Positions 1-48,338 of a stretch of 48,338 bases of DNA are shown here, one piece after another. The notes beneath the pieces are model-generated. The model ran no database searches, had not been told where the DNA came from, and saw only the letters and a list, made by a program, of their open reading frames with translations. The position numbers were made by a program, and so were the translations under genes. The DNA lies in assembly GCA_030041075.1 (NCBI GenBank), contig JASHOP010000031.1, positions 1-48,338 of the forward strand, in the 5' to 3' direction. How positions within the stretch are numbered: position 1 is the stretch's first letter; each line of letters begins with the position of its first letter. This stretch comes from Thermoplasmata archaeon (GTDB lineage Archaea; Thermoplasmatota; Thermoplasmata; Lutacidiplasmatales; UBA184).

Positions 1-366
1 GATCAGCAAGCGGCGGACCCACGAGGGGTCGTGACGGACTCCGAACTCGCGCTCGATGACCTTCGCGATGCGGGGGAGGGTCCAGACCTGACCTCGAAAG
101 CCGTAGGCTTCGGGTCCTCGGGAAAGACAGAACACGAGCCGCATCAACTGGCGTTGGGAGAGGCGGGGAGGGCGTCCGGGGATCCGTTTGGGGACCAGCG
201 CCTCCTCGCCCCCCTGACGATAGGCGACCTGCCACTTCCAGAGGGCGTACCGGCTGACCCGGAACGCTCGGGCGACCTTCGCGACCGGAGTGCCCTGACG
301 GAGGAGGCGGAGCGCGGCGCGCTTGACGTCGGCGGAGGCGGTGCGGTGCCCCCGGGTTCGGCCCAC
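1..366 (-). CDS. IS630-family-like transposase, N-terminal HTH half, truncated by the left window edge (GTG start at 366)
   Basis: Not in the ORF track. Minus-strand translation reads MGRTRGHRTASADVKRAALRLLRQGTPVAKVARAFRVSRYALWKWQVAYRQGGEEALVPKRIPGRPPRLSQRQLMRLVFCLSRGPEAYGFRGQVWTLPRIAKVIEREFGVRHDPSWVRRLL, a typical HTH/winged-helix N-terminus of IS630-type transposases; open to the window edge. Confidence 0.8.
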   Translation of the reverse strand, partial: MGRTRGHRTASADVKRAALRLLRQGTPVAKVARAFRVSRYALWKWQVAYRQGGEEALVPKRIPGRPPRLSQRQLMRLVFCLSRGPEAYGFRGQVWTLPRIAKVIEREFGVRHDPSWVRRLLI

Positions 367-384
367 AAAGGGTCGTGGTCGAGG

Positions 385-555
385 CTAGTTAAGTAGATTT
401 CCTTCGACCAGTGTCATTAGCGCCCAGAGAAGAGGGAAGATGACAATCCCAATCAACCATCGCCGCTTCGTCCGCTTGGGACTGTCGGACTCCCGGTTTA
501 CCGCGCGAACGTCGAATGTCCCCAGAACCGGGGGACCTTGCGTTGCGATCATCAT
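385..555 (-). CDS. Small hypothetical protein with one predicted C-terminal TM helix (56 aa)
   Basis: Minus-strand ORF MMIATQGPPVLGTFDVRAVNRESDSPKRTKRRWLIGIVIFPLLWALMTLVEGNLLN*; basic stretch followed by a hydrophobic segment. Too short for the ORF track. Confidence 0.3.
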   Translation of the reverse strand: MMIATQGPPVLGTFDVRAVNRESDSPKRTKRRWLIGIVIFPLLWALMTLVEGNLLN

Positions 556-1027
556 GCCACCGTGAGAGCGAAGTCTGCGGCTGCCGCGACCAGTCCAATC
601 CCCGCCAAGCCAACCGAAATCGTAGCATAAGTCCTACATCGAGCGCCTCCGCTCGTGAGCGACACTACAGGTTGCTCGGGCCTCCGTGTTCGCCCGAAGC
701 TAGGCGCGCGCCACCTCGAGCTGGCGAGGCTGGTCGTCGAGGATGGTGCGGATAGCAACGTGTCCCCGAACCCCGGCACCTCAGAGCTTGTACACGTTGT
801 CGGTGCTCCATCACTTGACGACGGTGAACGTTCAGAGCGTGGGCTAATGGCTACGGGTGCGACGGAAGGCTGGCGCCCGCACTCCCATTGTGCCGATGGA
901 ATCACGAATGACGGGCACGTCACGCGCCGGAACGACGGAGGACTGACCCCCATGTTTTGTGAACCTGTGGCCAAATCTTCGGCGCCGAAACCGGCCCATC
1001 TACCGGTGCCGGTGAAGGAGGACGTCG

Positions 1028-1396
1028 GTGGCGATGCAGAAGGAGGAGTTGGCGCACGCCCATTTCGACAAGGACGAGGTCGAGAAGGTCTGGCGGGTGG
1101 GAAAGGGTGCCCTCGGCCTGGTGGTAATCAAGCACTACAAGCGGGACCGGGTCGTCCCGTATCTGCTGGTCTGTTGCATGGCGTATCTGTTGTGGGTGGC
1201 AGTACGTCGACGACTGAGGGACGCTCGGATCCCGCTGAGCCCCGAGAAAACGATGATGCGCTTACGTCGGGTCGAGGTAGTGCGCTTCCGAGTGGGGGAG
1301 CGGGAGACCGACGGCGTTCCCCGCCCCGTCTCCCACGAGCCCCGGATGCACAAGGAGTTCGGATTGGCCCGGCTCCTTCCTGTTGCCCTTGATTGA
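1028..1396 (+). pseudogene. C-terminal remnant of an IS4/IS1634-like DDE transposase
   Basis: AHFDKDEVEKVWRVGKGALGLVVIKHYKRDRVVPYLLVCCMAYLLWVAVRRRLRDARIPLSPEKTMMRLRRVEVVRF resembles the post-catalytic C-terminus (K-x-x-VEK-xx-R ... V-xx-xLxVCxxAYLL) of this group. No N-terminal or catalytic part is recognisable upstream. Confidence 0.6.
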
Positions 1397-1421
1397 AACG
1401 GGATCCAGGTCAGAGACCCCT

Positions 1422-2063
1422 CTACGAGTCCTGCCGAATTGTCCTCAATCCCCTGAGGCGGTCTGAGATCGAAAGTTTGTGAGCTAAGAGTGTAGACGTG
1501 GGAAATACGGTGAACAGGGACCAGGGATGCCATGTCCAGGCTTGAATGCCGTGCTCTCGTGCCGCTCGGAGCAAGGCGTCACGAGCCATCTTCGTGGGCC
1601 AACCCACGAACGCGCGTGGGGCGTTGAGTACACCGGCGTCGCCGTTGCTCTGAAGCGACTCGAGTGACGGACCACGGTTCCACAGAATCAACCGGAACCC
1701 AGGGTCGTCCCAACGCAGAACTTGGCGATGGCCAACAATGGTCGTCAGAGTGATTCCTGCGTCATCGATACCGATGGTCGAAACCGCCTTCTTTCTTCCC
1801 ACACTGAACAAGGCAAGACTGAGGATCCCCGCCATCCACCCCGCGACAAAGACCGCGGCTTCCGTTATATCGATCGGGGGAGGGTAGCCGACCGAAAAGT
1901 AGACGATGAGAAACCCCGCCGCTGCCATACCGTACGATATGGCAGCAAAGATTGGAAGCATCCGTCTCCAATGCGCTTGCTTCCAGCCAGCCGTTTCCTG
2001 ATTTTCGAATTGCATCTCGCTGAAGCGGGTCTCTCGAGTAGGGACCGTAGCGGAGTCTATCAT
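1422..2063 (-). CDS. Hypothetical 2-TM membrane protein, divergent member of a local paralogous family
   Basis: 213 aa ORF with two hydrophobic segments (MLPIFAAISYGMAAAGFLIVYF; ITEAAVFVAGWMAGILSLALF) and a C-terminal domain (VLRWDDPGFRLILWN ... MARDALLRAAREHGIQAW) aligning by eye with 2721..3305 and 3928..4530. Confidence 0.65.
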   Translation of the reverse strand: MIDSATVPTRETRFSEMQFENQETAGWKQAHWRRMLPIFAAISYGMAAAGFLIVYFSVGYPPPIDITEAAVFVAGWMAGILSLALFSVGRKKAVSTIGIDDAGITLTTIVGHRQVLRWDDPGFRLILWNRGPSLESLQSNGDAGVLNAPRAFVGWPTKMARDALLRAAREHGIQAWTWHPWSLFTVFPTSTLLAHKLSISDRLRGLRTIRQDS

Positions 2064-2197
2064 CGACCTTGGTCACGCGCCCCAAGCAATGCGCACTTCT
2101 TTGAATCCAACTGTCGATCCACATCGCGTCGCGATGTGGCTCGCCCACTTCGAGTCGCCGTATCCGGTCCACCGGAAGCACCGTACACGGGCCCCAT

Positions 2198-2359
2198 TCA
2201 GACTCGTATGAGCTCACGTTTGTGGGCGGACTGGCGGACCTCCTCCTCGATCTTCTCGAGCCGCTTAAGCTTGCGGATCCGCTCGCGGCGCTGCTCGCGG
2301 TCGAGCGGGCCGGAATAGTCGACCGTCCCGAGGAGCAGGACGATATCGGGTGTGCGCAA
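2198..2359 (-). pseudogene. Degraded coding fragment
   Basis: Minus frame (L)RTPDIVLLLGTVDYSGPLDREQRRERIRKLKRLEKIEEEVRQSAHKRELIRV* is protein-like but lacks a convincing start or full domain. Confidence 0.35.
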
Positions 2360-2429
2360 GGCGCCCCTCGGGCACGGTGGTATGGTTCCCCGGATTTACA
2401 ATTTGGGTACGTAACGCCGCGAGGGAAGG

Positions 2430-2621
2430 TCACTCGGTCAGTGGCCAATATCGTGAGATGTTACGTCCCTTCTTGGAGATGACGATCTGGTCCCGCTTGT
2501 CGTCCGGGGTCAAACGCACGGGCGAGAGAACGGCGGCCACGGACTCCTCGCCCCGCAGGAGCGAGAGAGGCTGGATTTCCAACTTACGCTCGATCCGGGG
2601 GCGGGCCGACGGCTCGGCAGG
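2430..2621 (-). pseudogene. Degraded coding fragment
   Basis: Minus frame PAEPSARPRIERKLEIQPLSLLRGEESVAAVLSPVRLTPDDKRDQIVISKKGRNISRYWPLTE* is bounded by stops and has no good start. Confidence 0.3.
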
Positions 2622-2720
2622 CTACTGACAAGGCTGAACACGTACTTGGTGGAGAAGAAACGGCAGGTCACACCGTCAGCTATGAGAGAGCTTGAACACG
2701 TACGACAGCCCTATCCGCAA

Positions 2721-3305
2721 CTATCGGGCAGCGGAGCTGTTGCCCCGTATAGAGCAGACGAGGGGGGAACTCAATCCCATGAACGGCCGGCGCTTAGCTC
2801 TCCCGCGAGTCACGACCAAGCCCCGGCTCTCGGCCTGAGCCATCAGGGCGCGGTATGCATCAGCAGTTAGAGCGGAGTGAGCTTTTCGGATCACGATGAA
2901 ATAAGGGGTGCTAGTCACCAGAAGAGACCCGTTCACCTGGCTGAAGTCGTGCAACTCAAAGGAAAGGTGGGAGTCCGTCCAATCGAACCGCTCCCGGCGC
3001 CCGTCCGGATAGCTGAGCACGAAATCAGAGTCGTTCGATAGGATCGAAGATGCGCCCGGTCGCAGTAACCGCCACGACGACAGAACTGTGGCAAGAATCG
3101 CGGCGGCAAATCCAAGATAACCAATCAAAGCCACAAGGGCGAGCTGAACGTTCGGTGAGGATCCCTGCCCGAGGGAGCGCTCGAAGACTAGGTAGAACAA
3201 CGGTACCAGTGCAACAATGAACGCCACGACAAGTGACCCTCCCATCTTGCGACGCCGCTTGATCCGGTTCAACTCGGCGTTGACGACTCGGATATCGAAT
3301 TCCAT
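2721..3305 (-). CDS. Hypothetical 2-TM membrane protein, paralog of 3928..4530
   Basis: Within track ORF 2721..3464; start likely near MEFDIRVVNAELNRIKRRRK. Two TM segments, then RRERFDWTDSHLSFELHDFSQ ... SALTADAYRALMAQAESRGLVV, matching the paralog. Confidence 0.7.
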   Translation of the reverse strand: MEFDIRVVNAELNRIKRRRKMGGSLVVAFIVALVPLFYLVFERSLGQGSSPNVQLALVALIGYLGFAAAILATVLSSWRLLRPGASSILSNDSDFVLSYPDGRRERFDWTDSHLSFELHDFSQVNGSLLVTSTPYFIVIRKAHSALTADAYRALMAQAESRGLVVTRGRAKRRPFMGLSSPLVCSIRGNSSAAR

Positions 3306-3927
3306 CTGCTTCGACTTGACTCCACCTAGTTCTCGGCCGCGACGAAATCGGCGCGCTCGGCGGCGAGATCCAGGCGGGAAATTCAGGGAGACGAGCACAT
3401 ATGACTTGATCGCGGCACTCTCCGGATCCATGAACTGTTCCGTGGCCGCCCAGGGGCTGAACAAGTAAGAGTCTGGATGAGATACTGGTTGCCTCGCTCG
3501 TCAGGCAGCACCTCCGATAACTACAGGAAGAGGAGTGGGCGTCATGGGATTCTCTAATGGCAGGACCAAGGCGGTGAGCTGAGACGAATACCGAGACTCT
3601 CCTCTCAAAGTCCGCTGCCGAGGCGATCGAGCGGCTCGATCGAATCGCTCGATGTAGATTCACCGCGCGTGCTGGCTCCCGACTCTATCGGTCAGACGGG
3701 ACGCGCCAAGCCTCATATCGACATGCCCACACTGTGGACAGAGAACTCACCACCTCGGTGCCAGTGGGGATCTCGGGCACACAGTATCCGACCCTGCAAC
3801 TCGCGGCGAACGACCTCTACGGTTCTCTGTATCGGAAGTGGTGCCACTCGGTCATCCGGAAGCTCGAGCGGCTCGAAGGGCTGGAGACCCATTGTCTCGC
3901 CAAAGTAGGGAGGGCCACGCTCAATCG

Positions 3928-4530
3928 TCAGACCGTGTCGGCCCGAACGTAGTGGACCACCGGGACCACGCCCCGGGGATACCACATGTTGGGGGAGGGC
4001 GCGGACCGCCGAATGAGCCCCCGCGCTTCCGCTTGGGCATACACGATGTGGTACGCCTCGTGCGTCAGCGCCGAATCGACCCCCTTCACAGTCACTCCGA
4101 ACGGGCTGTCGACGGGGGGAGAGGGGGGAAGACTTCCACTGAAGTCGAAGAGCTCCAGGGTGACGTGCGGGTCCGACCAATCGACCCGGACCGTTCTGTC
4201 CCTAGGGAACATCAGCTCGAATCCGTGGTTACTCACCGTGATGGAAATCGCCGAAGGAGAGGTTTTTCCTAGGCCCTGTATCACTTGGAGGGCGATGTAT
4301 CCACAAAGTCCGGACACTCCGACCGTTACTCCTAGCTCGAGACCACCGATCGTTCCTGTAATGGTCCGGAAAATGGTGACCGGCACAAACAAGAGGATGA
4401 GAAAAACGACCAACCCTATCGCTAGCCAGTAGATCGCTCGGAGCTTCCCCTTTACCCGGTCGAGTTGCATGGCGAGTGTGCGGAGATCGAACTTGAGATC
4501 GGCGGGAGGGAGGGGTGCGTTCAAATCCAC
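3928..4530 (-). CDS. Hypothetical 2-TM membrane protein, paralog of 2721..3305
   Basis: MDLNAPLPPADLKFDLRTLAMQLDRVKGKLRAIYWLAIGLVVFLILLFV..., then RTVRVDWSDPHVTLELFDFSG ... SALTHEAYHIVYAQAEARGL. Start overlaps the 3' end of the large upstream gene by 10 nt, suggesting one transcription unit. Confidence 0.75.
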   Translation of the reverse strand: MDLNAPLPPADLKFDLRTLAMQLDRVKGKLRAIYWLAIGLVVFLILLFVPVTIFRTITGTIGGLELGVTVGVSGLCGYIALQVIQGLGKTSPSAISITVSNHGFELMFPRDRTVRVDWSDPHVTLELFDFSGSLPPSPPVDSPFGVTVKGVDSALTHEAYHIVYAQAEARGLIRRSAPSPNMWYPRGVVPVVHYVRADTV

Positions 4531-7500
4531 CCCTCCACGAGTGCCAGGTCCGCTCCTGCGGCGCCGGCGCCAATGACCGCCAGAATCGATGTGACTTCTC
4601 CAAACAGGTCGAGTCCTGGTACCGTTCTGGAGGTCTTGGACGCATTAATCGCAATCGCCAAGCCGACTAGACTGAAGAAGAGCGCGGCGAGCACGATAGG
4701 GGCGAAGTGGGAGGCCCACGCGATGATGCTGACCACAAAGACGACTAGGTCGATCATAAGCGAGTCCACAAGCGCGTTGGCCACATCTACTGTGAGTCCC
4801 AAGCTTACTGCCTTGGCCATGACGAAGAAGAGATCCGTTAATGACACGTCGATGGCAGTTGATTCCGCGAGAGCCTCGAACACCACCGAGGGGATCGAAT
4901 TTATCGGGAGTCCGTCTTGGAGATCAGTCACGCCTTCCGCACTCAACTGCGATATTCCGGAGGAGAACCCGGGAACGAGGTAACTGGCGAGTGTGCCGAT
5001 CAGCCCCATCAGAAGAGGTACGAAGAAATTCGCCCCCAGTTCGAAGGGTGCCAAGAGCGCTAATGCAGCGGTGACCGCAACTCCAAATGCAACGCTGATG
5101 GTGGCGATCGGCGTAAACGCCGAAGCCCACGCTTCCGCATGCGCGGTAGTCACGCTCCCCCCTCCACTCACGTCGGCGACAGTCGCGTTGGTCGCCGCCC
5201 CCAGGGCGCTATCGAAGCTCTTCGCGGCACTCACAATTGGGTCAACCACGACCGCCAAAGCGCGTTCGACCAGGTCCGTCAGGAACGTGAGCAGCGCCTG
5301 CAGCGCCTTCTCCAGCGCTTCGCCTACAGTCTTGAGCGCCGTCGTCGTCCTTGAGACGACCTGGGCGCCGAGATGAGCCAGGCCCGCGCCGACGTAGTCG
5401 ATGAAGTCGAGCGCGGCGCTCGCCACGCTCCAGGAAACGCCGACCAGGGTGGCGACGCCCTTCACGATCACGCTGCCGATCCCGCTGACCGTGTTCCAGG
5501 TCGCGGACCACCAGTTGGTGGGAGGTGACGGCGGGGTCGCCTGGCTGACCGGCAGACCGAACACGCCACCGCTCGGGTACGTCGCGTTGGCGAGAGCCGT
5601 CATGACGGCGGAGACGAGCCCGAGGCTCGCCAGCTCACTCGTCATGAGCACGAACGATCCGTTCACTCCACCGGTCGTGTTGTCGAGCAACGAGGCGAGG
5701 ATCAGGTTCGCGTCCGACCAGGAACTGAGGTTCAGGGTCACAACCGCCTGGATGGCGGCCCCCGCCGTCGAGGCGTTCTCGAATCCCGGGTCCGTGGGAA
5801 GACCCCCCCGATTCGACGCGGTCGCGTTGGGTGCGGCGTCGACGGAGACGACAGGTAGGGTGGCTGCGGGAGTGCCCTTCTCCGACTCACAGATGTCCGT
5901 GGTGCCGGAGGCGGCTACGGACCGGTTCTGCCAGTAGCATGCCAAGGATTCCAGCGGGTCCGTAGCCCCGAACGTCGGCAGACTGGTCTCGTTGGGCGAC
6001 AGCAGAGGCGGGGCGGTTGCGCCGGAGTATCCGAGATACGACCCGACCAGAGCTTGACCGAAGTCCGAGGAGAGGAAGGCGCTCCGGGGCATGAGCAGAT
6101 TCGTGAGGCCCGGATCGAACGTCACGGTGTAGCTGGCATTCGGCGCGTCCGGGTAGGGGATCGGCGAGGTTGGGTCCTGGCTGCCCCATGGCGAACCCGA
6201 GGCACCGTCCGCGACCACGATGTTCACGAAGGACTGTTCCCCGGTGTATTGCCGTATCCCGATGGGACCGGGGCCGAGCGTGCTGTTCGTGTCCGGTACC
6301 CAGACGTAGGTCGGGGACTTCTCTCCTACGTTGACCTCCGAGACACCGAGGGTGATCAGAGTCGAGGCGCTCCCGGCTTGCTGACATTGACCGTTCCCGT
6401 TTCCCCAGTACATGTTCGTCACGCCCACACCTCCCAGCGTGTAGAGCACCGGAGGCGGATCGAGCATGTCGATCGAGAGGTTGACCTCGTCGTGACAACC
6501 GTTCACCGGCAGGGACTCGGTGTCCGGCGCCGAGTTGGTGGAGATGTTCGCCACGAAGCCGATCGTGACCGGCTGGAACTGGAGCGTGTTGTTCACGGGC
6601 GTCGTCAGGACGTAGCCGATGTCCGCGAAGCTCCCGCAGCCGGAGGAGGGGTTGTTGGCCTGCGCGGTGTAGCCTTGGATCCCGGAGTGTCCGTCGTTGA
6701 GGGCGTCCGGCACCGAGAAATACCCCGCGATCGCGCCGCCTTCCGGTATGTTCCCGCAGCCCTTCGAGGTACCGTTCGGGTTGAGGACGAACCCGTTCCC
6801 GAAATCAAGCTCCAGCCCAGCGGAGTAGACCGGGTTGACCCGGGCACCGTCCGGGATTCCGTCGTTGGGCGTGGAAACGGCATAGGGGTTGGCCCCCCAG
6901 GAGAGCTTGCCCCACAGGGTCAGGGTCCGTTGGCCGTCGTACGTGGCAACGATGCCTCGCAGCCACTCGCCGTTCGAGGTGGCGGCGAGGGTCCCGGACA
7001 TATTGAGGAAGGTACTCAGCGCTTGCCGGGACCAGAGCACCCCGGCCGAGTAGCTCGAGTTACCGGCGCAGGATTGCAGGGTGCAGGAGATGTTCGAGAG
7101 ACCGGTACCGCCCGAGCCCGTCGCCAGGGGCGCATGCCCCCAGCTCGGGTCGTCGGGGACCGGGGCGCCCTCGAACGGGTCGTAGCTCGAGTTGGTCTCC
7201 CACCAGAGATGGAAGTCCTTGCTATCGGGGACCGCAGGATTCGTTGAGTTCGCCCCCAAGTCGAAGGTCAGGTTCCACAGATCGAGCATGTCGCTGTCGG
7301 CGGAGTCCAGCGTGTTCGGGTTGAGGCTGTACTCATCCTCCAGGTAGTCGTTGGCCAGCCCGTTCGTGGAGAAGAGCGTGGCATTCGCGGTGACCTTCTC
7401 GGCGCCTGATGCCAGGGGGACGGTCCAGCCTGCCCGCTTCTCGGCGTCGGTAAGGCCGTCCTTGCTCGTATCCTGATGATAGACGAACGAGTCGACCGAG

Positions 7501-8896
7501 GAGGATAGGTTGGTCTTGGTGTCGTTGATCGTGACCGAAAAATCATAGCGCTGACCCGATCCCAGGGCGAGAGAAAGGTTGACCGCGCCAGACCAACCGT
7601 TGCTCCCCGTCGTGGCGGGGGCCAGCGGGGTCAGGATCGTTTGGGTCGAGTTCCACACGATCACGAAGATCTCGCTCACCGGCCAGGGCCAGGCCAGCGG
7701 AGGATAGCTCCAGCCGATACTGATCCCACCGCCGGTCTGCGTGATCGAGTCGTAGCTCAAGTCCTGCTCCGAGGCGACCAGCGTCATGACCGGGATCAGG
7801 CTCACGTTGTCCGAGCCGGTATTCACGACATAGATCTGGCCGGTCGGCCCGTCGTAGACGGCGTCGTGGGGCGCCGAGCCCACGGCAATGGGCGTCTCCA
7901 GCGTCGTCCCGTTGAGCACCGCCACGGTCGATCCCCTCGCGATGGGTCCGTAGACGACACCGTTGACGGGGTTGTAGGCCGAGAACAGCGGCTCGGAACC
8001 TACGGTCACTGACGACAGAACCGACGTTCCCGAGACCACGCTGACGGTCGTTCCACCCGCGTTCGAAACGTAGACGTAGCCGTTCACGGGGTCGTAGAGC
8101 ACCGCGTTGGGCGTCGACCCTACGCTCAACGTCGCCAGGACCGTGGTCCCGGAGAGAACGCTGACGGTGTTGGAATACGAGTTCGTGACGTAGACGTAAC
8201 CGTTCCCGCTGTCGTATACGGCGTTGAGCGGTTCCGTTCCTACCGTTACGTCCTTGACGAGGGTCAGCCCGTTGATCACGCTGACGCCCCCGCTCCATTG
8301 CGGCACGTAGACGTAGCCGTTGGCCGGGTCGACGGTGACCGAGTGAGGGGCCGACGCGACCGTCACGGTGCCCTGGACCGTGTTCGTGGTGCCGTTGATC
8401 ACCGTGACCTGGGTCGTGCCGGAATCCGGGACGTAGATGTAGCCGTTGGCCGGGTCGTAGGCGGCCAGGAGCGGCTCGCTCCCGATCGACACGGTGGCGA
8501 CGACCTTGGTCCCGCTGATCACGCTCACGCTGTTGGACTTGTAGTTCGCCACGTAGACGTCGTGGTTCGCGCTGTCGTACGTCACCCACAGCGGTTCCGA
8601 GCCGACCGTGACCGAGGTCACGGAGGCGGTCCCCCCGGTCCCGTTCAAGACGCTGACCGTCGACCCGCCATAATTGGCGACGTAGACCCAACCGTTCTGG
8701 GAGTCGACGGCGGCAAACTCAGGACTGGAACCCACGTTCGTCGTCGTGAGCCGTCGGACGAGGATGCCGCCAGTACGAGAGAGGAACTCGGAGTCGCGGC
8801 TCCTCCGCCGGAGCCCCCCGTCTCCGAGGCCCGCGCGTCGGGAACGAGCGACGTAAGCAGCATCAATGCGACGCAGAAGATCGAGGTGGCTACCAC
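4521..8896 (-). CDS. Large exported YVTN beta-propeller surface protein with C-terminal multi-TM region; apparent frameshift near 8735-8770
   Basis: Track ORF 4521..8972 contains about 8 YVTN-type repeats (VYVANYGGSTVSVLNGT, VYVANYKSNSVSVISGT, VYVSNAGGTTVSVVSGT...), a long N-glycosylation-rich extracellular region, a DTSKDGLTDAEK-type segment, and several C-terminal hydrophobic helices. The credible signal peptide (VVATSIFCVALMLLTSLVPDARASETGG) lies in the frame of ORF 8645..9460. Confidence 0.8.
7790..8700 (-). repeat. Tandem YVTN-type protein repeats (~8 units of ~41-43 aa)
   Basis: Recurring [VI]Y[VG]xxxxxxxVxV[LIV]xGT ... V[GA]Sxxxxxxxx in the translation of the 4521..8972 frame. Boundaries approximate. 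Confidence 0.8.
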
Positions 8897-9383
8897 CCGC
8901 CCGCTCGTCCAGAAGCGAGCCCGTCGGGGCCAGGTCGACCGTGACCCGTAGCCACTGCGGAGTGGGCGGCACGTCGAGATTGCTCCACGATAGCGACGGC
9001 CCAAGTTAGTGATGGATGTCGGGTCGCTCCCGATTGGTCGAACCTTCGTTCCGCTCGCCGCACTTTCCCGGGTCGGCACGGTGCCCCTCTTGGCTCTCCA
9101 CCGTACCCGGGATCGGTGAAGTGACCAGCGACCCGCACGTCGTCCTGGGTAATGAACCCAAGGGGTACCCACGACCGATTGCAGGGAGGACCCCTTCGAC
9201 TTCGCTGTCGCTGTCTCTTGCCAAGGTGGCCCGAAGACCGGGGATGAGTACGTGACCAACCTCCCCGTACCGAGCGAGCCCGTCACACGTGAGAGCCCTT
9301 CCGGAGCTGCGAGGGGTCTGCGCAGACTATCTGCGTAGACTGAGTAAGCGTAGGTTCGGGTGGAGCGGCCGACAAAGCTCGTA

Positions 9384-9466
9384 TGCCGGGGCCAGGATTC
9401 GAACCTGGGAACTCCTGCGAGAGCAGATCTTGAGTCTGCCGCCTTTGGCCGCTCGGCCACCCCGGC
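9384..9466 (-). tRNA. tRNA-Leu (CAA), no intron
   Basis: Minus strand GCCGGGGTGGCCGAGCGGCCAAAGGCGGCAGACTCAAGATCTGCTCTCGCAGGAGTTCCCAGGTTCGAATCCTGGCCCCGGCA: 7-bp acceptor, anticodon loop CTCAAGA, class II variable arm, TTCGAAT T-loop, no encoded CCA. Confidence 0.95.
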
Positions 9467-9491
9467 GCGCGGAGCGGATGCGAGGCCGGGG

Positions 9492-9899
9492 TTATCCTTC
9501 TTCGCCCTCCTCGTCCGCGTCGGTCTCGTCGGGGCCTTCGATCTCCACCTCGGCCACGGCCGCGTCGTGGCGCGCGACCGGGCCGGCCGGGAGTCCCTCC
9601 TCGGTGGGGACTCGGTTAGGGTGCAGCGGCACCCGACGCGGCCGTCCGCACGCGAGGCAGGTGCGGACCCGCCGACCGCCGCGGAGCCGGGTCCGGACCG
9701 TCCGTCCCTCGATCCAGAACACCGAGCATCTTCGACAGTACAGTTCGCGGTACTCGGGAAGCAGCCGGACGTTGTAACGCATTCCGATCTTCCTCGCGAG
9801 AGCCACGTAACGGCTCGCGAGCTCCGGATGGGAGCCCCCCGCTTCCTTCTCGGCGAGGGCGAACAGGTCGGCGATGCGTTCCCCCGCGATCCGGACCAT
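9492..9899 (-). CDS. rnp4: Ribonuclease P protein component 4 (Rpp21/Rnp4)
   Basis: MVRIAGERIADLFALAEKEAGGSHPELASRYVALARKIGMRYNVRLLPEYRELYCRRCSVFWIEGRTVRTRL..RVRTCLACGRPRRVPL: archaeal Rpp21 helical part plus CxxC...CxxC zinc ribbon. The track ORF starts too far upstream. Confidence 0.88.
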   Translation of the reverse strand: MVRIAGERIADLFALAEKEAGGSHPELASRYVALARKIGMRYNVRLLPEYRELYCRRCSVFWIEGRTVRTRLRGGRRVRTCLACGRPRRVPLHPNRVPTEEGLPAGPVARHDAAVAEVEIEGPDETDADEEGEEG

Positions 9900-9934
9900 C
9901 GGGGCAGACCGCCGGCCCCGCCGACCGCCGCGTC

Positions 9935-10282
9935 TCAGGGCTGGGGCTGCTGGCATACGGGGCAGTAGACCGCCGGCTGCGCGATGAGCGTGCCGCAGCG
10001 CACGCAGTACTTGGCGAGCGGGGGAGGACGGATCGGACCGACCGCTCCCGGGACCGCGGCCACGGGAGCGGCGTATGCCCCGGGCGGCGCCACCGGAACG
10101 TACGGCAAGGGCGAGGCGGCCCCGGGGGCCGGGGATGGAGGGCCCGCGGCGTTCCGGGACGGAAGCGAAGGGGGAGCCACGGCGCCTCCGGTCGCTTCCG
10201 CCTGCGGCAACGTGTAACCGCACTTCGGGCAGAAGAGGGCGCCCTGGGGGCCCGTCTCGCCGCAGTGGAGGCAGGTCACCAT
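9935..10282 (-). CDS. Protein with N- and C-terminal zinc ribbons joined by a Pro/Ala-rich linker
   Basis: MVTCLHCGETGPQGALFCPKCG ... PPP-rich linker ... YCVRCGTLIAQPAVYCPVCQQ. Confidence 0.75.
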   Translation of the reverse strand: MVTCLHCGETGPQGALFCPKCGYTLPQAEATGGAVAPPSLPSRNAAGPPSPAPGAASPLPYVPVAPPGAYAAPVAAVPGAVGPIRPPPLAKYCVRCGTLIAQPAVYCPVCQQPQP

Positions 10283-10329
10283 GATACCGGGGGCAAGGTT
10301 AATTCGGTATAACACCGTGAGGTACCTCG

Positions 10330-11142
10330 GTGAGAAGCCGGTCGGTCGCGCTCATCACCAGCGACCCGAGCTTGTACCACGAGCTCGCGGGATTCCTTCG
10401 AGAGCGTCGTCTCCCTTCGGTGAGCCTGCTTCCGGGGGACCGAATACCCGACCGGGTCGCGGTCGTGCTGACGTCCGCCGCGGAGCGCGCGCTCATCGAC
10501 CATCCGAACGTACTGACCGTCGCTGAGGGGGGAGACCGCCGCGCGCTGGCCGCGGCGATCGCCCAAGGGCTCGGGGCGAGCGATCCGGTGGAGCCGATGG
10601 TGGTGGGCATCGACCCGGGACCCCGACCGGGGTACGCGATCATGGCGGGCGACGCGTGCATCGGCGAGGGGAGTCTCGAGGGCCCTGAATCGGCCGGCGC
10701 CCTCGCGACGCAGCTCCGCCACTGGTTTCCGTCGCGCCACCTTCTCTTCCGCGTCGGCGCGGGCGACCCGCCGACGCGGAACCGGGTCGTGAACTCGCTC
10801 CTGGCCCGGCAACGGACGGTGGAGATCGTCGATGAGAACGGGACGACGCCGCGCGGACGGCGCCGACCCCGGGATGCAGCCGCGGCCCGATCGATCGCGC
10901 GGACGCGGGGGTCCCCCGTGCGCGACGTCCTCACGACGTGCTTCACGGCTGGCGACATCGCGAACCTCCAGCGGCTCAGCCGCGAAGGCAGCGGGGGCCG
11001 GCTCACGATCTCCCGCAGCTCGGCGCACCGGGTGCTCCGGGGCGAGCTGACGCTCGCCGAGGCCGTCGGGCAGGCGATGGCGGGCGACGGCGCACGCGAG
11101 GGGCGCCGGCCTCCGAGCGCCCGGTCCGGCGAACGCCTATAA
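10330..11142 (+). CDS. Predicted RNase H-like/RuvC-like fold protein, function unknown
   Basis: Central MVVGIDPGPRPGYAIMAGDACIGEGS (GIDPG...G beta-hairpin pattern of RuvC/RNase H folds); C-terminus TISRSSAHRVLRGELTLAEAVGQAM is HTH-like. Confidence 0.6.
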   Translation: MRSRSVALITSDPSLYHELAGFLRERRLPSVSLLPGDRIPDRVAVVLTSAAERALIDHPNVLTVAEGGDRRALAAAIAQGLGASDPVEPMVVGIDPGPRPGYAIMAGDACIGEGSLEGPESAGALATQLRHWFPSRHLLFRVGAGDPPTRNRVVNSLLARQRTVEIVDENGTTPRGRRRPRDAAAARSIARTRGSPVRDVLTTCFTAGDIANLQRLSREGSGGRLTISRSSAHRVLRGELTLAEAVGQAMAGDGAREGRRPPSARSGERL

Positions 11143-11164
11143 CCCGTCCTCGAGTCGACCGGTC

Positions 11165-12898
11165 GTGACGCTCCCGGCCGAGGTCGCGCGGCGTGCGCAG
11201 CGCGCGGTGCTCGAGAACGCCGTCGCCCACGACGGCGCGGCGAAGACCTCGGCGGTCGTGTCGAGGCTGCTCGCGACCGACCCGTCCCTCCGGGCGCGCG
11301 CCGAGGAGGTCCGCTCGCTCGTCTCGGACCTCGTGGCCACGCTGGAGGGCGTCCCCCCGTCCGAGCTGTCGGACCGACTGGATCGGCTGGGAGGACCGGA
11401 AGCGTCCCGTCCCTCGGCTTCGCGGACGGAGGAGGGCGGCGTCTTCCCCGACCTCCCGAACGCGGTCGACGGCAAGGTCGTGCTCCGGCTCGCCCCGTTC
11501 CCGAACGGCGTTTTGCACATCGGGCACGGCCGCCTTCTGTTCGTCCACGACTACTACCGGACCCGGTACCACGGGAAGATCCTGCTCGTCTTCGACGACA
11601 CCATCGGCTCCGCGGAGAAGCGGGTCGAAGCGGAGTTCTTCGACCTCATCCGGGGGGACTGCGAGCTCGCGGGGGTCCGCCCGGACGCGATCCTCTACAA
11701 GTCGGACCGGGTCGAGGCGCAGTATCCCTGGGCCCGGCGCGTCATAGAGAAGGGCGGAGCGTACGTCTGCCGCTGTCCGGCTGACACCCTCCGCGAGAAC
11801 CGCGCGAAGGGGAGCCCCTGCCCCGAGCGGATGCAGACCCCCTCCGAGACCTTGGACGCGTGGGAGCGGATGCTCGCGAACGGATACGGTCCGGGCGAGG
11901 CCGTGCTGCGGCTCCGGACCGACCTCGCCGACCCGGACCCCGCGTTCCGCGACCGGGTGCTGTTCCGCATCAGCGACCTCGACCACCCGCGGGTGGGTCG
12001 GAGATACCGGGTGTGGCCGATGCTCGAGTTCTCGTGGGCCGTCGACGACGTCGAGCTCGGGGTCACGCATGTCCTGCGGGGCAAGGAGCTCGTCATCGAG
12101 GACCGGATGGAGCGCTACATCTGGGACCTCCTCGGCGTCGCGGGTCCTCCGTTCCTCCACTGGGGACTCCTTCGCGTGCGCGAGGCGAAGGTCGCGAAGA
12201 GCAAGGCGAACCGCGAGGTCCGCAGCGGGCTCTACGACGGGTGGTCCGACCCCCGAACCTGGTCGCTCCGTTCGCTCGACCGGCGCGGGATCTCGATGGA
12301 GGCGCTCCGCGCGTTCATCCTGTCGTTCGGGCTCTCGCTCGCGGACATCGAGGTCGCGGCGGAGACGCTCTACGCCGAGAACCGTAAGCGCATCGACGCG
12401 ACCACCGTCCGGCGCGCCTTCGTGGCCGACCCGGTGCCGGTCGAGGTCGAGGGCTACCCGTTCGACCTCGCCTCGGTGACGTTGCCCAACCACCCGGACC
12501 GCCCCGAGCTGGGGAACCGTTCGGTGCGGGCGGGGCCGTCGTTCTATCTCGCCCGGAAGGACGTCCTCGGCCACCTCGGCGAGGAGGTACGCTTGAAGGA
12601 CCTCGTCAACGTGCGTCTTCCTCCGGCGGACCCAGCCCCGGGCTCCGCGATCCGGGCCGGGTTCACGAGCCGGGAGAACCGCAAGCTCCCCCGGCTCCAG
12701 TGGGTCGCTCGCGAGGGCGCCGTCTCGGTCGACATCCTCGGGATCGAGGGCGACCACGCAGAGGGTCTCGCCGAGCGTTCGGTCGCGAGCGCGCGACCCC
12801 GGGACATTCTCCAGTTCGAGCGGGTCGGGTTCGTGCGCGTCGACGACGGCTGGTCCGCCGGGACCTCGCCCGTGCGCGTGGTGTACGGACACCCGTGA
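11165..12898 (+). CDS. gltX: Glutamyl-tRNA synthetase, archaeal type
   Basis: VVLRLAPFPNGVLHIGHGRLLFVHDYY (HIGH signature), LLVFDDTIGSAEKRVEAEFFDLI, FSWAVDDVELGVTHVLRGKE, WGLLRVREAKVAKSKANREVRSGLYDGWSDPRTWSLRSLDRRGI. Confidence 0.93.
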   Translation: MTLPAEVARRAQRAVLENAVAHDGAAKTSAVVSRLLATDPSLRARAEEVRSLVSDLVATLEGVPPSELSDRLDRLGGPEASRPSASRTEEGGVFPDLPNAVDGKVVLRLAPFPNGVLHIGHGRLLFVHDYYRTRYHGKILLVFDDTIGSAEKRVEAEFFDLIRGDCELAGVRPDAILYKSDRVEAQYPWARRVIEKGGAYVCRCPADTLRENRAKGSPCPERMQTPSETLDAWERMLANGYGPGEAVLRLRTDLADPDPAFRDRVLFRISDLDHPRVGRRYRVWPMLEFSWAVDDVELGVTHVLRGKELVIEDRMERYIWDLLGVAGPPFLHWGLLRVREAKVAKSKANREVRSGLYDGWSDPRTWSLRSLDRRGISMEALRAFILSFGLSLADIEVAAETLYAENRKRIDATTVRRAFVADPVPVEVEGYPFDLASVTLPNHPDRPELGNRSVRAGPSFYLARKDVLGHLGEEVRLKDLVNVRLPPADPAPGSAIRAGFTSRENRKLPRLQWVAREGAVSVDILGIEGDHAEGLAERSVASARPRDILQFERVGFVRVDDGWSAGTSPVRVVYGHP

Positions 12899-12947
12899 AC
12901 GCCCCCGGGTGTTTTGTAGCCCGCGGCCGTCCCGGACGACGCGGCCG

Positions 12948-13337
12948 ATGAAGTTCCTCCATACCTCGATCACGGTCCGGGCGATGGACGAGAGCCTCGC
13001 GTTCTACACCGGGGTCCTCGGCCTTACGTTCGAGCGGCGCCGGCCGATCCCCGAGAACCACGCCGAGATCGCGTTCGTCCTCGATCCGGCGAGCGGGGCG
13101 CGGATCGAGCTCACCCACTGGGAGGGCAAGGAGACGTTCGATCCGGGCGAGCAGCTCGACCACCTCGCGTTCGAGGTGGCCGACCTCGACGGTTTCCTCC
13201 GCACGGCCCGCGCGAACGGCGTCCGGGTCGCGAAGGAGCCGTACCGCCTCTCCGGCGGCTCGGGCCGGATCGCGTTCATCCTCGACCCGAACGATGTCTG
13301 GATCGAGCTCCTTGAGCGACCCCCGCCCGGTGCCTGA
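12948..13337 (+). CDS. VOC/glyoxalase-family protein (lactoylglutathione lyase-like)
   Basis: MKFLHTSITVRAMDESLAFYTGVLGLTFERRRPIPENHAEIAFVLDPASGARIELTHWEG...LDHLAFEVADLDGFL...GRIAFILDPNDVWIELLE. Confidence 0.88.
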   Translation: MKFLHTSITVRAMDESLAFYTGVLGLTFERRRPIPENHAEIAFVLDPASGARIELTHWEGKETFDPGEQLDHLAFEVADLDGFLRTARANGVRVAKEPYRLSGGSGRIAFILDPNDVWIELLERPPPGA

Positions 13338-14589
13338 CGGCGGAGAAGGAGCCGGCGCCCGACCTCCGGGCGCGCCCGAGCGGTCTCGGCCGCTGCTCGC
13401 GGTCCTCACGGCGACGTTCTTCGTCCGATTCGGGTTCGGGATCACGCTGGCGGTCTTCTACACCTACCTCACCGGCCATACCCAGGCCGCGACCCCGAGC
13501 GAGCTGGGGACCGCGGGGATCGTCAGCGCGCTGGCCCCGATCGGCGAGTTCACGACCGTGCTGTTCTCGGGAGCCGTCGCGGACCGCATCGGGAGGTTCC
13601 CCGTCCTCTTCGGCGGGATGTCGGGAGCGGCGCTCCTGCTCCTCGTCATCGCGACGACCCGATCGGTCGATGCGATCGGGGCGGCGAACCTCCTGTTCGG
13701 ATTCGCCAGCGGGGCGATCCTGGCCGCGAGCCTCGCCGTCGTCGGGGACGAGGCCGGGACCGACGAGCGAGGGTACGAGATGGGACGGTTCGACGCGATG
13801 AACCTGTTCGGGTGGATCGCGGGCTACGCCTTCGGGATCGGGGTCGGCGCGGCGCTCCCGGATCGCGCGCTCGGTTGGATCTTCGTTGGCGGCGCGGCCG
13901 CGCTCGTCGCCGGGCTCGCGGTCGCGAGCCGGCTGGTCCGGGGCCTCCCCCGCGCCCGGCGGCCGCGCTCGTTCTCGTTCCGGCGCGTCGTGCGCAGCGC
14001 GGTCCGGGCGAACGTCCTGGTCGTGACCCTGCCCTGGATGGCGATCTACGCGTTCATCGGCACCGCGCTGATCTTCCTCCTGCCGGCCGCGACCGGGATC
14101 GGGGTCGCGCCGGGGTACCTCGCGCTGGTGATCGCCGCGGCAGGGGGCCTTCTGATCGTCTCGCAACCGTACTTCGGCCGTCTCGCCGACCGGCGGGGGC
14201 GGACCCGCATGATGACAGTGGGGGCTCTCGGATTCGGGCTCGTGATGCTGTTCGCCGGGCTCCTGACCGCATATCCCGGCGGCGATACCCGCGCGCCGCT
14301 CCTCGCCGGGATCGGCGCGAGCGTCCTCCTCGCCCTGACGTACGGCCCGGCCGCGCTCGCGGCCCTCGCGGACCTGGCGATCGCGCTGAGCCGGGCGACG
14401 ACGATGGCGATCTACTCGCTCACGATCTCGCTCGGCATGGTCGTGGGCCTCCTCGCCTCGACCTCGCTCTACGCCCGGCTCGGGAACCTCGGCCTCTACG
14501 TGTTCTTCGGCGCGATCGCCGCGGTCCTCGGGGCGCTGACCGCGCTCCGGTGGGTCGAGGCCCGGCGGGCTACGATTCCGGTTCGATGA
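13330..14589 (+). CDS. MFS transporter
   Basis: About 12 hydrophobic segments with MFS-like GAVADRIGRFPVLFGG and GRLADRRGRTRMM loops. Start set to GTG 13330; the track uses ATG 13294. Confidence 0.85.
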   Translation: MPDGGEGAGARPPGAPERSRPLLAVLTATFFVRFGFGITLAVFYTYLTGHTQAATPSELGTAGIVSALAPIGEFTTVLFSGAVADRIGRFPVLFGGMSGAALLLLVIATTRSVDAIGAANLLFGFASGAILAASLAVVGDEAGTDERGYEMGRFDAMNLFGWIAGYAFGIGVGAALPDRALGWIFVGGAAALVAGLAVASRLVRGLPRARRPRSFSFRRVVRSAVRANVLVVTLPWMAIYAFIGTALIFLLPAATGIGVAPGYLALVIAAAGGLLIVSQPYFGRLADRRGRTRMMTVGALGFGLVMLFAGLLTAYPGGDTRAPLLAGIGASVLLALTYGPAALAALADLAIALSRATTMAIYSLTISLGMVVGLLASTSLYARLGNLGLYVFFGAIAAVLGALTALRWVEARRATIPVR

Positions 14590-15454
14590 CCACGTGGCGG
14601 AGGATCGGGTAGGTCGCCTGGAGGGCGCGGGTCACCTGGTCGATCGCCGACTCGAGCTGGTCGGTGGTGAGCCCGTCCTGGAAATTGATCCTCAGCGCGA
14701 GGAGCGCGTCGTCCGGACCGAGCTGCATCGACTGGAGCGACCGGACCCGGGCGACGCGCGGGTCGGCCCGGACGATCCCGAGCACGTGCTGGGCGACCTC
14801 GGGCGCCAGCGCGCGGCCGATCAGGTACTCCCGGCTCTCCGCGGTCAGGACGAGGCCGGTGACGACCAGGAGGAGGCCCTCGAACGCGGCGACCGCCCCG
14901 TCGACCCGGAAGTCGGCGGTCCGGTCGACGACGAGGAGACCGGCGAACGCCACTAGCGACCCGTAGATCGTCACCAGGTCCTGGTAGAAGATCGACTTGA
15001 GCCCCTGGTTGGACGACTCGAGCAGGGTCTGGAGCGTCTGACGCGAGAGCCTGAGCTCGCGCAGCGTGACCCAGATCCCCGCCAGGCTCGCGGCCAGGGT
15101 CGCGCCGACGACGAGCACGCCCTCCCCCAGGTGCGTCACGGGCGACGGGGCGACGAGTTGGCCGATCCCCTCGACGAGCGCCACGATCCCGGCCGCCGTG
15201 AACGTGACGACCGTCGAGACGAACGCCCAGAAGAACCGGTCCTTGCCGAACCCGAACGGATGCTCGCGGTCGGGGGGCCGGCTCGAGACCCGGAGGCCCC
15301 AGAGGAGGAACAGACCGCCGACCAGGTCCGTCAGCGTGTAGATCGCCTGGGAGAGCACCGTGCGGCTCCCCGATACCGCGGCGACCGCGAGGTTGCCCGA
15401 GAAGAGCGCGGCGTTGAGGGCGATCGTTGCGAGGATGATGACCCGGGGACGCAT
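14570..15454 (-). CDS. Cation diffusion facilitator family transporter
   Basis: MRPRVIILATIALNAALFSGNLAVAAVSGSRTVLSQAIYTLTDLVGG...REHPFGFGKDRFFWAF... plus a C-terminal cytoplasmic domain. Confidence 0.85.
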   Translation of the reverse strand: MRPRVIILATIALNAALFSGNLAVAAVSGSRTVLSQAIYTLTDLVGGLFLLWGLRVSSRPPDREHPFGFGKDRFFWAFVSTVVTFTAAGIVALVEGIGQLVAPSPVTHLGEGVLVVGATLAASLAGIWVTLRELRLSRQTLQTLLESSNQGLKSIFYQDLVTIYGSLVAFAGLLVVDRTADFRVDGAVAAFEGLLLVVTGLVLTAESREYLIGRALAPEVAQHVLGIVRADPRVARVRSLQSMQLGPDDALLALRINFQDGLTTDQLESAIDQVTRALQATYPILRHVVIEPES

Positions 15455-15596
15455 CGTTCGACGCCGAGGGGACCGGACGGTTTCCCAGCGTGGCCGTGGG
15501 CGATAAAGCGTTCTGCGGGGGCGGGCGATGCGCCGGGCGGGGCCCGGGGAGACCAACCGTTAAATCGCGAGTCCGGGTTCGCGTCCGGGACGCCCG

Positions 15597-16571
15597 ATGA
15601 GCGACACCCTGTCTCGCGGGTCCGCGCCCACGCCCGCTTCGGCCGGGCGCCCGCCCGCGGTCGAGCGCCACGCCCGGCCGTCGCTGTCGTCGCTGGGCCT
15701 CTCGCCGGGCAAGAAGACCCGCTTGAAGCGGCTCCTCTACGGACACGGGCCCGGGGGAGGCACGCTCCTCGTCCTCCCGATCGACCAGGGCCTCGAGCAC
15801 GGACCGGTCGATTTCTTCGCCAATCCGGACGCCCTCGACCCCCGGTACCAGTACGAGCTCGCGAAGGAGGGCCGGTTCAGCGCGATCGCGCTCCACATCG
15901 GCCTCGCGGAGAAGTACTTCCATGAGTACGCGGGGGAGGTTCCGCTCATCCTCAAGCTGAACGGGAAGACCTCGATCCCCTCGGACGCCCAGGCGTTCAG
16001 CGCGCTCACGGGAACGGTGGAGGATGCGGTCCGCATGGGCGCCGACGCGGTCGGCTACACCGTCTACGTCGGGTCGCCGTCCCAGGACCGGGACTTCCTC
16101 CAGTTCTCGGACGTCCGTCGCGATGCGGAGCGACTCGGGATGCCGGTGATCGTCTGGGCCTACCCCCGGGGCGACGGGGTCGCGAAGCGCGGGGGTCGGG
16201 AGAGCCTCTACGCCGTCGACTACGCCGCCCGCGTCGCGCTCGAGCTCGGGGCGGACGTCGTGAAGGTGAACTACCCCGTCCGCTCCGAGAAGGACGCGGA
16301 GAGCCCGCCGCCGTACAACACCCTCGCCCTGTCGCCCGAGGCGTCGTTCCGCAAGGTCGTCGAGAGCGCAGGACGCGCGCTCGTGCTCGTCTCCGGGGGG
16401 GAGAAGGTCGGCGATGCGGAGCTCCTCGAGAAGGTCCGATCGTCGATGCACGCTGGGGCGACGGGGATCATCTTCGGCCGGAACCTCTGGCAGCGTCCGA
16501 GGGCCGAGGCGTTGCGCCTCACGCGGGAGCTCCATGCGATCCTCCGGGAGTACGCGCAGCCCCCGACGTGA
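15597..16571 (+). CDS. fba: Archaeal-type class I fructose-bisphosphate aldolase
   Basis: LLVLPIDQGLEHGPVDFFANPDALDPRYQYELAKEGRFSAIALHIGLAEKYFHEYAGEVPLILKLNGKTSI...GADVVKVNYP...ALVLVSGGEKVGDAELLEKVRSSMHAGATGIIFGRNLWQR. Confidence 0.93.
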   Translation: MSDTLSRGSAPTPASAGRPPAVERHARPSLSSLGLSPGKKTRLKRLLYGHGPGGGTLLVLPIDQGLEHGPVDFFANPDALDPRYQYELAKEGRFSAIALHIGLAEKYFHEYAGEVPLILKLNGKTSIPSDAQAFSALTGTVEDAVRMGADAVGYTVYVGSPSQDRDFLQFSDVRRDAERLGMPVIVWAYPRGDGVAKRGGRESLYAVDYAARVALELGADVVKVNYPVRSEKDAESPPPYNTLALSPEASFRKVVESAGRALVLVSGGEKVGDAELLEKVRSSMHAGATGIIFGRNLWQRPRAEALRLTRELHAILREYAQPPT

Positions 16572-17274
16572 ACGGTCGATCCGCCTCTGGCTCGTAGTGA
16601 CCGGCGAGGACCACCCGCGGGCGTGCACCGGCCGTCGCCTGCTCTCGCGCGGCCTCGCCGACGAGATCGGGTCGCCGCGCGACGCCGGCCCGGCGGCGAT
16701 CGTGCTCGACCCACACGCCTCCACTCCGCTCTCTCCGGCCGATCGGCCGGCGGCGCTTCGGTCGGGGGTGATCGCGATCGACTGCTCGTGGAACCGGCTC
16801 GCGGATCGAGGCGCCATCGCCCCGTCGGCCCACGGACCGTCCCCGGCGCACCCCCGGCGTCTGCCGTTCCTGCTTGCGACGAACCCTCAGCACTACGGGC
16901 GGCTCGCCGAGCTCAACACCGCGGAGGCCGCGGGCGCCGCCCTTTTCGTGCTGGGCGCGCGGGGGACTGCGGTGGAGCTCCTCGAGGGATTCGCGGGAGG
17001 CGAGGCGTTCTTCCGCGTCAACCGTGAACGCCTCGACCGGTACGCTCGCGCCCCGGGTCCGCAGGGAATCGTCGCGGCCGAGGCGGCGCTGTTCGGGCCG
17101 ACCCCGACCGGAGCGTGGACCGGTCCCGAGGCGACCCGCTTCGGCGCCGGAGCCTCAGTTCCGGGTGCGGCCGGGCGAGGCCCGGCTCCTCGGCGGCGGG
17201 AACGACCGCCCCTCGGTCGAGAGGTGGTGGAGGCGGATGTCGACCACCGAACGGACCGGCCGGTCGAGGGCTAG
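16534..17274 (+). CDS. tsr3: Tsr3/DUF367 family rRNA aminocarboxypropyltransferase
   Basis: IRLWLVVTGEDHPRACTGRRLL...AIVLDPHASTPLSPADR...GVIAIDCSWNRL...RRLPFLLATNPQHYGRLAELNTAEAAGAALFVLGARGTAVELLEGFAGGEAFFRVNRERLDRYA. Start uncertain (ATG 16534 overlaps fba by 38 nt). Confidence 0.82.
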   Translation: MRSSGSTRSPRRERSIRLWLVVTGEDHPRACTGRRLLSRGLADEIGSPRDAGPAAIVLDPHASTPLSPADRPAALRSGVIAIDCSWNRLADRGAIAPSAHGPSPAHPRRLPFLLATNPQHYGRLAELNTAEAAGAALFVLGARGTAVELLEGFAGGEAFFRVNRERLDRYARAPGPQGIVAAEAALFGPTPTGAWTGPEATRFGAGASVPGAAGRGPAPRRRERPPLGREVVEADVDHRTDRPVEG

Positions 17275-18090
17275 ATCGCCGGTGATGACCCCGCCGTACT
17301 CCTCGTAGACGCGCGTGGTGTGCAGCGTCATCACCCGCTCGCCGTAGAGCGCCTTCCCCGTCAGATCCGGGTCATGGCCCCGTAGGACGAGCGCGAGACC
17401 GCTCGCCGCCAGGAACCGGTCGAGGTCCGGAGCGCCCCACGGCTCGGCCGCGCCCCTTCGCGCCCGGGACGCGGCGCATTCCGCCCAGACGACCTCGGCG
17501 AGGAGGGGATCGTCCACGGTCCGGAACACCCGGCTCCAGGGAGTCCCTTCGAGGTGGCGCGGGAACCCGGCGTGCGCGAGATACGCGCCGCTCCTCGTCT
17601 CCGCCGCTAGGGGGCCGCGTTCGAGGAGTCCCATCAACCGCGAGTACCGCGACGGGTCGTCCCCCCACAGCCGCTTCACCTCGGTCGGAAGGTCGAGCGG
17701 TCTCGCCGCGATCCGCCGCGTCGTCTCGTGATTCCCCTGGAGGAGGAAGACCCGGGCCGGGGAGCGCGCGGCGGTCGACAGAAGGAAGAAGGCGTTGGCG
17801 ATCGATCCGGCGCCGCAGTCGTCCGGTACCCGGTCGATGTAGTCGCCGAGGCCGACGAGCACCGTGCCCCGTCCGCCGGCCTCGAACCGGGCTACGACCT
17901 CCCGGGTGGAGGGCCAGTCTCCGTGCGAGTCGCCGAAGACGATCGCGCGCTCGAGGTCGGGTCCCCCGATCGTCACGAACGCCGGGTGGCGCGGTACCGT
18001 GCGCTCGAGCTCCTCGAGGAGCGCGTCGGCCTCCTCGGGCCCGAGCGCGAGGACCTCCTCGGGCGAGGCGGGAAGTCCGGGTCCCGTCAT
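17155..18090 (-). CDS. PPP-family metallophosphoesterase/protein phosphatase
   Basis: AIVFGDSHGDW (GDxHG), VGLGDYIDRV (GDxxDR), LLQGNHE (GNHE), LRGHDPDL. Confidence 0.87.
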   Translation of the reverse strand: MTGPGLPASPEEVLALGPEEADALLEELERTVPRHPAFVTIGGPDLERAIVFGDSHGDWPSTREVVARFEAGGRGTVLVGLGDYIDRVPDDCGAGSIANAFFLLSTAARSPARVFLLQGNHETTRRIAARPLDLPTEVKRLWGDDPSRYSRLMGLLERGPLAAETRSGAYLAHAGFPRHLEGTPWSRVFRTVDDPLLAEVVWAECAASRARRGAAEPWGAPDLDRFLAASGLALVLRGHDPDLTGKALYGERVMTLHTTRVYEEYGGVITGDLALDRPVRSVVDIRLHHLSTEGRSFPPPRSRASPGRTRN

Positions 18091-18130
18091 CGCCGGCCCC
18101 CCCCCCCGGGGGGGAATGCGGGGGGCCGGA

Positions 18131-18165
18131 GTTCCTGGCGGCCGGTCGAGGCGACCGGCCGGCCC
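18131..18165 (-). other. tRNA-Leu(TAG) intron 2, T-loop position 59/60, 35 nt
   Basis: GGGCCGGCCGGTCGCCTCGACCGGCCGCCAGGAAC contains the 9-bp hairpin GGCCGGTCG-CCT-CGACCGGCC. Flanking bulges AA|G and AC|T; central helix TTCA/AGGA with 3 of 4 pairs (one G-U). Confidence 0.85.
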
Positions 18166-18213
18166 TTTGAACCGGCGAATGCCCTAGGCAACAGGGTCCT
18201 AAGCCCTGCCTCG

Positions 18214-18240
18214 CTGACCCCGCCGCCGAGCGGCAGCGGA
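18214..18240 (-). other. tRNA-Leu(TAG) intron 1, D-loop position 21/22, 27 nt
   Basis: TCCGCTGCCGCTCGGCGGCGGGGTCAG. Inner helix CCGCTGCC/GGCGGCGG, central 4-bp helix GGCC/GGTC, 3-nt bulges AA|T and AG|C; outer helix weak, so a relaxed BHB. Confidence 0.8.
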
Positions 18241-18291
18241 TTGGCCGTGCTGGAGCACCCCCGCACCGTGAGCCTCCCATCGGAGGAGAGG

Positions 18292-18398
18292 TAGCCCCGG
18301 CAGGAGTTTCGGCCGGCGGGTCGCGCCCGGCCCGCGGCCTTCGAACCTGCGTCGCGAGATCCAGAGTCTCGCATGATTGGCCACTACACCACGGGGCT
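18292..18398 (-). tRNA. tRNA-Gln (CTG) with one T-loop intron
   Basis: Acceptor AGCCCCG (18398-18392)/CGGGGCT (18299-18293), anticodon arm CGAGA CTCTGGA TCTCG, T-stem GCAGG (18350-18346)/CCTGC (18304-18300). Mature length 73 nt with TTCGAAT T-loop after intron removal. Confidence 0.92.
18306..18339 (-). other. tRNA-Gln(CTG) intron, T-loop position 59/60, 34 nt
   Basis: Perfect hBHBh': GCAGG-TTCG-AAG-GCCG on the 5' side and CGGC-CGAA-ACT-CCTGC on the 3' side, i.e. T-stem, 4-bp central helix TTCG/CGAA, two 3-nt bulges, inner helix GCCG/CGGC. Cleavage AA|G and AC|T yields canonical TTCGAAT. Confidence 0.92.
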
Positions 18399-18543
18399 AC
18401 GGCGGCTCTTAGCTTCGCGTCGTTGATAACCGTTGTCGAGTCGGGGCGTCGTTTCCCGGACTCCGGGCCCGATCGACCGAGCTTCACCCGCCGGCCCATA
18501 TAGTCGAGCGAGGTCGGCGGAAGGTCCTTGCGTGGGAGGTCGC

Positions 18544-20355
18544 ATGACGGAACCGGCGACGGTCCCAGCGGCCGAAACGGGTGGGATCCGCGCGTCGGGG
18601 TCCGAGTCGCCGGCCCCTCGCCCCGACCGGCCGGAGCCGGCGGGCGTTGACCCGTTCGGAGGGTCCACGGCCCGGTCGGTCGCGATCTACGTCGCGCTCC
18701 CGCTCGCGGTGATCGTGACCGCGACCGTCGTTCCCGCCGTGTCGATCGAACGGATCGCCGCGTACCTCCCCACGGCGAGCGTCGACGTCACGTACTCGTT
18801 CGTCCGGATGGTCGCCGCCTACGCGCTCTCGCTGGTCTTCGCGCTGGGCTACGGCTACTACGCGGCCACGCGGCGGACGAGCGAGCGGGTGATGATCCCG
18901 GTGCTGGACATCCTCCAGTCGGTCCCGATCCTGGGATTCTTCCCCGTGGTGATCGTCCTGTTCCTGTCGCTGCCCGGGCCGATGTTCCTCGGCCCGAACC
19001 TCGCCTCCGTGTTCCTGATCTTCACCTCGATGTCGTGGAACATGGTGTTCGGCGTCTACGAGTCGCTGAAGACGCTCCCGACCGAGCTGCGCGAGGCGTC
19101 CGACACGTTCGGCCTCCGTGGGTTCCTGAAGTTCCGCCGTGTCCTGTTCCCCGCGACGGTCAACCGACTCGTGTACAACTCGGTCCTCTCGTGGACGGGG
19201 GGCTGGTTCTTCCTGGTCGAGGCGGAGATCTTCACGACCAACCGCGCCGGACTTCCGGGGATCGGGAGCTATCTGTCCTACGCCGCTGCGGCCGGCAACG
19301 GCGCCAAGTTCGTCGCGGGGCTCATCGCGCTCGTCCTCGTGATCGTGGCGCTCGACTTTCTCGTCTGGCGTCCCCTCGGTCGTCGGGCCCAGAAGTACCG
19401 CTACGACCAGGTCCCGTCGGGCGAGGGCGACCTCATCCCCGCGCCGTACAGTCGGGGCCGGTTCCGACGGGCGGCGTCGTACGTCACGCGCGGCGTGCGG
19501 TCCGGCGTTTCGCGCCTGAGCACGCCGCTCGTCCAGCTCGCGGCGATCCGGGTGTGGCCCAGCCGGCGCCCGAGCCCGCTTCGGCGGACGGCGATCTCCT
19601 ACGTTTCGGTGGGCGCGATCCTGGTGATCGTCTGGCTGATGCTCATCGCGATCGTGATCGCCGTGTTCCACGTCTACACGGGGCCGATCGCGCCGTCGGT
19701 CCAGCACCAGCTCCTCGAGCTCCCCGCGGCCGCGGGCGCCTCGACCCTTCGCGTCGTGGTGGCGTACGCCCTCTGCCTCGCCATCGCGTTCCCGCTCGCG
19801 ATCCACGTAGCGCGTAGCCGGCGGGCCGCGCACCTGGGGCTGCCGGTGGTCGAGGTGATCGCGTCGTTCCCCGCCACCGCGCTCTTCCCGGCGATCATCT
19901 TCGTTCTGGTGCCGTACCTGAGCGCGCAGGGCGTCGCGATCCTGATGCTGATGACCGGGATGCTGTGGTACCTCTTCTTCAACCTCCTCTCCGGGGTCCG
20001 CTCGATCCCGCCGGACCTCGAGGAGGCCGCCCGGGCGTTCGGGATCCGCGGCCGGCGGTTCTTCCGGCGCGTGCTGTTCCCGGGCGTCTTCCCCGCTCTC
20101 GTCACGGGTTCGATCACCGCCTTCGGGGGCGGGTGGAACACGCTCATCGTCGCGGAGTATCTCAGCGTCAACCCGTCGCGCACGCTGAGCGTGCTCGGCC
20201 TCGGGCAGCTGATCGACATCGGGTACGTCGAGCCGAACGGCGTACCGCTGATGGTCTCCGCCCTCCTGGCGCTCGTCGCGACCGTGATCGCCATCAACGA
20301 GCTCATATGGAAGCCGCTCTACCGCCGGTCGGTCGAGCGTTTCCGCATCGATTGA
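18544..20355 (+). CDS. ABC transporter permease of the nitrate/sulfonate/taurine type, two permease domains fused
   Basis: Two BPD-type permease halves, each with an EAA-like loop (ELREASDTFGLRGFLKFRRVLFPATVNRLVYN; DLEEAARAFGIRGRRFFRRVLFPGVFPALVTG). Confidence 0.9.
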   Translation: MTEPATVPAAETGGIRASGSESPAPRPDRPEPAGVDPFGGSTARSVAIYVALPLAVIVTATVVPAVSIERIAAYLPTASVDVTYSFVRMVAAYALSLVFALGYGYYAATRRTSERVMIPVLDILQSVPILGFFPVVIVLFLSLPGPMFLGPNLASVFLIFTSMSWNMVFGVYESLKTLPTELREASDTFGLRGFLKFRRVLFPATVNRLVYNSVLSWTGGWFFLVEAEIFTTNRAGLPGIGSYLSYAAAAGNGAKFVAGLIALVLVIVALDFLVWRPLGRRAQKYRYDQVPSGEGDLIPAPYSRGRFRRAASYVTRGVRSGVSRLSTPLVQLAAIRVWPSRRPSPLRRTAISYVSVGAILVIVWLMLIAIVIAVFHVYTGPIAPSVQHQLLELPAAAGASTLRVVVAYALCLAIAFPLAIHVARSRRAAHLGLPVVEVIASFPATALFPAIIFVLVPYLSAQGVAILMLMTGMLWYLFFNLLSGVRSIPPDLEEAARAFGIRGRRFFRRVLFPGVFPALVTGSITAFGGGWNTLIVAEYLSVNPSRTLSVLGLGQLIDIGYVEPNGVPLMVSALLALVATVIAINELIWKPLYRRSVERFRID

Positions 20356-20375
20356 GGGCAGCCGGGACGGAGGCG

Positions 20376-21182
20376 ATGTCGCTCATCCAGGTGCAGCACG
20401 TCGACAAGTCGTTCGCCTCGGGCCACGGCTCGATCTCGATCATGAAGGACGTCTCCTTCGAGGTGAAGGACTCCGACTTCGTCGCGATCGTGGGTCCGTC
20501 CGGGTGCGGCAAGTCGACGCTGCTGCGGCTGATCCAGGGCCTCGACCGGCCGTCGGGGGGCCGGATCACGTTCCACGAGCAGGCGGTCGACACCGTCTGC
20601 GGCCACATGGCGATGGTGTTCCAGAACTTCGCGCTGTTCCCCTGGCTCACGGTCTCGCAGAACGTCGCGTTCGGCCTCGAGGCGCTCGGATGGGAGAAGG
20701 AGCGCATGGCCGCGCAGGTCGAGCGGTACATCTCGGTCACCGGTCTCGAGGGGTTCCAGGAGGCGTACCCCCGCGAGCTGTCGGGGGGGATGCGCCAGCG
20801 GGTGGGGCTCGCCCGGGCCCTCGCGGTCGACCCCGAGGTCCTGCTGATGGACGAGCCGTTCAGCGCGTTGGACGCCCTGACGGCCGAGAGCCTCCGGGAA
20901 GAGATCCTCCAGCTCTGGCGCGATCCCCAGCTTCCCCCGGACGCGGTGCTTCTCGTCACGCACAACATCGAGGAGGCGATCCAGCTTGCCGACCGGATCG
21001 TGGTGCTGTCGCGGCGGCCGGGGCGGGTCCTCGCGGAGGTGGCGGTCGACCTTCCACGCCCCCGGGACCGCAAATCGGCCGCGTTCTACGACCTGACCGA
21101 TCGGGTCTATTCCCTGATCACGCAGCCGGGGCCCCTGACGGGGGGGTCGGCGGCGGCCGAAGGGTCGGCTCCGGCCTCCTAA
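20376..21182 (+). CDS. ABC transporter ATP-binding protein (nitrate/sulfonate/taurine type)
   Basis: Walker A GPSGCGKST, signature LSGGMRQRVGLARAL, Walker B VLLMDEPFSALD, H-loop LLVTHNIEEA. Confidence 0.93.
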   Translation: MSLIQVQHVDKSFASGHGSISIMKDVSFEVKDSDFVAIVGPSGCGKSTLLRLIQGLDRPSGGRITFHEQAVDTVCGHMAMVFQNFALFPWLTVSQNVAFGLEALGWEKERMAAQVERYISVTGLEGFQEAYPRELSGGMRQRVGLARALAVDPEVLLMDEPFSALDALTAESLREEILQLWRDPQLPPDAVLLVTHNIEEAIQLADRIVVLSRRPGRVLAEVAVDLPRPRDRKSAAFYDLTDRVYSLITQPGPLTGGSAAAEGSAPAS

Positions 21183-21233
21183 ACCTTATAGCGGGTGGGC
21201 CTTCGGAAGAGGTAGTTCCGACCAGGGACGGCC

Positions 21234-21845
21234 GTGCCGACCAGCTACCCCAAGTGCAACCCGACCGAGATGTTCGGTCTCCTCGTCCTCCTGGACTCGC
21301 ACAGCGGTTCCGAGGACGTGGCGCTGCTCGCGCGCGACCTCGACCTCGAGATCGACGAGATATTCCCCGCGCTCGAGTACTCCGAGGTCCTCGGGCTCGT
21401 CCAGGTCGCCGACGGTCGCGCGACGTTCACGGAGATGGGACGCACGTTCGTGGCGGCGTCGATCCGCGAGCGCAAGGCCCTCCTCCGGGAGCAGCTCAAG
21501 CGAACGACCCTGTTCCGGACCCTCCTCCGGGCGCTGGAGAGCCATCCCGACCACCGGCTCACCGACGACGAGCTCGTGCAGATCTTCTCGTTCACCACCG
21601 CGCGAGCGGACGACGCGGTCCAGAACATCGTCAACTGGGGCCGGTACGCCGACCTGTTCCGCTACGACTCGGAGGACCACTCCCTGGTCCTGACGCGCCG
21701 ACCGTCGTCGCCCAAGGGCGGCGGGGGCCGCTCGTCGCCCCCGACGCCGCAGCCGTCGGGCCCGGCCGGGGCGACCGGAAAGAAGCCGCCGGCGTCCACC
21801 CTACCCGAGACCGGCTCCCGCGGGGCGGCGTCCGCGACCGGATAG
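21234..21845 (+). CDS. AAA-associated domain protein, ABC transporter partner
   Basis: MFGLLVLLDSHSGSEDVALLARDLDLEIDEIFPALEYSEVLGLVQVADGRATFTEMGRTFVAASIRERKALLREQLKRTTLFRTLLRALESHPDHRLTDDELVQIF resembles the domain often C-terminal in NitT/TauT ATPases; directly downstream of the ATPase. Confidence 0.75.
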   Translation: MPTSYPKCNPTEMFGLLVLLDSHSGSEDVALLARDLDLEIDEIFPALEYSEVLGLVQVADGRATFTEMGRTFVAASIRERKALLREQLKRTTLFRTLLRALESHPDHRLTDDELVQIFSFTTARADDAVQNIVNWGRYADLFRYDSEDHSLVLTRRPSSPKGGGGRSSPPTPQPSGPAGATGKKPPASTLPETGSRGAASATG

Positions 21846-21930
21846 ACCGGACCGACGCCGGGGCCACCACATTCCGGGGCCGTAACTTCGAGCTTAAGCG
21901 ACCGCCGCAACTCCGAACGCAGGACCGATC

Positions 21931-22491
21931 GTGCCGGATCTCACCGTCGTCGGCCTACCCGGGAGCCTGCGAAGGAACGCCTACAGCGCGAGCCTCCTGC
22001 GGGCCGCCCGGGAGCTCGCCCCGCCCGGGTGCCGGATCGAGATCGCCGACATCGCGGCCTTTCCCGTGTTCAACCAGGACGACGAGGCGACCCCTCCGCC
22101 GCCGGTCCGAAAGCTCAAGGACCGGGTGAAGGCGGCGGACGCGGTCCTGTTCTCGCTGAACGAGCACAACTACGGTCTTTCGGCCGCCGAGAAGAACGTC
22201 CTCGACTGGGTCTCCCGACCGTATCCTGACAACTCGTGGAACGGCAAGCCCGCGGGAATCGTCAGCGTCTCGACCGGGATGATCGGCGGGGCGCGCGCCC
22301 AGTACGAGCTGCGCCAGTCGATGGTCTTCCTCAACCTGTTCCCGATCAACCGGCCCGAGGTGTTCGTGCCGTTCGCCGCCCAGAAGTTCGACGCGGAAGG
22401 GCGGCTCACGGACGAGCCGACCCGGAAGATCCTGGCCGCCCACCTCGCCGAGCTGGCCCGACACGCCCGCGTGCTGGCCGGGCGGCCGTAG
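21931..22491 (+). CDS. NAD(P)H-dependent FMN reductase family protein
   Basis: LTVVGLPGSLRRNAYSASLLRAARELAP...IADIAAFPVFNQDDEA...DAVLFSLNEHNYGLSAAEKNVLDWVSRPYPDNSWNGKPAGIVSVSTGMIGGARAQYELRQ. Confidence 0.9.
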   Translation: MPDLTVVGLPGSLRRNAYSASLLRAARELAPPGCRIEIADIAAFPVFNQDDEATPPPPVRKLKDRVKAADAVLFSLNEHNYGLSAAEKNVLDWVSRPYPDNSWNGKPAGIVSVSTGMIGGARAQYELRQSMVFLNLFPINRPEVFVPFAAQKFDAEGRLTDEPTRKILAAHLAELARHARVLAGRP

Positions 22492-22569
22492 CCTCCGGAC
22501 GGGACCCGCTCCCACCGGACCGCGTCCCGGCGAAGGGGTTAAACTCGTTCCTCCCTCCCCCGCGTCCGC

Positions 22570-22641
22570 GGGCACGTAGATCAGCGGAAGATCGCTGCTT
22601 TCGCAAAGCAGAGGTCGGGGGTTCAAATCCCCCCGTGTCCA
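22570..22641 (+). tRNA. tRNA-Ala (CGC)
   Basis: GGGCACGTAGATCAGCGGAAGATCGCTGCTTTCGCAAAGCAGAGGTCGGGGGTTCAAATCCCCCCGTGTCCA; anticodon loop TTCGCAA and the G3:U70 pair expected for tRNA-Ala. Confidence 0.94.
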
Positions 22642-22670
22642 CTCGGGCGGACCGCACGCCTCGGACCGGC

Positions 22671-22860
22671 CCCGTAGTTGCCTTCGGCGGGACCTTTGTT
22701 CCTGCGACCGTCGCCTACGGGATCGGACCGTCCCGGCGCGCCGCCCGGCGGCACGGGGGCTGACTCCCCGGGGGTTGAAGTTCCGGGGTAGCCTTGCGCG
22801 ACGGGCGCCTCGGGCGCGGTCCGGACGGTCGGGGGGTGCCGACCGACCTCGGCGGACCGC
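22671..22860 (+). ncRNA. Candidate structured RNA or leader between tRNA-Ala and the SBP gene (identity unknown)
   Basis: Nested perfect helices: CCCGTAG/CTACGGG (22671-22677/22715-22721), GGCT-CCCCGG/CCGGGG-AGCC (22758-22793), GCGGTCCG/CGGACCGC (22816-22823/22853-22860) enclosing GGTCGG/CCGACC (22827-22832/22839-22844). No good coding frame. Confidence 0.3.
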
Positions 22861-23060
22861 GCTCGCACCCCGGGAGGGACGCCTGCCGGGGGTCGGGTAA
22901 CGCCGGCTAGGAAACCGTGGGCCCCGGGGCGCCTTCACGGGAGGAAGGCCCCCCTCGGCACGGGCGCGGCCAGCGCTCCGGCCCCTGAAGCGGGTGGATG
23001 CCAAGGAGACAAAAGAATAAGAGAGGCCACGGGCCACTATTAGACTCGATAAGGGGTGCC

Positions 23061-26000
23061 ATGCCAACCTACGGCAGGGAGCCTAAGGAATTGAACGCGA
23101 TCGGATGGCGAACGAGCGTACTGGTCGTTGCGACGGCCGCGGTCATGGTCTTGAGCGTGGGGAGCCTGCTGACGATGAGCTCGGCGGCGACTCCCTCGGC
23201 GAGCGTACCGTCCAGCCTGTCGTCGAACCCGACGAGTGCTAGCACCGCCGCGACCACGGCGTCGGCTGCGTCCACGACGCAGGTCGCGCCGGCGGCCTCG
23301 GTCCCGTCGTCGCCGCACAAGGGAACGCTGGATGTTTACGAGGTCTCCCCGGGAGGCTCGCTCCACGAGGACCCCGAGCTCGCCTACGACTCCACGAGCG
23401 ACGAGCCTCTTTCGAACGCCTTGGAGGACCTCGTGACGTACAACGGTTCCGCCACGTCTTCGTTCTCGGCGGATCTCGCGACGTGCGTTCCGGGGCAGAA
23501 CATTTACAATTCCACCGACAGCGCTCTCGAGAACCAGTGCAACCAGGACTACGGCGGCAACTTCACGGGAATCTACAATGCGACCGGCGCCGCGTGGTAC
23601 TCGGCCAACATCTCCGGATCCGGAGAGGCGACCAACGGCCCGGCCAGCCCCAACGAGGGCGCGCCGATCTACTGGACGTTCGTGATCGACCCGGCGGCGC
23701 ACTTCTACGACCCGTCCACGGGCAAGAGTTGGTCGGTCTATCCGACGGACGTCATGCTCAGCATCGCGCGGGACATGGCCCTCGCCGACTACTCCCCCGA
23801 TCCCGGATGGATCCTCGGTCAGGCGTTGCTGCCGACCGGTAACCCGTCCTGGGACGGCGGGGTCCACTACCCGTACAACAACACTCCGGCCCGCGTTCTG
23901 GGCTCGATGCTGGTCAACGACACGGCCTACTGTCCGGCGACCGCCATGACCACGATGGGCAACGGCTGCATCACGTTCGTGACCACCGGGCAGGGCACGA
24001 CCGGGCAGCAGCAGGACTGGTTCAACTTCCTCGAGTTCCTGGTCGCGAACGGAGCCTGGATCACCTCGTCCGGCTACCTCACCTACAACGGCGCGGAGAT
24101 GCTGGTGAACACGGGAGCCGTGAACGCGAACGGGAACGTGACGTCGGTCGCGAGCACGGGGATGACCGCGGGCTGGCTCAACAGCACGGCACGCGATGGC
24201 GACGGCTCGACGCTCCTACCGGACGGCGGTACGACGACGGACAACCAGGCGTGGACGAACTACCTTGCGTCGCTCAAGCCGTATGGCTGGGACACCTGGG
24301 AGACGGCGGTTGCCTCCACCTACCCGGTCGCGCCCTACGGGGGCGCAGCCATCGACTTCAAGCCGGTCGGATCGGGACCGTACGCGGTGTCGGTCGATCC
24401 GTACATCAGCTACACGCTGGAAGCGAACCCGGCCTACGAGCAGCCCTCGGGATGCCGCGGCGACCTCGCGTTCGCCCAGGTCGTCAGCGCCTCGGAAGCG
24501 GTGTCCGACTACGATTGCCTACCCGCTCCGGGTCACTACATCGCCAACGTCGACGTCACCTGGGAGACGGCGGAGGAGGGCGACACCCTCGGACTCAACG
24601 CGATCTCGGCGGGAACCGCCGATCTCGCCGGGTTCGAGACGACCCACACCTCGACGATCCTCTCGGACGTTGCCTCGGGCCTGTGGCAGTACGTGCCGTG
24701 CAGCAGCCTCTCGTGTGCCGGTCAGGGTGCGTTCTTCACCGACCTCAACCTGAACGTCTCCTACGCGACCTACAACACGACGGGGCTATCGCCGCTGAGC
24801 TCGCTCCCCGGCACGCCCTTGGCCGCGACGGCGCTCTCGAACCTGGCGCTCCGGGACTTCATCACGGCGACGTTCCCGTATGCGTACTACAACTCGACGT
24901 TCAACACGGTCGATGGTGTCGCCTTTGACTTCCTCTCGGGCCTGCCTCTTCCGGAAGGCATGGGCGGGACGGCCTCGAGCTTCGGCGGCACCTCGCTAGG
25001 GGACTACGCGGTCAACGTCTCGTACCCGTACGAGCAGAACGGAGGCGTCCCGACGGGAACGATCGTCGCACCCTCGTCGACGACCTTCGGGAGCGCGGGG
25101 TACTACTGGAACGCGCTCGTGAACAAGACGGGCGGCTCGCCGGACGTTCCGTCGCTCTACAACGCGACGCTCGCGGGCGCCTGCACCTCCAGCCACCCGT
25201 GCAGCTTCTACCTGCCGTGGTTCAACGGCCAGCCGCTGTTCTCGCCCGAGGTGACCGACTGGGCGAGCTACATCGAGAAGATCTCCGGAGGAGCGCTCCA
25301 GGTGGTCACCGAGCCGATCGACTTCGACCAGTTCCTTGACGCGGAGACCGCCTCCAACCCGTTCTTCATGTCGATCGGGTTCGGCTGGACGGAGGATTAC
25401 CCGGCGGCGTACGACTTCTTCAACCCGATGTACAACCCGAACGGCGACTACACGGTGCCCGACCACAACCAGATCCTCCAGAACGCGACGAACGCGAACC
25501 TGTACACGAGCTCGCAGACGAACGCGACCTGCGGCCACTACGACATCAGCACGATCGCCGCCGCGTTCGACAACCTGAGCTACTGGGCGAGTGTCGCCCA
25601 GAACGGCACGCTCTCGAACGCGTGCCAGGGCGTGGCGTACGACGTCCTGATCGCCAACCTGGCGAACACGTTCGACGCCTCGGGAACGCAGGCCGTGCTC
25701 GACTGGAACCTCCTGACGCAGGTCGCGAACGCGCTCGACTTCTTCGTGGAGAACGGACAGTCGTACACGCCGCTGTTCGGGGCCCCCTGGCTCAACCTCT
25801 CGACCATCGACATGAACCCGGCGATCGGAACGCCCGGGGAGGTCACCCTCTACTACACGATCCAGTACGCCGCGAACGCCGTGCCTACCGGTCCCCACGT
25901 GACCGCCACGGAAACGGGGCTACCGGCCGGCGTCGCTTGGCAGATCGGGTTCACGAACAACCGCAGCGCGCTTCACCTGGACGCGGTCGGCGACATCAAC

Positions 26001-26780
26001 ACGACCGCCTCGGGTGGCTCGATGAGCTTCTACCCGCCGGTCGCGACGGCCGGGGTGACGATCTACTTCAACACGAACCAGACCTACAACGGCACGGACC
26101 TGTTCAGCTTCGATGCGGGCACCCTCACCAGCTACTCGATCTCGGCCGTCACGTCCACGGGAGGCGCGGACTTCGGCTGGACCTCGACGGCGGGCCCCGC
26201 CGGCTACAGCGTGAACGGCACGGGTTCCGTGAACTTCGTCGGCTCGCCGGTGGCGAACATCACCATCAACGTGGTGTTCGTCAAGAACCCGGATGAAGTG
26301 ACGTTCCAGGAGAACGGCCTCTCGTCCGCGGCGGTCGCCGCGGGATGGAACGTGACGGTGACGTGCACGACGCCCGCGACGTGCGGGCCGGCGAGCAACC
26401 CGCAGAACCCGTCGTTCGCCACGGCGTCCTCGGTGCAGTACTTCACGCCCGGGACGTATGGCGTGCAGTGGGCGCAGGTCGCCGGCTACAACCTGACCGG
26501 GCCCTCGGAGATGAACGCGTCGAGCACGCCCACCACCGTGACCGTCACCTACACCCCGACCACGCCGCCGGTCCCGTCGTCGGCCAAGAAGGGCTTTTTG
26601 GGCCTCCCCGGGGACGAGGGCTACTACCTTGTGGGAGGGGTCGCGGCGGCGATCGTCGTGGCGGCGGGAGCGACCGCCTTCGTCATGCGGTCGAGGAAGG
26701 GAAAGCCCCCGGCCGAACCGACCCAGCCTTCTCCGTCGACCCCCGGGGCCGAGCCACCCCCCGGCGGGGGGCCGTCGTAG
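23061..26780 (+). CDS. Membrane-anchored ABC substrate-binding protein (family 5, oligopeptide-type) with C-terminal extracellular domain and TM anchor
   Basis: Signal/TM near the N-terminus; SBP_bac_5-like body (PELAYDSTSDEPLSNALEDLVTYNGS...; GSGPYAVS...); C-terminal VTFQENGLSS...WNVTVTC and a TM before RSRKGKPP. The track ORF is extended upstream; ATG 23061 preferred. Confidence 0.8.
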   Translation: MPTYGREPKELNAIGWRTSVLVVATAAVMVLSVGSLLTMSSAATPSASVPSSLSSNPTSASTAATTASAASTTQVAPAASVPSSPHKGTLDVYEVSPGGSLHEDPELAYDSTSDEPLSNALEDLVTYNGSATSSFSADLATCVPGQNIYNSTDSALENQCNQDYGGNFTGIYNATGAAWYSANISGSGEATNGPASPNEGAPIYWTFVIDPAAHFYDPSTGKSWSVYPTDVMLSIARDMALADYSPDPGWILGQALLPTGNPSWDGGVHYPYNNTPARVLGSMLVNDTAYCPATAMTTMGNGCITFVTTGQGTTGQQQDWFNFLEFLVANGAWITSSGYLTYNGAEMLVNTGAVNANGNVTSVASTGMTAGWLNSTARDGDGSTLLPDGGTTTDNQAWTNYLASLKPYGWDTWETAVASTYPVAPYGGAAIDFKPVGSGPYAVSVDPYISYTLEANPAYEQPSGCRGDLAFAQVVSASEAVSDYDCLPAPGHYIANVDVTWETAEEGDTLGLNAISAGTADLAGFETTHTSTILSDVASGLWQYVPCSSLSCAGQGAFFTDLNLNVSYATYNTTGLSPLSSLPGTPLAATALSNLALRDFITATFPYAYYNSTFNTVDGVAFDFLSGLPLPEGMGGTASSFGGTSLGDYAVNVSYPYEQNGGVPTGTIVAPSSTTFGSAGYYWNALVNKTGGSPDVPSLYNATLAGACTSSHPCSFYLPWFNGQPLFSPEVTDWASYIEKISGGALQVVTEPIDFDQFLDAETASNPFFMSIGFGWTEDYPAAYDFFNPMYNPNGDYTVPDHNQILQNATNANLYTSSQTNATCGHYDISTIAAAFDNLSYWASVAQNGTLSNACQGVAYDVLIANLANTFDASGTQAVLDWNLLTQVANALDFFVENGQSYTPLFGAPWLNLSTIDMNPAIGTPGEVTLYYTIQYAANAVPTGPHVTATETGLPAGVAWQIGFTNNRSALHLDAVGDINTTASGGSMSFYPPVATAGVTIYFNTNQTYNGTDLFSFDAGTLTSYSISAVTSTGGADFGWTSTAGPAGYSVNGTGSVNFVGSPVANITINVVFVKNPDEVTFQENGLSSAAVAAGWNVTVTCTTPATCGPASNPQNPSFATASSVQYFTPGTYGVQWAQVAGYNLTGPSEMNASSTPTTVTVTYTPTTPPVPSSAKKGFLGLPGDEGYYLVGGVAAAIVVAAGATAFVMRSRKGKPPAEPTQPSPSTPGAEPPPGGGPS

Positions 26781-26824
26781 ACGAGCCGAGACCGGGCGAC
26801 GGTTAGGCCGCGAACCCCGCCGCG

Positions 26825-28738
26825 CTAGGGCCTCGGCGGGACCGCTTCGTCCCGGGGGGGCCCGACGTTCCCGGTCGCGCGGCGGTGTCGCCGGCGACGG
26901 AGCGCCGGGCCGAGGGGCCAGCCGAGCAGCCGTTCGCGCCGTCGCTCCTGCTCGTTCCACTGGACCCGGGCTTCGAACGGCGCCTCGCGCGTGATGAACC
27001 CGATCACGTGCGCGGGCTCGCCGGGGTCGACCACCGGGACGGCGGCCCCGCCGAGCTGGACCAGACGGTCGGCCGCGATGCGGAGCGGCTCGTCCGGGTA
27101 CGTAGCGCTCGCCAGCGGTACCGCCCGGGCCCGGACCCGGGTCGTCGGGTCGCCGCCGAGCGCCAGGAACCGCTCGAGGTCCCCCCGGAACGCGAATCCC
27201 TCCGACCTCCCGTTCTCGCCCAGGAGCGCCAGCCCGGCACCCGTCCGCTCGGACCCGTCGGTGGCCCGGAGGGCCTCTTCGACGGTCAGGTCGCCGTCCG
27301 CGGGCCGCACGGCCGTGTGCATCACGGCCCGCACGGGAATGCGCTCCAGCGGGTCGACCGAGTACTCCCGGGCGACATGGACGCCGCGGCGAGCGACCTT
27401 CTCGGTGAGGATCGAGCGGTCCATCGACAGGACGGTGAAGCCGTACGCGATCACCCCGGCGACCAGCAGGGGGGCGAGGGCGTTCACGTCGTGCGTCAGC
27501 TCGACGGCGAACACGATCCCGGTGAGCGGGGACCGCATCGTCCCCCCCAGCGTCGCCGACATGCTGACGAGGACCCACAGCGGCGTCGACCCGAACGGGA
27601 GTACGCGGGCTTCGATCACCCCGAGCGACCCCCCCACGATGAGCAGCGGGGCGAGGACCCCGCCGGAGGTGCCGGAGCCGAGGGCGACCGCCCAGATGAT
27701 CGCCTTCACGACCAGCAAGGTCACGACGAAGACGAGGGTGATCTCCACCGCCGGGTACACCGCGGTCAGCTGGGCGTTCGAGCAGCCGAGGAGGGCGCAT
27801 ATCCCGCCGTACCCGACCCCGAGCGACTCGACGACGACCAGCCCGCCGACGCCGACGACCGCGCCCCCGATCGCCGGCCACCACATCCAGTGGATCGGAA
27901 GCCGGCGGAACGCGTCCTCGAAGAAATACACCGCCCGGGTCAGGAGCGTGGCGAGCGCACCGGCCAGGACGCCCACGACCGCGGCTCCGGCGAGGATCGC
28001 GCCGGTCGGGGCGGCGGTCGCCGCGATCGGGAACAACGCGCCGAACCCGTGCGCCGGGACCAGGTACCAGCTGAGGAGCGTCGCCGTCGCGCTGGCGACG
28101 CCGACCGGTACGAGGCTGCGCGGCTTCCACTCGAACAGGAGGAGCTCCGCGGCGAGGAGCACCGCGGCGACGGGCGTGTTGAAGATCGCGGCCATCCCGG
28201 CGGCGGCGCCCGCCACCAGGAGGGTCTTGCGCTCCGAGGCGGTGAGCGCGAGGAACTGCCCGAACACGGAGCCCAGCGCGCCCCCGGTCAGGATGATCGG
28301 GCCCTCGGCGCCGAACGGACCGCCCGTGCCGATCGAGACCGCCGACGAGATCGGCTTCAGCACCGCGAGCCGGGGGGCGACCCGGCTGCGGTCGATCAGG
28401 ATCGACTCGAGCGCCTCGGGGATTCCGTGCCCCCGGATCCGCTCCGACCCGAACCGCGCCATCCCTCCGATGACCAGCCCTCCGGCGACCGGTACGCCGA
28501 TGGACAGGACGCCCCAGGTGTTCGCGGGGGGCACCGACGCGACCGAGAGCCGGCCGAAGTAGAAGAGGTTCGTGAAGAAGCCGATCAGGTCGTAGAGCGC
28601 CGCGGCGACCAGCGCGCCGAGGACGCCGACCACGACCGCGAACCCGGCGATCGTGAGCATCCGCCGATCGGAGGAGCTGAAGTCCCCCAGCTGCTCCGCG
28701 CCGAGATGCGGCGCCGGGGCGAGGCGGCCGTCGCTCAC
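26825..28738 (-). CDS. ClC-family chloride channel/antiporter with C-terminal CBS-type region
   Basis: GHGIPEALESI, GPFGAEGPIILTGGALGS, GSGTSGGVLAPLLIVGG, MRSPLTGIVFAVELTHD, then a CBS-like tail (IPVRAVMHTAVRPADGDLTVEEAL...VIGFITREA). Confidence 0.93.
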   Translation of the reverse strand: MSDGRLAPAPHLGAEQLGDFSSSDRRMLTIAGFAVVVGVLGALVAAALYDLIGFFTNLFYFGRLSVASVPPANTWGVLSIGVPVAGGLVIGGMARFGSERIRGHGIPEALESILIDRSRVAPRLAVLKPISSAVSIGTGGPFGAEGPIILTGGALGSVFGQFLALTASERKTLLVAGAAAGMAAIFNTPVAAVLLAAELLLFEWKPRSLVPVGVASATATLLSWYLVPAHGFGALFPIAATAAPTGAILAGAAVVGVLAGALATLLTRAVYFFEDAFRRLPIHWMWWPAIGGAVVGVGGLVVVESLGVGYGGICALLGCSNAQLTAVYPAVEITLVFVVTLLVVKAIIWAVALGSGTSGGVLAPLLIVGGSLGVIEARVLPFGSTPLWVLVSMSATLGGTMRSPLTGIVFAVELTHDVNALAPLLVAGVIAYGFTVLSMDRSILTEKVARRGVHVAREYSVDPLERIPVRAVMHTAVRPADGDLTVEEALRATDGSERTGAGLALLGENGRSEGFAFRGDLERFLALGGDPTTRVRARAVPLASATYPDEPLRIAADRLVQLGGAAVPVVDPGEPAHVIGFITREAPFEARVQWNEQERRRERLLGWPLGPALRRRRHRRATGNVGPPRDEAVPPRP

Positions 28739-28843
28739 CGGAGCCCTCCCCCGTCCGAGGAGCCGAGGGCGCCGCGGGGGCCCTGGGATGGGCCCGGAGA
28801 CGTTGCCGGCAGGTCGCGGCGGAGAAGCAACGCCCCCGGCCCC

Positions 28844-29353
28844 TCAGGTGCCGACCAGCAGGACCGATCGGCGCGACGTGCCGGCGACGTAACGGCTGAC
28901 GCTGCCCTGGGCCCACCGCCCGAAGGAGGCCCGGGCTCTCCGGGCTAGGACGATCAGGTCGCACTCGGCGTACTCGGCGTACTCGCAGATCCGCTCCCCC
29001 GGATCGCCGTGAAGGATGCGGATCGGTATCTCTCGGGCGCCGACCCCCAGGCGGTCGATCAACCGTGTCCGGAGCTCCTGGTTGATCGCCGTCTCCTCCG
29101 GGTTCGCCGGGAAGCCGTCCGTATCGTTCGCCGCGGCCGAGGTCGACCGCAGGACCACGTGGCAGACCAGCCCCTCGGTTCCCTCGCGGAGCAGGTCGCC
29201 GACCACGCCCCACAGCCGCGGGTTGGGCTCGCCCGGCCGGACCGCCAGCAGGAACCTCCGGAACCGGGGACCGTCGGGCGACGCGGGGGGCCCCGCGGAG
29301 CGCGGCCCCGCGTCCGACTCGCGGGACGAGGACCGGGCGGAGGGGGTTCCCAT
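28844..29353 (-). CDS. Universal stress protein (UspA) family-like
   Basis: RFLLAVRPGEPNPRLWGVVGDLLREG...GVGAREIPIRILHGDPGERICEYAEYAECDLIVLARRARASFGRWAQGSVSRYVAGTSRRSVLLVGT. Confidence 0.78.
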   Translation of the reverse strand: MGTPSARSSSRESDAGPRSAGPPASPDGPRFRRFLLAVRPGEPNPRLWGVVGDLLREGTEGLVCHVVLRSTSAAANDTDGFPANPEETAINQELRTRLIDRLGVGAREIPIRILHGDPGERICEYAEYAECDLIVLARRARASFGRWAQGSVSRYVAGTSRRSVLLVGT

Positions 29354-29361
29354 GCGATCCC

Positions 29362-29781
29362 TCACGACGCGCGGGTTCCCCGCCCCGCGCGGGCGGCCGG
29401 CCCACGGCCGGATCTCCCCTTCGCGATACCGCCGCCGAGGACCTCCTCGATCAGCTCGCGGAGGACGGCGGCGTTCGATCGGCTCGAGTCCTTCGCGGCG
29501 TACAGCAGCGTCACGGTCGTCCGTTCCGCCTGGATGGCGATCGTGGCCAACGCTTCCCGCCGCTGGAGCAGTTCGAGGCGATATCGCTCCCGAAATCGGG
29601 TGAATCTCGCCGGGTCGTGCCCGTACCACCTCCGAAGCCCGTCGCTGGGCGCGAGGTCGCGGCGCCAGGCCCCCACCCGCGCCCGCTCCTTGGTCAGCCC
29701 CCGGGGCCATAGCCGGTCGACCAGGATGCGGACCCCGTCCGACGAGGACGGGGGATCGTAGACCCGCCAGAGCCGGATCAT
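29362..29781 (-). CDS. DUF488 family protein
   Basis: MIRLWRVYDPPSSSDGVRILVDRLWPRGLTKERARVGAWRRDLAPSDGLRRWYGHDPARFTRFRERYRLELLQRREAL...TVTLLYAAKDSSRSNAAVL. Confidence 0.92.
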   Translation of the reverse strand: MIRLWRVYDPPSSSDGVRILVDRLWPRGLTKERARVGAWRRDLAPSDGLRRWYGHDPARFTRFRERYRLELLQRREALATIAIQAERTTVTLLYAAKDSSRSNAAVLRELIEEVLGGGIAKGRSGRGPAARAGRGTRAS

Positions 29782-29890
29782 CGGAATCCCCCTCGGGTGC
29801 CCTCCGGTCCGCGGCTCGGCCCGGCCGCCCGGCCACCCGGCCCCGGTGAGGGAACGTTGTATCTTGGACCCGCTAGCTAGACCGTTCGGC

Positions 29891-30673
29891 ATGGGAAGGC
29901 GGCCCGAGACCCGGCGAACGACCCCGCGACGCTCGCAGCGTCCCGGCGCGACCGTCTCCTGCCGCATTCGGGTGGCCCTTCCCCGGGACGTGTGGATGGC
30001 CCCGCTGACCGAGGCCTACCCGTCGGTCCGTTTCGAAGTGCTCGATCGCCTCGAGGTCTCGCCACGACGGGTGCTGTTCGACGTTCGTTTCCCGATGCTC
30101 CCGTCGGTCAGCTGGAGCGAAAGGCTCCGGAGGCTCCCGGACGTCCGATCGGTCGAGCTCATCGACGCGAGCCCGTCCGCGGAGATCTATCGGATCCTCT
30201 TCGCGGGTCGCACGTTCGTCCCGCTGGTGAAGCGGCTGAGGATCCTGCGCCGCTTCCCGTTCCCGGTGGAGAACGGGCGGGCGACGTGGCTCGTCGTGGG
30301 CGCCGACGCGCGCGTGCGTCGTCTCATGACCGCGCTCCGGCGGGCCGGCGTCGCGTTCCGCATCGACTCGATCCGGCGAGGACTCGGCGACGAAGCCCCC
30401 GGGCTGCTCACGCCCCGTCAAGGCGAGGTGCTGCGGGGCGCGGTGGCGGAAGGCTACTTCGACGTACCGCGTCGGATCTCGCTCACCGAACTCGCCGCCC
30501 GGATGGGTGTAGCCTCGTCCACGCTCTCGGTGACCCTAGCCGTGATCGAGAAGAAGATCGTCGAGCCTCTCGCGGCCCAGGACGACCGCGATGTCACACA
30601 CCCCAGGTCGGCGCGCCCGGAGCCCCCAGCGCCCGGACCGCCCCGGGAAGCGCGGGTTCGCGGTCGAGCTTGA
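29891..30673 (+). CDS. HTH-10 (bacterio-opsin activator-like) transcriptional regulator
   Basis: C-terminal LTPRQGEVLRGAVAEGYFDVPRRISLTELAARMGVASSTLSVTLAVIEKKIVEPL is the typical archaeal Bat-like HTH_10 signature. Confidence 0.9.
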   Translation: MGRRPETRRTTPRRSQRPGATVSCRIRVALPRDVWMAPLTEAYPSVRFEVLDRLEVSPRRVLFDVRFPMLPSVSWSERLRRLPDVRSVELIDASPSAEIYRILFAGRTFVPLVKRLRILRRFPFPVENGRATWLVVGADARVRRLMTALRRAGVAFRIDSIRRGLGDEAPGLLTPRQGEVLRGAVAEGYFDVPRRISLTELAARMGVASSTLSVTLAVIEKKIVEPLAAQDDRDVTHPRSARPEPPAPGPPREARVRGRA

Positions 30674-31056
30674 CCCCCGGACTCATGCCGCGCGGCTCCC
30701 GTTGGTCGAACGAGGTTGCTCCACGAAACCCGCGAGTTCCCCCCGACGAGGCCCGGACCCCTGTGTCCGTGCCTTCGGTAGTCCTGCCGATCCCAGACCT
30801 TGGCCCGTTCGGGCACGGTGCTCCGGGCCGGTCGCCGGATCCGGCTCGGGCCCGGGGGCGTCCGACGCCGACGACCGACGAGCATGACGGACACGGTCGG
30901 CGGGGGGTTCCCGCACGGATCGGCCGACGCGGGCCCGGGGGGAGACGGTCTCCTGAGGCCGACCGGTCGTCCCGAGGCCCGACTCGAATGGGGTGACCGG
31001 GGGCCCGTCCGAGGCTCCCGTCGCGATCCGGGCGGGGCCCCACGGCCGACCCCGGG

Positions 31057-31359
31057 TCAGAGTCGGTCCGCCGGGGTCGCCGGAATGCGGCTCGCCGTCA
31101 TGTCGAAGATCGACCACCGGCGGCACCGCGGGCAGGCCATGTACCGCGAGGTTCCCAATCGCACCGCCGAGATCGAGGCGCCGGGCACGAAGTCGTAGTC
31201 GAACGTTTGGCGGCACTTGGGGCAGACCAGGCGCACTCGGGAGACCAGACCCGGAGCTCCGAGCGCGCGGTTGCGCCGGTACACGTACCCGTAGAAGAGA
31301 ACCAACAGGACGACCAGCGCGATCCCGACCGCGAGGGCAAGGTAGGCGACCTCCCTCAC
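31057..31359 (-). CDS. Small membrane protein with zinc ribbon
   Basis: MREVAYLALAVGIALVVLLVLFYGYVYRRNRALGAP...LVCPKCRQTFDYDFVPGAS...YMACPRCRRWSIFDM. Confidence 0.7.
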   Translation of the reverse strand: MREVAYLALAVGIALVVLLVLFYGYVYRRNRALGAPGLVSRVRLVCPKCRQTFDYDFVPGASISAVRLGTSRYMACPRCRRWSIFDMTASRIPATPADRL

Positions 31360-31437
31360 TCTCGCTTTCCCCCGGAGGCCCGAACGTCCTTGGCCTCGGA
31401 GCCGAGCTTATGCCCCGGTTGGCATATCCTCTAGGGT

Positions 31438-31614
31438 ATGCCCAAGGTCGAAGTTCTATCGAGCGAGAACGGGCCGAACCTCGTGATGGTGGACGGCAAG
31501 GTGCTGACGGCGCTCTGCCGATGCGGCCACTCCCAGCATAAGCCGCTGTGCGACGGGTCCCACCGATCGGCGGAGTTCCGCGCTGCGAAGGCGGTCACCA
31601 AGGTCGTCGAGTAA
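31438..31614 (+). CDS. CDGSH iron-sulfur domain protein (58 aa)
   Basis: MPKVEVLSSENGPNLVMVDGKVLTALCRCGHSQHKPLCDGSHRSAEFRAAKAVTKVVE*: CxC...CDGSH motif. Missed by the ORF track because of length. Confidence 0.92.
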   Translation: MPKVEVLSSENGPNLVMVDGKVLTALCRCGHSQHKPLCDGSHRSAEFRAAKAVTKVVE

Positions 31615-31745
31615 GCCGCGCGGGACGGCTCGCTCGCGCGGCGTGTCGGGCGCGGGCGGAGGACCCCACCGGCACGACCTCCGCCGAGCTCGGACGCTCT
31701 CGATCAGCCGCGTCCGAAAGGAGGATAGCGAGGGTTCCCCTCTCC

Positions 31746-31976
31746 GTGACCGTGCCGTACGTGGAGTACGACGAGACGCAGGCCGTGTGCCCCCACTGCG
31801 GGGCCGCGTTCCGCTCGCCCGAGATCCTCGACGAGCACCTCCGGGATTCGCACGGCGGTCCCGGGGGCGCCGGCTCCGGGGAGCGACCCAAGCGGGTCGC
31901 CTGCTCGGTCTGCGGCGCGCGCCTGGCCTCGGTCTCCGCCCTGCAACGCCACAACCGCGAAGCCCACGTTTCGTGA
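31746..31976 (+). CDS. Small double C2H2-type zinc finger protein
   Basis: VTVPYVEYDETQAVCPHCGAAFRSPEILDEHLRDSHGG...RVACSVCGARLASVSALQRHNREAHVS: two CxxC-x12-HxxxxH units. Confidence 0.75.
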   Translation: MTVPYVEYDETQAVCPHCGAAFRSPEILDEHLRDSHGGPGGAGSGERPKRVACSVCGARLASVSALQRHNREAHVS

Positions 31977-31989
31977 GCGCCCCCGCGCT

Positions 31990-32700
31990 CTACCGGGGGG
32001 ATTCCCCGGGAGGATCGGCGATCGCGTCCCCCTGCTCGTAGTTCAATAGATGGCCCATCTTCATCCGCTTGGTTTCGAGGTACTCCCGGTTCTGGGACGT
32101 CGGCGCGATCACGAGCGGGATGCGACGGACGATCTTCACCCCGTGGCGGCGAAGGTCGTCGAGCTTCTCCGGGTTGTTGGTGAGGATGCTGATCGACCCG
32201 ACGTGGAGCGATCCGAGCATGTGGGCCGCCACCTCGTAATCCCTCTCGTCCGGACGGAATCCGAGCGCCTCGTTCGCCTCGACCGTGTCGTACCCGGCGT
32301 CCTGAAGCTGGTAGGCCCGGATCTTGTTCGCGAACCCGATCCCTCGACCCTCCTGCCGCAGGTAGAGGACGATCCCCGCCTCCTCACGCCCGATCTTCTC
32401 GAGCGAGGCGATCAGCTGGTCGCGACAGTCGCAGCGGAGCGAGCCGATCGCGTCCCCGGTGAGACACTCGGAGTGGATCCGGACGGGCACGTTCTCCCGC
32501 TCGTAGACGTTCCCGTGGACGAACGCGGCGTGGTCCTGCCTCGCGCCGTCGTTCCAGAACGCGACGACCTGGTATTCGCCGAACCGGGTCGGCAGGTCGG
32601 CGATCGCGACGATCTTCACGCACGTCTCGGGAGCACCCGGGCAGACGTGCGTCCGGCTCTCCGCGAGGAGCTGGTCGACGGTCTCGCGCGACAGTCCCAT
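31990..32700 (-). CDS. ribA: GTP cyclohydrolase II
   Basis: VPVRIHSECLTGDAIGSLRCDCRDQLIASLEKIGREEAGIVLYLRQEGRGIGFANKIRAYQLQDAGYDTVEANEALGFRPDERDYEVAAHMLGSL...ILTNNPEKLDDLRRHGVKIVRRIPLVI. Confidence 0.94.
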   Translation of the reverse strand: MGLSRETVDQLLAESRTHVCPGAPETCVKIVAIADLPTRFGEYQVVAFWNDGARQDHAAFVHGNVYERENVPVRIHSECLTGDAIGSLRCDCRDQLIASLEKIGREEAGIVLYLRQEGRGIGFANKIRAYQLQDAGYDTVEANEALGFRPDERDYEVAAHMLGSLHVGSISILTNNPEKLDDLRRHGVKIVRRIPLVIAPTSQNREYLETKRMKMGHLLNYEQGDAIADPPGESPR

Positions 32701-32842
32701 CAGGGTTGTCAGGGTCGGAGCGGGATAAAGCGCTCGGCCTCCGCCACGCCGGCCGGGGGCTCGCGGCTCTCGACCCGCGGCCGGACGGACCCGGCCCGCC
32801 CGAGTCCGGGGCTCCGGGACCGAGAGGCCGGACGGTCTCGGA

Positions 32843-33274
32843 TTAGGGCGGCGTCCCGGGTCCCCCGGAAGCGGCCGCGGGCGGGGGCGCCGGCGGCGGA
32901 GGCGCCGACGCCAGAGGGGGCGGGGGTGGAGGCGGTGGGGGCGGGGCCGGGTATCCCGCCGGCTCGACCTGGACGGACCGCGGCTTGACCCGTACGGCAA
33001 TCGTCTGCGCCTTGGGCGTGATCAGGTTCCATCCGCCCCGAAGGACCGAGGCTCCCACGAGGTATTCGATCCCGACGAACGTGAACGCCTCGACGAACCG
33101 TCCGTTGAAGGTGATGTTGAACGAGTTGTTGCCGCCGCTGGCTTTCACGATGTTGTAGGTGCCGGACGGAGGGGACTGAGTGTACTCGTAGGCCTGGTAG
33201 AAACCGAACAGAAGGAGGCCGAGTCCGATCGCCACCAGCGCGGTCCCTATCGACTTCTCATACACCCGCTCCAT
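32843..33274 (-). CDS. Hypothetical membrane protein with poly-proline C-terminus
   Basis: MERVYEKSIGTALVAIGLGLLLFGFYQAYEYTQSPPSGTYNIVKASGGNNSFNITFNGRFVEAFTFVGIEYLVGASVLRGGW... PAGYPAPPPPPPPPPPLASAPPPPAPPP. A TATATAT box lies ~25-30 nt upstream of the ATG. Confidence 0.7.
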   Translation of the reverse strand: MERVYEKSIGTALVAIGLGLLLFGFYQAYEYTQSPPSGTYNIVKASGGNNSFNITFNGRFVEAFTFVGIEYLVGASVLRGGWNLITPKAQTIAVRVKPRSVQVEPAGYPAPPPPPPPPPPLASAPPPPAPPPAAASGGPGTPP

Positions 33275-33296
33275 CGGCGATGCCTCGCGACTCCGC

Positions 33297-33306
33297 ACAT
33301 ATATAT
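33297..33306 (-). promoter_or_regulatory. TATA-box-like element of gene 32843..33274
   Basis: Minus strand GGATATATATGTGCGGAG, about 25-30 nt before ATG 33274; an AT-rich island in GC-rich sequence. Confidence 0.5.
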
Positions 33307-33449
33307 CCGGCGCTCCGCGCGATGCCCGACGGGACCGCTCCCGCGCCCTCGGCGGGTTCGGCCCTGTACGGCGTCGTCGACCGCGGCGCGATGACGCCGC
33401 CCGCGATCCCGGCCCCAACCTCAAGAGCTCCTCGGGGATTCACGGGCTG

Positions 33450-33827
33450 ATGAGCGAGACGGAGACGTCCTGGCGCAAACTCTCCCGGGCCGAGGAGGCG
33501 GTGATCGTGCATCGGGGAACGGAGCGCCCGTTCAGCGGGGAGTACGAGGACTTCTCCGGCCGAGGGACGTACTCGTGCAAGCGGTGCTCCGCGCCCCTGT
33601 ACCGGTCCGACGACAAGTTCGATGCGCGCTGCGGCTGGCCGAGCTTTGACCAGGAGATCGCGGGCGCGGTCAAGCGGGTACCCGACCCGGACGGTCAGCG
33701 GGTGGAGATCCGCTGCGCCCGGTGCGACGCCCACCTCGGCCACGTCTTCCGCGGCGAGGGGTTCACTCCGAGGAACACCCGGCACTGCGTCAACTCGATC
33801 GCGCTCCAGTTCACGCCGGCCCCGTGA
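33450..33827 (+). CDS. msrB: Peptide-methionine (R)-S-oxide reductase
   Basis: RGTERPFSGEYEDFSGRGTYSCKRCSAPLYRSDDKFDARCGWPSFDQEI...RCARCDAHLGHVFRGEGFTPRNTRHCVNSIALQF. Confidence 0.94.
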   Translation: MSETETSWRKLSRAEEAVIVHRGTERPFSGEYEDFSGRGTYSCKRCSAPLYRSDDKFDARCGWPSFDQEIAGAVKRVPDPDGQRVEIRCARCDAHLGHVFRGEGFTPRNTRHCVNSIALQFTPAP

Positions 33828-33961
33828 TCGAGCGGCGAGGCGGCGTCGTTCCGCGTCGGCCGCCTCATCGCGTCCGGAGCCCGGGTCGCCCGGCGGCGGA
33901 CGACCTGGCCCGCCCCCGGGTCCACCGTTCGACCGACCGGGAGCGCCGCCGGCCTGCCGGG

Positions 33962-34129
33962 TTACTTGACGATGCTCGAGAAGGTGTACTTCGCCGCCTC
34001 GGTATGGGTCATCAGGTGCTCCCCGATGTCGTCCCCCCGCAGCGACTGAAAACCGCAGACGAGGCATCGGTACAGGACGAGTTCCACGGGCCGCGGACCT
34101 ACGACATCGGCGGGGGGAGGAGGCGCCAT
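33962..34129 (-). CDS. Small zinc-finger protein (55 aa)
   Basis: MAPPPPADVVGPRPVELVLYRCLVCGFQSLRGDDIGEHLMTHTEAAKYTFSSIVK*: CxxC-x12-HxxxH. Confidence 0.65.
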   Translation of the reverse strand: MAPPPPADVVGPRPVELVLYRCLVCGFQSLRGDDIGEHLMTHTEAAKYTFSSIVK

Positions 34130-34388
34130 CGACCTCCGCAGCGTCGAGGGGCTCGAAATAGGTTTGCCTCGTCGGGCGGCCCTTCGCGCCGCCCGGCCGC
34201 GCGGGGAGCCGGGCGGTCGGGCGACCGTTCTATACGCTCGCGACCCTTGGGCGGCCACCCTTCTGCGATGTCCGCGTTCCGGTACGAACGGGATGCCGGC
34301 GCCCGGCCGCCCATCGGGATCGGAGGTAGCCGCATCGGTCGGGCGATGCCTGGGCCCGGGATCCGTTCGGCAGCTCCCGGGTGATCTC

Positions 34389-34769
34389 GTGGCGCGTCCT
34401 CTGGCGGCGGCGGCCCTGACGATCCTGGGCGGAGCGTTCATCGCGCTGGGAGGGCTGGTCCTCGCGACCCTCGGGACGATCCTCGCCCTCACGATCGGCT
34501 TCCACAGCGGCTGGTTCTACGTGGGCCTCGTCGCCGGATTGCTGACGATCGCGATGGGCGGACTCATGCTCCTCCTTCCGATGGCCAAGACGGGGCTGGG
34601 GATCGTGACGATCGTACTGGCGGGGGTCAGCGTACCGTTCGCCTTCGGCGGCTTCGTGGTCGGCTTCCTCCTCGCGCTGTTCGGGGGCGCGCTCGCCATC
34701 GTCTGGAAACCGCCGGTGGCTCGTTCTGCGGAGCCCGTTCCGCCCGGGCCGGCTCCGCCGTGGACCTAG
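34389..34769 (+). CDS. Hypothetical 4-TM membrane protein
   Basis: VARPLAAAALTILGGAFIALGGLVLATLGTILALTIGFHSGWFYVGLVAGLLTIAMGGLMLLLPMAKTGLGIVTIVLAGVSVPFAFGG...; start uncertain. Confidence 0.6.
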   Translation: MARPLAAAALTILGGAFIALGGLVLATLGTILALTIGFHSGWFYVGLVAGLLTIAMGGLMLLLPMAKTGLGIVTIVLAGVSVPFAFGGFVVGFLLALFGGALAIVWKPPVARSAEPVPPGPAPPWT

Positions 34770-34888
34770 CGATCGGGGGCGATTCCGGGGCGGAGGAGGC
34801 GTATCGCGGTCGTGCGGAGACCGAGCGATCGCCGGCCGGTCGCCCTCCGAAGACCCGCGGCGCTCGGGGGGCCCGTCCGGGGGGTGGA

Positions 34889-35470
34889 ATGAGCGTCATC
34901 ACGGACCTCGGGTTCGGCATGGTCCTCGGCTTCTCGCTCACGATCCCCCCCGGTCCGATGAACGCGCTGATCGCCTCGATCTCCGCGCGCTCCTACCGGG
35001 GAGGCGTCGTGACGGGACTCGGCGCGCTCAGTGCCGATCTGGTGCTCGGCGGGATCGTGTTCGGATTGTACTCCGAGGTCCACCTGGCTCCGGTCGTGCG
35101 CTGGGTCTACGCCGTCGGAGCGGTGGTCATGGTCTACCTCGGGATGCGCATCCTGAGGTCGCCCGCCGAGGCCCCGGGGGAGGACGAGATCGGGGTCCGC
35201 ACGTTCGCGCGGGCCCTCGCCCTCGGGATCACGAACCCGTTCCAGATCGTCTGGTGGATCTCCGCCGGGCTCGCGTTCGCCTACCTCGGAGGGCCGGTCC
35301 TGTTCGTGGGGCTGTTTGGGGCTGTCGCCCTCTGGGTCGTCGCGTTCCCGTTCGCCGTCCATGCCGGGACGAGGGGGCATCCGTCGGCCCGTCGACCGAT
35401 CGCCGTGGCCTCGGCGCTGATCCTGTTCGGCTTTGCGCTCTACTTCGCCGCGCTCGCCGTCTACGCCTGA
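34889..35470 (+). CDS. LysE/RhtB-type exporter family protein
   Basis: MSVITDLGFGMVLGFSLTIPPGPMNALIASISARSYRGGVVTGLGALSADLVLGGIVFGL...GITNPFQIVWW. Confidence 0.85.
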   Translation: MSVITDLGFGMVLGFSLTIPPGPMNALIASISARSYRGGVVTGLGALSADLVLGGIVFGLYSEVHLAPVVRWVYAVGAVVMVYLGMRILRSPAEAPGEDEIGVRTFARALALGITNPFQIVWWISAGLAFAYLGGPVLFVGLFGAVALWVVAFPFAVHAGTRGHPSARRPIAVASALILFGFALYFAALAVYA

Positions 35471-36066
35471 CCGCCCGGAACGGTCGGGGCCGGGGCGGGC
35501 GTGAGGAGGGCCGCGTGCGCTCGTCGGAACTTCGCGACCTTCGGCGCGATGATCGCCCGGCAGTACGCCTTCTCGGGGTTGCGCCGGAAGTAGTCGTGAT
35601 GGTATTCTTCCGCCGGATAGAAGACGGAGAACGGGACGATCTCGGTCACGACCTTCCCCCGCCAGACCCCCTCCGCCTCGATCTCGCGCACCACGCCCTC
35701 GGCGATCGCGCGTTGCTCGGGCGAGCGGTAGAACACCGCCGAGCGGTACTGGGTCCCGACATCGTTCCCCTGGCGGTTCCGGGTCGTCGGGTCGTGGGTG
35801 GTGAAGAAGACCACGAGGAGGTCGTGGTAGGAGACCGTCCGCGGGTCGAACGTCACCTCCACCGCTTCGGCGTGCCCCGTCCGGCCCGTGCAGACGTCCT
35901 CGTACGTCGGGCGGACCGCCGTCCCGCCCGAGTACCCCGGCTCCACCCGCCGGACTCCCGCGATCTCGGAGAACACGGCCTCCGTGCACCAGAAGCAACC
36001 CCCGGCGAAGGTCGCCTGCTCGAGGGTCCCGTCCGGCGGGCTCGGGACCGGCGTGTTTCCCGCCAT
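35461..36066 (-). CDS. msrA: Peptide-methionine (S)-S-oxide reductase
   Basis: ATFAGGCFWCTEAVFSEIAGVRRVEPGYSGGTAVRPTYEDVCTGRTGHAEAVEVTFDP...FFTTHDPTTRNRQGNDVGTQYRSAVFY. Confidence 0.95.
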   Translation of the reverse strand: MAGNTPVPSPPDGTLEQATFAGGCFWCTEAVFSEIAGVRRVEPGYSGGTAVRPTYEDVCTGRTGHAEAVEVTFDPRTVSYHDLLVVFFTTHDPTTRNRQGNDVGTQYRSAVFYRSPEQRAIAEGVVREIEAEGVWRGKVVTEIVPFSVFYPAEEYHHDYFRRNPEKAYCRAIIAPKVAKFRRAHAALLTPAPAPTVPGGQA

Positions 36067-36126
36067 CGTCTCCCGGACCTAGCCCCCGGGGGGATTTGAA
36101 CGCTCGTTCCCGACCCCGGGGGGTCC

Positions 36127-36582
36127 TCACCGGCGAACGACGAACTGCACCTCGGTGCGCGCCCACGCCCGGGCGTCGCGCCAGGGGCTGCCGGCGTAGA
36201 CCTCTCGGCTCGAGCCCACGGAGCGGATCGTGCCGTCCCGGCGCTGGCCGCGGAGCCAGTCGCGGAGGCCGTGGTAGACGACGCGAGGCGACACGACCTC
36301 CGGGTCGAACACGACGCGCGCGACCCTCGCGGCCGGTAGCGTCTTCGTCCGGACCCCCGACGACCCTCGGGCGGGCCCGCGGAGCTCGATCGCCACCTCC
36401 CAGCTACCCCCGCCCGGCCCTCCGAGGATCCAGCGCCCGGTCCGGACGCCGTGCTCCCTCGTCCAGCGGGCGATCCGCTCGAACTGGGCCCGGACCCTCC
36501 TCTCGCTCCAGGGCCCCTTCCAAGCGATCGCGGCGACCCTCAACCTCGGGCTGTTCCCCCAGGCAAAATCGACCGCCCGCAC
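36127..36582 (-). CDS. GyrI-like/effector-binding domain protein
   Basis: AIAWKGPWSERRVRAQFERIARWTREHGVRTGRWILGGPGGGSWEVAIELRGPA...VRTKTLPAARVARVVFDPEVVSPRVVYHGLRDWL. Confidence 0.6.
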   Translation of the reverse strand: MRAVDFAWGNSPRLRVAAIAWKGPWSERRVRAQFERIARWTREHGVRTGRWILGGPGGGSWEVAIELRGPARGSSGVRTKTLPAARVARVVFDPEVVSPRVVYHGLRDWLRGQRRDGTIRSVGSSREVYAGSPWRDARAWARTEVQFVVRR

Positions 36583-36641
36583 GGCCCCAGCCCGAGAGCC
36601 GCGGGGGGTTTAAACCCGCCCGCGCGGAGCGGCTCCGCGGG

Positions 36642-37655
36642 TCAGGAGCGACCCGGACCCGCGGGGGCGGACGCCGAACGATCGACCGGGGAGGCACGGC
36701 CGCCAGTCCCGACCTGCGGGAGGGGGACGAGGTGCGTGACGAACCCGCCGTAGTACGGCACGCGCCGGGTGATCACCCGGCGGAACGCGTCGCGCAGGCC
36801 CTCGTCGTCGAGACCGCGCGTAGGGACGAGATCGTCATCGCGGTTCAGGCAGCCCTTCAGCTCGCCACGGTGGGTGACGCGGATCCGGTGGCAGTTCGAG
36901 CAGAACTCGGGGTTGTCGACCGGGTCGACCAGCTCGACCTCGGCTCGGTCGAACCGGTACACGCGGCGGTGATGCATCTCCCGGACCCGGACCCGCGACG
37001 CGTTCTCCTCCAGCCAGCGGCGGACGGATCCGATGTCGACCGCCCAGTCGCGCCGGGGGACCAGCTCGGGCATGAACTGGATCAGCTGGAGCTTCAGCCC
37101 TTCCGTCCCCCCCACGTAGTCGATCAGCGCGGGGAGGTTATCGAGGGTCGGCCGGAAGACGACCATGTTGACCTTGACCGGGGTGAGCCCGGCGCGAAGC
37201 GCGGCCCGGATCCCTCGGAGGACCGGCGCCAGCGCCCCGCCGCGGATCGACCGGAACTGCTCGGGGTCGATCGAGTCCATCGAGACGTTCACGCGCTTGA
37301 GGCCCGCGTCGCGAAGGGGCTCGGCTCGCGCCGCGAGCATCGAGCCGTTCGTCGTCAGCGACACGTCCGGTATCCGCGGGACCGTCGCGGAGACCAGCGA
37401 CTCCAGATCCTGCCGGACGAGGGGTTCTCCACCGGTGAACTTGACGGAGCGGATCCCGAACTCTCGCGCGACCGCGGCAAGCCGTTCGACCTCCGCGATC
37501 GTGATCTCTTCCTCGTGGCGTGCCCGCGGCCGGGCGACCGGACCGAGCCCTTCGTCGTGGCAGTAGACGCACCCGAAGTTGCAGCGCTTCGTAACGCTGA
37601 CGCGAAGGTCGGTCACCCCACGCCCGTACGCATCCGTCAGCACCGGCGGCCGCAA
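36642..37655 (-). CDS. moaA: GTP 3',8-cyclase (molybdenum cofactor biosynthesis)
   Basis: VTDLRVSVTKRCNFGCVYCHDEG (radical SAM CxxxCxxC), KFTGGEPLVRQDLE, second cluster EFCSNCHRIRVTHRGELKGCLN. Confidence 0.94.
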   Translation of the reverse strand: MRPPVLTDAYGRGVTDLRVSVTKRCNFGCVYCHDEGLGPVARPRARHEEEITIAEVERLAAVAREFGIRSVKFTGGEPLVRQDLESLVSATVPRIPDVSLTTNGSMLAARAEPLRDAGLKRVNVSMDSIDPEQFRSIRGGALAPVLRGIRAALRAGLTPVKVNMVVFRPTLDNLPALIDYVGGTEGLKLQLIQFMPELVPRRDWAVDIGSVRRWLEENASRVRVREMHHRRVYRFDRAEVELVDPVDNPEFCSNCHRIRVTHRGELKGCLNRDDDLVPTRGLDDEGLRDAFRRVITRRVPYYGGFVTHLVPLPQVGTGGRASPVDRSASAPAGPGRS

Positions 37656-37890
37656 CTCCGCCCGGGATAATAGAGGATACGGAGGCGGGACGCCGCACCG
37701 AACCCGGGACTCGCTCCTCCGGACCGTCCCCGCGACCTCGGCGGGGTGGACCCCCGGCGCGGGCGCCGTCCTTCCGTACCCGCGGCCCGCGGGTGACGCT
37801 CGGGTCGCGACGCACGGCGCGAGGGGAGCGGTTCCGTTCCTCCGGGGAGTTCGCGCGGACTCCCCACCCGCCCCGTCGGGCGGGTCCCGG

Positions 37891-38370
37891 CTAGAGGGAT
37901 GCGCCGCAGCTGGGGCACCGACCGTTGACCTCGTTGCCCAGCTGGCCGCAGTAGCGGCACCGTATCTTCACCACCTCGCGCTCGACGGTCCGGACGATCG
38001 TCGGAGCGGCGGGGTAGGCCGGAGGGAGCTCGCGCCGGGCCTCCGCGATCGCGTTCGCCCAGCCGTCCGGTTCGAGAACGTCGAACGCGGGCCGCCCGCG
38101 GGGCAGCTCGACCACGAGCCGGGGACGACCGAGCCGGCCCCGTCGGACGGAGATGTTCTGGAGATCGTGGAGGCTCACGTCGAGCAGGGTGCGCGCCTCG
38201 CGCCCCCCCACGAGGTCCCGGACCACCCCCCGGGAGACGTGCGACTCGAAGACGAGCCGCTGGTTCGTCAGGTACAGCACGCCCGGGCCCCGACCCGTCG
38301 ACGACTCGCGCGACGCCTCCTCCACCGCGTAGGCGCTCCGCAGGATGCTCTCGGCCGGACGCAGCAGCAT
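37891..38370 (-). CDS. PH/GRAM-like domain protein with C-terminal zinc ribbon
   Basis: GVLYLTNQRLVFESHVSRGVVRDLVGGREARTLLDVSLHDLQNISVRRG...IRCRYCGQLGNEVNGRCPSCGASL. Confidence 0.75.
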   Translation of the reverse strand: MLLRPAESILRSAYAVEEASRESSTGRGPGVLYLTNQRLVFESHVSRGVVRDLVGGREARTLLDVSLHDLQNISVRRGRLGRPRLVVELPRGRPAFDVLEPDGWANAIAEARRELPPAYPAAPTIVRTVEREVVKIRCRYCGQLGNEVNGRCPSCGASL

Positions 38371-38453
38371 GCGAGCTCAGCCCGGCGGCGGTCTCCCGTC
38401 GGGCGTCCGAGGCGAAGGCCGGCGCTGCGCGGGACCCGGCACGGCCGACCGCC

Positions 38454-40193
<1,740 letters not shown>

Positions 40194-40548
40194 GGTGACC
40201 TCGGGTGCGCGAGAGGAGTCGGGCCATATAGCTCTCCCAGCGAGCGCGACGTACGGCGGAGGTTCGTCCGGCCGATCGCCGGAGGAGAGCTCGGCCGACG
40301 ATCGCCCCCGCTCCGTTCCATGCCATCGGAAGGACGATCGGACGCGAAGGGCGACACCCCCGCGCGGGACCGCCCGGTCGCGCCGGGGGCCGAGGATCGA
40401 CGGCCGGCCAGCGATCCGAGCGGGACCGGAACCGGTCCGCTCTTTGTCCGCCGCACTCCTCCGTTAGATATCGACGCGGACCACCCCCCTGTTTCCACTC
40501 GAACTCGGGGTTTATGTATGACATGCGTCTGACAACTTCCGACTGACC

Positions 40549-40716
40549 GTGTCGGACGCCCCTGGGCGACCCGTGTTCTTGGCCGCGATCCCCCTCGATG
40601 CCGATTTCCGCCGCGAGGTGCCCACCCCCCTCGCGGCCCTTCCCTCTCTCGCCCGACCCACCGCCGCGCCGTCGTTTCCGATGCCGGTCGGCCGGTGGCC
40701 GTGGAGCCCGCCATGA
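40549..40716 (+). CDS. Hypothetical small protein (55 aa)
   Basis: GTG start MSDAPGRPVFLAAIPLDADFRREVPTPLAALPSLARPTAAPSFPMPVGRWPWSPP*; TATA-like tttatgta ~38 nt upstream; ATGA overlap with the next ORF. Confidence 0.4.
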   Translation: MSDAPGRPVFLAAIPLDADFRREVPTPLAALPSLARPTAAPSFPMPVGRWPWSPP

Positions 40717-40919
40717 GAGGCTCGGCCATCGGTGGTCCGAAGATCGACGCCCGTCCCTCTCCGCCCGTCAGCCTCGGGATCGGTCAGCCCCGGGGCTACG
40801 GTGCCCCTCCGCGACTCTCCCCGGAGGCCGCAGCCGCCTTCGCGACGTACGTCGACACCGCCCGGGCCCGAGCGGCGGTGGAGGGTCGGACTCTCGTCTA
40901 CACCGTGCGCTGGAGCTAA
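40713..40919 (+). CDS. Hypothetical small protein (68 aa), coupled to the upstream microORF
   Basis: MRGSAIGGPKIDARPSPPVSLGIGQPRGYGAPPRLSPEAAAAFATYVDTARARAAVEGRTLVYTVRWS*; ATG overlaps the TGA of the upstream ORF. Confidence 0.45.
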   Translation: MRGSAIGGPKIDARPSPPVSLGIGQPRGYGAPPRLSPEAAAAFATYVDTARARAAVEGRTLVYTVRWS

Positions 40920-40960
40920 CGCCCTCCGCCCGACCTCTCGGGCTCCGGCGCCTCCGACCG

Positions 40961-41449
40961 TTACGTCGTAGGCGGTCGCCGGGGGTACTGGGCCTCTAAG
41001 ACCGCCTTCTTGGAGAGTTGGTCGGCGCGTTGGTTCTGGTCGCGAGGAATCCAGACGAAGTCGACCCGGTGGAACCCGGCGGACAGCTGGCGGAGCCGGT
41101 CGTGAAACGCCCGGAGGTGCTCGGCGCGGACCCGATACTCGCCCGTCATCTGCCGGATCACGAGCTGGCTGTCGCCGCGAACGGTCACGCCGCCGCGATA
41201 TCCCCGTCCGGTGAGCCACTCTAGCGCGCGTACCGCTCCCGCGTACTCCGCGACGTTGTTGGTCGCGTGGCGGTCGAACGCGGACACGGCGAGTCCGTAG
41301 CCTTCGTGATCAAGGCCGGGTCCGGTTATCGTGTAGCCGAACCCCGCGATCGAGCCTCGACCGGTGCGCTCGCACGCGCCGTCGAAGTGGACCTCCACCG
41401 GCCCTACCTCCCGCGCGACGTCCCCCGGCGGGATCGCCCGACGGTCCAC
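40961..41449 (-). CDS. rnhA: Ribonuclease HI family protein
   Basis: VEVHFDGACERTGRGSIAGFGYTI...ATNNVAEYAGAVRALEWLTGRGYRGGVTVRGDSQLVIRQMTGEYRV...FVWIPRDQNQRADQLSKKAV: D-E-D-D catalytic pattern. Confidence 0.92.
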   Translation of the reverse strand: MDRRAIPPGDVAREVGPVEVHFDGACERTGRGSIAGFGYTITGPGLDHEGYGLAVSAFDRHATNNVAEYAGAVRALEWLTGRGYRGGVTVRGDSQLVIRQMTGEYRVRAEHLRAFHDRLRQLSAGFHRVDFVWIPRDQNQRADQLSKKAVLEAQYPRRPPTT

Positions 41450-41455
41450 CCGGGC

Positions 41456-41965
41456 TCACCCGCTCCAAGCTCGGCTTCCCCGCGGGGACGGGACGGGCAC
41501 CCCGGCCAGGACCGAGCAGCTGCAGAACGCCTCCGGGCGCGCGCACCGCGGGCACGTGGCCCGGTCGAGGACGAGGCCGAGGGGCCGCCCGCAGCTACGG
41601 CAGTCCCGCGCCCGGGCGCACCGCGGACACTGGGCCAGCTCGGCCGGGATGTACGTTCGGCAGTGGCGACACGCCGCCGCGTCCTTCGGATCGTAACGTC
41701 GGGCGGGGGTCGGGGCGGTGCGCGGCGGAGGCGACCGTCCCACCCTCTCGTCCGGGTTGCCGAACGCTCCCAGCACGGTGGTCTTGCGGGGGTCGGGAGC
41801 GACGGCGGCGAGCAGCACCACGACCAGACCCACGGGGGCCACCAGGACTCCGACCTCCTGCTCGAGGTCGAACGTCTCCGCCCCCCCGACCACGATCGGG
41901 AACGATGCGAGGGCGAATCCGGCCAGAATGACGCCGACGCCGAGGTACGCGAGCGACCGGTTCAT
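41456..41965 (-). CDS. 2-TM membrane protein with multiple zinc ribbons
   Basis: MNRSLAYLGVGVILAGFALASFPIVV...CRHCRTYIPAELAQCPRCARARDCRSCGRPLGLVLDRATCPRCARPEAFCSCS. Confidence 0.7.
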   Translation of the reverse strand: MNRSLAYLGVGVILAGFALASFPIVVGGAETFDLEQEVGVLVAPVGLVVVLLAAVAPDPRKTTVLGAFGNPDERVGRSPPPRTAPTPARRYDPKDAAACRHCRTYIPAELAQCPRCARARDCRSCGRPLGLVLDRATCPRCARPEAFCSCSVLAGVPVPSPRGSRAWSG

Positions 41966-42083
41966 CCTGCTCGACGGGGGCTCGATCCCCGCCTGCGCGC
42001 TCCTATCCGACTCCTTCCTGATAAAGCGAAGGGGAGGTCGGGCGCCCCGCGCGACTTTTAGCCACCCGAGCCCGTCGCCGGCC

Positions 42084-42554
42084 ATGCCGAATCCCACCGC
42101 CTCGATGCGGACCACGCTGGGGGACGTGCGCATCGAACTCTATCGCGACCGCGCCCCCCGGACCACCGAGAACTTCGTGAAGCTGAACCGCCAGGGGTTC
42201 TACACGGGGCTCACGTTCCATCGCGTGATCCCGGGCTTCATGGTCCAGACCGGGTGCCCGAAGGGCGACGGGACCGGCGGTCCCGGCTACACGATCCCGG
42301 ACGAGTTCGGTGCCGGACTCCGCCACGACTCCCCGGGCGTCCTTTCGATGGCGAACGCGGGTCCGAACACGGGAGGGAGCCAGTTCTTCATCACCCTCGC
42401 TCCGACCCCCTGGCTCGACGGCAAGCACGCCGTCTTCGGACACGTGCGGGGCGGCCAGGACGTCGTGGAGAAGATCGCCACGGTCCCTCGCGATGCGAAC
42501 GACCGGCCGAAGACCGCGGTGCGCATCGTGGAGTTGACGCTCTCCGGTGCGTGA
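42084..42554 (+). CDS. Cyclophilin-type peptidyl-prolyl cis-trans isomerase
   Basis: LYRDRAPRTTENFVKLNRQGFYTGLTFHRVIPGFMVQTGCPKGDGTGGPGYTIPDEF...LSMANAGPNTGGSQFFITLAPTPWLDGKHAVFGHV. Confidence 0.96.
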   Translation: MPNPTASMRTTLGDVRIELYRDRAPRTTENFVKLNRQGFYTGLTFHRVIPGFMVQTGCPKGDGTGGPGYTIPDEFGAGLRHDSPGVLSMANAGPNTGGSQFFITLAPTPWLDGKHAVFGHVRGGQDVVEKIATVPRDANDRPKTAVRIVELTLSGA

Positions 42555-42751
42555 TCGCCGCCCAGACTCTCGCTCCGCAACGCTCACGGCAACCTCCGGC
42601 GAACGGCGCGCCGGGATCGGGACCGAGCCGCGCGCCCGAACCTCGAGCGCTCTGAGCCGACGGGGCCGGATCGGACCGACCCGTTCAAGCGCCGGAATGC
42701 GCGAGGTCGTGGTTGGGCCGCGGGCCGGCCGAGCCGAACAGTGACCCGACG

Positions 42752-43279
42752 ATGCCGGAGCTCGGTCCGTACGAGATCGCCGATCTGGTCGGCGACGCCC
42801 GGGAACGGGCGATCCCGATCCTCAAGGAGTCGTTCGAAGGGATCTATCGCTGGCATGCCAAGCGAACGCTCCGGGAGATCGACCTCGTCCGGGCAGTGAC
42901 CCTCGGAGGGACAGTCGTGGGCGCGGCCCTGCTGGAGCGCCTCGTTCCCGAGGTGGGGTACGTCTACTACATCTTCGTCGGCGCGGCCAACCGACGCCGG
43001 GGGATCGGGGGCCGGCTGCTCGACGACGCCATCGCCCGATTCCGGTCGCAGGGAGCGCGCGTGGTCTTCGCCGCGGCCGAGGAGGAGAACGTCCGGTCCC
43101 GGGCCCTGTTCCGGTCGCGCGGGTTCCGGGAGGTCGAGCGCAAGGAGCGGGGGTGGCAGGAAGGAGGCCTGGGGGCTTGGGGGCTTCGGACCCGGATGCG
43201 CTTGGTCTCCGGCGAGGTCCTGATGGGCGTGCGACTCGACGCGTTGACGCCACCCGAGGCGGAGCGGCCATCCTCCTGA
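42752..43279 (+). CDS. GNAT family N-acetyltransferase
   Basis: EVGYVYYIFVGAANRRRGIGGRLLDDAIARFRSQGARVVFAAAEEENVRSRALFRSRGFREVERK. Confidence 0.88.
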   Translation: MPELGPYEIADLVGDARERAIPILKESFEGIYRWHAKRTLREIDLVRAVTLGGTVVGAALLERLVPEVGYVYYIFVGAANRRRGIGGRLLDDAIARFRSQGARVVFAAAEEENVRSRALFRSRGFREVERKERGWQEGGLGAWGLRTRMRLVSGEVLMGVRLDALTPPEAERPSS

Positions 43280-43376
43280 TTCGGCAAGGCGTCCGGTGGG
43301 ACTATCGGGGCTCGCTCGCCGCCCTCCGAGGTTCGCGCAACGGTTAAGGGACGACCGACCCGTTCATCGTTGGCCG

Positions 43377-44378
43377 ATGGACGCGACGCGCTACGTCGTT
43401 CGTCCGCGCTCGACGACCGACGCGTTGGCCGAGAGCCGTCTCCGTAACCGAGTCCACCCGGACGACCCGATCAGCGTGGAGCAGATCGCCCGCAACGACC
43501 GCTTCCTCGAAGCGCCACGGATCTTCCGGCATTCGCTGGCCGCCGAGGAGCGCCGCTCCGGCGAACTGGTCGCCACGGGCTCCCTATACAACTCTCCGTG
43601 GGCGTTCGATCCCGATCGCTACCAGATCGGGGTGCTCGTGGATCCGGCTCACCAGGGCGGGGGAATCGGCCGCCACCTTTACCTCGCGTTGGAGGCGGTC
43701 GCGGCCGCACGCCACGGCACCACCCTCTGGTCGCGGGTGCGAACGGACGAGCCGAGGAGCGTTCGGTTCTTCGAACGCGCCGGCTTCGTGGAACGACGAC
43801 GCACGTGGGACTCCCGCCTCGATCTGGCGAAACCGGTTCCGGTCGCCCCCGCTCGGATCCGCAGCGACGGGACGACGGAGGGCGTCGTGTTCACGACCCT
43901 GTCGGAGGAGGGCGCGAGCCGCCCCGAGGTCCTGCACCGCCTCCACCGGCTCGAGTCCGAGTCGGCAACGGACGATCCCCGGATGGCCCCGACCACTCCG
44001 ATCTCGTTCGAGCAGTTCCTCGAGATCACCGTCCGCAAGCCGGAGTTCCTGCCGGAGGGGATCTTCCTGGCGCGGGTCGGCGAGGAGTACGTCGCACTGA
44101 CCGCGCTCTCCCGGGTCCTGAGCGAACCGGATACCCTCCACGTCGATTACACCGGTACCTTGCGGCCCCACCGGGGCCGTGGCCTCGGGACCGAGCTCAA
44201 ACGTCGCTCGGTGGAGTACGCCCGGGCCGCCGGCTACCGCTTCCTGCGGACGGAGAACGACTCGATGAACCGTCCGATCTGGGCGATCAACGAGAGGTTG
44301 GGTTTTCGTCCGGAACGGACCTACATCCACGGAGCGAAGGACCTGGGGGGCCCGGGCGGGGGACCCTCGTCTGCGTAG
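43377..44378 (+). CDS. Tandem-domain GNAT family acetyltransferase
   Basis: Two acetyl-CoA binding segments: IGVLVDPAHQGGGIGRHLYLALE...RSVRFFERAGFVERRR and VDYTGTLRPHRGRGLGTELKRRSVEYARAAGYRFLRTENDSMNRPIWAINERLGFR. Confidence 0.88.
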   Translation: MDATRYVVRPRSTTDALAESRLRNRVHPDDPISVEQIARNDRFLEAPRIFRHSLAAEERRSGELVATGSLYNSPWAFDPDRYQIGVLVDPAHQGGGIGRHLYLALEAVAAARHGTTLWSRVRTDEPRSVRFFERAGFVERRRTWDSRLDLAKPVPVAPARIRSDGTTEGVVFTTLSEEGASRPEVLHRLHRLESESATDDPRMAPTTPISFEQFLEITVRKPEFLPEGIFLARVGEEYVALTALSRVLSEPDTLHVDYTGTLRPHRGRGLGTELKRRSVEYARAAGYRFLRTENDSMNRPIWAINERLGFRPERTYIHGAKDLGGPGGGPSSA

Positions 44379-44502
44379 CGGCTCGCGCGCGCGCCGCACG
44401 GAAGGACCCATCGCTGCATCGGTCGGGGGCGTCGATACGCCTTCCGCTCCGGCTGTCCCCCCGGCACCGGAGGCTAAAGCTCAGGTCAGACTCCCCCCGC
44501 GC

Positions 44503-45159
44503 ATGCCCTTCGCGGACCCCGAGTTTCGGACCGACCTCGAGCGGATGCTGGCCTACCATAGCTGGGCCCGTAACAAGTACCTCGACCTCTTCGAGAAGTT
44601 GCCGTGGAGGGTGCTGACCCGAAAGCGGGGCGCCACCTTCGAGTCGATCCGCAACGTGCATCTGCACGTCATGGCGGCGTACGCTTCCTGGCTCGTCCCC
44701 TTTTTCGGTCAGAAGCGGCTACGGCCCCTGCTGAGACGGCTCGACGAAAAGCGGTGGGACCGCATCCGCTCCGTCGAGCAACTGCGCGCCATCGACCGTG
44801 AGGTGGATTCGGCCGCCCGGGCCGTCGCGCGACGGCTGGGGGCCGACGATTTCGACCGGAAGAAGACCGTCGGGCGGTTTCACGGCGTCAAGATGTTCGC
44901 CACGCCGAGGGAGGTCCTCTGGCACCTGGTGGAGGAGGACTTTCTGCATCACGGCGAGATCCTGTGCATGCTCTGGCAGGACGACATCGAGCCCCCGTAC
45001 ACGGGGGTGTGGTGGTTCGAGTACGATCACGATCCCGAGCGGCACAGGGACTCGTGGCATGCGCTTCCCGGCTTTCCCCGGCCCAGCGCGGGCGGATACG
45101 TTTCGGCCAAGAGCCGCCGGACCCGTTCGACGAGCCGGGGGGGCAAGCGGAAGCGGTAG
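44503..45159 (+). CDS. DinB-like superfamily protein
   Basis: MLAYHSWARNKYLDLFEKLPW...SIRNVHLHVMAAYASWLVPF...EVLWHLVEEDFLHHGEILCMLWQDDIEPP. Confidence 0.78.
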   Translation: MPFADPEFRTDLERMLAYHSWARNKYLDLFEKLPWRVLTRKRGATFESIRNVHLHVMAAYASWLVPFFGQKRLRPLLRRLDEKRWDRIRSVEQLRAIDREVDSAARAVARRLGADDFDRKKTVGRFHGVKMFATPREVLWHLVEEDFLHHGEILCMLWQDDIEPPYTGVWWFEYDHDPERHRDSWHALPGFPRPSAGGYVSAKSRRTRSTSRGGKRKR

Positions 45160-45285
45160 CGAGCCCCCGGGCGTCCGGACCCGCTACCGTCGACTACGGT
45201 GTGCGGGTTGGAGGATCGAAGGGCCACGCGCGTTCACCCCGGTACCCGGCCTACCCAGTCGTAGGGGCCGGATCGAGGAAAGAGC

Positions 45286-45359
45286 AGCCACTGGAGGGAC
45301 TTGAACCCCCGACCTGCTGATTACGAATCAGCCGCTCTGCCAGACTGAGCTACAGTGGC
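45286..45359 (-). tRNA. tRNA-Thr (CGT)
   Basis: Minus strand GCCACTGTAGCTCAGTCTGGCAGAGCGGCTGATTCGTAATCAGCAGGTCGGGGGTTCAAGTCCCTCCAGTGGCT; anticodon loop TTCGTAA. Confidence 0.94.
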
Positions 45360-45592
45360 GTCCGTCCGAGCGTCTGCCCGGTTTTTCATAAGCTTGGCTC
45401 ACGCCCCGGCCGAGAGAACCTCGGCCATCGCGAACTCGAATTTCCCGCTCGGCGCGCGCCCCGGATCCTCGACGGAAGTAGCCCGCGGTCTCGGGGACCG
45501 GCCCGCACCCGCCCGCCGGGAGATGTCGCTCGGGGCCCGATCCCGATCTCGGCGGCGCCGCCGACTTATACACCCGGCCGCTCCGAACCGGG

Positions 45593-46009
45593 ATGCCCGA
45601 GTCCGGCCCCCGCGCCAACGTCCTCCGGCTCCGGGTCGCGTTCGGCGAGACGGACGCGGCCGGCGTCGTGTTCTACCCGAACTTCCTGCGCTGGTTCGAC
45701 CAGGCGACGCACGAGCTGTTCCGGTCCCTCGACCTTCCGTTCAAGACCGTCCTCGCGGAATGGGGCGTCACGTTCCCCCTCGTCTCCGTCCATGCCGACT
45801 TCCGGGCGCCGCTCCGCTACGACGACTCGATCGAGGTCGGGTCGTCCCTCGGAGAGCTGACCCCCAAGACCCTCAAGGTGGTCCATCGCGTCTCCCGGTC
45901 GGGCGAGGAGATCTGCTCGGGGTGGGAGGTGCGCGGGTGCGTCGCCGTGGAGAACGGGTCGTTCGTCCCGCGGCCGATCCCGGAGGAGCTGCGTCGGAGG
46001 CTCGCGTGA
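45593..46009 (+). CDS. Hotdog-fold acyl-CoA thioesterase (YbgC/4-hydroxybenzoyl-CoA thioesterase-like)
   Basis: LRVAFGETDAAGVVFYPNFLRWFDQATHELFRSLDLPFKTVLAEWGVTFPLVSVHADFRAPLRYDDSIEV. Confidence 0.88.
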   Translation: MPESGPRANVLRLRVAFGETDAAGVVFYPNFLRWFDQATHELFRSLDLPFKTVLAEWGVTFPLVSVHADFRAPLRYDDSIEVGSSLGELTPKTLKVVHRVSRSGEEICSGWEVRGCVAVENGSFVPRPIPEELRRRLA

Positions 46010-46887
46010 GCCCGGACGGCCCCGAACCGGCGCGGCTCCGTTACCTCCTCCGCGGGGTACCACCCGGGCGGGCCGCGACCTGGCTTCTGTCGGACGGGAC
46101 CGCCTACTATGCGCCGGCAGACCCCCCGGCGTTCCCGATCGAGGAGCCGGAGGCGATGGTCGCGCTCTGGGACGCCCGCGCGTCCCTCTCGCTCGAGCCG
46201 GTCGGGGCGCCCTCGCGATTCCTCCCGCCGTTCCCCGTCCGGCGGATCTTCTGCCCGGCGGTGAACTTCCGCTCCCACCGGGACGAGTCGGGGATGCCGG
46301 TCCCGAGTGAGCCGTACTTCTTCCTCAAGTTCGCCAGCTCGGCGGTCCCGCACGGGAGCCGGGTCGTCGCCCCGTACCAGGTCGAGCAGCTCGACTACGA
46401 GGGGGAGGTCGGCTACGTGGTCGGGCGGTCCGGCCGCCACTGGGACGAGGTGGCCGCCCGGGCCGCGATCTTCGGCTACGTGCCGGTGGACGACCTCAGC
46501 CTCCGCGACTACCAGTTCCGCGAGCAGCCCCGGTTCGGGAAGAACTGGGTGATGGGCAAGGCGTTCGACGCCTCGCTCCCAATCGGCCCGTGGATCCTCC
46601 CGCGCGAGATCGCCCCCGAGGGCGAGATGACCGTGCGGACCCGGGTGAACGGGGAGCTCCGGCAGGACGGCAGCACGCGGGACATGATCTTCCGGCCCGA
46701 GCAGCTGATCGCCCGCCTGAGCGAGGTGAACACGCTCGGCCCGGGGGACCTCGTGCTCTCCGGGACCCCGTCGGGGGTCGCCGCCTATCGCGGCCAGCGG
46801 TTCCTGCGCGACGGCGACACCGTCGAGGTCGAGGTCGGGCCGGTCGGCACGCTCCGGCACGCCGTCGCCTTCGAGGCCCGGCCCTAG
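46006..46887 (+). CDS. Fumarylacetoacetate hydrolase family protein
   Basis: IFCPAVNFRSHRDESG...PYFFLKFASSAVPHGSRVVAPYQVEQLDYEGEVGYVVGR...FGYVPVDDLSLRDYQF...KAFDASLPIGPWILP...GDLVLSGTPSGVA; GTGA overlap with the thioesterase. Confidence 0.92.
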   Translation: MSPDGPEPARLRYLLRGVPPGRAATWLLSDGTAYYAPADPPAFPIEEPEAMVALWDARASLSLEPVGAPSRFLPPFPVRRIFCPAVNFRSHRDESGMPVPSEPYFFLKFASSAVPHGSRVVAPYQVEQLDYEGEVGYVVGRSGRHWDEVAARAAIFGYVPVDDLSLRDYQFREQPRFGKNWVMGKAFDASLPIGPWILPREIAPEGEMTVRTRVNGELRQDGSTRDMIFRPEQLIARLSEVNTLGPGDLVLSGTPSGVAAYRGQRFLRDGDTVEVEVGPVGTLRHAVAFEARP

Positions 46888-47795
46888 AAGACCGCGAGCG
46901 GGGTCACGGGGGAGGCCGTCCCTCCCCGGATGCGGAGCGGCGCGCAGACGAACAGGAACTCGTGGACGCCCTGCGCGGCGAGCTCGTCCGTCTTCAAGTT
47001 GTCGATGAGCCGGATCCCGCACTTCGTGATCAGGTACTGGTGGACGGGGAGCCGCACGCCGTCCCGCTCCGGCGGGCTCACCTCGGTCGACGGCGTGTCG
47101 GCCCCGGTCAGGGCCACGTCCCGGTCGCCGAGCCACTGGGCCAGGGCGTAGCCGATCCCGGGCGACCGCTCGTAGTACTCGTTGTACCGCTCCGGCTCGG
47201 ACCAGAGCCGGGAGACCCCGGTGTGGAACAGCACGGCGTCCCCGGGGCCGACGGCCAGGCGGTGCTCGGCGAGGAACCGCTCGGTCGCCGCGACGGAGAT
47301 CGGCGTCCCGGGAGCCATGCGCTCCGCGCCGTCGGTGGCGTCGACCAGGACCCCGCGCGTCACGATCGGCGGACCGGACTCGATCCCGAGCTTCTGCGAG
47401 CCCGTCGGCAGCGTGTTCTCGAACGCATCGACCCCGTTGTAGAGCTTGTTGTCGAACGCGATGTGGTTCAGCGCGTCGAGGTGCGTGCCGAGATGGTCCG
47501 TGGTCTCGAGGCGGCAGAGCGCCGCGCCGAACTTGTTGGCCGTCACCGGCCGGATCGGCGGGCGGTGGTCGTACACCCGCTGCGACGTGAGATAGTGGAA
47601 CGGTCCGTGCGTCGCGGTCCGTCCCGGCATCCCGAGGAAGATCGGATGGCCGAGCGGCAGCACCCGACCGGCCCTGACGAGCCGCACGGCGGCGAGGAGC
47701 TTCTCCGCGGTCAGGGTCGCCGCCGTGCCCAGGACGTCCCCGGCGCCCCACTTCGAGGGGAACCAGGGTTCGTCGGACTCGTACCACTCCGGCAT
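46884..47795 (-). CDS. Cyclase family protein (kynurenine formamidase-like fold)
   Basis: LGHPIFLGMPGRTATHGPFHYL...TTDHLGTHLDALNHIAFDNKLYNG...VGPGDAVLFHTGVSRLW...VALTGADTPSTEV; HxGTHxDxxxH metal motif. Confidence 0.88.
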   Translation of the reverse strand: MPEWYESDEPWFPSKWGAGDVLGTAATLTAEKLLAAVRLVRAGRVLPLGHPIFLGMPGRTATHGPFHYLTSQRVYDHRPPIRPVTANKFGAALCRLETTDHLGTHLDALNHIAFDNKLYNGVDAFENTLPTGSQKLGIESGPPIVTRGVLVDATDGAERMAPGTPISVAATERFLAEHRLAVGPGDAVLFHTGVSRLWSEPERYNEYYERSPGIGYALAQWLGDRDVALTGADTPSTEVSPPERDGVRLPVHQYLITKCGIRLIDNLKTDELAAQGVHEFLFVCAPLRIRGGTASPVTPLAVF

Positions 47796-47801
47796 GCGCC
47801 G

Positions 47802-48338
47802 CTAGGCGGGGTCCGGGCCTTCCTCGCGGTAGAGGCTCAGGGCCCGCATCGTCGGCGAGTTCGTGTAGGAGAAGAGGACCGCGGGGGAGTTGCCGGTCGC
47901 CCGGTGCGAGTACTCGGCCCACGCGGGCACGACGAGGACGTCGTACGGCTCCCACGCGAAGCTCTTCCCGTCGATCGTCATCGTCCCCTTCCCCTCGACC
48001 CCCAGGAAGATCGCGCTCGCGCTCCGGCGCCGCGGCCGGAGCGCCGCGCCGGGGTCGATCCGCTGGAGGTAGGCGTCGAGGGTCGGCAGGATCGGTCCGC
48101 CGGTGAGCGGGTTCACGTACTCGAGGATCCGACCCTCGCTCGGGTGGTGCGCGCCGGCCGGGAGCTCGTCGAGCGCCGCCTTCGTCGCGGCGTACGGGTA
48201 GTTCAGGATCGGGGAGAACGCCGTGTGGCGCCGGTCGCCGACCGGCCGGAGGCCCCGCCCGTAGGTCTTCTGCGAGCTGTTCTGCGCGTCGCGCACGGGC
48301 TGGTGCTTCGCCGGGAAGTCCTCGTAGAACATCCCGGA
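47802..48338 (-). CDS. Cupin dioxygenase, gentisate 1,2-dioxygenase-like, 5' end beyond the right edge
   Basis: FSPILNYPYAATKAALDELPAGAHHPSEGRILEYVNPLTGGPILPTLDAYLQRIDPGAALRPRRRSASAIFLGVEGKGTMTIDGKSFAWEPYDVLVVPAWAEYSHRATGNSPAVLFSYTNSPTMRAL: resembles the C-terminal half of gentisate dioxygenases; frame open to the window edge. Confidence 0.82.
   Translation of the reverse strand, partial: SGMFYEDFPAKHQPVRDAQNSSQKTYGRGLRPVGDRRHTAFSPILNYPYAATKAALDELPAGAHHPSEGRILEYVNPLTGGPILPTLDAYLQRIDPGAALRPRRRSASAIFLGVEGKGTMTIDGKSFAWEPYDVLVVPAWAEYSHRATGNSPAVLFSYTNSPTMRALSLYREEGPDPA

Follow-up and report, generated by a model that had tools for sequence, protein, structure and literature searches.

Organization of the tRNA-Leu(UAG) locus

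The window analyzed here is a 48,338-nt stretch of contig JASHOP010000031.1 from an uncultured Thermoplasmata archaeon. A class II pre-tRNA-Leu(UAG) gene with two introns occupies 18117..18264 (148 nt) on the minus strand, which the preliminary description had left unspecified; its extent rests on an ARAGORN call for the spliced form and on about 30 congeners. Exon 1 (18241..18264, minus strand, 24 nt, from the orthologue alignment) begins with the 5' strand of the acceptor stem, ends at D-loop position 21 and is followed by a D-loop intron at position 21/22 (18214..18240, minus strand, 27 nt), which is missing at identical borders in one congener. Exon 2 (18166..18213, minus strand, 48 nt) comprises the D-stem 3' strand, the anticodon arm with the anticodon UAG at 18201-18199 (minus strand), the long variable arm and the T-loop up to position 59. 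A T-loop intron at position 59/60 (18131..18165, minus strand, 35 nt), delimited by its BHB pattern and the covariation of its inner helix, separates exon 2 from exon 3 (18117..18130, minus strand, 14 nt), which extends from position 60 to the discriminator A73 according to the spliced-form ARAGORN call and the orthologue alignment.

Removal of 18214-18240 and 18131-18165 leaves an 86-nt class II tRNA-Leu(UAG), and with CCA added this 86-mer is called by ARAGORN as a clean tRNA-Leu(tag). The acceptor strands (GCGGGGG and CCCCCGC), the 148-nt span, both intron intervals and the 86-nt product are thus all as the preliminary description had them. On the unspliced locus ARAGORN returned no correct gene and placed a wrong 88-nt tRNA-Leu, partly built of intron, at 18150-18237, and the Rfam tRNA model gave no match even at E<=1. 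An intron-tolerant template scan recovered the identical two-intron solution among its top ties; because the template annotator alone ties wherever loop sequence repeats, the borders were taken from the orthologues and the BHB pattern.

In the D-loop motif the central helix is formed by GGCC (positions 18-20a) and GGUC, with the bulges AA^U and AG^C. In the T-loop motif the T-stem serves as the outer helix, U54U55C56 pairs with GGA as the central helix, A57 and A(-6) face each other unpaired, and the inner hairpin is long. Three-nucleotide bulges around a 4-bp central helix had been described for both introns; this holds at the D-loop site, while the central helix of the T-loop site consists of 3 bp plus the unpaired A57.

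A second interrupted gene on this strand, pre-tRNA-Gln(CUG) (18292..18398, minus strand, 107 nt), is located 27 nt upstream of tRNA-Leu and contains a 34-nt T-loop intron at 59/60 (18306-18339, minus strand); the 75-nt ARAGORN call in this region (18325-18399) is wrong. This Gln-Leu gene pair is kept in the congeners G029 (L206) and G023 and in G002 (L145). Immediately downstream of tRNA-Leu is a gene for a calcineurin-like phosphoesterase (PF00149; 17155-18090, minus strand). Directly behind the tRNA-Leu 3' end, positions 18098-18116 hold a C run and then a G run, which could be a hairpin or a weak spot of the assembly.

Conservation and covariation of the two introns

The 148-nt gene was used as a query against 60 relatives, and full-length matches of 145-153 nt with 79-91% identity were obtained in about 30 of 36 congeners. 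In the same search, G024 gave two full-length matches and G035 gave extra short ones. The match in congener G023 lay mainly from position 46 on: its gene (L146) keeps the T-loop intron and is without the D-loop intron, and its D-arm, GGCCAA|CGAGG, provides a natural intron-less junction at the predicted borders. Because no base repeats across this border, the D-loop intron can only lie at 18214-18240. The tRNA-Leu(UAG) of several other members of the class reads TTCAAATCC and is without the T-loop intron. In another family of the class, the tRNA-Leu(UAG) of G050 (L143) lacks a T-loop intron but contains one of about 43 nt in the D-loop, which either was gained separately or is old.

Among 32 aligned orthologues, the proposed structure is paired in 88.4% of cells, and two-sided changes were found at 15 pairs, in 95 cells. 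In a shuffle control the cell count was reached in 0 of 500 cases and the pair count in 9 of 500, and sliding the partners left at most 57% paired, versus 88% for the proposed structure. All four pairs of the D-loop central helix are formed in 31 of 31 orthologues; double changes occur at six of the seven pairs of the D-loop inner helix and at nine pairs of the T-loop inner helix. The T-loop central helix has three of its four pairs, with A57 unpaired, in 32 of 32 orthologues, so the central-helix mismatch reported earlier is present but belongs to all orthologues and not to this gene alone. The D-loop outer helix, which had been described as not solid, is indeed interrupted here by A17 opposite A24, but this occurs in this species alone, and the other 31 orthologues pair CUC or UUC with GAG.

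These data bear on whether the locus is a decayed tRNA pseudogene, as the failure of standard tRNA finders on it might suggest. A search for an intact second tRNA-Leu(UAG) found none in the same genome (G000, a MAG that is 89% complete), and in the 100%-complete congener G029 there is likewise a single copy. Moreover, the exons are near-invariant over about 30 species, while the intron stems change in a compensating manner. Decay is hence an explanation to which we attach next to no probability. The claim of two non-canonical introns at 21/22 and 59/60 is supported by the intron-less orthologue, conservation throughout the genus, covariation and the status of the gene as the sole tRNA-Leu(UAG) found in this genome.

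Introns in other tRNAs and design of the T-loop splice site

The tRNAs of the same genome were surveyed with model searches and by reading selected stretches, starting from weak tRNA matches; a search with a T-loop sequence pattern was too loose (487 matches). By hand count, 17 of the 40 tRNA genes found in this 89%-complete MAG are interrupted, two of them by two introns, so that about 40% of tRNAs carry introns in the one genome counted. Complete T-loop introns at 59/60, all of one design, are present in 13 tRNAs: Leu(UAG), Gln(CUG), Glu(CUC), Asn(GUU), Arg(UCU), Arg(UCG), Ser(GCU), Ser(GGA), Ser(CGA), Gly(UCC), Asp(GUC), His(GUG) and Lys(UUU). A 14th case is tRNA-Ala(GGC), whose gene is incomplete at a contig end. 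D-loop introns occur in tRNA-Leu(UAG), tRNA-Lys(UUU), an initiator-like tRNA-Met and tRNA-Arg(GCG), with borders fixed for Leu(UAG) only, and tRNA-Leu(UAA) has one intron at the canonical place in the anticodon loop. The genes for tRNA-Leu(UAG) and tRNA-Lys(UUU) each contain two introns and are thereby multiple-intron genes. No tRNA-Trp, tRNA-Tyr or some other isoacceptors were found in this genome; they either lie outside the MAG or are hidden by further introns.

To describe the T-loop site, 44 introns at 59/60 from seven genomes were compared. The T-stem is complete in 43 of the 44. U54-U55-C56 stands opposite GRR, with G at -5 in 42 of 44 introns; positions -4 and -3 are purines throughout. 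Position 57 changes together with position -6: G57 is opposite C(-6) in 21 of 22 cases, and A57 is opposite G, U or A(-6) in 22 of 22 (Fisher p=2e-11, a value that overstates independence, the sequences being related). Among the 13 T-loop introns of the genome analyzed, five with G57 have all four central pairs and eight have three. Since positions 54-57 pair and covary with the 3' end of the intron, the invariant TTCR forms one half of the splice motif, which suggests why 59/60 is favoured. In G038, a genome of the same order (L176-L186), nine of ten T-loop introns examined measure just 13-14 nt and lack an inner helix, close to the 11 nt cited for the shortest archaeal tRNA introns (PMC4090602). 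TTCA pairs with TGAA in the G038 introns, and several tRNAs of this genome have an apparent second intron, placed either at 37/38 or within the D-loop.

The T-loop intron of tRNA-Leu(UAG) would accordingly belong to a lineage-wide set in which the invariant T-arm provides half of the splice motif, with the T-stem as the outer helix, TTC(R) 54-57 paired with (Y/G)GRR at the intron 3' end as the central helix, and the intron hairpin as the inner helix. We consider it very probable, from the sequence comparisons, that the locus is a functional tRNA-Leu(UAG) gene present in one copy, and that its transcript is cut at the 21/22 and 59/60 BHB introns before the exons are joined. The splicing endonuclease EndA would cut both borders of each intron and RtcB would join the exons, giving the mature tRNA-Leu(UAG).

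Folding predictions count against this reading. The minimum-free-energy fold of the whole precursor differs from the hand-drawn BHB fold (-88 versus about -67 kcal/mol), the central helix does not form when the T-arm is folded alone, and the D-loop outer-helix mismatch and the 3-bp T-loop central helix are further points on the same side. The inner hairpins are very stable when folded, as would suit a functional tRNA that keeps both insertions in enlarged D- and T-loops and is never spliced. Such retention would cost 14 different tRNAs in this genome their T-loop fold. It also sits poorly with insertions that end in a conserved GRR-NN|, which pairs with TTC and covaries with R57, with the exact absence of the D-loop insertion in congener G023, and with the presence of EndA and RtcB genes. 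We therefore regard permanent retention as very improbable and continue with splicing as the preferred reading.

The splicing endonuclease

The genome contains a single EndA ORF (C49:289-1353, L032, minus strand, 354 aa), as does congener G029, and one RtcB gene. Both Pfam EndA domains occur twice in the one chain (two tRNA_int_endo repeats), and the positions of the Y/H/K triad are invariant. An AlphaFold model (20 class sequences, mean pLDDT 92) is closest to the M. kandleri (5x89) and A. fulgidus (2gjw) enzymes, with query TM-scores of 0.74-0.77 against full A. fulgidus chains. With two repeats per chain and no further subunit ORF, sequence and model point to an alpha'2-type EndA.

Introns outside the canonical site have been described as having co-evolved with CSL or ASL loops in the enzyme (PMC4033280, PMC12397907). 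These were sought in the catalytic repeat, between YG and the xLSLxE helix, as an inserted loop that bears lysine. In the alignment with PDB chains, EndA shows no insertion at the place of the CSL in 3p1y, a chimeric A. fulgidus enzyme, and the seven residues that mark the ASL of ARMAN-2 (4fz2) are absent. The inserted loop is visible in 3p1y and 4fz2 only, no insertion is seen relative to wild-type A. fulgidus, and the other EndAs of the class that were checked are likewise without CSL or ASL. A conserved F.VxPRGG...KTPSxYW loop was found in the structural repeat; it is missing in A. fulgidus and can be aligned with the RGG...K..P of ARMAN-2, and any role for it is speculation.

The EndA relatives in named genomes come mainly from MAGs labelled 'Thermoplasmata archaeon' and include Candidatus Lutacidiplasma silvani AcS3-62, on which basis the clade was identified as Lutacidiplasmatales (Candidatus Lutacidiplasma, Thermoplasmatota). 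From the same relatives we infer the placement of the genome analyzed here and a setting in acid soil or mine drainage. Because it has a single alpha'2-type EndA with neither CSL nor ASL, the lineage appears as an exception to the usual enzyme-intron rule. One tentative and rather doubtful explanation is that the EndA of Lutacidiplasmatales is a broad-specificity alpha'2 enzyme that owes its range to a third route in place of CSL or ASL, with the PRGG...KTPSxYW loop as candidate, and that relaxed T- and D-loop introns could spread as a result, among them the 13-nt introns of G038 that have no inner helix.

The chances are about even, however, that the introns are spliced and the T-loop motif is canonical enough for an ordinary narrow alpha'2 EndA, with no unusual property of the enzyme. 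The motif has a 5-bp outer helix, 3-nt bulges and a central helix of 3-4 bp, which is complete with G57 in five of the 13 introns of this genome, and 59/60 could yield a canonical BHB in any tRNA. PMC6379350 cites removal of a BHL-type intron from full-length pre-tRNA by the homodimeric A. fulgidus EndA, and the Ferroplasma EndA, also a homodimer, cuts minimal BHB substrates (PMC8707768). Less easily accommodated are the eight of 13 T-loop introns with only three central pairs, the 13-14 nt introns of G038 without an inner helix and the D-loop motif here without a full outer helix. How surprising the case is depends on whether an alpha'2 enzyme would treat these motifs as canonical or as relaxed.

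Comparison with known systems

The solved alpha'2 enzymes of A. fulgidus (2gjw) and T. acidophilum (2ohc) share the two-repeat chain, and that of A. fulgidus is also without CSL and ASL, but both appear in the literature as enzymes of narrow specificity (PMC6379350). Reviews describe euryarchaea that possess an alpha4 or alpha'2 EndA as poor in tRNA introns, with a single one per gene, at the canonical site (PMC4090602). Multiple introns have been listed for Crenarchaeota, N. equitans, M. kandleri, M. thermautotrophicus, Korarchaeum and ARMAN, among which Korarchaeum is the only alpha2 case and bears the specific loop (PMC4033280). A loop-less alpha'2 EndA in a family where T-loop introns abound and double introns occur thus makes the enzyme-intron rule directly testable in vitro.

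ARMAN-2, with its epsilon2 EndA, resembles the present case in having non-canonical introns outside Thermoproteota (PMC12397907, PMC4033280) and in the alignable RGG...K..P loop of the structural repeat, but its enzyme contains a third unit as well as the ASL loop that is absent here. The Asgard Atabeyarchaeia and Freyarchaeia are likewise soil archaea outside Thermoproteota with very many introns, often non-canonical and multiple; they belong to another phylum, and the 2024 report gives introns in 92-95% of their tRNA genes, compared with 17 of 40 here (PMC11291895). The preliminary description's remark that multiple-intron tRNAs are rare outside Thermoproteota is out of date in the light of that report.

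Multiple and non-canonical tRNA introns are known from Thermoproteales (Sugahara 2008; Fujishima 2010, as related in PMC4033280 and PMC8450103), where small BHB introns also lie outside 37/38 and some tRNAs have two. The crenarchaeal enzyme, however, is an (alpha-beta)2 EndA with CSL, in contrast to the fused alpha'2 form without CSL found here, and the introns here are mostly at the single site 59/60. Similar introns in different tRNAs were reported by Fujishima as transposition, according to these citing papers, whereas the likeness of intron cores between different tRNAs of our genome is barely above that of shuffled ones (mean 0.057 versus 0.024). A few core pairs exceed the 99th percentile of the null, but recent copying is not clearly indicated; transposition between tRNAs was consequently set aside.

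Distribution of T-loop introns

The Lutacidiplasmatales paper used tRNAscan-SE 2.0.5 and leaves introns unmentioned (PMC9287336). Within the literature searched, which lay outside subscription papers and GtRNAdb, no description of this intron expansion was found; tRNAscan-SE 2.0 annotation of some of these introns may already exist. In MAGs of Lutacidiplasmatales, simple tRNA finders overlook such genes or place them wrongly. The distribution of T-loop introns was surveyed with a covariance model of the intron-containing T-arm, whose matches were inspected one by one only in the genomes read by hand; the counts are lower bounds, because the model finds 10 in the genome analyzed here, where 13 complete introns are known. 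Each of the 45 genomes of the family gave 5-11 matches, and G038 gave 10. In other families of the class there were mostly 1-4 matches where any occurred; 74 of 250 genomes gave zero, and in the wider phylum some families gave 1-5 matches.
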